Origin: Oehlia diaphana
Lineage: Eukaryota; Glomeromycota; Glomeromycetes; Glomerales; Glomeraceae
Reading direction: 5' to 3'
Assembly: GCA_003833135.1 (NCBI GenBank)
Contig: QZLH01000258.1
Span: 34,708-95,766, forward strand
Length of the DNA stretch: 61,059 nucleotides
The notes under the pieces were generated by a model, which saw only the letters and a program-made list of their open reading frames with translations, did no database searches and had not been told where the DNA came from. Every line of letters starts with the position of its first letter. Position 1 is the first letter of the stretch. This document shows positions 1 through 61,059 of the stretch, piece after piece. The translations under genes and the position numbers were made by a program.

Positions 1-962
1 TTTTATTTATTACTCAATTTATACTGTATTATATAATATAAGATTTGTCAATTTATGTAAAAATAAAAAAACTGTGTTACCTCACCTCATACGTTACTCA
101 ATTTATTACAAAAAATATATTTCGTAAAAATTAATTTTTTTCATAAAATTTTACATATTACTCAATCATTAATCAGTATATTTTCCAATATAATATTTAT
201 TTCTTTATAAAAAAAAAAAAAATTTTAATCAAAAGAAATTTTTTTACTCATTTACTCAATCAAATTTCATAATTTACATTTACATAAATAAAATAAATAG
301 AATAAATTCATGTAAATAAACGGTATAAAAACAAAAAAAAATTTTTTTATCGCATCTTTTATTTGACTGTTCTAATTTCCATAAAGCCATAAAGGTATAA
401 ATGAATAATTACAAAAAGGCATATATCATCAGATGATGTGGCTATAATACAAATATTACATTTATCATAATATAAATTATTTCCAAATATGTAAGTTGTT
501 TACGATATAGTATAATTTTTATATATTATCTATATAAAAAGGAAAAATTCGGATGATGTGGCTTAAATAATTACATATTACATAAATTGATCGCTGGAAA
601 AAAACCTATTTTTGGGAATTTTTTTTTAGAAGCACGAGTAGACTCCTTATTTTTTTATCAGAAAATAACAAAAAAAAATAGATCTTTAGTTAATCAAATC
701 AAAAAAATTTTTTTAAAAAATATGGATCTTTATTCTGGAGTGCAAGAATGATTATTAAAAAAAATCCACTCTCATCATATTTTTTTTAAACTTTAACTTA
801 ATAAAAAAATTTCTTATATTTTAATTAAAACATTTTTTTAATTCTTTTTTTTTAAATTTTTTTAAATTGATTTAAAATAAAAAAAAAATCTCATGTAATT
901 AAAATAAAAATAAAAAAAAATTCATGCCATAAAATTCATACACTTTACAGTTTTTTTTCTTC
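1..962. other. AT-rich stretch without a recognised gene
   Basis: No coding signal was seen. The motif TTACTCAAT recurs several times in the first 260 bases, and the 12-mer GATGATGTGGCT occurs twice in direct orientation (432 and 552). The right edge is the decayed 3' end of the MULE pseudogene. Confidence 0.5.
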
Positions 963-3031
963 ATATTACAGAACATTTTTCATGAGCCATTTTTGGATTA
1001 TAAGTATAATATATACTTTGTTTATTTGATGCTAATCATTGTTTAATAGCTCCTTGAACATGCCAGGCATATAATTGTATCTGTACTTCAGGCCACACTG
1101 TTTGCATGCATTGATTTCTGCAAAATCTTTATCAGTTAAAATAATAGGAAATCTTATTAAATTTCGTTCCTTTAAAGTTTGCATCCAACTAGTAAGTATT
1201 CCTGTTATGTTTCAACCTTTTCCAGCTGAAATCAAAAGATAACTAAGAGGAAATCCAGTACCATCTAATACTCCCATAATAGCATATAATTCCCATTCCA
1301 TACTGTTTATTCCATAAGTTGCATTAATCTCAATCGCATCAAGATTAATTTGAAATAGTTGATAAAATAAATCTGTCAAAAATCCAAGAGCAGGCGTAGA
1401 GGAATTAATATTAACTATAATTTCTTGATTAAATTCAGTTAACAATAATTTTGATGACAATAATTAATCAGAATTATGACAGTATTTTTTATGAATTTCA
1501 ATAGACCACCAATAATGAATTTGTTTAACTATTATATTTTCATAACCCTTAATTTTGTTTTCCTGAATTTGGCACCATATCTCTGGAACAAGACAATTAA
1601 TATTATCTTGAATAAACCTTTGAATTTCTGGTATTATTTTATTATGTACAGGACGTGGATGTAATATTTTGTGAGAATATTTAATGTTAATATAATCCAA
1701 ACTTGATAAAATCTCAATATTTATTGTTCTTTTACAATTATGTCATTTTAAATAAGTAGGAGTATCTCTTTGTTTATCTAATGATGGATGCTTCACTGAT
1801 TGTTTTTCAAGATCAGCCCTGCAATTGCAATAATATGTTAAAAGAAAAGAGTTCTTTTTCTGGTTCTTGATATGATAAACCCATATGTAAGGATGGTCAT
1901 TGGTCCTAGGTCCTACTTGGTCCTGGACCGGTCAGTCCCAGGACTTGTAGGACCAGACCATGGTCTTGCATTTTTTGTGGTGCAGTAGGACCGGTCCTGA
2001 GGACCGACCAGTTCTCATACCAGGCTTTATATAATAAATGATTTTTGTATTAAATAAATCTATTAATCTGATTAAGGTCTTTATAAAATAACATAAAGAC
2101 TGACCAATTCCTAACCAATTAATAATGACAATCACTTTTCCCTACTTGTAGAATTGCCTGTCAAACACAAACTCTAAAAAAGCATTTAAGCGGAATATCT
2201 AGTCATCCAGTGAACATAAAAGGATGAAACCACCACCATTTGAATCACCTCAACGAGACACGTCAAATGGTGTCTAAATCATATTTCTAGGATCGATAGA
2301 TAGCCAGTAATTATTTGTAAAAAACTAAAATGCAATATCATGATTACAAAAAAATATTTTTGCATAAATATAACTAGAATTAAATCGAAAATGATTTTCT
2401 AATAAAGTTCAGGGAAAAAAATTTTTTTATTTGCAAAAAAAAAGAAAAAAGACTGATTGGTCTTAAAAAGATTATGGTCCTTAAAAAGACTATGGTCCTT
2501 AAAAAGACTGATGGTCTTATTATATGTTATACAGGGCCAAAAGACTGTGGTCCTACACTAAGACAGACTGGTCCATCTTTTTATGGTGTAGGACTGTAGG
2601 ACCGTGGTCTTTTAGGACTGATGATCATTTTTACTGTAACCATTACCTTCTGATATAAGAGATACTATATAATGCCCAATTTCACAATTAATATTTTCAA
2701 TATTTTCACTACCATTATTTTCTAAAATCACATTAACTAATGTTGATGAAGGAGAAGATATTGAATTAAATATGGGTTTCAATGTTGATTTATCAACTTC
2801 ATTAGTATTACTTAAAGAAGTCAAGGAATTATACACAGTTTTTGTTATATCTGAATAACTAATTATCACATTAGGATTTTCCTTTGTATTTTTTATTGAA
2901 CGTGATCTTTTAATATTATTTCGGCATTTGTAACATTTTTTCAAAATAACTCCTTTTTCATTTAAAAATTCACAGCTTTCCCAAGTACAATGACATCCTT
3001 TACAAATCTTACTTTGTTGTTGAAGTGACAT
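963..3031 (-). pseudogene. MULE-type transposase pseudogene, split by a later insertion
   Basis: Minus-strand reading from an ATG at 3029-3031 gives a short Cys-rich N terminus (CKGC...C...KKCYKC) that runs open to about 2629. The frame is then cut by a 720-bp element. It resumes at about 1892 with WVYHIKNQKK, then passes through HPRPVHNK and a transposase core (IEINATYG near 1340, LYAIMGVLDGTGFPLSYLL near 1250). It continues with ILTDKDFAEIN and VWPEVQIQLYAWHVQ near 1060, then NPKMAHEKCSV to about 963. The DATY/MGVLDGTG/TDKDFA/WHV series is typical of MULE transposases. Decay seen: a TGA where W is expected (near 1743), several frame changes, a TGA after the WHVQ block, and no 3' end. It is therefore not expected to make an active transposase. 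Confidence 0.75.
1901..2620. mobile_element. 720-bp non-autonomous hAT-like element inserted in the MULE pseudogene
   Basis: Both ends are packed with GGTCCT/AGGACC motifs in direct and inverted orientation (1901-2010 and 2450-2620), as in subterminal repeats of hAT elements. The flanks are ATGGTCAT (1893-1900) and ATGATCAT (2621-2628), an 8-bp near-identical duplication of the size hAT elements make. Removing the element restores continuity of the transposase reading (GNGYSKNDH followed by PYxWVYHIKNQ). No internal ORF was recognised. Class is inferred from target-duplication length and end structure only. Confidence 0.65.
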
Positions 3032-3844
3032 ATTAACAAGTTTTGTTAAAAAAAAAAACTCTTGGAAGAAAGAAAAGGGTATGTGGATACTATCATAAAC
3101 GATCAATAAAAGTTTATATAATCATGATCAACCATGATTGTCACACCAAAAAATAATCATCCGAAGATCATGTGAAACGCGTGTAACGCGGCAAAATCTG
3201 TCCGGCTACCATTTTTTTTATGGTAATGCTGGGGTCGTTTCAGTAATCAGTAGATTATAATATCAATGATGTAATATTTGATTTACTAATTAAGGAAATA
3301 ATTAATTAAGTGAAAAGATATTTACGGAATATTAAATTTGGACAATGAAAAGACTTAGAAAACAAAATACAATAACCTTTTTAGGAATATTTATATGTGA
3401 CGCAGTAATAACTATGATTTTAGATAGGGTTCAATATTGACCTCAGGAAAAGAGATCGTCTTTTGAAAAATTAATTAAAATTATTTATTTTATTAACATA
3501 TATTATTAAACCAAGCATATGATTGTATTTACATTTTATTATTAATAAAGTATTATTTTGTTAATATCTAAGGTGGCAACGTGACTCAACATGGGCTTAG
3601 GTATCACAATAGGTCAGGGGAGATCGGCACACTTTTACTATTAGCTATACGCATTTCTTCAGGGCCGGCACTATGTAATGCTGGTCGGCATTATCCACAA
3701 ATGAAAGTGATCTACATGATTTGGGAACCTTTTTTGTGTATAGCTCGGGTCCTATTATGATATGATAAAATAATGGCTTTTTTATTTAATTCAGAGTATT
3801 TATCAGGCTTATTCAGGAAAAATATATTTAATAAGTGCATTAGC
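3032..3844. other. Intergenic, with a dispersed repeat
   Basis: No gene was recognised. The stretch 3616-3740 (ACTATTAGCTATACGCATTT..., then GGTCGGCATTATC) is recognisably related to 44440-44640, so it is probably one copy of a dispersed repeat. Confidence 0.35.
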
Positions 3845-4700
3845 AAATATTTTGGAATAACTCAAGATCCTATTGCCAAGATATTATTATATTTAAAAAG
3901 AATATTACGTAAGTAATGGCCATTAAAATATTAATTGATTGAAAAACAAAGTTGTGTAAATATGTTATCACACGGTTCCTAGTTAAAATTTGTGATATTT
4001 TTTCTTTGTTCCCACGAGTGGTGTTTATTTAAAAAGATAGGTAAAAAGTCTATAAATTGGAATAATAAGTTTATCATTATTAGTAAAAATAAGTATATTA
4101 AAAGGCGGTACCAGGAGATAAACCAGTTATCTCACGAGTTAATTTTCAAGGATAAAAATATACTCTCAGATATATATAATTCTGAGAATGATTGTGTGAC
4201 AGTTTATGACTCCCTATAAAAAATTTTATCCGTTATTTCTGTAAAAACTCCGTAAAAATGAGCCTTTCATGGATCTATTCACGGAAAATGTAAATAATTT
4301 GATAAATTCCGTGGTATGCTATTTATTCCGGAAATATGAGCCTTTTACGGAAAAAAGACGGAATATAAAAAAACGGATAGACTTTTTTTACAGGGACAGG
4401 TAGGAATGAAATACATGATTTAAAGCTTATAATCAAATATGTGATGGTTTACGACCATCAATTGTTACAAATATACCTGAGGATATATTGAATTAATGAA
4501 AGAATTCTGGCAGCATCTGATCCAACAGGCTACTGATTTATAATAGAGTGTATCGGAGGTTACTATAATCAAAAATCCAACCAAAATTATAAAATAATTT
4601 GATATTGGACTTGTAGCAATAAATAATCCGGGTGAGAGTAGACCTTTAAGTCACATTATTCAATCTGCAATGTCTTCAAACAATCCATCGATAAAATAAT
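3845..4700 (+). pseudogene. Decayed TKL-like kinase relic
   Basis: Short stretches in shifting frames match parts of this window's kinase family in the right order. KYFGITQDPIAK at 3845 corresponds to the YGISQDPxTKxY block before the hinge. ICDGLRPSIVTNIPED, then ELMKEFWQ, at about 4430-4520 correspond to the C-lobe block ICxGLRPxI...LMKxCW. NPTKIIK, then NPGESRPLSHIIQSAMSS, at about 4575-4680 resemble the tail of such kinases. The catalytic loop, DFG and APE regions were not found. A 184-bp MITE interrupts the relic at 4212-4395. Several frameshifts and stops show that it is dead. Confidence 0.55.
4212..4395. mobile_element. 184-bp MITE with CCCTRTAAAAAA ends
   Basis: The left end CCCTATAAAAAATTTTATCC and the right end (reverse complement CCCTGTAAAAAAAGTCTATCC) form imperfect terminal inverted repeats. 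The interior has CCGTAAAAATGAGCC / GGAAAAAAGACGG-like inverted segments. A second family member is at 25383-25508. Confidence 0.6.
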
Positions 4701-7700
4701 ATATTAATGAACAAATATTTTTTTGAAATTTTGAATTTGATAACCGTAAAGTAATGGCAACAAATCTACACACGTGATTGAGAATGATTTGTCAATTTTT
4801 CCATGACATCAAAATAAAACATTCGAAACTTTTTTACCAAAATGTAAAAGTTCACTAAAAAGGAATGTATAATGATAAATTACAAAATACCGTACTTTTC
4901 ATTTTTATTAATCTACAAGTTTTAATAAAATGTTTAACCAATAAACTTTAATACAATGAATATATATATTTTATAGTAATATCTAGCATAAATCTACTTT
5001 CCATACAATTTACCAAACCTGTCTTGCTGTCTATTACAATATGTTAGTTTAATTTATAAAATTTATCATAAAACACTCATTCTAATGTTTCTTGTTTATG
5101 AACTGATCAATATCGTATCATTACTAGTCCATTTTTCAAAACTTTTGTTGAATTATGTTGCATTATACGTATAACTAACATGCCTTTGTTAGTTTATTTT
5201 TAAAAGAATCTGTTTAGATTTACAATTTATAAATGAATCCGGATTAATATAATAGTTAAAACAATGTTGGCACGAAATTAAAAAAAATTGCAATAGAACT
5301 ATAATTTCAGCTAAAGATCATAATCCATGCACGGATTGATCTGATTTTAACCAATTATTGGGCTGGAAGAATAACAAAGGTTTTGGTAAGACAGGAGTGA
5401 CATCTATTCGATGCACATAAATGTTGGTTATATAGATTTTATTTTATAGTAGTTCTGCATCTATGATAAATAAACTTCTAACATTTACCCAAAAAAAAAA
5501 AAATATTTCAACTATTATAAATAATATATGCTAAATTTCAAGAATAACTTAAAATTATATACTGATAATAGTATTTATATTTGGCCATAACTCGTGGATT
5601 ACCTAAAATTACTTCGGCCATTAATTTTAAAGCTGTTAATCTATAACCCATAAGAGGTTCAAATTTCGCAAAGTCCAATTAGAAAATGATCGGCATATAC
5701 TGTATATCAATTATTGCCTAAAGTTAACTTTGGTCATTACATTTTATTTCGCCACTTATGATCGGCATGTGATAATAATTATGTCCGCCCTGTTCCTTTA
5801 TAAAGCACACCATATTTTGGCCAATGTACTAATAAACATATTAGAAAAACCCCCGTTGAAATTACGCTGTAAAATTGAAAATTAATAATTTCACTAAAAG
5901 AAAATCTATTTTTTTCACAAATATTTAAACAATATTTCTAAAAAGAAAAAAAGAAAGAAAAAAAAATAATGTGTTTATCTATTTTATATATATTTCTTAT
6001 ATAGAGTTAAGCATACTGCTTAAGCTTCGAACTATAAATAGCTTAAACACGCGTGATATAAACAAAATCATATAACGGATCCTAGAATTTGATTGGTATT
6101 TACACGCGTGCAGACGAACAGAAAATCTGGTTTGGAGTGTACTTGAAGTGTCCTTTGTTTTAAAGAATTGACCCATGAAGAACTAACCACAAAGAAGAAT
6201 CAACTTACAAAAAAAAAAATATATTCAACCTATAAGGCAAAAAAAAAAAGAATAAAATATAAAATAAAAGAATTTTAAAAAGCATAAAAAAGGGAATAAA
6301 AAAAATTTGAGGGTGACAAAGTTAGGAAAAGGAGGATGATGAATAAAGTTAGAAAAATAAAAAAAAATTTCTTATAAAAAATGAAAATTTTTTTTTTAAA
6401 AAAAGAAAGGGTAGCGAGTGGGGAATGAAAAAATAAAATAAAAAAAAAACAATTTTTTAAAGGGGTGACGAAGATAGAAAATAAAAAGAAAAAACAAACT
6501 TTTAAAAAGAAAGGAGTAGTGGGAGGGAATAAAAAAAAGAGGGTGATAAATAAAGAGAAATAAAAAGTTTTAAAAAGAGAGCGATAAAATAAGAAAAATA
6601 AGAAAAATAAAGGAAAGATCAAAAGCAAGGTTGCTGTATAAAAAAAAAACCAAAAAACGTATCACAACAAAACAATAGACAATCACGTATTCACGTATTA
6701 TAATACGGAATGACGACATTTTACGTATTAAATATATGGAATTATACAGAATCCATAAAAACGTATGTCAAACATATAAAGTGATTTTTTAAGATTTTAT
6801 GATACTTGCAAATTTCGAGTGTGAAAATTTTTGGACTTATTAATATTAACTAATAAAGGTCGATTTATGGGTTAAAATACAATGAAAATTTGAAAAGTAA
6901 TGTATTTTCGAAAGGACGATATAAATAAAACAAATTTTTTCTGTTTATTTTAAAGAACACTGGTAAATTTTATATGACTGGATACTTATCCGGAAAATTT
7001 TCTTTCCTATTTTGAAATAAACTTTAAAACACCTCTTTCTTTTTTTTGGGGACACACTTTGCTTTAATTTAGGATTTTCTTGTTTAGGAACGTGGTAAGT
7101 TTTTTTTACTATGCTTCGCTCTCCCTTTTTAACACTTTTTTTTTATTTCTGGCCTACAATTAAATACATTATATATATATATGTATATTGTTTAAAAACA
7201 CGCAAGTTTTTCATGGTGTTGTATTAATTTATTTTTTCTTTTTTTTTAAATTTTTTTTTTTTTTTTTGATTTTTTACTTAAAAGATGTAAAATTTATGTA
7301 ATGTTAGTCGTTTTGATTTATTATCTGATATTAATCTTTTACAGTGCTTTTTTATATTAAAGAAACTTGATTTTAGAACGCTTATCATTTTTTGTAGTTG
7401 ATAGAGGTTTTCTTGTTTTATTTGGAAATATTAAATAAGTAAAAAAAGAAATAAAAACCTTTATAATAATTTTTTCAAAGTCCTTTTCCATTAAAAATAT
7501 TCAATATGAAGTACAGTGTTAAATGTAGTGCATGTTTTTTATAATATATTTTTCGTGAAGAATATAACAAGTGGTGCACAACATTTGTGGCTAGCTGTGC
7601 CACATTCTGAACCAATCATATTTAAAAGTACAGCCGTAGCCCATAGATAATATAGATAATATTTTTATATTACTTTTTATAATAGAGATAAGTACAGAGG

Positions 7701-9346
7701 AATAAAAGTATTTTCTAACACTAGAAAAAACTATCTAAAATTCGTCTTACCTTTTATTTTCACCCCATATTAAACAATATTATTATTAGTTAATTGTAAG
7801 TCTAAGAATAGTATAGAATTCCATGTTACAAGTATTATGACAACGAACGAATAAGGTCTTTTGCTCAATGACAATAAAAAAAGCCAGAAGTTACATCGCA
7901 CAATAATTCTATGGATTACTTTTTTCAACTTTTTATATCAAAATGTTTTCATAAGACTTTCTCATAATTGTCACTATTTTCGGTTAATTCCATAATATTG
8001 TGGCGTAACGAACCAATACGAAACGCAAAAAATAATGAAAAATGACACAAAAAAAATTTAATAGTTGAGGCTTGTTCTTTATAATAAAACTTAATTTTTG
8101 ATACTTTTTTACCAAAATTTTTTTTAATAGACGCTTTATTAAAATAATATTAAAGCTTGTATAGTAATACCGTTATTATACCCTTTAGTATTGAAACTTT
8201 TTCTTTTGAATCACAATCACAAAAAATCACAAAAATCAACACTGAAGAGGAATAGGAATTACAGTTGAGTATTAGTGATATCAGATATATAATTTCTTAA
8301 TTTTACAATTTAATTCAGAATTTATATATTTACTTGATCATGGAATTAATTATTTAAAGCTTAAAATGGAATATCTTTTAAGGAACAAAAAATCGAGATT
8401 TCCAATCAAGTGATAAAGTGGGCGTTTGGAAATACAATATTTTGCATATTTCTCTGGGGAATATTACTTACATAGTGTCGATCAAATAAATAAACACCTA
8501 TTAGAAAAAAGCATTTCAGACAAACGTTTCACAATCATTCACCGACAATCATTTCACCGACAGGTTCATTTTATAGATATATTTTCGCCAATTTTATATG
8601 AACAATTATAATTAAAGTTAAAATCATTGATTTTAGTTCTTTTTTTTACTTTATTTATGTGGGCTATGTTTAATTTTTTTTTATTTAAGATTTTTAATAA
8701 AATCCTAACGTGTTCGATTCGTTCGATTCTAATAATTATGGCAAATCATAATGTAACAATTATATTTCATTTTTATGTGATCTGAAAAAGTTGCCAGTTG
8801 GAGAAATTCCGATTAAATTCTTTAGATTTATAATTGTAAATACTTTTTATGATTATGTAAAATTCTTTACATTTAAATGACGAAATTACACAAAATAATT
8901 GAATGCATCTGTAATTTCGATTTGTGAAATATGATGTACAGTAGAACAACGTGATCAAAGTTTGCTTACAAAGAATTTGTAAATAAATGTTATACATTTA
9001 ATACGACAGTGATAATGTGCATTAAGGAACTTTTTACCAAATCTATAACTTTTTATTGACAATCTATATTCCGAGGGCGTATTCATGTTCACGTGTGATG
9101 TATTATCATTGTTTAATCGTCGTTTAATAAAATTTGGGACTCGGTTCAAGCCGTATTAACATATATTTTAGCTTTTAAATACAATACTACATTCGTTCTA
9201 TTTGTGTATTTTATGAACTGTTAAAAAAAAAAAGTTAATAAAAAGGCATGTTTTCATTTTTTTTTTTCTTATTTCTGAAAAAAAAAAAATTACCTCTATA
9301 AATAATAAACAAAAAATCTTTCAAGAATCCTTATCACTTTTTTAAA
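4701..9346. other. Long intergenic stretch without a recognised gene
   Basis: No reading frame here looked like protein beyond short AT-rich shadows. About 6240-6640 is a strand-biased purine-rich (A/G) tract. T-rich runs occur at 7140-7270. The last ~150 bases are presumably the promoter of the gene starting at 9347. Confidence 0.4.
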
Positions 9347-10323
9347 ATGTCGTCTCAAAATAAAAACCAATCCCCTCATAAAATTTTTAAAACAACTCAA
9401 GAACCAGATAAACTCTTAGGTGGAACCCGCAAGCAAGCCCGGTACGATATAGTATTCTGTTTACAACTTAAATAATAGAAATATATACATTGATAACGAC
9501 AATAATTATTATTTACGTATATTTTAGCAAAATAAACGAGCTGGAAAATAAAGCTGGACCTGCGAAACCTACGCCTGCTAGCCAATCACGTGATGCTATG
9601 TCGCAAGATAGTAGTAAAGAAAAGGCACCTTCTAACTATATTGAAGGGGCTACCATCTATTATGTAGCACACGAAGATCAAAAACACAATTATAATGATG
9701 GAAAGTCATTTACTCCCATCCCTAATGCTCAAGTGCAAGGAATTTTGGAGGCGCGTGGTAAGTTTGAAATTATTTCGAGCCCAATTTTTTTTTTATTAAA
9801 GAGAAGTTTTTTTTACATTTTTTTTGTAGAGTTTGACTTGCCAAATTCTGAGTTTTTGGACTTGGATGGTAAGAATGGAATGCCATCTTCTAGCCCAACC
9901 TTCTCGCGTTACTGCTTCAATTATTACGCAAAAATTCCATCGATCTTGAATGATCCTCAGACACACGATAATGGGGATAGTCACCAAACTCATGATGAAT
10001 GGCCATCCGACGCCATTCCTAATCCTCAAACGCATGATGAAAGAACATCCACTATCATCTTTAATCCTCAAACATACGGTGGGAGGGTATCCTCTAGCCT
10101 CACCCTCTTGCGTTACTCCTCTAATTATTATGCAAGAATCCCTTCGATTTTGAATGGTCCACAAACTCTTCCATCGTTCCCATGGTTCCTGAATAATCCT
10201 AATGAAAACAATAAAGTTTCTCTTCCTCCTGTTTGTGGTGGTTCGGCATCCCAACAAATTCATTTACATACTCTTGAGCCCATTCATAAACCGGAAGATC
10301 CAGAATTGCCGTTTCGGTTATAA
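9347..10323 (+). CDS. Three-exon gene of unknown function with an internal repeated block
   Basis: Exons 9347-9441, 9528-9757 and 9830-10323 give a 272-aa protein. The ATG at 9347 opens MSSQNKNQSPHK, and intron 1 (GTACG...TTTTAG) joins KQAR to KINELENK in frame. Intron 2 (GTAAGT...TTGTAG, 72 bp) is a multiple of three and has no stop, so intron retention would still give an open frame. The middle contains QTHD-type repeats and a longer duplicated block: SSSPTFSRYCFNYYAKIPSI, followed some 70 residues later by SSSLTLLRYSSNYYARIPSI, each followed by LN(D/G)PQT. The protein is hydrophilic, Pro/Ser/Thr-rich, and has no signal peptide or membrane segment. I do not recognise a family. Coding status is supported by codon texture and clean splice sites. 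Confidence 0.6.
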
Positions 10324-10819
10324 ATAGAATCTTCATTCCTTTCTGTAATTTTGTGAATACAGTAAATACTTAAATTAGCGGATTTTTATTATAAAAAATG
10401 TATATTTTATGATCTAAATTTTCTTTAAAAGATCTGATCTTGCGGATAACCAAAAATAAATTCATATTCGCAACTTCATTAAAAATTTTAATTATCTAAA
10501 AAACATTATGTATGAAAAATCTTTATAAGTTTAAGAATTACAATATAAAATGTATCTTTTGGTCAAAGTTTAGGCCGACAATGTCACAATTTACACGCCC
10601 TTTTTTCGATATAATAATTTAATACCAGGGTACAGTGAGATATAAACTAAAGTTCGACTAATTTTTTTTTTTTTTTTTTTAGCATTTCATTAATTGTTTA
10701 AATCTCACAAGATTATAATTATACAAGATACTTAGGGGGTATTATTAATTAAATTAACAATAACCCTATATATAACTTACTTATCTAAATAACTATTCTA
10801 AATTATTTTGTAAACCCGT

Positions 10820-11400
10820 GCCAAATCGATCCTATTGGTCGATTATCTAGTAAATTATGCATCATTTTTTGTTCTTGTTGCTAATTTTATAATAATATTT
10901 CCTTTTTTTTTGATTTTTATATTATTTGCTTCGATTTTTTGTTTTTATTATTTTCCATACTTCCTAAATCTATATTGTTACTGTCTATATCATTCCCTTC
11001 TATCCTCATTCTCTTGTCTCTTTTCGTTATTCCCTTCTTTCATTCAATCTCTGTAGCCTTCTCGCATCTTTTCATATCTGATACTTATAATTCAAATATT
11101 ACTTTATTCCCTATTTTAGTATTAGTATTAAAGACTCCTCGAAATAATTCCCATTCCCTTGTTCTTGCTAAAAGAATAGTTGAATTTTCAAATAGAATTT
11201 GAGTAAAATTTTTATTTATATCACGGACAATTGACGCTTATATTTCATCTCCTTTTATAATAAAATTTTCTTCAAATGACACTATGGCATTTAAAATCAA
11301 TTCTCTGATCGTAACCTCGTTATATTCACACTCCAAAATATGCCACCAACTTTCAACTTCTTTTTCACATCTTGCACATATATCGGAATCTATCATATCA
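10820..11400 (-). pseudogene. Remnant of a LINE-like reverse transcriptase C terminus
   Basis: Minus-strand reading near 11400-11290 gives MIDSDICARCEKEVESWWHI followed by LECEYNEVTIRELI. This is a CxxC-x8-H-x4-C knuckle like the one at the C-terminal end of non-LTR retrotransposon polyproteins. Decayed sequence follows in which DMKRCEKATEI and KKGITKRDKR (around 11070-11010) can still be read between stops. No polymerase core was seen. The assignment is tentative and based on the knuckle and on recalled resemblance. Confidence 0.4.
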
Positions 11401-13172
11401 CCTTTCTTTTAAACAAGGTATCATAAGTAGGAAGCGTTTTTAGCAAATTTTAATTTTGTAAGCTTGTTCTATCGTGTCGTATTCATTTATTTGCCTGTTA
11501 TTATATTTGTTCTTATTACTTATAAAAAATAAAGGTCTTATTCCAGTCAATATTAGCGTAAAGTTGTCAAATATGTATAATTCATGGAAATTTATCGTAA
11601 AAATCTATAAATGTACATTTTTACATAATTTACACTTAAAACATAGTTATTTAATAAGACGTAAATTCATTCATAAAGTTATAATAAAATAAGTCTTCAA
11701 TTAAAATTTCATTTTTGTATTTTACGTTCATTTTTAATTTTCCCTAACCTATAATCAATATCTTATTCCAATAAAAATTGAACTACTTAACTATTAATCC
11801 TTTCATATTCAGAGTGCAATTTGAACTTTTATCTAGCATAAATTATTCATTATTAAGTTCATATGCTCCATTAACTGATTCTTTACTTTATTTGCTTTTA
11901 CCTCAGTTCTCTAATTAATCTATACTATATTCGGCTGACATGTGACTACGCAAATCTACCTTCATAAATATCGACTGGACGAATCATTTGAATCTCAACT
12001 AACTTTTTCACGTTGTGTAACATGTTCTTCAAACGAAGTATGCGTTTTGAACTGGAGTTGAGCACGAAATAAATTCACAAAAAAATGTTTTTAATATTTC
12101 ACTTTCTACAAATCTTAATTGTTAATTTACTCATTGTAAAAAAAAAATTATATATCATTATAGGAAGAAGAAATTCAAAGAATCAAGTAATGAAAAAAAT
12201 AAACATTATTGGCGTGTGGAAAATCAGTTTTGGACGTCTCTTCTCCCCACTCTTTCTTATTCCACCTTCTTCCTCTTCTTCTTCTCCCCCTCCTCTTATT
12301 TTCTTCTTCCCCTTCTATTTCATATGGGTGCAAAAGTTTTTTATCATGTTTTCGGAGCGCAATTTACCGGATTCGTTTTCAATTCAAATATTAAATTAGA
12401 TTTTTCATATTTGGTTGCGGTAACTGGTTAGCCGCAATAACCGCAACTTCAGTAATCGCTCAAATTAAGGAAATTGCTTACAACTGTTTTATTTCCTCAT
12501 TCTAGAAAATATCAACACAATGGAGCGAGCATCCTCTCGCAAAAATCAAGTTCTTGTTCAATAAACTAACCTTCTAATAAATTATGCAATATTCAATTAA
12601 TAACAAGTAAATTATTAAATAAAGTAATTCATTTTATATAATGTTGTATTTTATATAGCAATAGTTATTATGCAGATACCTAAGATTATGCTTTTAGAAA
12701 AATGTGAAAATAAATTAATAATATAATTATCAAGGGTATACAGTACCTGTTTTGAGTTAAAAAAATATATATATACGGTAAATATATCCATTGATTATGG
12801 TATATGATAATATGATAATCTATCGGTGTACCAATGAGCCAGTGACAAATGTTAAACATTTATTAAACAAGATTGACAATAACTATTATTGCGACATGTG
12901 ATTTCACTGCCCACATTAGATTAATTTTTTTATTTTTTTTTGAAAAAATTTTTATTATTTTTTTTGAAAAAAAAAATTTAATAACAAATAAAATAAAATA
13001 AAATTATTAAAATTATTATAAAGGTGCTTATTTCTTCACAAATATTACAAATATTCAAGAGATATTTTAATAAAATTAATTTAGAGATAGAGTTAAAAGT
13101 CCAAAAGCTTTTTACATGAAGTCTAAATCATATGAAAATTAATCAATAACCTTTTTTGTTTTATAAAGTAGC
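11401..13172. other. Intergenic stretch
   Basis: No supported gene was seen. A polypyrimidine tract rich in CTTCTT and CCCC lies at about 12240-12320. Short ORFs over it (12085-12431) are low-complexity readings and were not accepted. Confidence 0.4.
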
Positions 13173-13489
13173 TCTTCCTGTCATATGTAGATGACACAGT
13201 AATTTTCCAGTGCCTTAGAAATCCAATTGCACAAGTAATTGATTCATGGTGAGAAGATGATAAAGATGCAGTAGACGCGTTCAGGATGCTTATTGCATCA
13301 ACAATTAGAATTCATATTGTTAATATATTAAAATGTAAGGAAGAGCCTCATCTGTACTACTTGCTACTTTACAATAATGGAAGACTTAGAAACTTCAAAT
13401 TTAGGAACTCCATTTTTGAAGGAACCATATTCATTATAAAGACTAATCTTCAACCAGAAAAATTAGCCAAGATCCAAAATTCTTCTTAA
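13173..13489 (+). pseudogene. Coding remnant of unknown function with a YVDD motif
   Basis: One frame reads LFLSYVDDTVIFQCLRNPIA, continues to QVIDSW, hits TGA at about 13252, then continues EDDKDAVDAFRMLIAS to a stop at 13489. The sequence on both sides of the stop looks protein-coding, and TGA replaces a plausible second Trp. YVDD flanked by hydrophobics could be a reverse-transcriptase catalytic box, but the following residues do not look like a polymerase thumb, so I do not assign it. Confidence 0.35.
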
Positions 13490-15280
13490 TGATAATTAAA
13501 ATATTCTTACCAAATTGTAACTGATTTCATGGGAGATGAATTTAATTTTAGCCAACCATGGTTAGATTCTTCTTTATCAACCAAAATTACATTGCCATAA
13601 ATTGGAAATATCACACAATATGGTAGATTGCAGAATATTTTGGGTCAATATTATTCAAAAAGGCTATTTTAGCATGTTTATAAAACAATGTGGAAATAAT
13701 ATAGACACATATCCTGGCCAGATACAAACATACAATTCATCTTCCAGATAGTCCAATGAATAGCATGTTTCTGGCTCTTTCTTGATACAAAATTGTCTAT
13801 CTTCAACATAATTATAGTCTTGAGGGTTTTACAAAAATAGCAAAAAAGTTTATAACAAAATCTCATATATATCATTGTTGATATTATTTTTGATATAAAT
13901 GTTACATTGCTAAACGTATGGACAAATTAAATAATGAAAAGGTATTTAAATAATTATTAATTATCATCATTGATTAATGTTTTTACTAAATTACATTTAA
14001 TATTTAAACAGGCAGGAAGTTAGTAATGATTAACAAGATGGAGGCAATGACCAAAAGCAAGTCAACTGTGAAGAAGGGGAGGAATACGAAGATCATGAAT
14101 AGAAATTCAATGAGTTTTTTTTCTTTTTAGTTTGTTTTAATCCATTAAATATAGTATATGCTAGCTGTGATCGCACTAAATTGAAAACAGCAATAGTATT
14201 GATAGATTTTTATCCAATATTGACAAACTTTTTATACTTCTTTTAAATAAACATCATCCATGAGTTAAACCTTTTAAAAATTATACAAATGCAACAATAG
14301 AACAACTATAGATAGAAGTGAAATATCTATACTTTTGAACAAAATAATTAAATTCATTAGATTATCATTTTGAGATATGATGTTCTGTTTTGGTTTTTTG
14401 ATATTCAAAGTTTGTCATTTTTGAGTAATAAATATTGCTCCAGAAATAACATGAAACGTTAATTTCATTAATAAGGTAAATGAGAATACAATCTATGATC
14501 TAACATTTGTCGTGATTATATCACACATATTCATGTGGAATAGGTTTTCGAGAACGGATACACCTAAAGACATTAATCTTCCGCACAATGTTAACCAGAT
14601 TATACTGACATTTTTTTGCTATAGTTAGTTTTACGAATTAATAGTTACCAAAGGATACATATTATTTCGACTACATATATCAATGATTAGCAATAGTTTT
14701 TAGTAATCAAACTTAGGGCATTATTACTCCGAAGGATACATATAGATAGAAAGTTGAATTTGGTGGTACTTATTGTGCAATGTAGTTCATTAACCATTTA
14801 CTTGTCCGGCATACTGTAGTCAACAAAAAACTAGTTCTAAGACGTAGCAGGTTAATTAAACAAAAAATGACATTGTGACGGGGAGGAATGGCTATTTATT
14901 GGTCTTTTAATGTTTAACCAAATATGACAGATTTAATAATATCAATAAATGTTTTTTAGGACATTTTCTTTTAATAAATTGTATGATATTTTGATTAATT
15001 ACAAACTGATTTTTTTTTATGAGGATAGTTGAATTACACAATCAGTGTTGAACAAAAATTATATAAATTTTATTTATTGGGTAGGATCCGCTATAATTGT
15101 CAAATATATATAATTATTGTATAAAGTTATTTTAATTCAATTAACGATTTCACATTCTAAACATTCACTATTATTTTTTGAAAGTTCTCCTATAATAGAA
15201 AAAATAATTCATATAAGTAGTCTGAAATGAGTAAAACAAATAAAAGTTAAAAGAATTATTTCATTAAATACCTGAATATA
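13490..15280. other. Intergenic stretch
   Basis: Nothing recognisable was found. The open frame at 13678-13875 on the minus strand has no family resemblance and an AT-driven composition. Confidence 0.35.
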
Positions 15281-16826
15281 TCATTCTGTTATATTATCAC
15301 AATTTTCATAATAATTATTAGAATTTTTTGGTTCAGGAAGATTTTAAATAAATTTAAAAGGTCTACTTGCATATATAGCTTCAGGATGTGTAAAAGGAAA
15401 TTAGAAATATTAGTAGATGATGAATTATCATTAATATCTAACATTTGTTTAACCAATTCTGATTTAACTAATTCTGGTTGCTTATTTCTATATTGATTAA
15501 GTTCTATATTCCATTCATTAATAGTTTTCGAAAGATCCTTTGCATTTGGTCAGTTTGAAGGATTTGCATCTCGACATCTATACACAATTAATTATGGTAC
15601 CTTAATATTAAAATTGGGTCTTAACCCTTTACAGATCTCCGTTGCTAAATATTCATCATGTTTAATATCTGGATATGGAGGAGTTTCTGAAATTGTTTCA
15701 TACATAATTATGCCAAAACTGTAAATATCAGATGCTTGGGTATAGTAATGTCCTTTTCTTATAACTTCAGGAGCCATATAAGGTAAAATGCCATACACGG
15801 TATTATCCGTATTTTCTAATTTCTCATAATATGCTGGTTTACATAATCCCATATCGGTTATACATGTTGTTCGCATAAAACTTAATATATTTCCAATATG
15901 TAAATCTTGATGAATTAAATTTTTTTCATGAATTCTTCTAAGTCCGGCTGCAATATTACTTAAAATACTGATTTTAAAATTTAAATTAAATTAATAAAAC
16001 GCAATTTTTTTTGATTTAACTTTATGCCATTTAAAAAATTTCGTAAACTTCCTCTTTTAGCATATGGCATGACCATAATATAATCTTTAGTAGATGGATC
16101 TTGACTTATTCCATAACATCTTATAAATTCATCTAATGACTTATCTTCAAATATCTTAACGTGTGATGTGACCTATATTATTAAATAAATTAACTGTTAA
16201 TTAGCACAATTAAAACATTTAAAAATAAAAAAACTAAAAAATATATATATATACTTCATTGATAAATTTCATGTAAGATTTTGTGATCTATCTAAAATTT
16301 TAAAGGCCACATATTTATTTGGACTATTTCTTCTCCATTGATGTTTAGTTGCATCCCAATGTGAAATATAGCCATCTTTCCAATATGCTCTATATATTTT
16401 TCCAAACCCGCCTTTTGCAATATATACAATTTCAGAAAATCTATCATAAGGTATCCACTCAAGTAATTGATAATGACTTCTTGCTGATAATTGATTATTT
16501 TGAATAAACTTATCGACATCATCACTACCAGTAGTCCAATTATTAAAATTTTGTTGAAATTTATTTGAATCACAAGTATGACACCAATTCTTTCCCGAAT
16601 TTATTTGTTTACATTCCGCACACTTTCCATATTTTTTTTCTCTATAAATTGAACTACAGGTATGACAATAATTTGCTTCTTTATTTATTGGCTTTATTTG
16701 TTTGCATGATATACACTTTCCATATTCTCGTTCTTTCAAATTCGAATTACAAGCCTGACAAATGAGTGAAGTACTTATTTGTTTACATTTTATACATCTT
16801 CCATATTCTTCGTTTGATTGATCCAT
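15281..16826 (-). pseudogene. TKL-like kinase pseudogene with four CxxC ribbons
   Basis: The start is the ATG at 16824-16826 (MDQSNEEYGRCIKC). The N terminus has repeated CxxC pairs, each introduced by YGKC. The linker NFNNWTTG and a glycine loop [11 protein letters not shown] follow, with lysine in YVAFKIL. Just before the usual intron a 1-nt frame change occurs (NLT, then MKFINE). The intron runs about 16174-16251. The second exon carries GISQDPSTKDYIMVMPYA, the catalytic loop LIHQDLHIGN (HQD), ITDMGLC (DMG for DFG) and MAPEV. It then meets TAA at 15592 (VP*LIV) and TGA 12 codons later (SN*PNAK), where the family has Q and R; each is a single C-to-T step. The tail HPEAIYASRPFKF needs one more frame shift and ends at 15281. 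Four lesions mark it as non-functional unless sequencing errors are involved. Confidence 0.75.
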
Positions 16827-18104
16827 AGTACGAACAGTAATCACTACGATTCCGAAAAGGAAAAGGATAATCGAACGGTTATTTTTATGAGATATAAAAA
16901 AGTATTATCGAATTATGGTAGTTTTAAATTAACGTTAAGCCTCATATATAAAAAATAATAAAATCAAAGCTTATCACTATCGGCCGAATCGGAAAAACCT
17001 TTTTATGGAAAGGATGATCCATTTACCAATTTACCAATAAAGTTAATCCGAGATTTTTAATAAAAAGGAGTTTGAACTTAAAATAATTCAAGAAATTATT
17101 TAACCATTTTTTTTGAACCTTTTTCTAAAAATAATTCATCTCAAAAAATGAAAATTCGAAATATTTCGTTACAATTATATTAAGTTATATTAATATTTAC
17201 AGTTATGATTTTTATAATTTTTATTAATGTTATAATAGTAATTTATGTAACGTTCAGATAAAATTATAGAGAAAATTTCCTGATATGGTGTTTGTGGGAA
17301 TAATTATATATATTAAATTAAAAATATAATGTATTTTAATAGTAATGAATTTATTATTATAATATGAACTTGAATTATATTTCAAATCTTACTAAGTTAA
17401 GTTTGAAGTCATTTATGGAATGGGCGTAAAGTTTGGCTTTAATAAGCACATAAATAAACAGTCTTGTACGACCATCATCCAGTATCTTTTCAGCAAAAAT
17501 TCTTGAAAATAAGGTTATTGATATCAGTTTAACAATAACGAAAATCAATACATGAGATGACATTTTTCCTGAATTAAAGAACACCAATAAAAAGGGTTTT
17601 CAGCTCAACCGGGTTGAATAATAATAATATGTATCGCTTATAGTTTCTTTGTTAAAATGTGATGTGGTGGAACGCATAGATGATCCCAGCATGTGATCAT
17701 CTTATTATCAAGCCGGTTATTATCCGTTATTATACCCGTTATTATCCGTTATTATTACCCGTTATTATTACCCGTTATTATCCTTCCTTATTATGAGAGC
17801 ATAGTAAACATGTAGTGTATGGTTGGGCTATGTATGTAGGGTATGGTTAAACATCACATATAAAATGATCACGTGACATACGTGATACAGAATAGAACGG
17901 TCTAGGCCTTTCCTTATTTGGTAATAATCAATGTAGATCTGTATGAAACGCGCGTGAAATTTTGCAATACCCTACCTACATACAGTACATAGGTATCCAT
18001 ACACTACATGTTATCGTAACACCCGGTTATTATTGTTATTATTTTACATTCTTGTAAATAATGACCAAATACAAATACATGTATTTAAACGGAGCGTTTC
18101 TTAA

Positions 18105-18136
<32 letters not shown>

Positions 18137-18174
18137 TATTAAATATTTTTTATTTTAAACAAAATTTTTTTTAA

Positions 18175-18215
<41 letters not shown>

Positions 18216-18290
18216 TATATAATAATTTTTAAGATAAACCAAAATTTATTTTAATATTTTTTTTTTTTTTTTTATTATTATTAAGTGAAA
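16827..18290. other. Intergenic stretch with tandem CCGTTATTAT repeats and a fold-back element
   Basis: Tandem (A)CCCGTTATTAT(T) units fill about 17713-17785. Long T/A palindromes (T-run followed by A-run) lie at about 18105-18215, immediately upstream of the ubiquitin-ART gene. The minus frame at 17375-17587 is not convincing. Confidence 0.45.
17807..18012. mobile_element. ~206-bp MITE/fold-back element
   Basis: The ends are perfect inverted repeats: AACATGTAGTGTATGG at 17807-17822 and its complement at 17997-18012. Weaker inverted similarity extends over ~40 bp (TATGTA...TGTAGG...GGGTAT). It sits next to the CCGTTATTAT repeats, which partly resume on the far side. No coding content. Confidence 0.6.
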
Positions 18291-19506
18291 ATGGCAAATT
18301 CACTTTTAGCCGCGGCACTAAGTGCTGTAACGCATCGTTCGGTTATTACCTATGATGATTATTCAAACGGAGGATATGATGGATGCTCACAATTGGATCA
18401 AAAGGCTCTTCATCAATCTCATTTAATTGGTGGTAAAGTGCCAACATTTAATGAGGTTGTTAATTCAAGTCCAACGACTTTTGACACTCTAACAAATTCT
18501 TTTAATAGTGATAGTATGTCACTAGGTCAAAAAAGATTAAATATTTTTGGTAATCAGCACGAATCGAAAGGCTCAACATCTAATGAACTTAAATCAAGTA
18601 CAAGTTATCTTCGTCAACAAAATATCATTGAAGACAAACAAATGTGCGTGTACGTTAAATCATTAACTGGAAAAACTATAACAGTTAAAGTCGAGTCAAG
18701 TGATACAATTGATCAATTAAAAGCAAAAATTACTGAAAAAGAAGGTATACCATCAGATCAACAAAGATTAGTTTTTGCTGGTAAGCGACTTGATGATAGC
18801 CGTACTTTAAGTGACTACAATATACAGATTGAGTCCACGCTACATTTAGTATTGTGTTTAAGGGGTGGTGGCGAACTTCCCCCCTCTACTGCTTTATTTA
18901 TTCATCCGAAGATGCTTTCTCCAAGTTACGATTATGATTTTACGCAAGTAGATGATAAAGGTGTAACTTTTATGCGAGGAAATTTTGAGTATAAGCGACC
19001 TTGTGGTTGGAAAAGAATTGCTCTAAATGTTCTTAATAAATATGAAGATAATATTTGGCTCGGGGTTGATGGTAGTACTAGACAATCTATAACAAATGCA
19101 GTACAAAATGAATGGCCAGGTATTTATTTTCTTTCTTTGATCTGCACATATTTTATAATATAATTATGTGTTAATTTAATATTTTATAAATTTAATAGTT
19201 TCATATCATGGAACTGCCAGGAATAACTGCAAATCAATTGCTGAAGATGGGTATCTCTTGTGTAAAAGTAAACGATTCGCATTTGGACATGGAATTTATT
19301 CTACTCCAGATATTGATGTTGCATATTTATATGCTACTAAATTTACTCATGAAGGAAGTAATTATAAAATCGTGTTTCAAAACAGAGTTAATCCAAACGG
19401 ATTAAATAGGGTTTCGAAGGAAGAAACAAGAGTTGGTGAATATTGGATTTCACCAAATGAAAGCGATTTGCGCCCTTATGGTATCTGTATTAAGAAAGAA
19501 AATTAA
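18291..19506 (+). CDS. Ubiquitin-like domain fused to a probable ADP-ribosyltransferase fold
   Basis: Exons 18291-19119 and 19199-19506 (79-bp intron) encode 378 aa. I chose the ATG at 18291; a GTG two codons earlier is unlikely. Residues 1-117 are a Ser/Asn-rich leader. Residues 118-193 are a full 76-residue ubiquitin-like unit ending in LRGG, followed directly by GELPPS. Lysines 6, 11, 27, 29, 33 and 48 (ubiquitin numbering) are kept, as are L8 and V70. K63 is Ile, I44 is Val, and R72, needed for E1 recognition of ubiquitin, is Cys. A conserved-looking linker ([10 protein letters not shown]...EWP) leads to exon 2: SYHGT (H280), [10 protein letters not shown] (Y310), VGEYWISP (E357), LRPYGICIK. 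The order HG / GIY / EYW matches the H-Y-E triad of PARP-like transferases. Known: ubiquitin and ART folds exist. Inferred: catalytic activity and that H, Y and E are the triad. Confidence 0.8.
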
Positions 19507-20489
19507 TTAACTCATAGTTATGGAGAATATTTTTTTTTTTCGAAAATCATTATTATAAATCATTATTATTATTAAAGGTTATCAAAATTATGAGTTGAAT
19601 TAAAAAATGATTATGTATAAATCAAGAATATTTAATAAATAAAATACTTTGTGTTCTGAGTATGCCATAACGGATAATATATTTGAATAGCTTAATATAT
19701 TTAACAATACTGTATATTAATTTCAGGGTTTATAAATATGTTTTCGTTTTGGGAAAAAAAGATTTAAATTTTCGGTAAATTTCATATTTCCGTTAGTCTG
19801 ATCACGGATTATAATTTTTTAGAAGGTAAATATGTTATCCATGTTTACGTAACCTTGTCTTTTTTTTAAATACAGTAAATTAATTGATGTTTGATAAAGA
19901 AAAAGTGACCTTTTATGCACCCGTACATAACGATTGCAACTAGTTGAAACTAAAATACCAAATGTTAAAACTATTTCATCATTTAGTTCCAGTTAAACTG
20001 AAACCAGACATTACTTTGAATTATCTGATTTTATAAATTTAATGCATATAACGCATATGTAAAATAACTAATTAATAGATGTTAATTAAAAATAAAATCA
20101 TTTACCGATTTTCTTTTATTAAAAAGTAATTAAAAAAAAAATTCATACAATTTAAAATTTATTGCCAACATGAAATTAACGCAAATACAACGTAAAAAAA
20201 TCCTTTAAGATTATAAATTTCTTATATTAGCTTGAAATTTTTATATTATTATCAATATATATATATAAGTTATTTAAATTACAAACTAAAAAACTTACAT
20301 TTTAATGTCATAAATAATTCGATTAAAAAAGTAAAATATATACACATATTTTTAAATACTTAATAACGCGAAACTTTTTTTTATAAAAGAAAATTAAAAA
20401 TGTTAAATAAATTAATACTTAAATAATTCATTTATTAAAGTATACCTAATATTTCATTTATTACAATTATCTTTAAAACTAATTATCAT
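19507..20489. other. Intergenic stretch between convergent genes
   Basis: This AT-rich region is the shared 3' flank of the ubiquitin-ART gene (+) and the tandem N-lobe kinase (-). No coding signal or clear repeat was seen. Confidence 0.5.
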
Positions 20490-23400
20490 TTAATTCTCTT
20501 CAATCAATGAACAAAAATCAACATCCATATCGTCAGTAATTTTATATTTATCGATATCTGTTAAAAATTAAAAAAAATATAAATTAAATATTTCAGAATA
20601 AAAAATATTTCTTAAAGTTACAAAATTATTACCATCTTTAGGGAGTTCCTCTACCAAAGGATTAAGGAATCGGGATTTATAAATAGCTTGTGGGTGAGTA
20701 CTAGTGAGTGATTTGCTAACTTTAGTAGATGAAAGATTTATTCTTCTATATTCTTCTGCTTCATTAAATTGCTTTTCAATTTCATGATCTCTACTTCCAG
20801 ACTTATGAAAATACGATCGAAGAAATAATGAAATAAATTCAAAAACTTCAGTTGTATTTGGCCTATTATATTGATTTAAATCCCAACATCTTTCCATTAA
20901 ATCAATATAACATTTTGGTGCTAATGGTTCGTTTATTTCAGGTCTAATTCCTTTAAATATATCTTTTGCTAAATTATGATCATGTGCACGATCTTCAAAA
21001 GGTTGTTTTCCAGTTACTACAAAGTACATAATCATACCAAAACTATATATATCTGCTGCTTGGGTATAAGGTATTCCTTTTAACACTTCAGGAGCAACGT
21101 AAGGCATAATTCCACAAACATTATCTTGATTTGTATCACCAATATTTCCACTTAATCCCATATCTGAAATAAGTATATCATCATCAGTTATTATACTTTC
21201 TAAAAGAAAGCTTACGCACAATAAAATATTTCCTGTATGAAAATCATGATGAACCATATTTCTTTGATGAATTTCTTTAAGTCCTCTTATAACATTAAAT
21301 AATAAAACTAATTTATTTTGCCAATCAAAGTATTCGTAATTTTTTATCATCCAATGATTAAAATCATTTCCCTTTGCATAATCAAGAACCATAATATAAT
21401 GTTTTGAAACTGGATCCTGAGATATGCCATATACTTTAAGAATATTATCACGATCATAAACACTATTAATTGAATATGCTTTAATCTATTAAAAAAGAAA
21501 AATTCATTATTATTATGCTACAAAATGTTTAAATTATAAGAAACTATTTCATACCTCTTTTAAAAATTCTTTAGAGATATTTCGAGAATCAAATAAACAT
21601 TTTAAAGCAACTTTTTTATTCTTAATTCTTTTATAATCAAATTTTTTTTTACGATTGTATTTTAATGGACCATTTTTCCATATCGCTGAATACACTATAG
21701 AAAATCCACCTTTACCTATTTTTTTAATATCTCTAAACTGATTATATGGAATCCATTCAAATATTATATCACTTGTTTTATCGATTTTTAATCGAAATTC
21801 TTTAAGCATATTATCAACTTTTTCATTTCCACTAGTAATATTTGCAAAGTAAGTTTTTAAGTGACATAATTTACACCATTTGTGTTTTATATTTGTATAT
21901 AATTCACCACATTTTTTACAATAATATCCATCTGGATAAATTATAACGTAATCTTTTGTAATTGGATGTTGTGATATTCCATATAACTTAAGAATGATAT
22001 TATCATCATCATTATCAGCATTATGGTTATCGTCGTCGTCGTCATCGTCATCATCATCATCGTCGTCATCATCGTAATCATCATCATAGAAATCATTATC
22101 ATCATCATCATCATTATTGCTATTATTACCACCATTATAATCATCGTCGTTATCATCATTATTATCACTGTCATCATCGTCATCATCGTCATCATCATCA
22201 TCACCATCATCATCTTCATAATCATAATCATCACAATTATTTTTATCATTTTTGATTGAATGTGATTTAATCTATTAAGATATAAGTATTAATTAAATAT
22301 CCGAGAAAAAATATTATAAATCAATAAAAAAATATTATTACCATATTCAGAAAATCATTAGTGATATTTTGCGTGTTGTATAAACATTTTAAAATAACTT
22401 CTTTTTTTTGATTTCTTGTATAACCATATTTATTTTTACGATAAATTAATGGACCATCTTTCCATATTGCGGAATACAATGTAAAAAATTCATCCTCACA
22501 TATTTTTATAATCTTATCAAACTGACTGTATTGTACCCATTCAAATACTATATCCCATGGATAATCCATTTTTAATTGCATTTCCTGGATTAAAGTATCA
22601 ATTATTTCATTTCCACTAGTAGTAAATGTAAAAACATCTTTTGAATAACAAGGCTTACACCATTTATACTCTGTACTCGTGTATACTTTACAACATTTTT
22701 TACAATACCCATCTGATAAAACCATAATGTAATCTTTTGTTTTTGTATCTTGAGATATTCCATATATTTTAGGAATATTATTATTATCACGATTATCATC
22801 ATAATCATTATCAGTTGAATATGCCTTAATCTATTAAATATAAAAAATAAATTAAGTATTATAGAAATATTGTCATAAAATCCAATAAATAAATTAAAAT
22901 TTCATACCTCATTTAAAAATTCGTTAGTAATAATTTTTGAGTTACTACTTAGATTATTACGTAGGTACTTTAAAGTGACATTTATATTTTGTTGGTTTCT
23001 TATATATTTATATGTATGATCACCATTAGCATCTTCAGCATCGTCATCATAATGTAACAGACCATCTTTCCATATTGCTGAATATAATATGGATAGCTCA
23101 TCTTCATCTAATTTTTTAATTTCATTAAATTGAATGTATGGTATCCACTCAAATATAATACTTTTATAATCAATGTTTAATTGCATTTCTTGAATTAAAT
23201 TATCAATTTTTTCGTTTCCGCTAGTCCAATTTGTAAAATTTTCTTTCAAAAGATTTATTTGACATGATTTACACCATTTGCACCATCTCTTATCTCTATA
23301 ACTATATTGCTTGCCACATTTATCACAATGCATATATTGAAGAACCATGATATAATCTTTTGTAATTGGATTTTGAGATATTCCATATATTTTAAGAACC

Positions 23401-23894
23401 TCAGCATATCTGCTAATAGAATATGATTTAACCTAAGAAAAAAATATATCATAATTTAGCATTAGATCGTAAAATATTATAATAAAACTTATTAAATCTC
23501 ATACCTCATTTAAAAATTCATTAGAGATATTTTGTGAATTATTAAATAAACATTTTAGTGTAACTTTTTTATTCGGATTTCTTTCGTATTTTTTTTTATT
23601 ATCATTATATTCTATTGGTCCATCCTTCCATGTTGCTGAAAGTACAGTAACTATATTATCTTTATTTAATTCTTTAATATTATTAAACTGATTATATGTT
23701 ATCCATTCAAATATAATATTCCATGAACTTTCAATTTTTGATTGCATTTCTTGAATTAAATCATCAACGATTTTATTTCCGTTCGGGTTTGTAAAATTAT
23801 TTCTTAAATTATCTATTTGGCATGACCTACACCACTCAAAGTACATATATCCACCACATTGATCACAAACTTTTACAGTATACCCTCCATACAT
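20490..23894 (-). CDS. Kinase with three degenerate N-lobe copies preceding one complete TKL-like domain
   Basis: Six exons (23894-23505, 23432-22908, 22830-22342, 22271-21555, 21485-20633, 20557-20490) join in frame to 1013 aa. Each of the first four begins with, or quickly enters, a C-x2-C...W-C-x2-C ribbon. It then runs through NxTSGN, EWIPYxQF, SAIWKDG and xLKCL to NEFLNE, where a phase-0 intron of 69-77 bp falls. The next exon opens (V/I)K(A/S)YS...YGISQxPxTKxYIMVL, the hinge. In copies 1-3 the hinge runs straight into the next ribbon, and the glycine loop is lost (ELNKDNIV, KLDEDELS, KICEDEFF) although the beta-3 Lys remains. Copy 4 has a good loop (GKGGFS, residues 654-659), K692, HHD (786-788) with TGN, DMG (815-817) and APE (838-840). 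An Asp-rich linker of about 100 residues (from 469) precedes copy 4. No stop or frame break was found across all exons. Activity is uncertain because of HHD and DMG. Confidence 0.8.
21990..22250 (-). repeat. Coding GAT/GAC microsatellite (poly-Asp linker)
   Basis: The (GAT)n/(GAC)n tract reads in frame as long Asp runs broken by Asn, Tyr and Gly. It lies inside exon 4 of the tandem N-lobe kinase, between the intron and KLYGISQ. Two-thirds or more of its residues are Asp. Replication slippage here would change linker length without breaking the frame. Confidence 0.75.
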
Positions 23895-24054
23895 TTTGCT
23901 AAATTTTCAATTTTTTATTTTCGAATGAGAAAGTGAATAATTTGTTTGTTAAGGAAAAAATCAGCCTAAATAGTTTGTATAACCAATGATCAATTAGTAA
24001 TGTTACGCCTGACATGCGCCACACCGAAATTCTAAATGATCAGCGGCGTAACGA

Positions 24055-24150
24055 TATAATTTACACTTAGTATAATTTACACCTGGTATAATTTATATAT
24101 AATGTAATTTATACGAAATATAATTTATATCTAGTATAATTTATATCGAA
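24055..24150. repeat. Short tandem repeat of a TATAATTTA-based unit
   Basis: About five imperfect copies of a 19-20-bp unit (TATAATTTACACCTGG-like) lie about 160 bp upstream of the kinase start at 23894. They are divergently placed relative to that gene. Nothing else was seen between 23895 and 24919 except a short inverted repeat, CTGTTACTATC (24455) / GATAGTAACAG (24486). Confidence 0.6.
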
Positions 24151-24919
24151 ATTATGAACAATATATATAGGATGGGCGAACGGTAAGGAAGAGAGGGGGA
24201 ATGATTTATTTTAGCATTAGTTTAGTTTAGTTTTATTGGTAATATTGCAGATCGCCGGTAGAGGCAGCAATATTTTATTTCGTTAGTGTTTATGAATTTA
24301 TTATGAATTAACAATTATTTATTTGTATTGTTTCATTTATTTTAAGTCATTGTTTATTTTGAATAAATATACACTTTAAAGATTATACATATACGCTTAA
24401 TTTTACATATACACTTTATTTCATTTTATTTTACGATAAACGTGACACGCATTTCTGTTACTATCACGTGACTGCGACGAAAACCGATAGTAACAGTAAT
24501 ATAAATGTAGATCGTTTGTAATACATTAATAGTTAATAAAAATTACTTTGCGTCGCACCATTTTGCCTATTTTTTTGGCCAATAAAATAGTTTATATTTT
24601 ATAAAATCATGTGATAACCGCATGTATTACAGAAATAAATTGAGACGGGCACATTGCTTTTAAAGAAAATTCCTTATTCTGATATATGAAAAAAAAAAAG
24701 ATTAGCAATTTTATTTATTTATTTTATTAAATATTTTACAATTGATTCCCATATAAAAAATTTAATAATTATGATATCATTTAAACCTAAAACTTTTAAC
24801 ATATGAAATTATTGATCAAATAACTAAATTTTATTGGTTAAAAAATTTTTGAATTTAAAAATAAGCGGCTGAGTCAAAAAGGCAAATTGTGATATGAAAA
24901 CCAAATTTATAACTTTGCG

Positions 24920-25603
24920 TTGGGGTGTGCTGTCAACTAATTAAATCAAAACTATGGATAGTCCTATAATAAAATTTACTATTGAAGATTTCTACATGTC
25001 GATCCTAACCACTTCGAATTAATTGCCGGCATGAGTTTAAATTTTGTTTTTATGGTAATACGATTTTTTATAATGTACACATAAACGGAAATCATTTTCC
25101 CACTAAATTATCCAAAATCTTTAAAATTTAATAACTTACGCTTTATTAGCATTTAAGTAACGTCGTAAAGTTGAATAGATACATGAAATCTTCAAGAAAC
25201 ATAAAATACCTCGTTTTTTTCAAAACTTACGAAAAAAAAAGATATTTCGTGAAAGAGACAGATATTTGGAGTAATTTAGCAAAGTTTGAAATGAAAATAT
25301 TAAGAAAGATCCAGAGTTATTAGAGAAAGAAATATAGCTTCGGTAATAATAAATTTATTATAAAATAGTTTAAATTATACTACCCTGTAAAAAATCTGAT
25401 CCGTGTTTTATCTTTCCATGTTTTTTCCGTGAATGTATCATTTTCACGGAATTTTTACGGAAGACACGGAGAAAAAATGGAAATATTGGATAAAAATTTT
25501 TTATAGGGCTATAAAAGAGCTTAATACGAAAAAATCTTCAATAGTAAATTTTATTATAGGACTATACATAGTTTTGATTTAATTAGTTGACCGCACACCC
25601 CAA
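24920..25603. mobile_element. 684-bp long-TIR element, probably a non-autonomous MULE
   Basis: Inverted repeats of about 73 bp begin TTGGGGTGTGC and differ at only about two positions (24920-24992 versus 25531-25603). CTTTGCG flanks both sides (24913-24919, 25604-25610); AACTTTGCG, 9 bp, can also be read as the duplicated target. Long TIRs and a 9-bp duplication would fit MULEs. No transposase ORF is inside, and a smaller MITE is nested at 25383-25508. Low TIR divergence suggests recent movement. Confidence 0.75.
25383..25508. mobile_element. 126-bp MITE nested in the long-TIR element
   Basis: Ends CCCTGTAAAAAATCTGATCC and (reverse complement) CCCTATAAAAAATTTTTATCC are inverted repeats, with internal CCGTG/CACGG arms. 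It is the same family as 4212-4395. Confidence 0.65.
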
Positions 25604-25610
25604 CTTTGCG

Positions 25611-26723
25611 TCTACTTCTTAGTTAATTATAAATAAACATCATTACTTACTTTAATTTACAAATGAATTATTTTGAAGATTTATTTATTAAATCTGTGCA
25701 GAATTTCAACAACTTAAAAAATTTTCAATGGTATACTTAACTACTTAAGATCTGTGCGGGAAAATCATGTTGCAGAACTGCAGCCCGAAAAAATTTCCAA
25801 TAAAATAGACTTGCAAAGTAGTTAGAGATACATCACTTACTTAACTTTTAGAAGCTTATATATTAAGGGTAGAAGCGATCAACATTGTGATCATACTGTA
25901 TAGCTGAAAAAAAAATGTCAATTTTTTTTTTTGCTTCACTACAAGTAAAACTCTTTCAATATTCATTAGAAACTCAGAGTTTCTGTTTTTCAAATAAACT
26001 TTAATATAAAAGCATAGTACAAATAGGGTTTATAAACAAAATATTACACTATGAAGTTGGTGATTCTCCTTTGGCAAGTTACAAATCACCTAGAGAACAT
26101 ATCTTCAAATTAACTTTAAACTTATAAAACATCACAGGTTAATAGTGTATTAATTAAGAATATTTATATTAAAAATCACTGTGTATTACTTATTCAAATA
26201 AAAATTTTTGCTAATACCTTTTATTTTTTTTACCTTTAGTCATATATTATTTTAAAAATCTAAATACATTCAAAAGGATTAAAAAACAAATAATTTATTA
26301 TTTAAATAAATAGATAAATTACATGCTTAGCTTCTTTCTAGTATTTGTATATCACAAAATTTATATGATAATTTGTGAGAAATCATAAAATTTTGTCCTG
26401 CTTTTGTTCAGTTCACGGTTACGTGATGATTGACAATTTTTATTGTCTAATATCGCATACATATTATAATAATATACACCCTACCCTTAAGTATTATCTG
26501 TTTTATAATTTTTGTTACACAACATTCCAGATATTCAGGATGTGCAAAATTTGTTTGTCATACATGCAAATGCTTGTACTTGTGATTAGGGCTTTTGTGC
26601 ATAATGCATTTTGCATAAATATTATAACCTAATAAAGGCATTTAATAATAAAAATAAAGAAAAAAAAAGATATTTAAATTATTTTTTTCCAGCCAGAGAG
26701 AATTTTAATATAATTATATAGTA
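25611..26723. other. Intergenic stretch upstream of the microexon gene
   Basis: No convincing gene was seen. The 85-aa frame at 26375-26632 is Cys/Tyr/Ile-rich with no family resemblance and is treated as chance. Confidence 0.4.
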
Positions 26724-29700
26724 ATGGATGATAAAGGTTATAATCATATATATAATATAAACATTTAATATAGTTAGAATTCTAATATTTTTAAACAAAT
26801 TTACAATATAATAAAACTAGTTTCCAGTAATATTGAATTTGAAGGAAGCAGTTCTGAAGAATTTGAAGAAGGTGTTTCTGAAGAATTTGAGGGAATTAGC
26901 TCTGAGGAATTTGAGGAATTCAAAGAAAGTAGCGTTGTAGAATTTAGTATTGAGGAAACTAAAGGTATATTAAACATGCTAAAATACTAAATTTTTATTT
27001 GTAAATACATTTAAATACTATCTATAATTATACCTTACATAATAAACAAATATAGCTCGTAAGTTAATAGGTTATCTTATAATTGAATAATAATTGAATT
27101 ACTTATCAATTTTATTACATTTCATGTAATTGAATAATTCATTTAATGATTAATAATAATACTATAGTCAGTAAGTAATTAGTTATTTAAATTTTTAATT
27201 CTTTACCTTGTATATTTTACATAATATTCAAATAACTAAAATCTCTATTTAATAAATTATTTAATAATTAATTGTATTACAGATAGTAAGTTACAATATA
27301 ATATTTATTTTGCTTAATATTTTATATAACTCAACTAATTATATTCTTAATTTAACAACTAGAATGTAAGTGATATATTTATTTACAGTAAATACTATTA
27401 TATTATATTTGTATTTAACTAATAAATATTATAATACTAGGGTGTAAGTTATAGATATCTATATTTCTATTATTTATATAATTTAAACTAACTAAATTGT
27501 TTAATTATTTTGTAATTTATTTTAGTTGGTAAGTTATAAGTTATTTATTTTAATTCCATTGTTACTTATTGTTATATTATTTACATATAATTTAAACTAA
27601 CTAAATTCTATATTTAAATAGCTTGTAAGTTATAAGTTATTTATTAAATTCTATTACTTATTGTTATAATACATACATATGATTTAAACTAACTAAATTC
27701 TTTATTTAAAAATTATTTTATAGGTGGTAAGTTATTTATTTAATTCTATTATTACTTATTGTTACAACACTTACAACTAACTAAATTCTTTATTTAAATA
27801 GATTGTAAGTTATAAATTATTTATTCAATTCTATTATTACTTATTGTTATAATATTTACGTATAATTTAAACTAATTAAATTCTTTATTTAAATAGATCG
27901 TAAGTGATTAAGTTATTTATTTAATTCTATTATTACTTATTGTTATATAATTTACACATAATTTAAACTAACTAAATTCTTTATTTAAATAGATCGTAAG
28001 TTATTAAGTTATTTAATTCTATTATTACTTATTGTTATAATATTTACATTAATTTAAACTAACTAAATTCTTTATTCAAAACATTATTTAATAATATAGG
28101 GGGTAAGTTATTTATTTAATTACTATTATTACTTATTGTTATAATATTTACATTAAGTTAAACTAACTAAATTCTTTATTCAAAAATTATTTAATAATAT
28201 AGAGGGTAAGTTATTTATTTAATTCTATTATTACTTATTGTCATAATATTTACATATAATTTAAGCTAATTAAATTCTTTATTTAAAACATTATTTAATA
28301 ATATAGGGTGTAAGTTATTTATTTAATTCTATTATTACTTATTGTTATAATATTTACATATAATTTAAACTAAAAAATTTTTTATTTAAAAAATTATTTA
28401 ATAATATAGGGAGTAAGTTATTTATTTATTCTATTATTACTAATTGTTATAATTTTTACATATAATTTAAACTAACAAATTCTTTATTTAAAAAATTATT
28501 TTATAGCTAGTAAGTTATAAGTTATTTATTTAACTCTATTATTACTTATTGTTATAATATTTACATATAATTTAAACTAACTAAATCTTAATTTAAAAAA
28601 TTATTTAATAATATAGGTAGTAAGTTATTTATTTAATTCTATTATTACTTATTGTTATAATATTTACATATAATTTAACTAATTAAATTCTTTAATTATT
28701 TTGTAATTTCTTTTAGTTGGTAAGTTATAAGTTATTTATTTAATTCTATTATTACTTATTGTATAATATTTACATATAATTTAAACTAACTAAATTCTTT
28801 ATTTAAAAAATTATTTTATAGATAGTAAGTTATAAGTTATTTATTTAATTCTATTATTACTTATTGTTATAATACTTACATATAATTTGAACTAACTAAA
28901 TTCTTTATTTAAAAAATTATTTAATAATATAGGGGGTAAGTTATTTATTTAATTCTATTATTACTTATTGTTATAATATTTATATATAATTTAAACTAAC
29001 TAAATTCTTTAATTATTTTGTAATTTCTTTTAGTTGGTGAGTTATAAGTTATTTATTTTAATTCTATTATTACTTATTGTTATAATATTTACATTTAATT
29101 TAAATTCTTTATTTAAATAGATAGTAAGTTATAAGTTATTTATTCAATTCTATTATTACTTATTGTTATAATATTTATGTATAATTTAAACTAACTAAAT
29201 TCCTTAATTATTTTGTAATTTCTTTTAGTTGGTGAGTTATAAGTTATTTATTCATTTCTATCATTACTTATTGTTATAATATTTGCATATAATTTAACTA
29301 ACTAAATTCTTTATTTAAATAATTATTTAATAATATAGGGAGTAAATTATTTATTTATTCTATTATTACTTATTGTTATAATATTTATATATAATTTAAC
29401 TAACTAAATTCTTTATTTAAAAAATTATTTAATAATATAGAGAGTAAGTTATTTATTTAATTCTATTATTACTTATTGTCATAATATTTATATTTAATTT
29501 AAACTAACTAAATTCTTATTTAAAAAATTATTTAATAATATAGAGAGTAAGTTATTTATTCAATTCTATTATTACTTATTGTTATAATATTTAATATAAT
29601 TTAACTAACTAAATTTTTTATCTATAAAAATTATTTAATAATATAGCTTGTAAGTTATTTGTTGTTTCTATTGTTATATATTTTATAAATATTAATTTGT

Positions 29701-31090
29701 TAATTGAATTCTATTCATATAATTTTTCTTGTTACTTTAGTTAGTAAGTTGTGAAATATATGATATTATTATATGCATTCATACAAAAACTAATACATGT
29801 ATTGTATAAATTTCTATTTAAATCTTAAAGTAAGTGTTGATTTTAATCTTAAATTTAGTGTAATTTTAAATATAAATTTCTAATTATTTAATATATATAG
29901 ATTTGGAAAAAGTGGAAATACAATTATGGATGATTTTATTTTGAAAAATAATTTAAAATGGTTTCCTTATAATAAATTTAAAAATGTTGAATATCTTGAT
30001 AAAGGAGGATTTGGTACTATATACAAGGCTATATGGTCAATTTATGGTGAAGATTATGAAGCAATTCTTAAATGTCATAATAATCTAAATGAAGATTTAA
30101 ATGAATTTTTAAATGAAGTATGATAATATATTGATTTTTTAATTTGAATTATAAATTTATTAATACTAATATATTATTACTTTTTTATAGTGGGAATATC
30201 ATGCAAGATGTCCAACGAATAATATTATTAAGTTTTATGGGTTTACAAAAGATCCAGATACTTTGAAATATATGGCAGTAATGGATTATGCAAACAAAGG
30301 TAGTTTAAGAGAAAACTTAACAAGAATAATCAAAAGTGGTTGGTATCAAAAATTATATATGTTATTTGAAATTATTTCTGGACTTAATAATATACATAAA
30401 AAAAATCTTATTCATTGTGACTTTCATGATGGAAATATTTTAAATCATAATGAAAGAAAAATTTATATTAGTGATTTAGGATTATGTCAACCTGTAAAAT
30501 CATTTCTGAAAAAATATGATATTTATGGTGTTATACCATTTATGGCACCTGAAGTTTTAAGAGGTAAATCTTATACTCCAGCTAGTGATATATATAGTTT
30601 TTCTATGATTATGTGGGAATTTACATCTGGGGTACCACCATATAATAATAGAGCACATGATTTTCAACTTAGTTTAAAAATTTGTAAAGGTGAACGTCCT
30701 GAAATTATTGAAAATACTCCACAATGCTATGTAGATTTAATGAAAAAGTGTTGGAATGAAGATCCATTAAAAAGGTCATCATCTAATGAAGTGTACAATA
30801 TTATCGAGAAATGGGTTTATCCTCCTCTTAAAATAGAAAATATTAATCAAGAATTGAAATGCAATATTTTGAAATTCATAAATGCGCCAATTGAGCATAA
30901 CAATATTACTACTGAATTTCATTCACAAGCATGTTATACAAGTCGTTTACTTAACTTTACTAGTAAAGAATTGAATGATATCCTTGGAAGTGAAGATTCA
31001 CAAACTTATCATGCAAACTATTTTTCTACTGGTAAAACTGAAGATTTGGATGATTGTATAATTGAAGATATGAGTAATTTAGGTATGTAA
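26724..31090 (+). CDS. TKL-like kinase gene with an intron-saturated 5' part
   Basis: Proposed exons: 26724-26736 (MDDK; its GTTATA donor is weak), 26821-26964 (an acidic exon with SSEEFEE-type repeats), 28 microexons (27056-29743), 29901-30117 and 30191-31090. The last two encode GKSGNTIMDDFI, KWFPYNKF, a glycine loop DKGGFGTIYKA, AILKC, NEFLNE / WEYHARC, YGFTKDPDT, the catalytic loop LIHCDFHDGN (HCD), ISDLGLC (DLG), FMAPEV and a tail with YTSRLLNF. The strict 3-nt microexons carry phase 1 and run into a stop 14 codons into exon 29901. Extending the last microexon to 29750 (donor GTGAAA) restores the kinase frame, giving TFSKLFGKSGN and 454 aa in total. Alternatively translation of the kinase starts at ATG 29926. 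The kinase part is solid; the 5' structure is inference. Confidence 0.65.
26965..29900 (+). repeat. Array of 29 intron-like units separated by 3-nt exons
   Basis: Every boundary reads (T/C)AG-NNN-GT(A/G)AG or, once, GTAAAT. Triplet starts: 27056, 27168, 27283, 27363, 27441, 27526, 27622, 27724, 27802, 27897, 27993, 28100, 28203, 28307, 28410, 28507, 28617, 28717, 28822, 28933, 29034, 29121, 29229, 29339, 29441, 29544, 29647, 29741. Internal units are 75-112 bp. From about unit 6 on they share one body: GTAAGTTAT, then ATTACTTATTGTTATAATAT, then AAACTAACTAAATT, ending in A/T-rich sequence and TAG. CTAAC fits a fungal branch site. The first four or five units have unrelated bodies but the same boundaries. 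There are 17 different triplets with about 39% G+C in total, against very low G+C in the units. Variants correlate with unit subtype (TTTTAG is always followed by ttg), so some triplets were copied with their unit. Confidence 0.85.
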
Positions 31091-31730
31091 TATAGTACTA
31101 AAGAAAACTAATTTTGCAAATTATTTAAATGGATTAATTTTATTTATTATTTACTTAGCTATTAAAACAGATGAAATTAACTAATTATTAGAAGATACAT
31201 AGTTTTTTTAAGTGATTTTTGACATGATGTATTCAGCAGAAATTGTTTTTAATTTTATTTTTAGATTTATTCAAATACTAAGAATAGAGTAGTAAAATAT
31301 TTATAAGTTTCTTAGTTTGTAATTTAAATAATTCCTTTTTTATAGCTCATCCAAGTATTATTAAACATTTATATTCTCTTTATTTTTTTATTTTATTTAA
31401 AATTATTTAAACACTAAGGCAAGATTAATAATATTTTATAAATCTGTAATTAGCTTGTGAAGGTTTAATATCTTTTCAACTAAAAAATGGCATTTTGTTT
31501 TGAATAACTTAAAATACACATATGAAAAGATTTTCTCATTCATCTCATTCATCAATAAACAGTTTACAAATTAAAAAAAAATATGAAAATTACTTAATAG
31601 AAATTTAAACATTAAAAAGTAATTTTATTCATATACTTCAAAAAGATTTAAAAAAAGTGTATATGTAATAATTATTCAACAAAATAATAAAATGACCACA
31701 TAATGTTAATAAGTGTATATACTGTAGTTA

Positions 31731-32666
31731 CAGTCATAACTTGATATAATGATTCGGGATAAACCGATTTTGGCCCATAACGAACTTTTTTCTTAAACCA
31801 AAACCATCTATAATCAATTATATCTAGGGATGGAAGCGGCTCATTCGGCTCGATTTTGGTTCACCGTCGGCTTACCATCGACTTGCATTAAGCAAAATGT
31901 GTGCTTCTTGCGTCAAATTAAAGACACAAGTAGTGCATGTGATGACGATCAATCAAAAAAAATTTGATTGGCCATCAACCAATAGTTGGTTAATAATCGC
32001 CATAATTTTGATGTCGATCCTATTTTAAGCCAATTTTCTGAAGTCGGTTTGGAGTCGGCTCAGCTCAATTTTTAAAAGTTAATAAAATTATTTCTAACTA
32101 ATAAATTTCTTCTTTTTTTGATTATCCTGAAAGATACCAATTCATTTATTATTAAAAGGATTTTTAGCCCAAATAAGTTCGAAACCCACTAGATATAACG
32201 TCGACTCAAAAGCCGCTCGAAATCACGTGATCCGAGCGTTTCCATCCCTAATTATATTACTACATACCGACTTTATTATAAATTTCGCGATATTACATAT
32301 AACGAAGTTAATCATAAAACCAGTCATGCTTATTTATTCGCGATAAACTGATACCATACTAATTCCGGCCGGAATTAACTTAGTCTCGGCCGGCATTATT
32401 CAACGCAGCAGATCACCGATTCTCAATTTTGGTACATCTATATATAAGTTTCTGTATGATAACATTGTATTAACTATTGGGATTATAAGCACATTTTAAG
32501 GTGATAAAATTTGACTTTATATTGATATACTTTTTTAGATATACCGTTTTTATACTTTTTAATATATCAATCGGTATAATAGAAATATTTGATTTATCGA
32601 ATATTCGATATAATGACCCAAGATATATAGCTTGAATGGAGGGTTCGTTATCTCGAGTTCTGACTG
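31731..32666. mobile_element. Tc1/pogo-like non-autonomous element, TA-flanked
   Basis: The left end TACAGTCATAACTTGATATA (from 31729) and the right end, reverse complement TACAGTCAGAACTCGAGATA (to 32668), are imperfect inverted repeats bounded by TA. No transposase was seen. It carries a nested hAT-like MITE (31824-32249). Confidence 0.65.
31824..32249. mobile_element. 426-bp hAT-like MITE nested in the Tc1-like element
   Basis: The ends read CTAGGGATGGAAGCGG and, reverse complemented, AGGGATGGAAACGC. The flanks are AATTATAT on both sides (31816-31823 and 32250-32257), an exact 8-bp duplication as expected for hAT. The interior is richer in GTCGGCT motifs than the surroundings. Confidence 0.75.
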
Positions 32667-32679
32667 TATACTAAATTAT

Positions 32680-33080
32680 TTTACCAGAATTAATGATAAC
32701 TTCTAATTACTTATTTTGTAATTTGGACAAGTTTATTTTTTTTAATTTAATTGGCCAAAATTAGCCATAATTTTCAGTGAATTTTTTCTACCAGAATTAG
32801 TGATAAATTTTAATTGCTTTTTGGGGGTAAAAACCTAATTTAGAAGGTGGTAATACAAAATTACATTTTTGGTTTTGTTGGCCAAAATTAACCATAATTT
32901 TTTCAGTGAATGTTTTTTACCAAAATTAGTGATAAATTTTAATTACTTTTTTGGGTTAAAAACCTAATTTAGAAGGACGTAATACAAAATTACATTTTTG
33001 GTTTTATTGGCCAAAATTAATTATAATTTTCAGTGAATTTTTTTACCAGAATTAACGATAATTTTTAATTACTTTTTGAA
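32680..33080. repeat. Three imperfect tandem copies of a ~125-bp unit
   Basis: Each unit contains TTACCAGAATTAGTGATAAAT, AAAAACCTAATTTAGAAGG, TACAAAATTACATTTTTGG and TTGGCCAAAATTA. The last copy is partial. Noncoding. Confidence 0.75.
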
Positions 33081-35070
33081 TGAGATTCGTATCTAACATC
33101 TTAAATTTCTCCAATAAATTCTCTATCAATGAATAGATAAAAATCTCCACCAAATCCACCAAAATTCTTTATCAAAAAAAAAAATAATAATAATAATAAT
33201 ATATTTGATTAAATTTGCTAATTTACCATTTGATTGGTCGAATTTTTAATATTAAAATACTTGGAAATCTGCAGATAAGATAGAATTGTTTAGTTTCCGC
33301 TTAATACACATCTCTTATTATCAAGAATACTTTAATTCCAGAATTACAAATATCAAAATTTATTGTACTGTTATGAATAAAAGTTAATTGGCTAAAAAAT
33401 TACTCAGAGATCTGGCGCCTAACACATGCTTACAATGAATTTCAATATTTTGTTTACAATTTTTGTGAAGCCAATATAAATATCAACACACATACTGTAG
33501 TTCCGCATACATAGTACCGTGAACTTTCACATAATTTATCATAATTTACACAATTTATAGAGAAATTAAGTGAAATTCGATCTCCATTTTCATGTCGTAA
33601 ATTTAACGTAACGCGTGCTAGCGCCTAGCGACGGAATTCTCTCGTGACCTGTTTTTACCTGTTACTCGTAAAAATATTATAGTTCTTCGCTCCAGGCTTC
33701 GGTCAAAAAATTTAAATAAAATTCATAAAATAACACAAAAAAATGCAAGAATGAAACATATTTAATAAGACGCGACTAATGCATAAGTCCTTCGAACGAT
33801 TAAATACGTGGTTAAAAAATTGTAGTCATTCTTTTTTGAATTAATTCCAAATAGCATTACATAATGCCAGTTTAGAATGAAAGAACTAAAAAATGCGCTG
33901 CGATTTACATTGTTCGCTGATCAAAAAACTAATTTTTCATTCCTTCATTCCTTTTTTTGAGGGCATAAAAACCAATTATGAACAAAAAAATTTTATCTAA
34001 TTAAAACTAGAAATGAACATATATTTTTTTGCTTTAATCATATTTTTTTTTGAGAATTTATCTTTTCAAAATAAAATAAATAAAATGAATTAATATAAAA
34101 TATATACGTTTTGACCAATTGTATGTTTTCGAATTATTGCTTTCACTTTACCCAAATCAAAAGTTTTAGGATCGTCATTAATTAATATACAGCACTTGGA
34201 ATTATTTAAATTTTTGTTTTAACGCAGATCGTTATAGTAATATCTTATAAAAATTGTTATGATCTAATTTTTCCGACAAAGACTCCAATAAAAATTCAAG
34301 TAATTATTAAATTTGTTTTTAATGTAATAATTTTCAGTAAAACTCAAATCACAATATTTAATAATACACTATCTTCGATACAATGAACATAATTAGCACT
34401 TTTATGCCAATCATTTTGCTTATCTTTAAACCTTAAATACCAGATACTTAATAAGTTGGGTACATGCCCCAATTGCCCCATGACATTTTGTCTTTAATTG
34501 ATTTAGATAAAGTTCCGGTTCTGAACACAAGAGTAGCATGATAAAACATTTGACGGGTATAGATAATTTACGATAATCACTAATACAAAAATCACATTTC
34601 CGAAAATTATGTCCCCATGGACCATACATAACAAAATTTAGCCATACCCGTTCGTTATCTTTCTTATCAAAAAAAAAAGAAACTTGATTTATTATTAAAA
34701 TAACCTGTATTTTTCATCATCAAATAAATAATGTTTTTATTTATTTCATATGACAAAGAAAGTTCATTAGAAATTATAAAGAAATTTGTTTAATTACCTT
34801 CCCATTAAAGAATTAAAATAAACAGGGGTGAATATTCTGTTATTTTATATGATATTTAAATAGGTGAAAAACTTTAAAAACTTGAAATATGACGAGTTTT
34901 TATTTTTTTCTCAACGTTATACAACTGATCTACAAGAACAAATCATTCGACATCCACATGACCGTTTATGCAAAGTTTATCACGAAATAGGAATAAATTA
35001 ACAGTTAATATTAATTTTTTTTTTCCTATTTTTCTTTTTACTTTTTGCAAATAATATTTTAATATTCACC
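33081..35070. other. Intergenic stretch upstream of the first kinase-HMG gene
   Basis: An AAT microsatellite lies near 33180-33205. A minus-strand frame at 34426-34629 (MYGPWGHNFRKCDFCIS...) has an unusual Cys/Trp content. Readable fragments continue downstream (NDDPKTFDLGKVKAI near 34150-34200), so it may be a decayed gene; I do not recognise it. The last ~40 bases before 35071 are T-rich, as in the paralog's promoter. Confidence 0.35.
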
Positions 35071-36814
35071 ATGCCTGCTGATGAATTTGAGAGTTGGATT
35101 GAGGGAGCCATTTCTAACACACATATTAAACACTTCGATTATAAACATTTTCGAAATATTGAAGAAATCGGCAAAGGTGGATTTGGAAAAATATATCGTG
35201 CGAATTGGAAAAATTCGGAACAACATTTAGCATTAAAATTGCTTTCAAATCTAGATGCTGTTGTTGCTAGGGAACTTGTTCATGAGGTAATTATAAATGT
35301 TTAATATTGTACCCAATAAATTTTTTCGCTAAATATACTTTATATTTACAATATATAGTTAAAACTTCATCGTGATGTTGATTATCATGACAATGTAATC
35401 CGTTTTTATGGTGTTACGATAGGTAATAGATTATTTTAACAATAATATTTATTTTAATTATATACTAAAATTTACTCAAAAAATCTAATTTTATTAAATA
35501 ACTTCCTAAGATGATGACACGAACAAATATATGTTAGTGATGGAATACGCCGATGGTGGCACTCTCAAAGATTATTTGACAGAAAATTTTTATAATCTTT
35601 CTTGGAAAGTTAAATATAATTTATCTTTTCAATTAGCTAGCGCTGTCTTATGTTTACATGATGAAGGCATCGTACATTGCGATTTAGTAAGTTCTTTTAC
35701 ATTCATATTCGTTATATTTATTAAAAAATTAAAAAATTGATAAATTAATATATTTTTTATAATAGCATTGTGGTAATGTATTAATCCGTCAAGATACGCT
35801 TAAATTGGCAGATTTTGGACTCTCAAAAAGAATTGATGATGCGTCAAATTCTTCAGAAAAGTTATTTGGCATAATTCCTTTTATTGATCCAGAAAAATTC
35901 GGAGGTTGTAGTCAAAATTATAAACTAAATGAGAAAAGTGATGTCTATAGTGCTGGTGTATTGTTATGGGTGATATCGAGTGGCCAATATCCATTTAATA
36001 ATAGAAAATATGATATTAATTTGGCTATAGAAATTTCAAAAGGGTTGAGAGAAACCCCCATTACACAAACACCTGATGAATTTTTAAAAATTTATACCAG
36101 TAAGTAAAAAAAAAAATTAAGCTTAGTCATAATATTTAAAGTAATAAAAATTTAATTTAAATTCATATTTTTTTTTTCTTAGAGTGTTGGAATGGTAAGC
36201 CAACAGAACGTCCAACAATGCAACAAGTGGTTGCTAAATTAAAAGCAATCATCACAAAAACAAATGGGAAAAATGGAATAACAAAATATTCTCAAGTGGA
36301 AAATTCAAGCAGCAGTGTTATTGCTAATTCTGTTACTTCCGCTGCTACTTCAAGTATTAATAATTCCTTACATGGAGAATTATCTGGAATAATAGAAAAT
36401 TTTGATAACATGGAATTAGAATTCGATAATAATAATTCTAGCGTTTCATCAAACATATCAACCATTGAAAAAGTTATTAAGATATTGTCAACGGTTAATG
36501 ACGCTGATGGTGTAATAAATATAACTGTACCGTTTCCACCTCGAATAACTGCTGAAGAAATTTTAGATCGAAATAAAACAAAAAAAAGAAAAAAAGCTCC
36601 AAATAATTTTATGATATACCGTATGGCGTATGCTAAGGAATTAAAGTCACAAAATATAAGCAATATTAATTCATTTAATATATCTGTTCTCGCAGCTTCA
36701 AAATGGAGCAGTGAACCTGATGAAGTTAAACAAGCATATAAGGATATATCTGATAGAGTTCGTCAATTAGAAATTATTCGAAATTCTATTGATAGTAATA
36801 CTATTAATACGTAA
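35071..36814 (+). CDS. Kinase-HMG box fusion protein, copy 1
   Basis: Exons 35071-35286, 35359-35422, 35511-35686, 35766-36099 and 36183-36814 give 473 aa. The kinase domain has [11 protein letters not shown] (residues 34-43), K56 in LALK, hinge [17 protein letters not shown] (HCD, split by intron 3 before HCGN), LADFGLS (intact DFG), IDPEKF in place of [14 protein letters not shown] and [10 protein letters not shown] Ser/Asn-rich linker follows (about 280-380). Next come [11 protein letters not shown] (381-391) and an HMG box (about 401-457): [39 protein letters not shown]. That block is the MATA-HMG type used by mating-type-like proteins of these fungi. The two domains sit in one continuous last exon, so the fusion does not depend on a guessed splice. 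A near paralog lies 2.5 kb downstream, same strand, same intron positions. HCD instead of HRD could weaken catalysis. Confidence 0.85.
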
Positions 36815-39351
36815 ATTAAAAAAAAAAAAAAATTATTTTATGAGATAATTTCTTATATGATCAAGTTAATAAATATTGGATTATATTATATTGTAGTTAT
36901 TATTGTTGGTTTATATTTTATATATAACGTAATGTAAAATATCGGATATATAATTGTAATAAAAAAACGAAAAAAGCGAATAAAAAAAAATTTCAATTTC
37001 TTTTCTAATAAAAAAAGAAAAATTTTTTTATTTCTTTCTATAGTCTATACTGTCTTTCTATACTGTGGAAAAAAAAATTAAAAAAAACTGTTCTCTACTT
37101 TTTTTGCTAAACGTATGAACGCATCATATATTATAGTCACGTGAGCTTGTTAAATCACGTGAATTAAGCTTTAAAAAAAAGACTATTTCTTGAAATTAGT
37201 TTTTACATTTATTTTATTTGAAAAAGAGAAACTTGATAATAACAATAGAGAAGATAATAACGATAAAAAGAATAGCAATGATAAAGCATGAAGAAATAAA
37301 ATTAATACAGAATAACAAGAAAGAATTATTAGAAACAATAAAGAAGGGATATAAAGAATGTTTGGAAGATGAAAGATGAAGAAATGTGGTGTAAATATGA
37401 TGGAAAAGATAAAAGGAACGAAAAAATGATAAAAAAAAGAAACAAAATACGATGAAAAAGATAAAGAAGACGAAAAGGTGATGAAAATGAAGGCATCAAG
37501 TAAAAAAATAAATTCAATATCGAAAAAAAAGAGTAATCATGCCTTGAACATAGGACTAACAAAGGAAGTATTAGAAATGAAATGCCAAATTAATAAAGCA
37601 AAAAAAAAAAAAGAAATGAATGAAAAACGTACCTTAATTACTACAAATACATTTATTGGACATTCAGATTTACATATTTAATCTTAAAGAATTATAAAAA
37701 AAAAAAGAAAAGAAAAAATTAAACGTAATAAAATAATAAAGCTTTGATTTAACTACTACGTCCTGGAAAAAAACAACACTAATCTATTCCAATAATTTTT
37801 ATGATTCTTATAACTTGATCAGATTAATCAACCTTCTAGAAAGGTTTAAGAACCAGAAATCATACTGAGTTTATACAAGCAATATTTATATAATCTAAGT
37901 CGCAGTACCGAAGAATATGTTAATATGGCAATGTTGGCGTTAATTAATTGTGAATTGTGATGATACTGTATGATAAAAAAAGCTTTATTAAACATTAGTT
38001 CTATTGAGGGACAAAAACCATGAAAGTAGTAAAATTTTTTAAATTTCAATTTTCACCCACATGTGAATTGATTAAAATATTTTTCATGATCACGTCGATT
38101 ATATCGCCCAAAATGGTGATTAGCTGAAATAGAATCGGAAAAATGTTAAGGTAAGCTAATTTGCTGTTGATGAAATAGATGTCGTTAAGATAGTTGATTA
38201 AGTTAAATATGGTAATTAAAGTAGTTTTTTAAATATGAATTGGTAACAAACAAGATTAAAGGATCATGAAAATGTTATTAAATTCTCCCTTGTAATAAAA
38301 TTTATTCGCAAAATCTTCGTTATATTAAAAAAATTCGTTATAAAGAAATCTTTGTTATAAATGAATCATTTATATATTGTATATTTTAAAAGGCATACGG
38401 CATTACGGCATTTAATTAGAAAAATTCAGTATATGATTTTTTATTTAAAAATCGGGACGGCACTGAAAATCCGTTAAATTGTGAAAATTTGCTATGTCGG
38501 GATTCACCGTATTGCAAGTGGGTTATTGAATAGTTGCAAATCTGTAGCGTGAAATAAAGATAATAATCAAGTCGTGATTTTTTTTAAAGAGATTTTTCGG
38601 AGCTTTTTGTGTTAATTTGAATATACTTTTACCGAATATTAATAATTTTAGATTAATTGTTTGATTGGGATTAACAAATTTTATTTCGGGTAAAAAATGG
38701 TAAAAATGATTATCAAAGTTACTTCATCCCAGAGTGTCCCTATCATAAAAGATCGGCGAATTTTACCCTAAATTCTTTATAATAACTATTTCGACAACGC
38801 CTAATTCTTGAATTTATCTGAATGGGCGCTTAATATTTCAATCATTTTAGTTAGACCATACAAACTTGATTTTATGGTTTTCATATTATAAAAATTTCAT
38901 CAAACCCGACTTTTAATTTTTTTTTTTTTTTTCATGCGAAATTTTTCTTCAATTTTTAAAAAATTCTCACCCGGCATAGTAATAATATAAAAAAAATTTT
39001 TTTTTTTTAAAACTTAACAAAATTGACCCGGCCGGACTATGAAAACCATTTTTACCACTTTGCGCCGCCTTAGTAGTATTCACATGGAAATTGAGTAATT
39101 GTTTACCATTTTACATAATTTATAATTTTTTTTTTTTTTTTCGTTACCATTCATACCAAAATCGTTGACTTATGGTAGATAAAGGTGCCATTGTGAACCA
39201 AAAAAATTTTAAATTTATCAGAAATGAGAATGAAAGAAAAAAAATTATATATTAATAGTTTTTTTTTTCAAATTAAAACTTACTTTACTCGATACTCAAA
39301 AAAAAAAAAAAAAAATTTCTACTTTCACATTAATAATTACACTTATTCACC
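36815..39351. other. Intergenic stretch between the kinase-HMG paralogs
   Basis: About 37200-37700 is a purine-rich low-complexity tract whose short Lys/Glu frames are not accepted. T-rich and A-rich runs occur near 38915-39010, 39128 and 39298-39316. No gene was recognised. Confidence 0.4.
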
Positions 39352-41132
39352 ATGTCTAGTGATTCGAACACCATGTCTAATGATTCGATCAACTGGATTG
39401 ATAATGCTATTACTGAAATGCATATTAAATATTTCGATTATAAATTTTTTCGAAATATTGAAGAAATCGGTAAAGGTGGATTTGGTAAAATATACCGCGC
39501 AAATTGGAAAAATATGGAACGACATTTAGTATTAAAATCTCTTTTAGATATGAATCCTATCGCTGTTAAGGAACTTGCTCACGAGGTAATTATATATATA
39601 TATATTTTTTAATATTGAACTAATATATTTTTCGCTAAATATATATTTATAATATAGCTTAAACTTCATCGTGATGTCGACTTTCACGATAATATCATCA
39701 GTTTTTATGGAATAACGCAAGGTATAAACTATTCACTATAATACAATTATATTTTAGTTATTATTTTTAGCATTTACTTGAAAATTGTAAAAGTCTAATA
39801 AAATTTAAATCGTTTCCTAGAAAATTCAAATGATAAATCGAAAAGTTATTTGTTAGTTATGGAATATGCCGATGGTGGTACATTACAAAATTATTTGGAG
39901 AATAATTTCTTTTATCTTAATTGGAAGCATAAATATAACATGGCAAGTGAACTTGCCAGTGCAGTCTTATGTTTACATGATGAAGGAATTATCCATCGTG
40001 ATTTAGTAAGTTCTTTTACATTCATATTGTATATATTTGATAAATGATTAGAAATTAATAATTTATATTTTATAATAGCATTCTTGCAATGTATTAGTTC
40101 GTAATCATACTGTCAAATTGGCAGATTTTGGGCTTTCAAGAAGAATAGATGAAGCATCAAAAAGTACAGCGTTATTTGGCGTAATTCCATATATCGATCC
40201 AAAAAGATTCGGGAATATTAATAATAACGAAAAGAAGAAACAGATATATAAATTAAATGAGAAGAGCGATGTATATGGGATTGGTGTATTGTTATGGGTA
40301 ATATCAAGTGGTCAGCAACCCTTCGGTGGAATTAATAATTATAATCTTGATTTAATTATGGAAATTTCAAAAGGGTTGAGAGAAACTCCCATCCCTCATA
40401 CGCCAAGAGAATATGTAAATATTTATACTGGTAAGTAATGTCTAAGCTTAATTATAGAATATCTTAAAATGTTAAAATTTAGTATTAAATTTAGTAAATT
40501 TTTACTTTTTTTTTTTTATAGAATGTTGGAATGGCGAACCAGAAAAGCGCCCTACAATGCAACAAGTGGTTGCTAAATTAAAAACAATAAGATCAACAAC
40601 TGATACGATGCCAATAATTACTCCAATGTGTACTAGTCCCATACATGGAGATTTATCTTTATTAATGGATAAATTTGATCAAATGACTTTTGAATCCAAT
40701 GGTAGTAATGATTCAACTAACATAGAAACTACTAATGCCGATGGTGTCGGTTCAACAAACATAGAAACTACCAATGCCGATGGTGTCGGTTCAATCAACA
40801 TGGAAACTATTAATACCGATAGTATCAGTTCAGCCAATATAGAAACTATAAAAATACCATTTCCGCCCCAAATAACTGCTGAAGAAGTTTTAGATCGCAG
40901 CAAATACAAAGAAAGAAAAAAAGCTCCAAATAATTTTATGATATACCGTTTGGCGTATGCTAAGGAATTAAAGTCACAAAATATAAGCAATCTCAGTTCA
41001 TATAGTGTATCTGCTCTCGCAGCTTTAAAATGGAATAATGAACTTGATGAAGTAAAACAAGCGTATAAGGACATATCTGATAAAGTTCAAAGTAAATTAG
41101 ATGAAATTAGAACTTCCAGGGTATATGCTTGA
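39352..41132 (+). CDS. Kinase-HMG box fusion protein, copy 2
   Basis: Exons 39352-39585, 39658-39721, 39821-40005, 40079-40430 and 40522-41132 give 481 aa. Intron positions and phases match copy 1. The kinase has [16 protein letters not shown] (Lys kept), [16 protein letters not shown] hinge, IIHRDL/HSCNVL (full HRD with Asn), LADFGLSRR, IDPKRF and KRPTMQQVV. All key catalytic residues are present, so it is the better candidate of the pair for activity. The linker carries 3.5 copies of a 13-residue repeat (344-387). FPPQITAEEVL and the HMG box follow (about 410-468: [39 protein letters not shown]). The ATG context has a second in-frame Met at codon 8. Inference: a DNA-binding kinase or a transcription factor regulated in cis by its own kinase. 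Confidence 0.85.
40716..40853 (+). repeat. 39-bp coding minisatellite in copy 2
   Basis: Three and a half tandem units encode TNIETTNADGVGS, twice nearly exact, then diverged forms. The repeat is absent from copy 1, so the expansion post-dates the duplication. It lengthens the linker between the kinase and HMG domains in frame. Confidence 0.85.
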
Positions 41133-42182
41133 TAGTATAATTCAATTGTTGTAAATTTAAGATTGTTTGGAGTCTAAGAAAATCTTAAATGATTTGTTTT
41201 TTATTTGAATTTATCAGTTTGTATTTTAATCCATATCTTTAATAAAATCATTTGATATTTTATAATATTCAATAATTTATAGTTATAATGTCATTTATTT
41301 GAAAAATTATTTTGAATCAATTAATGTAAAAGCTCACCGGCGGGATATTTACCAGTTATAGTGCAATATTAAAATAAATCCATAAAATAATTGCCTAGGC
41401 GTCGACATAGAGTCATCGACATTGATCTTGATTTTTGATCAACCTCGATCTCGACATCTTAGATCACGACTTTGTAGAAGGAAAAAATTATAGTAAATTC
41501 GATCGAGATGATGACGTTAAATTAACTTATTAATTGTACGAATTTTTATTTATTGATCAATCTTGTATAAATTTTTTTTTTTATTCTTGATATATTTTGC
41601 CAGATTTTTTTCCTTAATTAAATTCTCTTATGGATTTACTTATCTCTCATTATAATAAACGTGGAAAATTGTATTGTATAATTTTGCGTTTTAATACTGG
41701 ATTTCACTAACTTATTTCTAAATCGTTGTTTATTTTATTAGTACATTCAAAGTTAAAACCATTTAACTTTATCACAGTAAAGTTATAAAGCATATGGAAC
41801 TGCTTGTCTTTATCCCTATATAAATAAAAATGGATAATAATCTTTCAAAATATAAGATTCAAAAAAAAAAAAAAATTTTGTATTTACTTAAAGTGCTGAC
41901 TTCGTCTTCTTTGAAGTATGACGTTATAAATATATAAAGATAATATAAAACGTTTGATAATTTATAAATAAATATTTTACAAATGAAAAATAAGATTGAA
42001 AAAGCCCAAAGATAATGAAAATAAAACGAAACCAAAAATAAAATCAAATCCCAAAAAAAAAAGAATGGAAAAATGAGATCGAAGAAACCAAAGCCTTAAA
42101 CAAAATGGAAAATGAAACCAAGCCCAAAAATCTAAAAAATTCTATTGGTTAATTTATTTGTATCATTTCAAATTTTCTTTTT

Positions 42183-42214
<32 letters not shown>

Positions 42215-42225
42215 TTTTTATCTCA

Positions 42226-42266
<41 letters not shown>

Positions 42267-43815
42267 GACTTTTAGCGTCACTTTATTTTAAGAATTAAAA
42301 ATTTACTATCATTTCATGTTGTTCGGAATAATTTATTATAAAATATCTTTTATGCAGAATAAAGCTATTAATTTGAAATATGACTTGCCACTTTCAATTT
42401 CATACAGTATATTTTCATTAATCGAACCATCCAAAGTAAAAGTCAGTTGTATAAACGACCTTCTTGACCAGCCCTTTCAGAAATAATTTTTTATTCAATT
42501 TCAGATTTATTGATACACGGTACACATTTACGCAATCACCGACATAAAACTAGCATATTTTGAATTAAAATTACTCTTCTATCATGTAAGGATAGAATTA
42601 AAGAAGCAATTGATGAATTAAAAAAGTTAATGAAAACAATTGAGCTTGAGATGAAAAATCGTCAATTAAAATACTAGGAAAAAGGGAAAGAGTTAACAAT
42701 AATAATTATAAATGAAAAATCAAACCGTTTGTAAAGTAAATAATTTGAAAAGAGAAATAATGACATCTGGATGGAAATAACACATATGAATCAATATCTA
42801 CTCTTTTAGTAAATATTTAGTCATGTAACATAAAATGATTAGAAAAAATATGAATGTTCTTAATAATAATAATATGAAATTATTGGTGTACATATGTATG
42901 TAGTCTGTAATTAGTAATTTTTGTATACCACTTTTTTATTTGTATATGTATTATTTTTTATGTAAATAAAATTACTTGTTTAGCAAATTTTGGAATTTTA
43001 AGTATTTTAATAAAATATATAACAAGAAGGCAATCAAATTAAGCATTTCCTGTTAATGAAGAGATGTGGTGTCAAATAATAGTTGGAATTGAGAATGCAT
43101 GAATTATTTATTTATATTGTAAATTATTTTTTAAGAATTATTTTTCAATAATCTTACTTTTTTTTTTAAAAAAAAAAAAAATTCATTTCTAATTTTTAAA
43201 TCAAATAATTTTATTAATATGGTTTTTTTGATACAATAGTAGAAATCTTTACTTAATTAATACTAAAATTAATACAAAAAAAAAAACTTGACGCTACATT
43301 TAAACAAAGTTGAAAAATTGAATTCAATTTCATATAATTAATTTCAAAAATAGATTTGAAACTTTAATGGGATATTATTGTTGCATAGTATTTTATTGAA
43401 ATTTTAAAAATAAATTAAAAAAAATATGACTGTGATTTCTATTAGGCCATATAAATAAAATTGTTAGTTTCTCATCAGTGGCCGGGTCACATCTGCTACA
43501 CTACCCACCCTGAACGAAATAGGCCCAACCTCCCAAAAAGAGATCGTCCAGCCTGTTATTTAAAATAAACAACACGAGGCATGACCTGCATTGTCGAAAC
43601 ACGGATACAAATTAAAAGAAGAGAAAAAGAAAAAAAATGGGTTCTAGAACATCATGTTAGTACAAAAGAAACCGAACAACTAAATCGCCAGGACAAGTAC
43701 TCACGTGATCTAAATTTAGCCAATAAAAACGATTTGATATCATGAATTGTAACGTGCATTTCTTTATTCATGAATTTTACATACATACAGTATATTACTT
43801 TAATTTTTTTTTCTA
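41133..43815. other. Intergenic stretch with T/A palindromes and a coding-like fragment
   Basis: Long T-run/A-run palindromes lie at about 42188-42270 and 43155-43181. A short open piece at 42587-42676 (+) reads KDRIKEAIDELKKLMKTIEL..., coiled-coil-like, with no start or partner exon found. A richer-GC block at 43470-43600 (GTGGCCGGGTCACATC...) could be part of a transposon but was not identified. Confidence 0.35.
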
Positions 43816-43966
43816 TTAATCTAAGTCAGTTGAAGTAAATTCGCCTGTTATATAATAATTAATAAATGTTCCCTCTGTTGAAGATGAAGTGTTTTCACCA
43901 TTTAATAGTAAAATAGAATGTTGGCTTGGTATAGGAATATTTGCTTGTTTCAGAATAGATTTAATA
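43816..43966 (-). CDS. Possible terminal exon of an unidentified gene
   Basis: An acceptor TTTTTTTTAATATAG is followed by a 49-codon open stretch (SIKSILKQANIPIPSQHSIL..., ending in FTSTDLD) and TAA at 43816-43818. The composition looks coding. Upstream minus-strand sequence near 44050-44120 reads TYHTSSTSTQFSAS, but no clean donor joins the two. The gene is not recognised and may be a remnant. Confidence 0.3.
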
Positions 43967-44961
43967 CTATATTAAAAAAATGATTTAATAAATACTGTAT
44001 ATTGAAATTTTTAATAAGTAAACCGAAAAATGATTAAATTCTAACCTCTTTAATTAATTTTACGATGCAGAGAATTGAGTTGATGTAGATGAAGTATGGT
44101 ATGTGCTAGTGGTGCGTATATGTGTAATGTTGTTGTGTAAAATATATGAATAAAAGAATAAAGTTTAACGTCTAAATTCAATTCTAATATAGCTGACTAT
44201 TGTGATATTTTATCATGCGATTATAAAAAGCGATCTTTTCACTTGCAATCGATGTCAAAGAGATAGTTTTGATGATGTTGTGGTCCTCTATAGATCGTCT
44301 TATATTATTTAATTTATAACAGATAACTTGTCATTTTTACAAAGAAATCAACAATAATTACATAGTAATTGCTTATTATATATTTAAAAAATTATTAGAA
44401 AACTTTCTATAAGACTGCTTCAAAATTGGCCCCGAATATATATATAAAGGTCAGAGGCAGCAGCCAAAAAATTTTACTATTAACTGTATGCGTTTTTTCA
44501 GGGACGGAATTATGATAATTTTGGTCAGCATCCAAAAAGGTAATGGCTTTACATCGGGCATTATCTATAAGTGGAAAAAAATTTCATGATTTTTTTGGTC
44601 AGTTGTACGCAGATTCGTATTATACCTTTGCCGATCCCAAAAGTAGTATAGTTAAATCACTCAGCTTTTATTTTTAATAAATAAATTTAGACAACTCGCT
44701 ACCTTAAATTTATTATAAATAAAATGAAAAATTGATAAACAAAAAATTGTAAAAAAGCCAAAGATAAAAAAAGAAATAAAAAGCAAAAAAGATAAAAAAA
44801 AAATAAGAAAGACGAGAGAAAAACAATATCTATTTATATTCTCAAGCTCTAATAATAAAAATTAACAAAGTCCATCGCGAAAAGAATGCACTAGTTCTGC
44901 AAATATTAAATAAATAAAGAACGAGTATACTGTAATATCTAAACTAATTATATTTGAATCA
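43967..44961. other. Intergenic stretch with a dispersed repeat
   Basis: 44440-44640 is related to 3616-3740 (ACTATTAACTGTATGCGTTTTT, GGACGG/GGCCGG, GGTCAGCAT/GGTCGGCAT). Otherwise nothing was recognised. Confidence 0.4.
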
Positions 44962-46374
44962 TCAGATTGCCAAATCTAAACCTTCAGAAATAACTGAATA
45001 TTTGAGTAATCTAGACGTATAAATAGCTTGTGGATGAGTATATGTTTGATCATTTTCATCATATTCATCAATTTTAATACTTTCATCCTTTTTATCAAAT
45101 GAAGAATTTTTTTCTTCACGTCGTTTTTGTTCTTTTTTTTGCCTTCTGAATTTTCTGATTTTTTTGATCTCAGATTTAGTTGGTAATTTTGCTTTTCTAT
45201 GCTTTTCTGCTTCTTCGAATTGTTGTTTGATTTCAGCAGACTTATCAGCCATATATGAATCACGAAATAACTTAATCAATTTACGTATTCTTTTAGCACT
45301 TGGCCTATTTTTCGGATCTGGATCCCAACAACTTTTCATTAAATCAATATAACATTTTGGTGCTTCTAACTCATTTATCTCAGGCCTTTTATTTTCTTTA
45401 CATATATCTAATGCTAAATATTGATCATGTGCACAATTTTGAAAAGGTTGTCTTATAGTTGCTATAAAATACATAATCATACCGAAGCTATATATATCTG
45501 CTGCTTGCGTATAAGGTTCTCCTCTTAAGACTTCAGGAGCTACATAAGGCAAAACTCCATAAACGTTATTTTCATCTATATTACCAACTTCTCCACATAA
45601 TCCCATATCCGAAATGCGTATATCCAAAGTAACACTTTTATTAGTTTTATATAATATATTTCCTGTATGAAAATCTCGATGAACCTTCTTTTTTTTATGA
45701 ATTTCTTGAAGACCACTAATAATATAAGTAAGTTTAAATAATTTACGTGACCAATCAAAACCTTTATTGTACTTGCTTATCCAATTAAAAATATTTCCAT
45801 GATCTGCATACTCGAGAACCATAACATATTCTTTCGTATCTGGTTTTTGTATATATGCTTAGAACCTTAGTACCACGTCTAGCCTTTGAATATGCTTTAA
45901 CCTATTTAATAAATTAAAAAAAAAGGTTATGCTAATTAAGAAAGATTGAAAAATAAATCCAATATTTCATACCTCATTTAAGAATTTTTCAGAGATATTT
46001 TTACAATTATCTAAACATTTTAAGGCAATATTTGCGCAGGCTAATCTTTTCCATTTACCATCAAAATATCTTGGATCATCCCATTTATTGACACGATATA
46101 ACGGACCATCCTTCCATATCGCCGAATATACCGTAGCAAAACCACCTTTTCCTATTTCTTTAAATCTTCCAAATTGGTCATAAGGTACCCATTCAATTAC
46201 TGAATTATCCTTAACATGAAGTTTTAATTGCATTTTTTGTATAAATTCATCAATTTCTTTATTTCCACCGGTCCAATTTGAAAAATTATTTCTTAAATAA
46301 CTTTTAAGACATGTTTGATTACACCATACTTTATTAATACATTTTTTACATTGTTCCTTATATGTTTTACTCAT
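44962..46374 (-). pseudogene. TKL-like kinase with one frame-breaking deletion
   Basis: Start at ATG 46372-46374 (MSKTYKEQCKKC). Exon 1 (46374-45973) holds a short C-x2-C...WC ribbon, NWTGGN, EWVPYDQF, the loop GKGGFATVYSA and IALKCL, ending at the family's conserved NE/V intron (45908-45972). Exon 2 opens VKAYSKARRGTKVLSIY. The eight bases expected for the rest of YGISQ are missing (about 45850-45853), shifting into the frame that continues KPDTKEYVMVLEYADHG. After that the domain is intact: VHRDFHTGN (HRD), ISDMGLC (DMG), VAPEV, and a Lys/Arg/Glu-rich coiled-coil-like insert before HPQAIYTSRLL. There is one lesion only, so this is a very young pseudogene, a polymorphic allele or an assembly error. 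It is the closest single-copy relative of the 20.5-23.9 kb tandem gene. Confidence 0.7.
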
Positions 46375-48479
46375 ACTTATCCAACAAACTAAGTGTGAAA
46401 GCTCGTATAATATGAGTAAAAAGAAGATATTTGGGAAAGAGAATAAAAATAAAATGTATATGAAATTAATACAAAAAAAAATATATTTGCGAGGGAGAAT
46501 AAATATAGAATTGTATGTAAATTTATTACAAAAAAAAAAAAAAAAAATTCTCATTATTTCTAAGTACGAAATTTTTAATTTGTGCATATTTTTCAACTTT
46601 TAAAAGTAAAGAATGGTTAGGATACTCGACTGAATGTTTGTCGTTTTTTTTTAAAAGATTTTGATTAACAACCATTTTTGTTATACACTGTATCCTAATG
46701 TAACGTGAAGGCGCATATCATGACATTAAAAAATGATCGCCAATCACCATACACTTTTCAAAAAAGTTTCAAATGGCCTATCAAAATGGATTCTCGTAGA
46801 ATAGATGTAATGAAATATAAATAAATAAAAATTTTTGAAACTAAGGGATTGACTTGTATACATAGTACCATTGCTTTATTAAATGCTTATTTTATTAAAT
46901 TATACATTCTAAATAAATTAAATTTTCTATTGTTTGTAAGGTTTCAAAATCTGAAATCAAAGCTTAAAATAATTTTTCCTGTTTGTACGAAATTCAAAAT
47001 AAAAGCATAATAAGCTCCATTATTAATTACGAAAATTTTATAATCCTACGTTTATTCAGAAAAATATTCATCTCGTGTATTGAATTTCATTTATTGATGT
47101 TATTGGTTATTCTGGTAAAGTGACATTTATAGCTTTTTTGAGATGTTCTGTTGAACAAATACGGGGTAACCAATAATTTAATTAATTTTATAAACAATGA
47201 AGATTTTAATTAAAAACATTCTCATAATCTGATATCTGATATACTGGACTAACTATTTATATAACTTAGACGTCACTTAAATATACCGTATTTTTCGGTT
47301 ATTAAGCACCGAATTTTTTTTCTTTGGATTTTTCTTTCTTTTGATTAATTTTTATACTTTGGCCCGAAAATAAGACCTCCGGCCGATTTGACCAGAATTA
47401 TTAGGATCTTGACCGGCATTAAGTGCAAAAAAGGGATGCTTACATTCCGCAAAATACGGTATATTACACAAAAAAAAAGGCGATAAATATTCGTGATTTT
47501 TAAAATAAATAAAATTATCAATACTATGATTTAAGATATAAATTATATTTTTATGTCTTTCTGACAAGAACAGATTAAATAAATAACATTAATAATGTAT
47601 AATAAAATATTGAAAATTTGTTTATTAACGTGACATATTAATATTGTAATTTGCAAGTTACAAAAAAATCTCATATCATAAACTGAATATATCATATAAA
47701 ATATTTCATATGTTAGGTGCAATATCTTTATGCGCTACATTTTCAATAAAAGTGAAGACAATAAATTGATTATTTGCCATTTGACAAACACATTTTCTTT
47801 AGAGGATTAAAAAATTAAAAAAATTAAACTATCTTCATGCTATCGCATCCTTGCAACATTTAAGTAAATTACTTAAGCCAACTCTAAATAACAAAAAAAA
47901 AAATATATTAGGTTAAATCGATGTTATTTGGTAAAGAAAGACCATCTTTGTTGTAGATCCTAAATCAATGTAACGAAATAAAAAAAAACTGTATCCTATG
48001 ATTGAAAGAGCGTTAACTCTAATGTTAAATATTATTATTATTATTATATTATTTAATCTCTATATGAAGTATTTCATGCATTAATTGTTTTATGGAGAAA
48101 TGAAAAAGCAGTTATTGGATTTCATTTATAACGTGGAAAGTAGCAAACACCAATCGGACAAATACGGAGCACTTGCCACTTCGTATCGAATAAACTTCTT
48201 TCTTGTATTTGTGCTTCCACTTATCAAAAGAGAAGGTTGGTATGTTTCGGATGTTTGTAAAATTAGGCTGTATAGTTTCTTTAAAAATTTTTTTTGATGT
48301 TGTGTGTACGTGCGAGATAAATCGGAAAAAAACCATCAGCCGTACGAAAACAAAGGAAGAGATAATCTTATGACAAATATTACCAATCATAATGAATTCA
48401 AACAAGTCTGCCAAGAAAATAGTCGGTCAGGTGTTTCCAAAAAAAAAAATATTTCGAATAAGTGGCCTTGAAAAGATTT
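46375..48479. other. Intergenic stretch
   Basis: It contains the 47284-47461 MITE. The frame at 48085-48297 (+) is not recognised. Otherwise AT-rich with no signal. Confidence 0.35.
47284..47461. mobile_element. 178-bp TA-flanked MITE
   Basis: The ends TACCGTATTTTTCGG (left) and, reverse complemented, TACCGTATTTTGCGG (right) are inverted repeats with one difference over 15 bp. They are bounded by TA, which suggests a Tc1/mariner-type origin. The interior has CCGGCC-type GC patches. Confidence 0.65.
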
Positions 48480-49180
48480 TTAACTCACAGCCTCACAGCT
48501 AACAACGCAAGCACCAAACGGTACACTTAAAAATTGCACTATCATCCTCGACTCTCACTAGCCTTTCGTCTTACACGTCAGGAATTGTACTAGACAAAGC
48601 AATCCCGAAAATTTATCAAGTTTATCTGAAGCCAATCTATGGAACCGAAAAGTGTCACACGAAATTTTGGCCAACCGTGACGCCAATAGCTCAAAAGAAG
48701 CGTTTTAATAGGGTATTTCGGAATCATATGGCTCTGAAGACAAGACTCCTTCATAGTCGAAAGAAAAGAATACCAATGATCTTGCGCCGTTCCCTGAGCC
48801 ACATAAGAATAAGAATCAGGCTCTTTAGTAGGGACGTCGAAAAAAGGAGACATGCGGGAAATGCTAAGTAACATCAGAATTCCTTCCATAATCCGGAGTC
48901 GGATGGTAAATCAAGGGGAAAAGTCGTGGCAGAGGGTTTAAGACGAAATTAAGAGTATAGGTAAGAGTAGCCGTTAATAGGGTTTGTGTTTCCGGTGGAT
49001 CCCATTCCATTACTTGTATCTTTTTTACTCTTGGTGGATTTACCAAATCACCGGTTGCATTGATCAAATCTTTTGGTAATCTGGTGTAGTTTGTGCACGC
49101 ATTATCATATGCATATCGCCAAGGGTATGGTGAGCAGTTATCTTCGTGGTGACTTTTTTGTACAAGTTAATTTTACTTTC
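48480..49180. other. GC-richer coding-like island, unidentified
   Basis: Base composition rises clearly above the surroundings and several frames are open. On the minus strand YAYDNACTNYTRLPKDLINA and then NPPRVKKIQVMEWDPP (about 49120-48990) look like an extracellular domain. A second minus frame covers 48889-48590, and a plus frame is also readable. I cannot join them or name a family. A decayed gene or a transferred fragment are both possible. Confidence 0.3.
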
Positions 49181-51558
49181 TTGTCTGTTTTTAGTATATA
49201 ATTGTTGTTTTTTCCAATTACCGCCAGTAATATTATTGCTTTTCTTGTTTTCCTTTCAATGAATCGCATCGTATATAAATTCACCGTCTTTAGCATTAAC
49301 TTCATCTACTACCATTTTACGGGTTGGTGATTTGAATAAAGTTAATCGCTAATCCTTTAAATGCATTAATTTCCTCATGGTGTTGATTTTAATAATAGAT
49401 AACCACTGGCCTGGGCAAAAAAAAAATATCTTAACCCTTGACGCCACGTGTATAATTTCTACAAATAAAAAATTTTTTAATAAAAATAATAAACACTGTA
49501 AATGTACTGTATATATAAATTATAATAATATGTTAATTCTACCTTTTTTGAATCACCCGTTCTTTTTAAAGTGTGTAGTTTTATTCGAATATTGATTATT
49601 ATCGGATACAATATTCCTTTGCTGCTCCTCTATATTTTATAATCTGTTGAAATTTTACTAGATTATATATTTAATATCCTTTTAAATGAATTAGATATCA
49701 CAAGCATATTTAATCGATTTTTAGACGTCAATGAGAAATTTTAATGTGAATCTTTTTTATCGTCTAATAATAAAAGAATATATCAATTTCTGATGCTCAA
49801 GACGAAGATTGCGTATTGCGTAAAAAAAAAATCGTCAATTGATCACCGTGGATGAATTTTTTGATTTGGTAGTCACTTACCGAAGTACAAAGTGTAAAAC
49901 AATCTACAATCTACGACTTACCTATGGAGATTTCTTTTCCAAGTGACGGAGTACAGAAAATGTTCAAGTGGGCACCGAAAATGAGTTAAAAATTTGAATA
50001 ACCCAAAATATTAGCCGACCAAATTTCAACGTATTTCTGTACTCATTCGGATATTTTCTGTATATTTCCGAAAAAGCTATTTTAATCTTGATTATTTGGG
50101 GTTATATAATAGTTACAATGTTGTAAATTTGATTGATAGCCAGGAGCTTTCAAAAAATAAATAACTCTCTAAATGAAAACATTCAATTGTTATTTTTTCG
50201 ATTGTAGTTTTCGATATATAGGGAAAATGAAAAAGAGCTTTAAATAAACCGTATCTAGAAATCGAGAGCATAAAACGTAATTTAACCAAACCATGCATGA
50301 AAGATAGACAAGATTGTTATTATATAACCAAATTTCTTTATGATCGGCCTTGTTATCTGACTTTTATAGAAATACATAATGACGTAATTCATCTTATTAT
50401 AATACGAATAGGGTTAGTAATGAAGTAATCGAAAAAAAGAATTATTCCCTTTAAAAAAAACACTATTGTTCGAAATTTCTGCACATTATTATTTTCTGTT
50501 GGACAAAAATAGAATCATTTCGTCATTCGACCACTAAGAAGACAATGCTCAGGCAAGAAGTTCTAGAATAGACTATTAATCTGAACCTTATCTGGAATAA
50601 CGGACATTTCAAATAATAAATTACTCCAAAAATTATGCATTAATGATCGTGGCTTAACTGTGTTACACAATGAAAGCGATGTGACCACTTATTTTAATCA
50701 ACTTTAGCCTTTTTCAATTTTTTTTTATTTTTTTTTGTTATTCTAAAAGTGATTATGTTGATAAATATATGTATTAAATAGTTTTCAACAATAAAAACCT
50801 GATAAACGATATATTTGTATGAATGGATCGCCGATTTAATAGACAATTACAAAGTTTTTTATAATTTCTTCGATGTGTCGCGTAGATCCTCAAAATTTAT
50901 CATCCAATAAAAATTAATTCATACGGATCATTGTTCCGAGATTAAGAGATTATTCTGTAATCATAAATGGTTAAAGTATGCAATCTTCCATACAGAGCCT
51001 GATCTCCTTTATTATAATCGTTTTCTGTCCAATAATTGTTTGTAAATACATACGCCTAATCGACTTAATTTTGATGATATATGAGAAAGGTGGTTAGAAC
51101 AATATTTTCAATTATTTAAATGTAATATGACATAAAACATGATTCATTAAATTAACAAATCAGATTCTAATTTTATGACGTGTTTTATATAATTTTTTGA
51201 TCCAATAAATTCAAAGCAATTATGTTTCTTGATTACGATAAATAGTTTATATGAGTTCAATAGGGAATTTCAATTTAGTTAATTTATTTTCTCCGCAATA
51301 ATTTTCACCAAATTTGGGTAAATAAATTACTTAAATCATTTTTTTATAAATCATTCACAATGTTACTTCATTAGCGAACGTCAATGACTTATTTAAGCGC
51401 GACTTTGATCATGCATAATCACATCATCTCAAGACCAATGACTTTGATATTTCAATTAAGTCAAAAGAAAGAAATCATTTGATATATCATCAAAACATTA
51501 TAAAAAAGAGTAAAATTTTCCATCGAAAAAAATCTCGCGTTCAAAGTCTACGTTTACG
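49181..51558. other. Intergenic stretch upstream of the HMG gene
   Basis: No coding signal was accepted. Short frames at 49377-49595 and 50113-50298 are AT-driven. Confidence 0.4.
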
Positions 51559-51990
51559 ATGCTTCCACCTTCGCTTTCTATTAATAGAAATGGAAAAATT
51601 GTCTTATCCGTTGCGCAATATTGCGTATATAATTACGAGCTTCCGAATGTAAACTCGTTTAACGTTAATCATTATAACGGTTTTACCGTTTATCGCTCGT
51701 TATTGCATAAAGAGTTTCGTGGCTTAAGTATCGAAAAAGTATCTCAAATAGCTAGCACGACTTGGAAAATTGCAGACAAAGAATTTCGCTCGTTTTTTGC
51801 GAATTACGCAAGCGAGATTAACTCTTCTGAAAATAATATTTCACCAAAATTTAAGTTATTTGAGATGAACCCTAAACGAAAATGGAAACCGTGTAATCAG
51901 CAATTTAAATATTTATTTGTTGAACGTGAAGAATATATGAGACACGTATACGAGAAAGCAGTCGAAGAGTTTGAGTTCGTATCATTTTAA
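51559..51990 (+). CDS. Single-exon MATA-HMG-like protein
   Basis: A 143-aa open frame with clear codon contrast to its flanks. Residues about 38-90 resemble a divergent HMG box of the MATA type: NGFTVYRSLLHKEF, LSIEKVSQIASTTWKIADKE and FRSFFANYASEIN correspond to the NxFxxYR, S.lA..W and helix-3 positions. The N-terminal part (MLPPSLSINRNGKIVLS) and C-terminal part (ending VEEFEFVSF) are short. No intron, signal peptide or second domain is present. It probably binds DNA. It is not tandem with the kinase-HMG genes and its box is more diverged than theirs. Known: such small HMG proteins are numerous in arbuscular mycorrhizal fungi. Role in mating is not implied. Confidence 0.7.
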   Translation: MLPPSLSINRNGKIVLSVAQYCVYNYELPNVNSFNVNHYNGFTVYRSLLHKEFRGLSIEKVSQIASTTWKIADKEFRSFFANYASEINSSENNISPKFKLFEMNPKRKWKPCNQQFKYLFVEREEYMRHVYEKAVEEFEFVSF

Positions 51991-53495
51991 AAAAAAAATA
52001 CGTTTAAAATTCTAAATTTATGATTATTCTTATATTTATGATTTAAATTAATTATTTAAGATATATTTAAGCAAAATCATTATAATTTTTTTTAATTTTT
52101 ATTTTACTCTCCCGCCTCTTTTTTATTTTTTCGAAGATATATAAAAATTTATGTAAGATTAAGATAAGTTTTGTTCGTTTATTATTTGTTTGTTTTACGC
52201 TAATCATAAATCGTGTGTAAAACAACTATATATATTAAATATTATTATATTAAGATTTCTCATTTAAGAAGTTTTTAAATTTTATTTCGTTTATTTTTTG
52301 TAATTAGTTAATACGATTATTATTAAATAAATAAATTAATTCGGTACAATAGGCAAATTTATTAACATCAATAACGTGCCTACAATATATCTACTTAAAT
52401 AAAGTGAAATTGTAGTGGATGATGGTCAATGAATTTTGGGATAGTAACGTTTGTCAGCATTGTAATACTATTATAATTCTGTCCTATATTATATTTCTTT
52501 ATTTTTTCAATTAAGGTCACAGTCACGACAACTAAAGATTATCGTAATTTATAAGATTCATCGGTAAATTACCATATTAATTTTTATTACCTAAATATAT
52601 TTGTTTAATAAAGTTAATAAAAATTATCATAGAAATTACGTCATTTCGTATATGATCACGTGATATATTTCATAGTAAAATCGTGACGTAATCATGTCAT
52701 TTAAAGGGTCATTTTGCCAACACTGTCTGATACAGCAGATTTTGTGTCGTAAAACAAACATTAAATAGAGTATAGCGTAAAGTTTATCTTTAGGGTATAC
52801 TCGATATATTCAGTATTTTATCCTTCCTTATTAAAATATTTATAATAAATGGACTTTTGGGTCGAGACCGGGTTGATTAACATAGGCAGTAAACTCCGTA
52901 AGGGTTCATAGATTCATAGATACCGATAATCCTAAAGTCACAATAAACCAAATATTTTTATAAAAAATGAGAAAATCTTTCAAAGTCAACGGGATTTTTC
53001 TTGGTAATAATTTTTAACTTATTATTTTGTTTTTTTTTCAGTCAATTTAGCAAAGGAGAAATTCTTAAGGCATTTTCCAAAGGGAATACCTAAAGTCGAT
53101 GAACATTTTGAATTAACTCATCGCACAATTGACATTAAAAATTTATTTGGAAGAAAATGAATTTTATTTTAAAAGAAATTTATATTTATCTATTGTTCCT
53201 TATTTTCATAAAACTTTACAAAAAGGACGGTCTTGGAGTTTCTGAAGTTGTAAAAAAAAAATAAACTTTATTATAAAGTTGGAAATTCCGTTTGTGGATT
53301 TAATATAAAATCTACTTAACAAGTATTTTTATTGCAAAGATCGAGTTTAAATTACTATTTTCATTTGTTCTATTATTGCTTAAGAACAATATCTCATGTC
53401 GCCACTTCTAATTTTCACTCGTAAATAAAGAATTATAGTAGGATATTCCATTAAGTCATCACGCTTTTCTTAAATTATATGGATTAATTTCTTAT
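51991..53495. other. Intergenic stretch with one exon-like piece
   Basis: At 53041-53160 (+) a TTTTTTTTTTCAG acceptor is followed by an open piece reading NLAKEKFLRHFPKGIPKVDE..., then DIKNLFGRK and a stop. It may be the last exon of a lost gene. Otherwise nothing was recognised. Confidence 0.3.
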
Positions 53496-53801
53496 GCATC
53501 CCATATAGCTATTGGAAAACCGAAAGGGGAAGAAACAATTAATCTTTTAATATGCAAAAATAAATCCATTATTTAGTCTGTTGGAGACCTTAAAGAAGCT
53601 ATTTATGCGAAAAAACCTAAAGCATTTTTAGACATTACAGCAGATGAGCTTATCTTTAGTTTAGTTTCCATTTCTTGTGATGAGCTTATTGCGCTCAGCG
53701 AAAATCCAGATGCGTACACTACTATTCGGTTATCCAAGAAAAGGGAACTAATACAGTGGCACGTAGAAGAACTTGCTAGCATATTTCCATGTTCTCGTTG
53801 A
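53496..53801 (+). pseudogene. Crinkler-type N-terminal domain relic
   Basis: One frame reads IAIGKPKGEETINLLICKNK, SII, then TAG at about 53576. It continues SVGDLKEAIYAKKPKAFLDI, TADELIFSLVSI, LSENPDAYTTIRLSKKRELI, QWHVEELASIF to TGA at 53799-53801. VGDLK.AI...K..AFLDI.ADEL...VSI is the hallmark of the crinkler (CRN) N-terminal ubiquitin-like fold that is abundant in this fungal group. The in-frame TAG is one C-to-T step from CAG (Gln). No good start codon was found upstream and no C-terminal effector domain follows. I call it a broken copy. Confidence 0.6.
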
Positions 53802-54281
53802 ACAACCAATACACTTAGAGGGAACGCATGAATGTGAGAGCTTTTACAAGTTCTGAAGTTAAAAGAAAAACATCAGATAATCACAAACGAAACAATTCGA
53901 TTGCCCATCAAAGACACATATTACAGATACTTCTGTAATTATTGACCCATTCCTTCGCCAAAAATTTATTATCAAAATAATTCACGGATCGGCTCAAAAA
54001 ATAATAATTAGAAACAAATAATAATCAGATAAGTGATGTAATTGACTTGATTACATGATCTGGTTTTATCGCTTCGATCTATATGCAAAGTTGTTCAGTA
54101 ATCGTTAATAACAAATTGTTAAAAAAAAAAAAGAGTAGAAGATCAAAAATTTATTAATCATATGATACAATAAATCTTTTTATTGAATATAAATAAATGA
54201 ATAATTATACAATTGGAGATAATTGAACATGAATACATAAATTCATAATAATATTTTACATTTAGTAATAATGAAAGTAAA
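53802..54281. other. Intergenic stretch downstream of the ZIP gene
   Basis: Nothing beyond AT-rich sequence; it should hold the 3' untranslated region of the minus-strand transporter gene. Confidence 0.45.
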
Positions 54282-55593
54282 TTATTCAGCAAGGCTAAAT
54301 AATGCATTAACAAAAGCAAAGAAGATTAAACCAGAAAATATGAGATAAGTTACATATTTGTCTTTAGGATCATAATGATGTGCCATTGGCAACATGCCAT
54401 GTAAAATTGCATATAATAAAGAGGGCGTAACTATTGAAAAAATAACACCTGATACAACATCATTCCATACTGTAACGAAAAGAACGTATCCCAAAATGGC
54501 GCCTAAAAATTGAGAGATAATTCCTACGGTTGCTGCAATAGTAAAAGCCTTCCAACGTGATCCGGTTGAATAAAATATTGGTAAGGAAATGATAAGCCCT
54601 TCGGGAATTTTACTAAAAAATGTAAAATTTTTTAATAATATTTTAAATGATATTAATAATTTTTTTATTAAGGAAGTATATACTTACTGCAAAGCAAGTG
54701 CGATCGCGAAAATAATTCCGATACGTTGATTACCAAGTGTCGTAGCGAATGACGCCAATCCTTCAGGAAAATTGCTAGATGATTATTGTAATAATAATAG
54801 AAACGTTACGTTAATTATATTTAAAAAAAATTTTTTCATCAAGTTCAAATATTTATATATCTTTAACTTACTGAAGTGCCAAGGCAGCAGCAATTTGAAA
54901 ACTCAAGGACTTAAATCTTTTAGCTTGTGAAGTGTCTACAAGTTCCGTGCGACTCGCAGATGAATCATTTTCATCAACTTTGGTTTCTGCTCCTAATGAT
55001 GGTGACTTGCGATTTTCAACATTAATGTCATCAATTTTAACTTCTTTGACTACGGCATTTTCAGAATCTAAGATTCCTTCATTCACATTTTGCTTTCTGT
55101 ATTTGTTAGCAAACTTCTTTACAATCATAATTAAAAATGATGTAAATGCGAAAATTGCTGCAGATACTAAGGCTGAGTATTTTTTATCAAAGAGTTTAGA
55201 TTTATTAAAAGCAGAAATGGCTTCGGGGAAAAGATCTCCCAATGTAAGGGATAATAAAACTCCGGAAGCAAATGACATTGACCCCGCAATAAAACCCTTG
55301 GATTTGGTGATTTTAATGTGAGCGAGAAATGGAATGTAAGGAAACAAGTAGTCGAGAAATGGTGTAAGGGACCCAAGAGCAGAAGCGATAGCCGCTAATG
55401 CTGTTAGGCCAAATGCAAGACCCACATTTCCTTCCGCCAAAGTACTTTGCTTTTCATTTGCAAAGACGGATGGGAGTTTAGTAGAAGAGGCTTCTTCATG
55501 TTCATCATGTACACCACCGTGAGCATGAATATGAGTTATTAAACAAAACGTCAATATATAAATAACTAAATTTATTTTGTTAACGAAAGACAT
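54282..55593 (-). CDS. ZIP-family zinc transporter (ZupT/GufA/Zrt3-like)
   Basis: Exons 55593-54872, 54774-54688 and 54612-54282 (introns of 97 and 75 bp) give 379 aa. The N terminus has a hydrophobic signal/anchor (INLVIYILTFCLITHIHAHG) followed by a short His/Glu metal-binding stretch. About eight membrane segments follow. A long acidic, Ser-rich cytosolic loop (about residues 160-225) separates TM3 and TM4, as in ZIPs. The signature histidines are rebuilt exactly by splicing: CA|C gives HNFPEGLASF in TM4, and CA|T gives HKIPEGLIISLPIFY in TM5, where relatives usually have HNIPEG. Both introns therefore cut the metal-site histidine codon, which supports the model. Expected role: zinc (possibly other divalent metal) transport into the cytosol from outside or from a store such as the vacuole. 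The substrate is inferred from family. Confidence 0.85.
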
Positions 55594-56106
55594 TCTTAAA
55601 CCTTAAAAATAAATAAAAAATAAAACTAAAAATTAAAAATTATAAAAAAATAATATTGGGCATATATAGCATATACTATTTTTTATAACGTAAAAAAAAA
55701 AAAAAAAGATAATTTATAAGATATGTATATATGTACACGATATTTATACATGAACAATATTTCGTATAATTAGTAAATTATCAAGAATAACAGTTTTCGT
55801 TATTTTTATGCCAAGTTTTTAATTATCATCAAAATCAGTAATTAGGCTGACTTTTTTAAAACGAATAAAGGTAACTTATGTACATCATGCCAGATATGAT
55901 TAAATTTAATCTTTTACCTTGGGCATTTATGGTCATGAGAACTAACTGAATTTGTGACGCAAAAAATGGTGTAAATTACGTTCTGTGTATCATTTGGCTT
56001 ATTGTATGAAGATTCTATTTAGAAAAAAAATCCATTTAAAGTAAATATGATAAACAAAATATTTATTAAATTAATTAATCGACGCACAAAATTGTTCGAG
56101 TTGCAT
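55594..56106. other. Intergenic stretch between divergent metal genes
   Basis: This is the shared upstream region of the ZIP (-) and Bim1-like (+) genes. An A-run lies at 55692-55707. No metal-response element was recognised with confidence. Confidence 0.4.
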
Positions 56107-56296
56107 AAACGAACCTTTTATGGTCACTGTACTCCCTTCATCTTGAGATAATCTGAACTTTATCTTAAATAAAATTTTACAATGATTGGTACGTTAAATT
56201 TCAAACCCCAAAATTGCCATAAAACGAACCTTTTATGGTCACTGTACTCCCTTCATCTTAAGATAATCTGAACTTTATCTTCAATAAAATTTACAA
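56107..56296 (+). repeat. Duplicated ~75-bp block in the promoter of the Bim1-like gene
   Basis: The block AACGAACCTTTTATGGTCACTGTACTCCC...TTATCTT occurs at 56107-56180 and again at 56222-56296 with very few differences. The copies are offset by about 115 bp and end 63 bp before the start codon. It could double a regulatory site. ATAAAAGGT on the reverse strand and TATATAAG at 56334 are TATA-like. Confidence 0.8.
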
Positions 56297-56358
56297 ATTA
56301 CGTTATAAATGTTCCCTCATTCCAGAAGAATTCATATATAAGAATTTATAAACAAAAT

Positions 56359-57124
56359 ATGAATACTTCCGTTTTCTTTATCCTTTTCTTCGTTTTAATC
56401 TCTTCCACATATGCTCATTTCGAATTTGAAAATCCTCCATCTAGAGGACATGGCGAGGATACAATGTCACAACCTCCATGTGGTGGCTATAATGACGTCA
56501 ATGTTAAAGCTATAACAAAATTTCCCGTTACAGGTGAGAGAAAACATTCTTAATATAGTAATAGAATTTTATTTTACACGGTGTCAGTACAAGTCGTTGT
56601 ATGAAAACAACGACTAAAAAAAGCCATACCGTCATACCGTTCGATAATCTTCAACTTAATCTCCTGTCTTAAAATTTATTTTTATCATATAGAGGGCCAA
56701 GTAACGACTAGCTACGAAGATGGTAACGGTATCATGGTTATCAACTACGCTCCCACTACTAATGATACTTTCAAGCCTGTTTCAGGTATAAATAGATTCT
56801 TCAATTTCAAAATATTGGATTTCATTTTACTTGAAAGATTAAACATAAATTGATATTTTCTTTTTCAAAGATAATGTTACGGTTAGCGTTGACGTACCAC
56901 CTAAACAATTTGTTACACCAGTTGATCTATCTAAAGCTGGTGCCAAAGCTGGAGATCAAGGAGTGCTTCAAGCTATCTATTCGGATGGAAGGAATACGAC
57001 ATGGTACCAATGTACTGATATTACGGTTGTGGATGCCAAGAAATCCAGTGATGCTTCAAGTATTGTTGGTATCTCTGGAACTGTTTTCTTCACGATTATT
57101 TTAGTCTCTTTTTTTATGCTTTAA
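56359..57124 (+). CDS. GPI-anchored Bim1/X325 copper-acquisition-type protein
   Basis: Exons 56359-56533, 56693-56785 and 56871-57124 encode 173 aa. A signal peptide (cut after ...SSTYA, residue 19) exposes an N-terminal His: HFEFENPPSRG. PPCGGYN and a late TWYQCTDITV provide the two cysteines of the fold. The C terminus SSDASSIVGISG, followed by a hydrophobic tail, is a GPI-attachment signal. This is the layout of the X325/Bim1 family, LPMO-like proteins that bind copper through the N-terminal His and, in Cryptococcus Bim1, serve copper uptake rather than polysaccharide oxidation. Mature size is about 130 residues. It shares an intergenic region with a zinc transporter gene on the other strand. 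A cell-surface copper role is inferred from family. Confidence 0.8.
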
Positions 57125-57544
57125 ATTAATGGTATTCATATAATCTGTATTTATTCATATGTAATATAATGAATAAGGATATATATTTTATAGTAATTAT
57201 TTAAATAAAGTATTATCTGACTGTACAATCCTCACTATTGATTAAACTATATTACATGAAAATCTAATATATATTGGTCAAAAGATCAAATGGAGTTGGA
57301 AAAATTTTAATGAATTCAGAAGTAAATGTAAAATGAAACTATTTAATATAAAGGCATATTAAAGCGCTTCACATGATTTTTATGTAGTGATTGTGATGAC
57401 ATGCTAATGTGATACTATGTTAGATTGGATGCTTAGAATTATCCATTCTAATAATTTGACTTTCTATAATTTAACAGTCGAAGGATAAATTGTGGATTTA
57501 GTCCGATGATCATACACATTGTAAATAAATAACAAGCTCATCAG
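57125..57544. other. Intergenic stretch
   Basis: No gene was seen. The right part probably contains unreadable upstream sequence of the Tc1 transposase remnant. Confidence 0.4.
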
Positions 57545-58004
57545 GTCCTTGGTAATAGGTGGACATTTCAGCAGGACAACGATCCTAAGCATCGTGCAAG
57601 GCTTACGGTTGATCTTCTTAAGGATCGTTGTCCTAGCGTTCTTGATTGGCCATCATACTCCCCAGACCTTAATCCGATCGAGAATCTATAGAGAGGAATG
57701 TCGAGAAGAAGGTAAATATTATGATTAATGAAAAAAATCCATCACCCAAGCGGTTTTTATGTCAACAATAGCAAGGGAATGGGAGGCTATTGATAGGAAT
57801 TTATGTCTTAATTTAGTAAACTCCAATGTCGACGCGTATAAAATTGGTATTAGAGAATGGGTCGCACAATAGACTATTAATTTTTAATATTCTTAATGTA
57901 TATATCAAAAGAGTATACTATGTCAATTATTCAAGATTTTTTAATAAAATCACATGAGATATTCGCAATTGTTTAATTGTCAGTTTTTTTCCGCCACCAC
58001 TGTA
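57545..58004 (+). mobile_element. 3' half of a Tc1/mariner element with transposase remnant
   Basis: From 57545 the frame reads [20 protein letters not shown], then [17 protein letters not shown], then a TAG where Trp is expected. QQDN supplies the second catalytic Asp and PIEN the Glu of the DDE triad with Tc1 spacing. Further fragments (AREWEAIDRNLCLNLVNS) need frame shifts and end at TAG 57870-57872. The right terminal repeat is at about 57950-58004 (GACAATTAAACAATTGCG... and CAGTGGTGGCGG as read inward), ending at TA. No matching left end was found, so the 5' part is lost. Confidence 0.75.
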
Positions 58005-58086
58005 TATATTAATCAGAAAAATTTTTTTTTAATAAATAATTTAATTATTTATTATCGTTATATTGTATTATTTTTTTTTTAATGAC

Positions 58087-58278
58087 TAGCAGTTGTTACC
58101 GGCTGTAACGGTAATTAAGAGTTGGATAACTAGCGATATTATATCGTATAAACACTCGATTATCAACGGAATTCTTACTCAATACTACCTATCCTGGTAT
58201 TCCGGTATTGTTCGTTAAGAATCGTCAAGATAAACAACTACAAAATACGATAAATAATAATACGCAGTGGTTATAACA
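58087..58278. repeat. 192-bp LTR-like direct repeat, copy 1
   Basis: Nearly identical to 60464-60655 (two differences noticed). From TGTTACCGGC to TTATAACA it has the TG...CA ends of an LTR and an internal TTACCG/CGGTAA palindrome at its start. It ends one base before an undetermined base (N at 58279), after which kinase coding sequence starts. Confidence 0.75.
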
Positions 58279-58279
58279 N

Positions 58280-58947
58280 TGGAAAATTGGTGATTTAGGA
58301 TTATCACAACCTGCAAATAGTACTTCATTAAATAATGAAATATACGGAGTAATACCTTACATCGCACCAGAAATATTCCAAGGTGTTGCATTTTCAAAGA
58401 AATCTGATATATATAGTATGGGTATGATTATGTTGGAACTTACAACGGGTTGTAAACCTTTTGATAATATTGAACATAATACTGAACTTATCTATAAAAT
58501 TATTGATGGAAATAACCCCAAGATCACAGATGATACTCCTGTTTGTTATGCTAAATTAATGAAAAGATGTTGGAAATCTGATCCTTTAAAAAGACCTTCT
58601 GCAAAAGAAATTCTTGATTATATTTATGCGTGGACATTTTTACAAAAAGATTACGAAAATTTCAATCAAGCTGAAGCAATAAGATTAAAATCAATAGAAT
58701 TAAAGAAGCTTGGACCCAAATTTACCGAGAAATCTCATTCAAAAGCGTTTTATACAAGTAGATCATTGAACTCTATAATTCCATTTATTAATTCATCTTT
58801 AATAGGTCCACAAGGTGCGTATCATATATGTTACTACTGCTACTTCTAAAAGCATGAAAAATTCAATAATAAATGGAAAAAAAATTTTTTCTTTTTTTCT
58901 TAGAATATATCACAAAAGAGTACGAGTATGACATCAATAATATCTAA
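58280..58947 (+). CDS. 5'-truncated TKL-like kinase (C-lobe only)
   Basis: The open frame starts abruptly after the N at 58279: WKIGDLGLSQ (DLG), GVIPYIAPEIF, SDIYSMGMIMLELTTG, KRCWKSDPLKRPSAKEI, then a tail KAFYTSRSLNSII. Exon 58280-58814 splices (GTGCGT...TTCTTAG) to 58904-58947, ending KEYEYDINNI, the usual tail of this family. The whole N-lobe, hinge and catalytic loop are missing. Because the break coincides exactly with an N and with the edge of a repeat present twice in the window, the truncation may be an assembly artefact instead of biology. There is no start codon for a complete protein, so no function is claimed. Confidence 0.65.
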
Positions 58948-60463
58948 AACAATTCGCCATTACAACTATTACAGAATAGTAGTTTAAGAAAATGACCCAA
59001 ATATCGGATCAAAAACTCCGCTATTTCTTTAATCAGTATTATGCTTTTTATTGAAATGCAGATGGGCGTTATGGTGGCGTTTTATTTTGATGCTGTATGA
59101 CGTACCAACTACATTGCATTTTTTTGATAACTCGTTATTATTAGAGCATTAAAGTTCAGTAATATTTGAGTTTAGGCATTTAAATTTTAATAGTTATTTG
59201 TATTACAAAAAAAAAATCCCAAAAAGAGACATTTTATTTTAAAGACGATTCTATTGTTAGATAAAGAGCTAAATTTTATTTACTGCTTGTTTATTATATA
59301 TTATTATCACTTCATACATATTAAAGCATTTATTTTTAATTTTTAAAAGAGAATAAGAGATTTATAGGTAGTACAAATATTTTTTATAAAAAGAGAAAAA
59401 AACTAATACATAATTGCCTTTATATGAGCTAAATGTGCTGATCACGTATGCAATATGCAACTAACATGCGCGACTGAACAAAAACAAAGAAATTGCGAGT
59501 CATGCGACTACCCCAGCGGCATTACGCAACTTGACTGAAATTAAGTGTGGCGCACATGTGACGGTTAGTGCGTGATGAGTAGGATTTTGAGATTTCAGAT
59601 ACTTATGAAAAATGGAAACAAGGAAGGGCGTGACGCCGGTGATGAAAATCTCACGTGATTTTTCGTGACATTTTTTTCAGGTTACGCTGGGAACTGAAAA
59701 TCGACTCATGCATACTGCGGCCTTCAGTTACCCGAAATTAAATGAAATTCAATCCAGTGATGGCACAGACTTTATTTGCAAGATGATAATTTTGACGGCG
59801 GTTATTGCATAAAAGATAGTTATGAAAGAGAATGAAAGATTCCGGCCTCTACAGTTGTAATTAACGAATTTCCTTTTATAAATGACGATTTTTTTCTTAC
59901 AAACTATTTACAATCGAGAAGCTGATATAATATTTCAAATGTGATTTCCGTGATTATAATATTCATAGAATGTGATAAAAATGTATTATATTTTGTTCAG
60001 ATTATGATTTATGTCGTTAAGTATGTAAGCATTTAATATAATATTCAAGAACTATTTAAATAATTCAAAATTTGATAAGTAATATTTATCTGTTATTGTT
60101 TTATATGCAAATCACACGATTTGATTGAAATTATCGATCTTACATCTTTGATGCAATTGGCGTTGCCAATCTGAAGTACAAAAAGGGCTAAAATCAATTT
60201 ATCTATTTGGTTAAACTATTCATCAATCTAAGTTTTTTTTTTTTATAAAAAATCATCGAAATGTTTTAAGTAATAAATGAACGTTTTTTATTGGATCGGC
60301 GTTAATTTTTGTTATTACTTATTAGACAACCCACAGAATTTTCCGGCAAATTTTTAATAAAAAAAAAAATAAAAATTGGTTCTCTATATTAAAAAAAACT
60401 GACAATCAGATTTCTGTATATGATGTTAAAAACTGAAGTTTTTATTTTACAAAAAACAACAAT
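58948..60463. other. Sequence between the kinase fragment and the second LTR-like repeat
   Basis: No gag/pol-like reading was found, so the two repeats do not bracket an intact retrotransposon. A GC-richer patch at 59440-59720 is unexplained. Confidence 0.4.
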
Positions 60464-60655
60464 TAGCAGCTGTTACCGGCTGTAACGGTAATTAAGAGTT
60501 GGATAACTAGCGATATTATATCGTATAAACACTCGATTATCAACGGAATTCTTACTCAATACTACCTATCCTGGTATTCCGGTATTGTTCTTTAAGAATC
60601 GTCAAGATAAACAACTACAAAATACGATAAATAATAATACGCAGTGGTTATAACA
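60464..60655. repeat. 192-bp LTR-like direct repeat, copy 2
   Basis: Same orientation as copy 1, offset by 2377 bp. Flanking bases do not form a 4-6-bp target duplication (...TAGCAGC on the left, ACAAATG on the right), so it does not look like a simple solo LTR. Confidence 0.7.
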
Positions 60656-61059
60656 ACAAATGTTATATGACTGTTAGAAATAACGTGTAATATTGACCAA
60701 GATATAACGATTTTATTAATAAATGTAAATTTCGGGCCTTTACAACAAGGTAATAAAAAGTGATAGAAAGGAATAGGGAGTATGTCTTAAAGATATTTTA
60801 CTACAAAGATAACTACCGAAAATAACTATGAGGTAACTACTCTATCAAAGAGTTGGCAGAAGGTATATTTATATCTAACTGTCATCTCTTTTTCTGTCAT
60901 CAAGGCGAAATCTAATCTATAGATGTCTATTGATGGGTTATTGATTTCAAGGTTTCAGCATAATATATCAATACAATTATAAGCCACTTTTAATAAAGTA
61001 CAAATGACAATTTTAGACATTTAATTACTATTGAACTAATTTCCCCACAATAACTACTA
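60656..61059. other. End of window, no recognised feature
   Basis: AT-rich sequence without coding signal. Confidence 0.4.

Follow-up and report, generated by a model that had tools for sequence, protein, structure and literature searches.

Background

Series of very short exons are known from the micro-exon genes (MEGs) of Schistosoma, which in the cited account have 10-20 exons of 6-81 bp (3-81 in its abstract), mostly 15, and introns of up to 5 kb (PMC10526429). A 1-nt exon is described in plant APC11 and VPS55 (PMC4674806, PMC8831610), with GTRAGT donors in the case of VPS55 (PMC8831610), and a 3-bp exon in Drosophila homothorax (PMC7392893). The HNWD genes of Podospora are described as carrying very polymorphic tandem repeats that evolve in concert within and between paralogues (PMC2873952), and fungal introner-like elements as near-identical spliceosomal introns present in many copies (PMC4457414).

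Here we describe a succession of 28 putative three-base exons ahead of a protein kinase domain in a 61,059-nt stretch of the Oehlia diaphana genome (the window), together with arrays of the same kind elsewhere in that genome. As in the MEGs of the cited account (PMC10526429), numerous tiny exons, most of a length divisible by three, follow one another and are difficult for automatic annotation, and the long series of very short multiple-of-three exons that characterises MEGs is found at the level of sequence (28 in the window; 6 to 71 in each of 25 arrays). Unlike the arrays here, MEGs are described there with neither tandem intron repeats nor a run of exons of exactly 3 nt, and the secreted product typical of MEGs is spoken against by the kinase domain 3' of the array. 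APC11, VPS55 and homothorax, as described, indicate that spliceosomes are able to include exons of 1-3 nt, as is proposed here, but theirs are lone tiny exons in otherwise ordinary genes whereas dozens would follow one another here. Such arrays were unreported in the titles and abstract openings searched on microexons, introners and R. irregularis annotation, a coverage that takes in few subscription papers and no preprints.

Results

Anatomy of the gene in the window

All features lie on the + strand. The probable first coding exon (26724..26736; ATGGATGATAAAG, giving MDDK plus one base) leaves in phase 1, and its equivalent in the gene of array L043 fits a deposited model of the same structure (P0076). 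It is followed by an acidic exon of 144 nt (26821..26964; SSNIEFEGSSSEEFEEGVSEEFEG...), phase 1 in and out, inside which lies a 24-nt tandem repeat (26835-26918). A frame shift suspected between these two exons disappeared with the acceptor ACTAG-TTTC, which also fits P0076. The first array intron (26965..27055; GTATAT...AG) has a body differing from those of the repeated units and leads into the array proper (27056..29743), whose 28 three-base exons start at 27056 (CTC), 27168 (TCA), 27283 (ATA), 27363 (AAT), 27441 (GGT), 27526 (TTG), 27622 (CTT), 27724 (GTG), 27802 (ATT), 27897 (ATC), 27993 (ATC), 28100 (GGG), 28203 (AGG), 28307 (GGT), 28410 (GGA), 28507 (CTA), 28617 (GTA), 28717 (TTG), 28822 (ATA), 28933 (GGG), 29034 (TTG), 29121 (ATA), 29229 (TTG), 29339 (GGA), 29441 (AGA), 29544 (AGA), 29647 (CTT) and 29741 (TTA), with the predicted phase-1 peptide ALNKWFACDYHREGWTSIDRVDIGKKTF. 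The part with similar intron bodies (27806..29693) forms a 103-nt tandem repeat of 18.5 copies with 81% matches.

A preliminary description of this DNA had reported the pattern AG-NNN-GTRAR at every junction without exception, and we found it at 28 of 28 junctions between the acidic exon and the protein kinase exon. Its other counts compare as follows: the unit length of 75-112 nt is that of the introns between triplets (78-115 nt from junction to junction), the triplets are of 17 kinds with 39.3% G+C in a region of 13.4% G+C, a CTAAC-like motif (CTAAY, TTAAC or CTGAC) is present in most units (22 of the 27 introns that separate triplets, at a distance from the intron end of 25-46 nt in 21 of them and of 11 nt in one), and the phase of the preceding exon gives no stop in the 27 codons formed from 28 triplets. 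The 28 occurrences of AG-NNN-GTRAR compare with a mean of 0.23 and a maximum of 2 in 500 Markov sequences generated from the same region, and 28 of the 31 donor-like GTRART sites there have an AG exactly 3 nt upstream. The spacing is unchanged in edge units with unrelated bodies. At one junction (27166/27170) an alternative, overlapping reading gives TAA in place of TCA.

The first kinase exon (29901..30117; A-TTT GGA AAA AGT..., FGKSGNTIMDDFILKNNLKW...GGFGTIYKA) requires entry in phase 2; by itself (72 aa) it matched no Pfam family. The second (30191..31090) matches PF07714 (E 1.2e-34) and PF00069 (E 7.3e-33) and carries what we take to be the HCDFHDGNIL, DLGLC and APE motifs of a kinase that is presumably of TKL type. 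Homologues are present in R. irregularis, R. diaphanus and R. clarus.

Recurrence of the arrays

A query of two units gave 446 matches in the same genome, and among the matches listed array units or array edges fall, after merging, in about 68 places. From these we read 25 arrays whole or in part, with 6 to 71 junctions each; a kinase lies downstream in 21, and the other four end in N runs or at a contig end. As finding junctions by their motif alone is circular, the spacing was retested from the intron body with no AG required, and 461 of the 496 places so found have an AG exactly 3 nt before the donor. A smaller test of this kind with 139 places gave a spacing of 3 in 102, a spacing of 1 in 18, no donor in 15 and other outcomes in four, the 18 being taken collectively, rather than place by place, as triplets that start with AG and hence as an effect of counting. 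Intron-less retrocopies showed no excess (18 against 17 with the reversed pattern).

A conserved one-base exon ahead of the kinase

With phase 1 at the end of the acidic exon and phase 2 required on entry to the kinase exon, the 28 triplets alone leave the two out of frame, as does a direct splice from 26964 to 29901. In 20 of 21 examinable arrays a one-base exon stands ahead of the kinase (AG-A-GTAA in 19, AG-A-GTTAGT in L043), and it recurs in 19 of 20 further 3' ends (18 AG-A-GT and one AG-A-GC). The reading into the first kinase exon could be followed in 19 of the 25 arrays, six being unusable: with the one-base exon 17 of the 19 are stop-free, and without it all 19 have 4-8 stops. We infer that this exon corrects the frame ahead of the kinase. 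Its acceptor is lost in the gene of array L053 and in the window gene, where the corresponding site (29829; AG-A-GTAAGT in paralogues) is preceded by AA instead of AG, so that the window copy has probably lost the exon. A possible substitute is a 'T' at 29859 (TTTAG-T-GTAATT), which would restore the right frame but leave a 41-nt intron.

Stop avoidance between neighbouring triplets

In phase 1 a codon takes its first base from the end of one triplet and its other two from the start of the following one. Across the 25 arrays just 2 of 624 neighbouring pairs make a stop in this phase, against a mean of 22.1 and a minimum of 8 in 5000 shuffles, and the phase-2 control has 99 stops against 82.6 expected. 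The deficit persists for distinct pairs only (2 of 309 against 12.8 expected, minimum 4) and for inner units only (0 of 452 against 15.1 expected, minimum 4). No phase-1 codon is more depleted than TAG (0 against 12.5), and the mirrored order, in which no stop arises, is seen 20 times. Block duplication as the source of the avoidance is rejected on the strength of the distinct pairs, the inner units and the mirrored order. After triplets ending in T, AGN comes 0 times and GGN 50 times, as against 54 and 86 times after triplets with other endings (Fisher P 2.5e-9, the units not being fully independent because of tandem duplication).

Six alternative choices of units gave 0-3 phase-1 stops against means of 17-22; the choice with 0 of 554 excludes four loci, among them both that bear stops, namely L040, whose kinase is also broken by a stop, and L027, which is cut off at a contig end. 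A further array fetched later (L065) has 0 stops in 27 pairs, a count made without a shuffle run. In L022 a single frame of 439 codons runs from ATG through 40 triplets to the end of the kinase; of its 43 chain junctions, three whose donors are GC or poor are excluded here, and no stop arises when they are included. The phase-1 N-terminus of L022 matched none of the 43 deposited candidates scored, a number so small that the negative says little. Triplets of the forms TAN (1 against 10 under independence) and TGN (10 against 46) are scarce, which phase 1 does not account for.

Variable triplets among uniform introns

Among the 496 places found by intron body, the A and G columns vary by 0.23 and 0.44 bit and the triplet columns by 1.46-1.93 bits, the near-invariance of the donor columns being biased because the donor was placed by best match. 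With AG-NNN-GT as the criterion of selection (385 units), consensus is 93-98% in most body columns and 38-56% in the triplet columns, and the same contrast is seen when that criterion is dropped. A neutral minisatellite, in which all positions of the unit are expected to vary alike, does not behave in this way. Where the flanking introns are at most 2% different about half of the triplet bases differ. Inner introns (units of 90-112 nt) have a mean divergence of 0.083 within arrays and 0.086 between them, and edge introns differ by 10-13%. A strong constraint on the intron body is not favoured as the cause of this uniformity, as most body columns show a similar small amount of variation and unrelated inserts of roughly 60-480 nt are tolerated with the intron ends kept. 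Nor is a mutation hot spot at each AG-NNN-GT favoured, since certain edge triplets differ little from one paralogue to the next (one acceptor type has ATT in 9 of 9 cases, a second has TTG in 9 of 12) though edge introns diverge.

The preliminary description had cautioned that some triplets are copied along with their unit subtype, and some do travel in this way. Within eight subtypes of at least 10 members, variation at the third base of the triplet is 0.35-0.73, several times above that of the introns; this base is the most variable in 6 of 8 and the second base the least in 6 of 8, a pattern that resembles purifying selection in phase 0. It had also named as counter-evidence triplets whose evolution, in other isolates, outpaces coding constraint and is independent of it. 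Within this genome the first part holds in that they vary much more than the introns, and the second does not, as neighbours depend on one another in frame. With triplets far more variable than the introns beside them, the arrays give the impression of encoding a hypervariable peptide, one codon per exon.

Introner-like elements are scattered over many genes. The near-identical intron copies at many sites are a trait shared with them, but here the copies lie exactly 3 nt apart and seemingly within one gene family, with a kinase 3' of the array in 21 of 21 arrays where this could be checked. With HNWD, as described, the arrays share units that are as similar between genes as within them and hypervariable sites, here of presumed coding function; in HNWD the repeat itself is coding, whereas here the intron is homogenised and the 3-nt exon diverse. 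HNWD is moreover a STAND protein with WD repeats acting in non-self recognition, and in the window gene the only families found across both kinase exons are of kinase type, with no STAND or WD-repeat family.

Discussion

We consider it very probable, from the pattern of selection on the sequence, that the array belongs to a real gene in which about 30 short AT-rich introns would be removed individually, the three-base exons spliced together for translation in phase 1, and the one-base exon then used to set the frame for the protein kinase. The anatomy of the locus, its recurrence, the avoidance of stops in one frame, the conserved frame-setting exon and the hypervariable triplets among homogeneous introns all support this. 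Points that weigh against it are the acceptor of the one-base exon missing from the window gene and from L053, deposited gene models that disagree with it, the pattern within subtypes that resembles selection in phase 0, the scarcity of TAN and TGN triplets, the lack of an excess of retrocopies and, with little weight, the unmatched N-terminus of L022. The spliceosome would remove every intron, and all or most units would be included in the mRNA. The product would consist of an acidic N-terminus, a linker of about one residue per unit and the kinase domain. The earlier suggestion that introns multiplied until nearly every codon became its own exon gains support from triplets that lie an intron apart and are interdependent in the right frame, the point on which it can be told apart from a neutral minisatellite.

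The array might instead be one large intron holding a minisatellite, with AG-NNN-GT kept through common descent alone and triplets never translated; most units are plainly related, some triplets move with the unit subtype, and the acidic exon spliced straight to the one-base exon stays in frame. This would not explain why neighbours avoid stops in one frame and one direction only, why variation in a homogeneous unit is greatest at the triplet while the adjoining AG is nearly fixed, or how the spacing is maintained in edge units whose bodies are unrelated, and we regard it as very improbable. Somewhat less remote, though still unlikely, is recursive or decoy splicing, with each AG-NNN-GT a stepping stone in the removal of a long intron and the triplets lost again or occasionally included. 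Exons as short as 3 nt are as a rule difficult to include, and the deposited model P0076, which phase 1 fits, takes in its best fit just 10 of the 31 array triplets, leaves the one-base exon unused and passes over the first part of the kinase exon. Frequent skipping would however make other pairs of neighbours, and the avoidance of stops between direct neighbours argues that these are usually joined.

The deposited models bear on a further reading, that the triplets are spliced and translated in phase 0 with each triplet one codon. Among the 120 listed of 1470 homologues, P0024, P0007, P0008, P0081, P0117 and P0118 seemingly follow phase 0 by eye; stops occupy just 4 of 649 triplets, and many of the within-subtype differences would be synonymous. 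Against this the acidic exon, in its acidic frame, ends in phase 1. P0024, the model of the L034 gene, reads most triplets in phase 0, but by eye it does so by taking the acidic exon in another frame and leaves the array through what seems to be an exon AGTAA with a weak donor, a donor that is neither GT nor GC in L035 and GC only in L033. TGA makes up 3 of the 10 TGN triplets, so that no avoidance of stops is visible in these small numbers, and the gap of AGN after T is not predicted. We find translation in phase 0 hardly credible.

On the phase-1 reading, a unit comprises three bases and a complete intron, so its duplication, loss or shuffling never breaks the frame, and unit turnover would alter the linker by one residue per step with the neighbouring codon recoded too. 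Selection may favour diversity of the linker. We tentatively suggest, as a possibility that falls a little short of an even chance, that the introns form a codon-diversifying system: one-codon exons would store a variable peptide, intron copies would spread or be homogenised across dozens of genes without the codons, and unit shuffling would write new peptide with the frame never broken, perhaps for self/non-self or partner recognition by the kinases of an arbuscular mycorrhizal fungus.

Should splicing of the triplets follow what the pattern of selection says, the spliceosome of this fungus can put together dozens of 3-nt exons along with a 1-nt exon within a single transcript, which to our knowledge is far beyond known cases. 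The arrays would then offer a natural system for the recognition of tiny exons, the multiplication of introns and the growth of genes codon by codon, and the N-termini would be wrong in the present models of part of the large Rhizophagus kinase family.

Arrays of putative three-base exons in the window and across the genome

A run of 28 consecutive places of the form AG-NNN-GTRA lies in the window between two exons, an acidic one (26821-26964) and one coding for a kinase (29901-30117), which bears out the series of 28 AG-NNN-GT junctions given in the preliminary description. We found 28 instances of AG-NNN-GTRAR in this region against 0.23 expected by composition, with AG exactly three bases 5' of 28 of the 31 donor-like sites. 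The 28 putative three-base exons (triplets, bases N1 to N3) are of 17 kinds with a G+C content of 39.3% compared with 13.4% for the region. The acidic exon also holds a 24-nt tandem repeat (26835-26918) giving EEFEGSSS-like units, and its length varies from 51 to 144 nt among paralogues, making it a second variable-length region directly 5' of the array. The window has further tandem repeats of 39 nt at 40712-40848 (3.5 copies, a multiple of three and possibly coding) and of 129 nt at 32739-33078 (2.7 copies, 3' of the kinase gene).

The genome (108.8 Mb, 1672 contigs) was searched for arrays with a query of two units, each an intron with its three bases, giving at least 446 matches in the best 40 of 219 candidates. 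Queries from the array edges gave at least 40 places for the 3' edge (best 40 of 154 candidates) and at least 40 for the 5' edge together with weaker matches within arrays (best 40 of 269 candidates). Merging the matches listed for the three queries leaves at least 68 places, a count in which a gene divided between two contigs appears twice and some places are known by one edge only. Our sample comprised 25 arrays, 24 fetched and that of the window, some truncated by contig ends or runs of N, and after trimming these held 649 junctions, 6 to 71 each. A kinase begins 143-178 nt 3' of the last triplet in 21 of the 25; the other four have N or no sequence there.

Single introns in arrays L024, L025, L030, L031, L032, L034, L038, L039, L041 and L042 contain unrelated inserts of about 60-480 nt, mostly with the splice ends kept. 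Some inserts resemble mobile elements common to several arrays, and those of L025 and L030 have stretches GGGACATTT and GCCATTTC in common. At a few junctions of L022, L031, L037 and L044 the donor is GC for GT, usually with AAGT after it, the arrangement known from conventional GC-AG introns.

When places were located by intron body, with AG not required, AG directly preceded the triplet in 461 of 496; by eye, the remaining 35 included places outside arrays, donors misplaced by our script and decayed units. Variation at these places is 0.23 bit in the A column and 0.44 bit in the G column as opposed to 1.46-1.93 bits in the triplet columns.

Stop codon avoidance between neighbouring triplets

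Both the acidic exon and the short ATG exon of L028 end in phase 1, so that a codon would be formed by the last base of one triplet and the first two of the next, and a stop by a triplet with final T before one starting with AA, AG or GA. Only 2 of 624 neighbour pairs make such a stop, compared with a mean of 22.1 and a minimum of 8 in 5000 shuffles within arrays, while the phase 2 control gave 99 stops against a shuffled mean of 82.6. Counting distinct pairs once gave 2 of 309 (12.8 expected, minimum 4) and inner units gave 0 of 452 (15.1 expected, minimum 4). Among all phase-1 codons TAG shows the strongest depletion (0 against 12.5 expected). The mirror order of the stop-making pairs, which makes no stop, occurs 20 times, and the ratio of AGN to GGN is 0:50 after a T-ending triplet and 54:86 after others (Fisher P 2.5e-9).

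Six alternative junction sets gave 0-3 stops against means of 17-22; the set with 0 of 554 is not an independent test, since the four arrays omitted from it (L040, L035, L033 and L027) include the two with stops. Omitting the window left the family result unchanged (2 of 597). Of two arrays fetched later, L065 had 0 stops in 27 pairs and 2 mirrored pairs, and L066, with only 7 junctions, 3 of them with unusual donors, says little. The stop-bearing arrays are L040, which has a stop in its kinase too, and L027, truncated by a contig end. Translation of joined triplets would predict such linkage between bases separated by an intron, confined to a single frame and direction, and we found no other cause for it.

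A putative one-base exon and the kinase frame

The triplets preserve phase 1 of the acidic exon and the kinase exon needs entry in phase 2. About 85 nt 3' of the last triplet, 19 arrays have AG-A-GTAA, with AG-A-GTTAGT in L043, a putative one-base exon; the window is without the site and L025, L027, L041 and L042 could not be examined. A later set of 20 3' ends, obtained once this exon had been recognised but with a query containing the site, has AG-A-GT in 18, AG-A-GC in L050 and no such site in L053. With the one-base exon included, 17 of 19 testable arrays enter the first kinase exon free of stops, the exceptions being L035 and L040, and with it omitted all 19 meet 4-8 stops. In L022 a single frame of 439 codons runs from ATG to the kinase end via 40 triplets. 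Damage to the kinase exon itself is seen as a stop in L040 and a frame break in L035.

The window and L053 have AA in place of AG as the acceptor of the one-base exon. In both, TTTAG-T-GTAATT lies slightly downstream and could replace it, at the cost of a remaining intron just about 41-43 nt long. The gene in the window may therefore be spliced differently or may be dying.

Variable triplets between uniform introns

Across 385 aligned inner units, consensus agreement is 93-98% in most body columns and 38-56% in the triplet columns. Triplet bases differ at 52% in 156 unit pairs with flank differences above 0 and up to 2%, and at 36% in 14 pairs with identical flanks, in a comparison of non-independent pairs that ignored gaps and took only pairs sharing enough short words. 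Divergence is nearly equal within and between arrays (0.075 and 0.080; in a second measurement 0.083 and 0.086), and inner introns are less divergent than two other parts of the same genes, the edge introns (0.105-0.132) and the start of the kinase exon (0.116). Among unit pairs differing by 2% or less, the triplet is shared in 13 of 22 cases within one array and in 11% of 148 between arrays; simple tandem duplication therefore carries the triplet along. The likeliest explanation appears to be that units turn over often and are exchanged between genes, and that selection favours differing codons; spread of the intron without its codon is a possible alternative process.

Deposited gene models

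Among 120 of 1470 homologues listed, at least six proteins (P0007, P0008, P0024, P0081, P0117 and P0118) show by eye residue strings like triplets read in phase 0, each triplet a codon. Five of these come from R. irregularis, pointing to arrays in that species as well. P0024 (R. diaphanus) has by eye most L034 triplets in order and the L034 kinase start; it enters the array by way of a different frame of the acidic exon and apparently exits by an exon of 5 bases whose donor is weak. P0076 (R. diaphanus) matches L043 at 99.3% over 298 residues, and its first 78 residues fit exactly when exon 1 and the acidic exon are followed by ten 3-nt exons in phase 1. Beyond residue 78 it enters the kinase exon late and omits the one-base exon, although other placements may fit equally. 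From the matches of P0024 and P0076, the DNA comes from R. diaphanus or a very near relative. Phase and skipping vary from gene to gene, and we therefore attribute the deposited models to gene prediction. At E 0.001 and among the best 43 candidates scored, no deposited protein matched the L022 N-terminus read in phase 1. As public models thread the arrays variously, in phase 0, in phase 1 or with skipped triplets (P0024 for L034, P0076 for L043), database N-termini of this kinase family look unreliable.

Standing of the arrays as gene architecture

Several observations count against the phase-1 reading. Of 8 larger subtype groups, 6 have their highest variability at N3 and 6 their lowest at N2, a pattern resembling purifying selection in phase 0, though the rates far exceed those of the introns. 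TAN and TGN triplets are scarcer than phase 1 accounts for, and no excess of retrocopies was found. To our knowledge no demonstration exists of 3-nt exons spliced by the dozen. Exons of 1 nt and of 3 nt are documented as single cases (PMC4674806, PMC8831610, PMC7392893). Comparison of the array sequences lends very strong support to their being real gene architecture, a family that would represent micro-exon genes in which each exon is reduced to a single codon, the introns are repeated and the codons are hypervariable.
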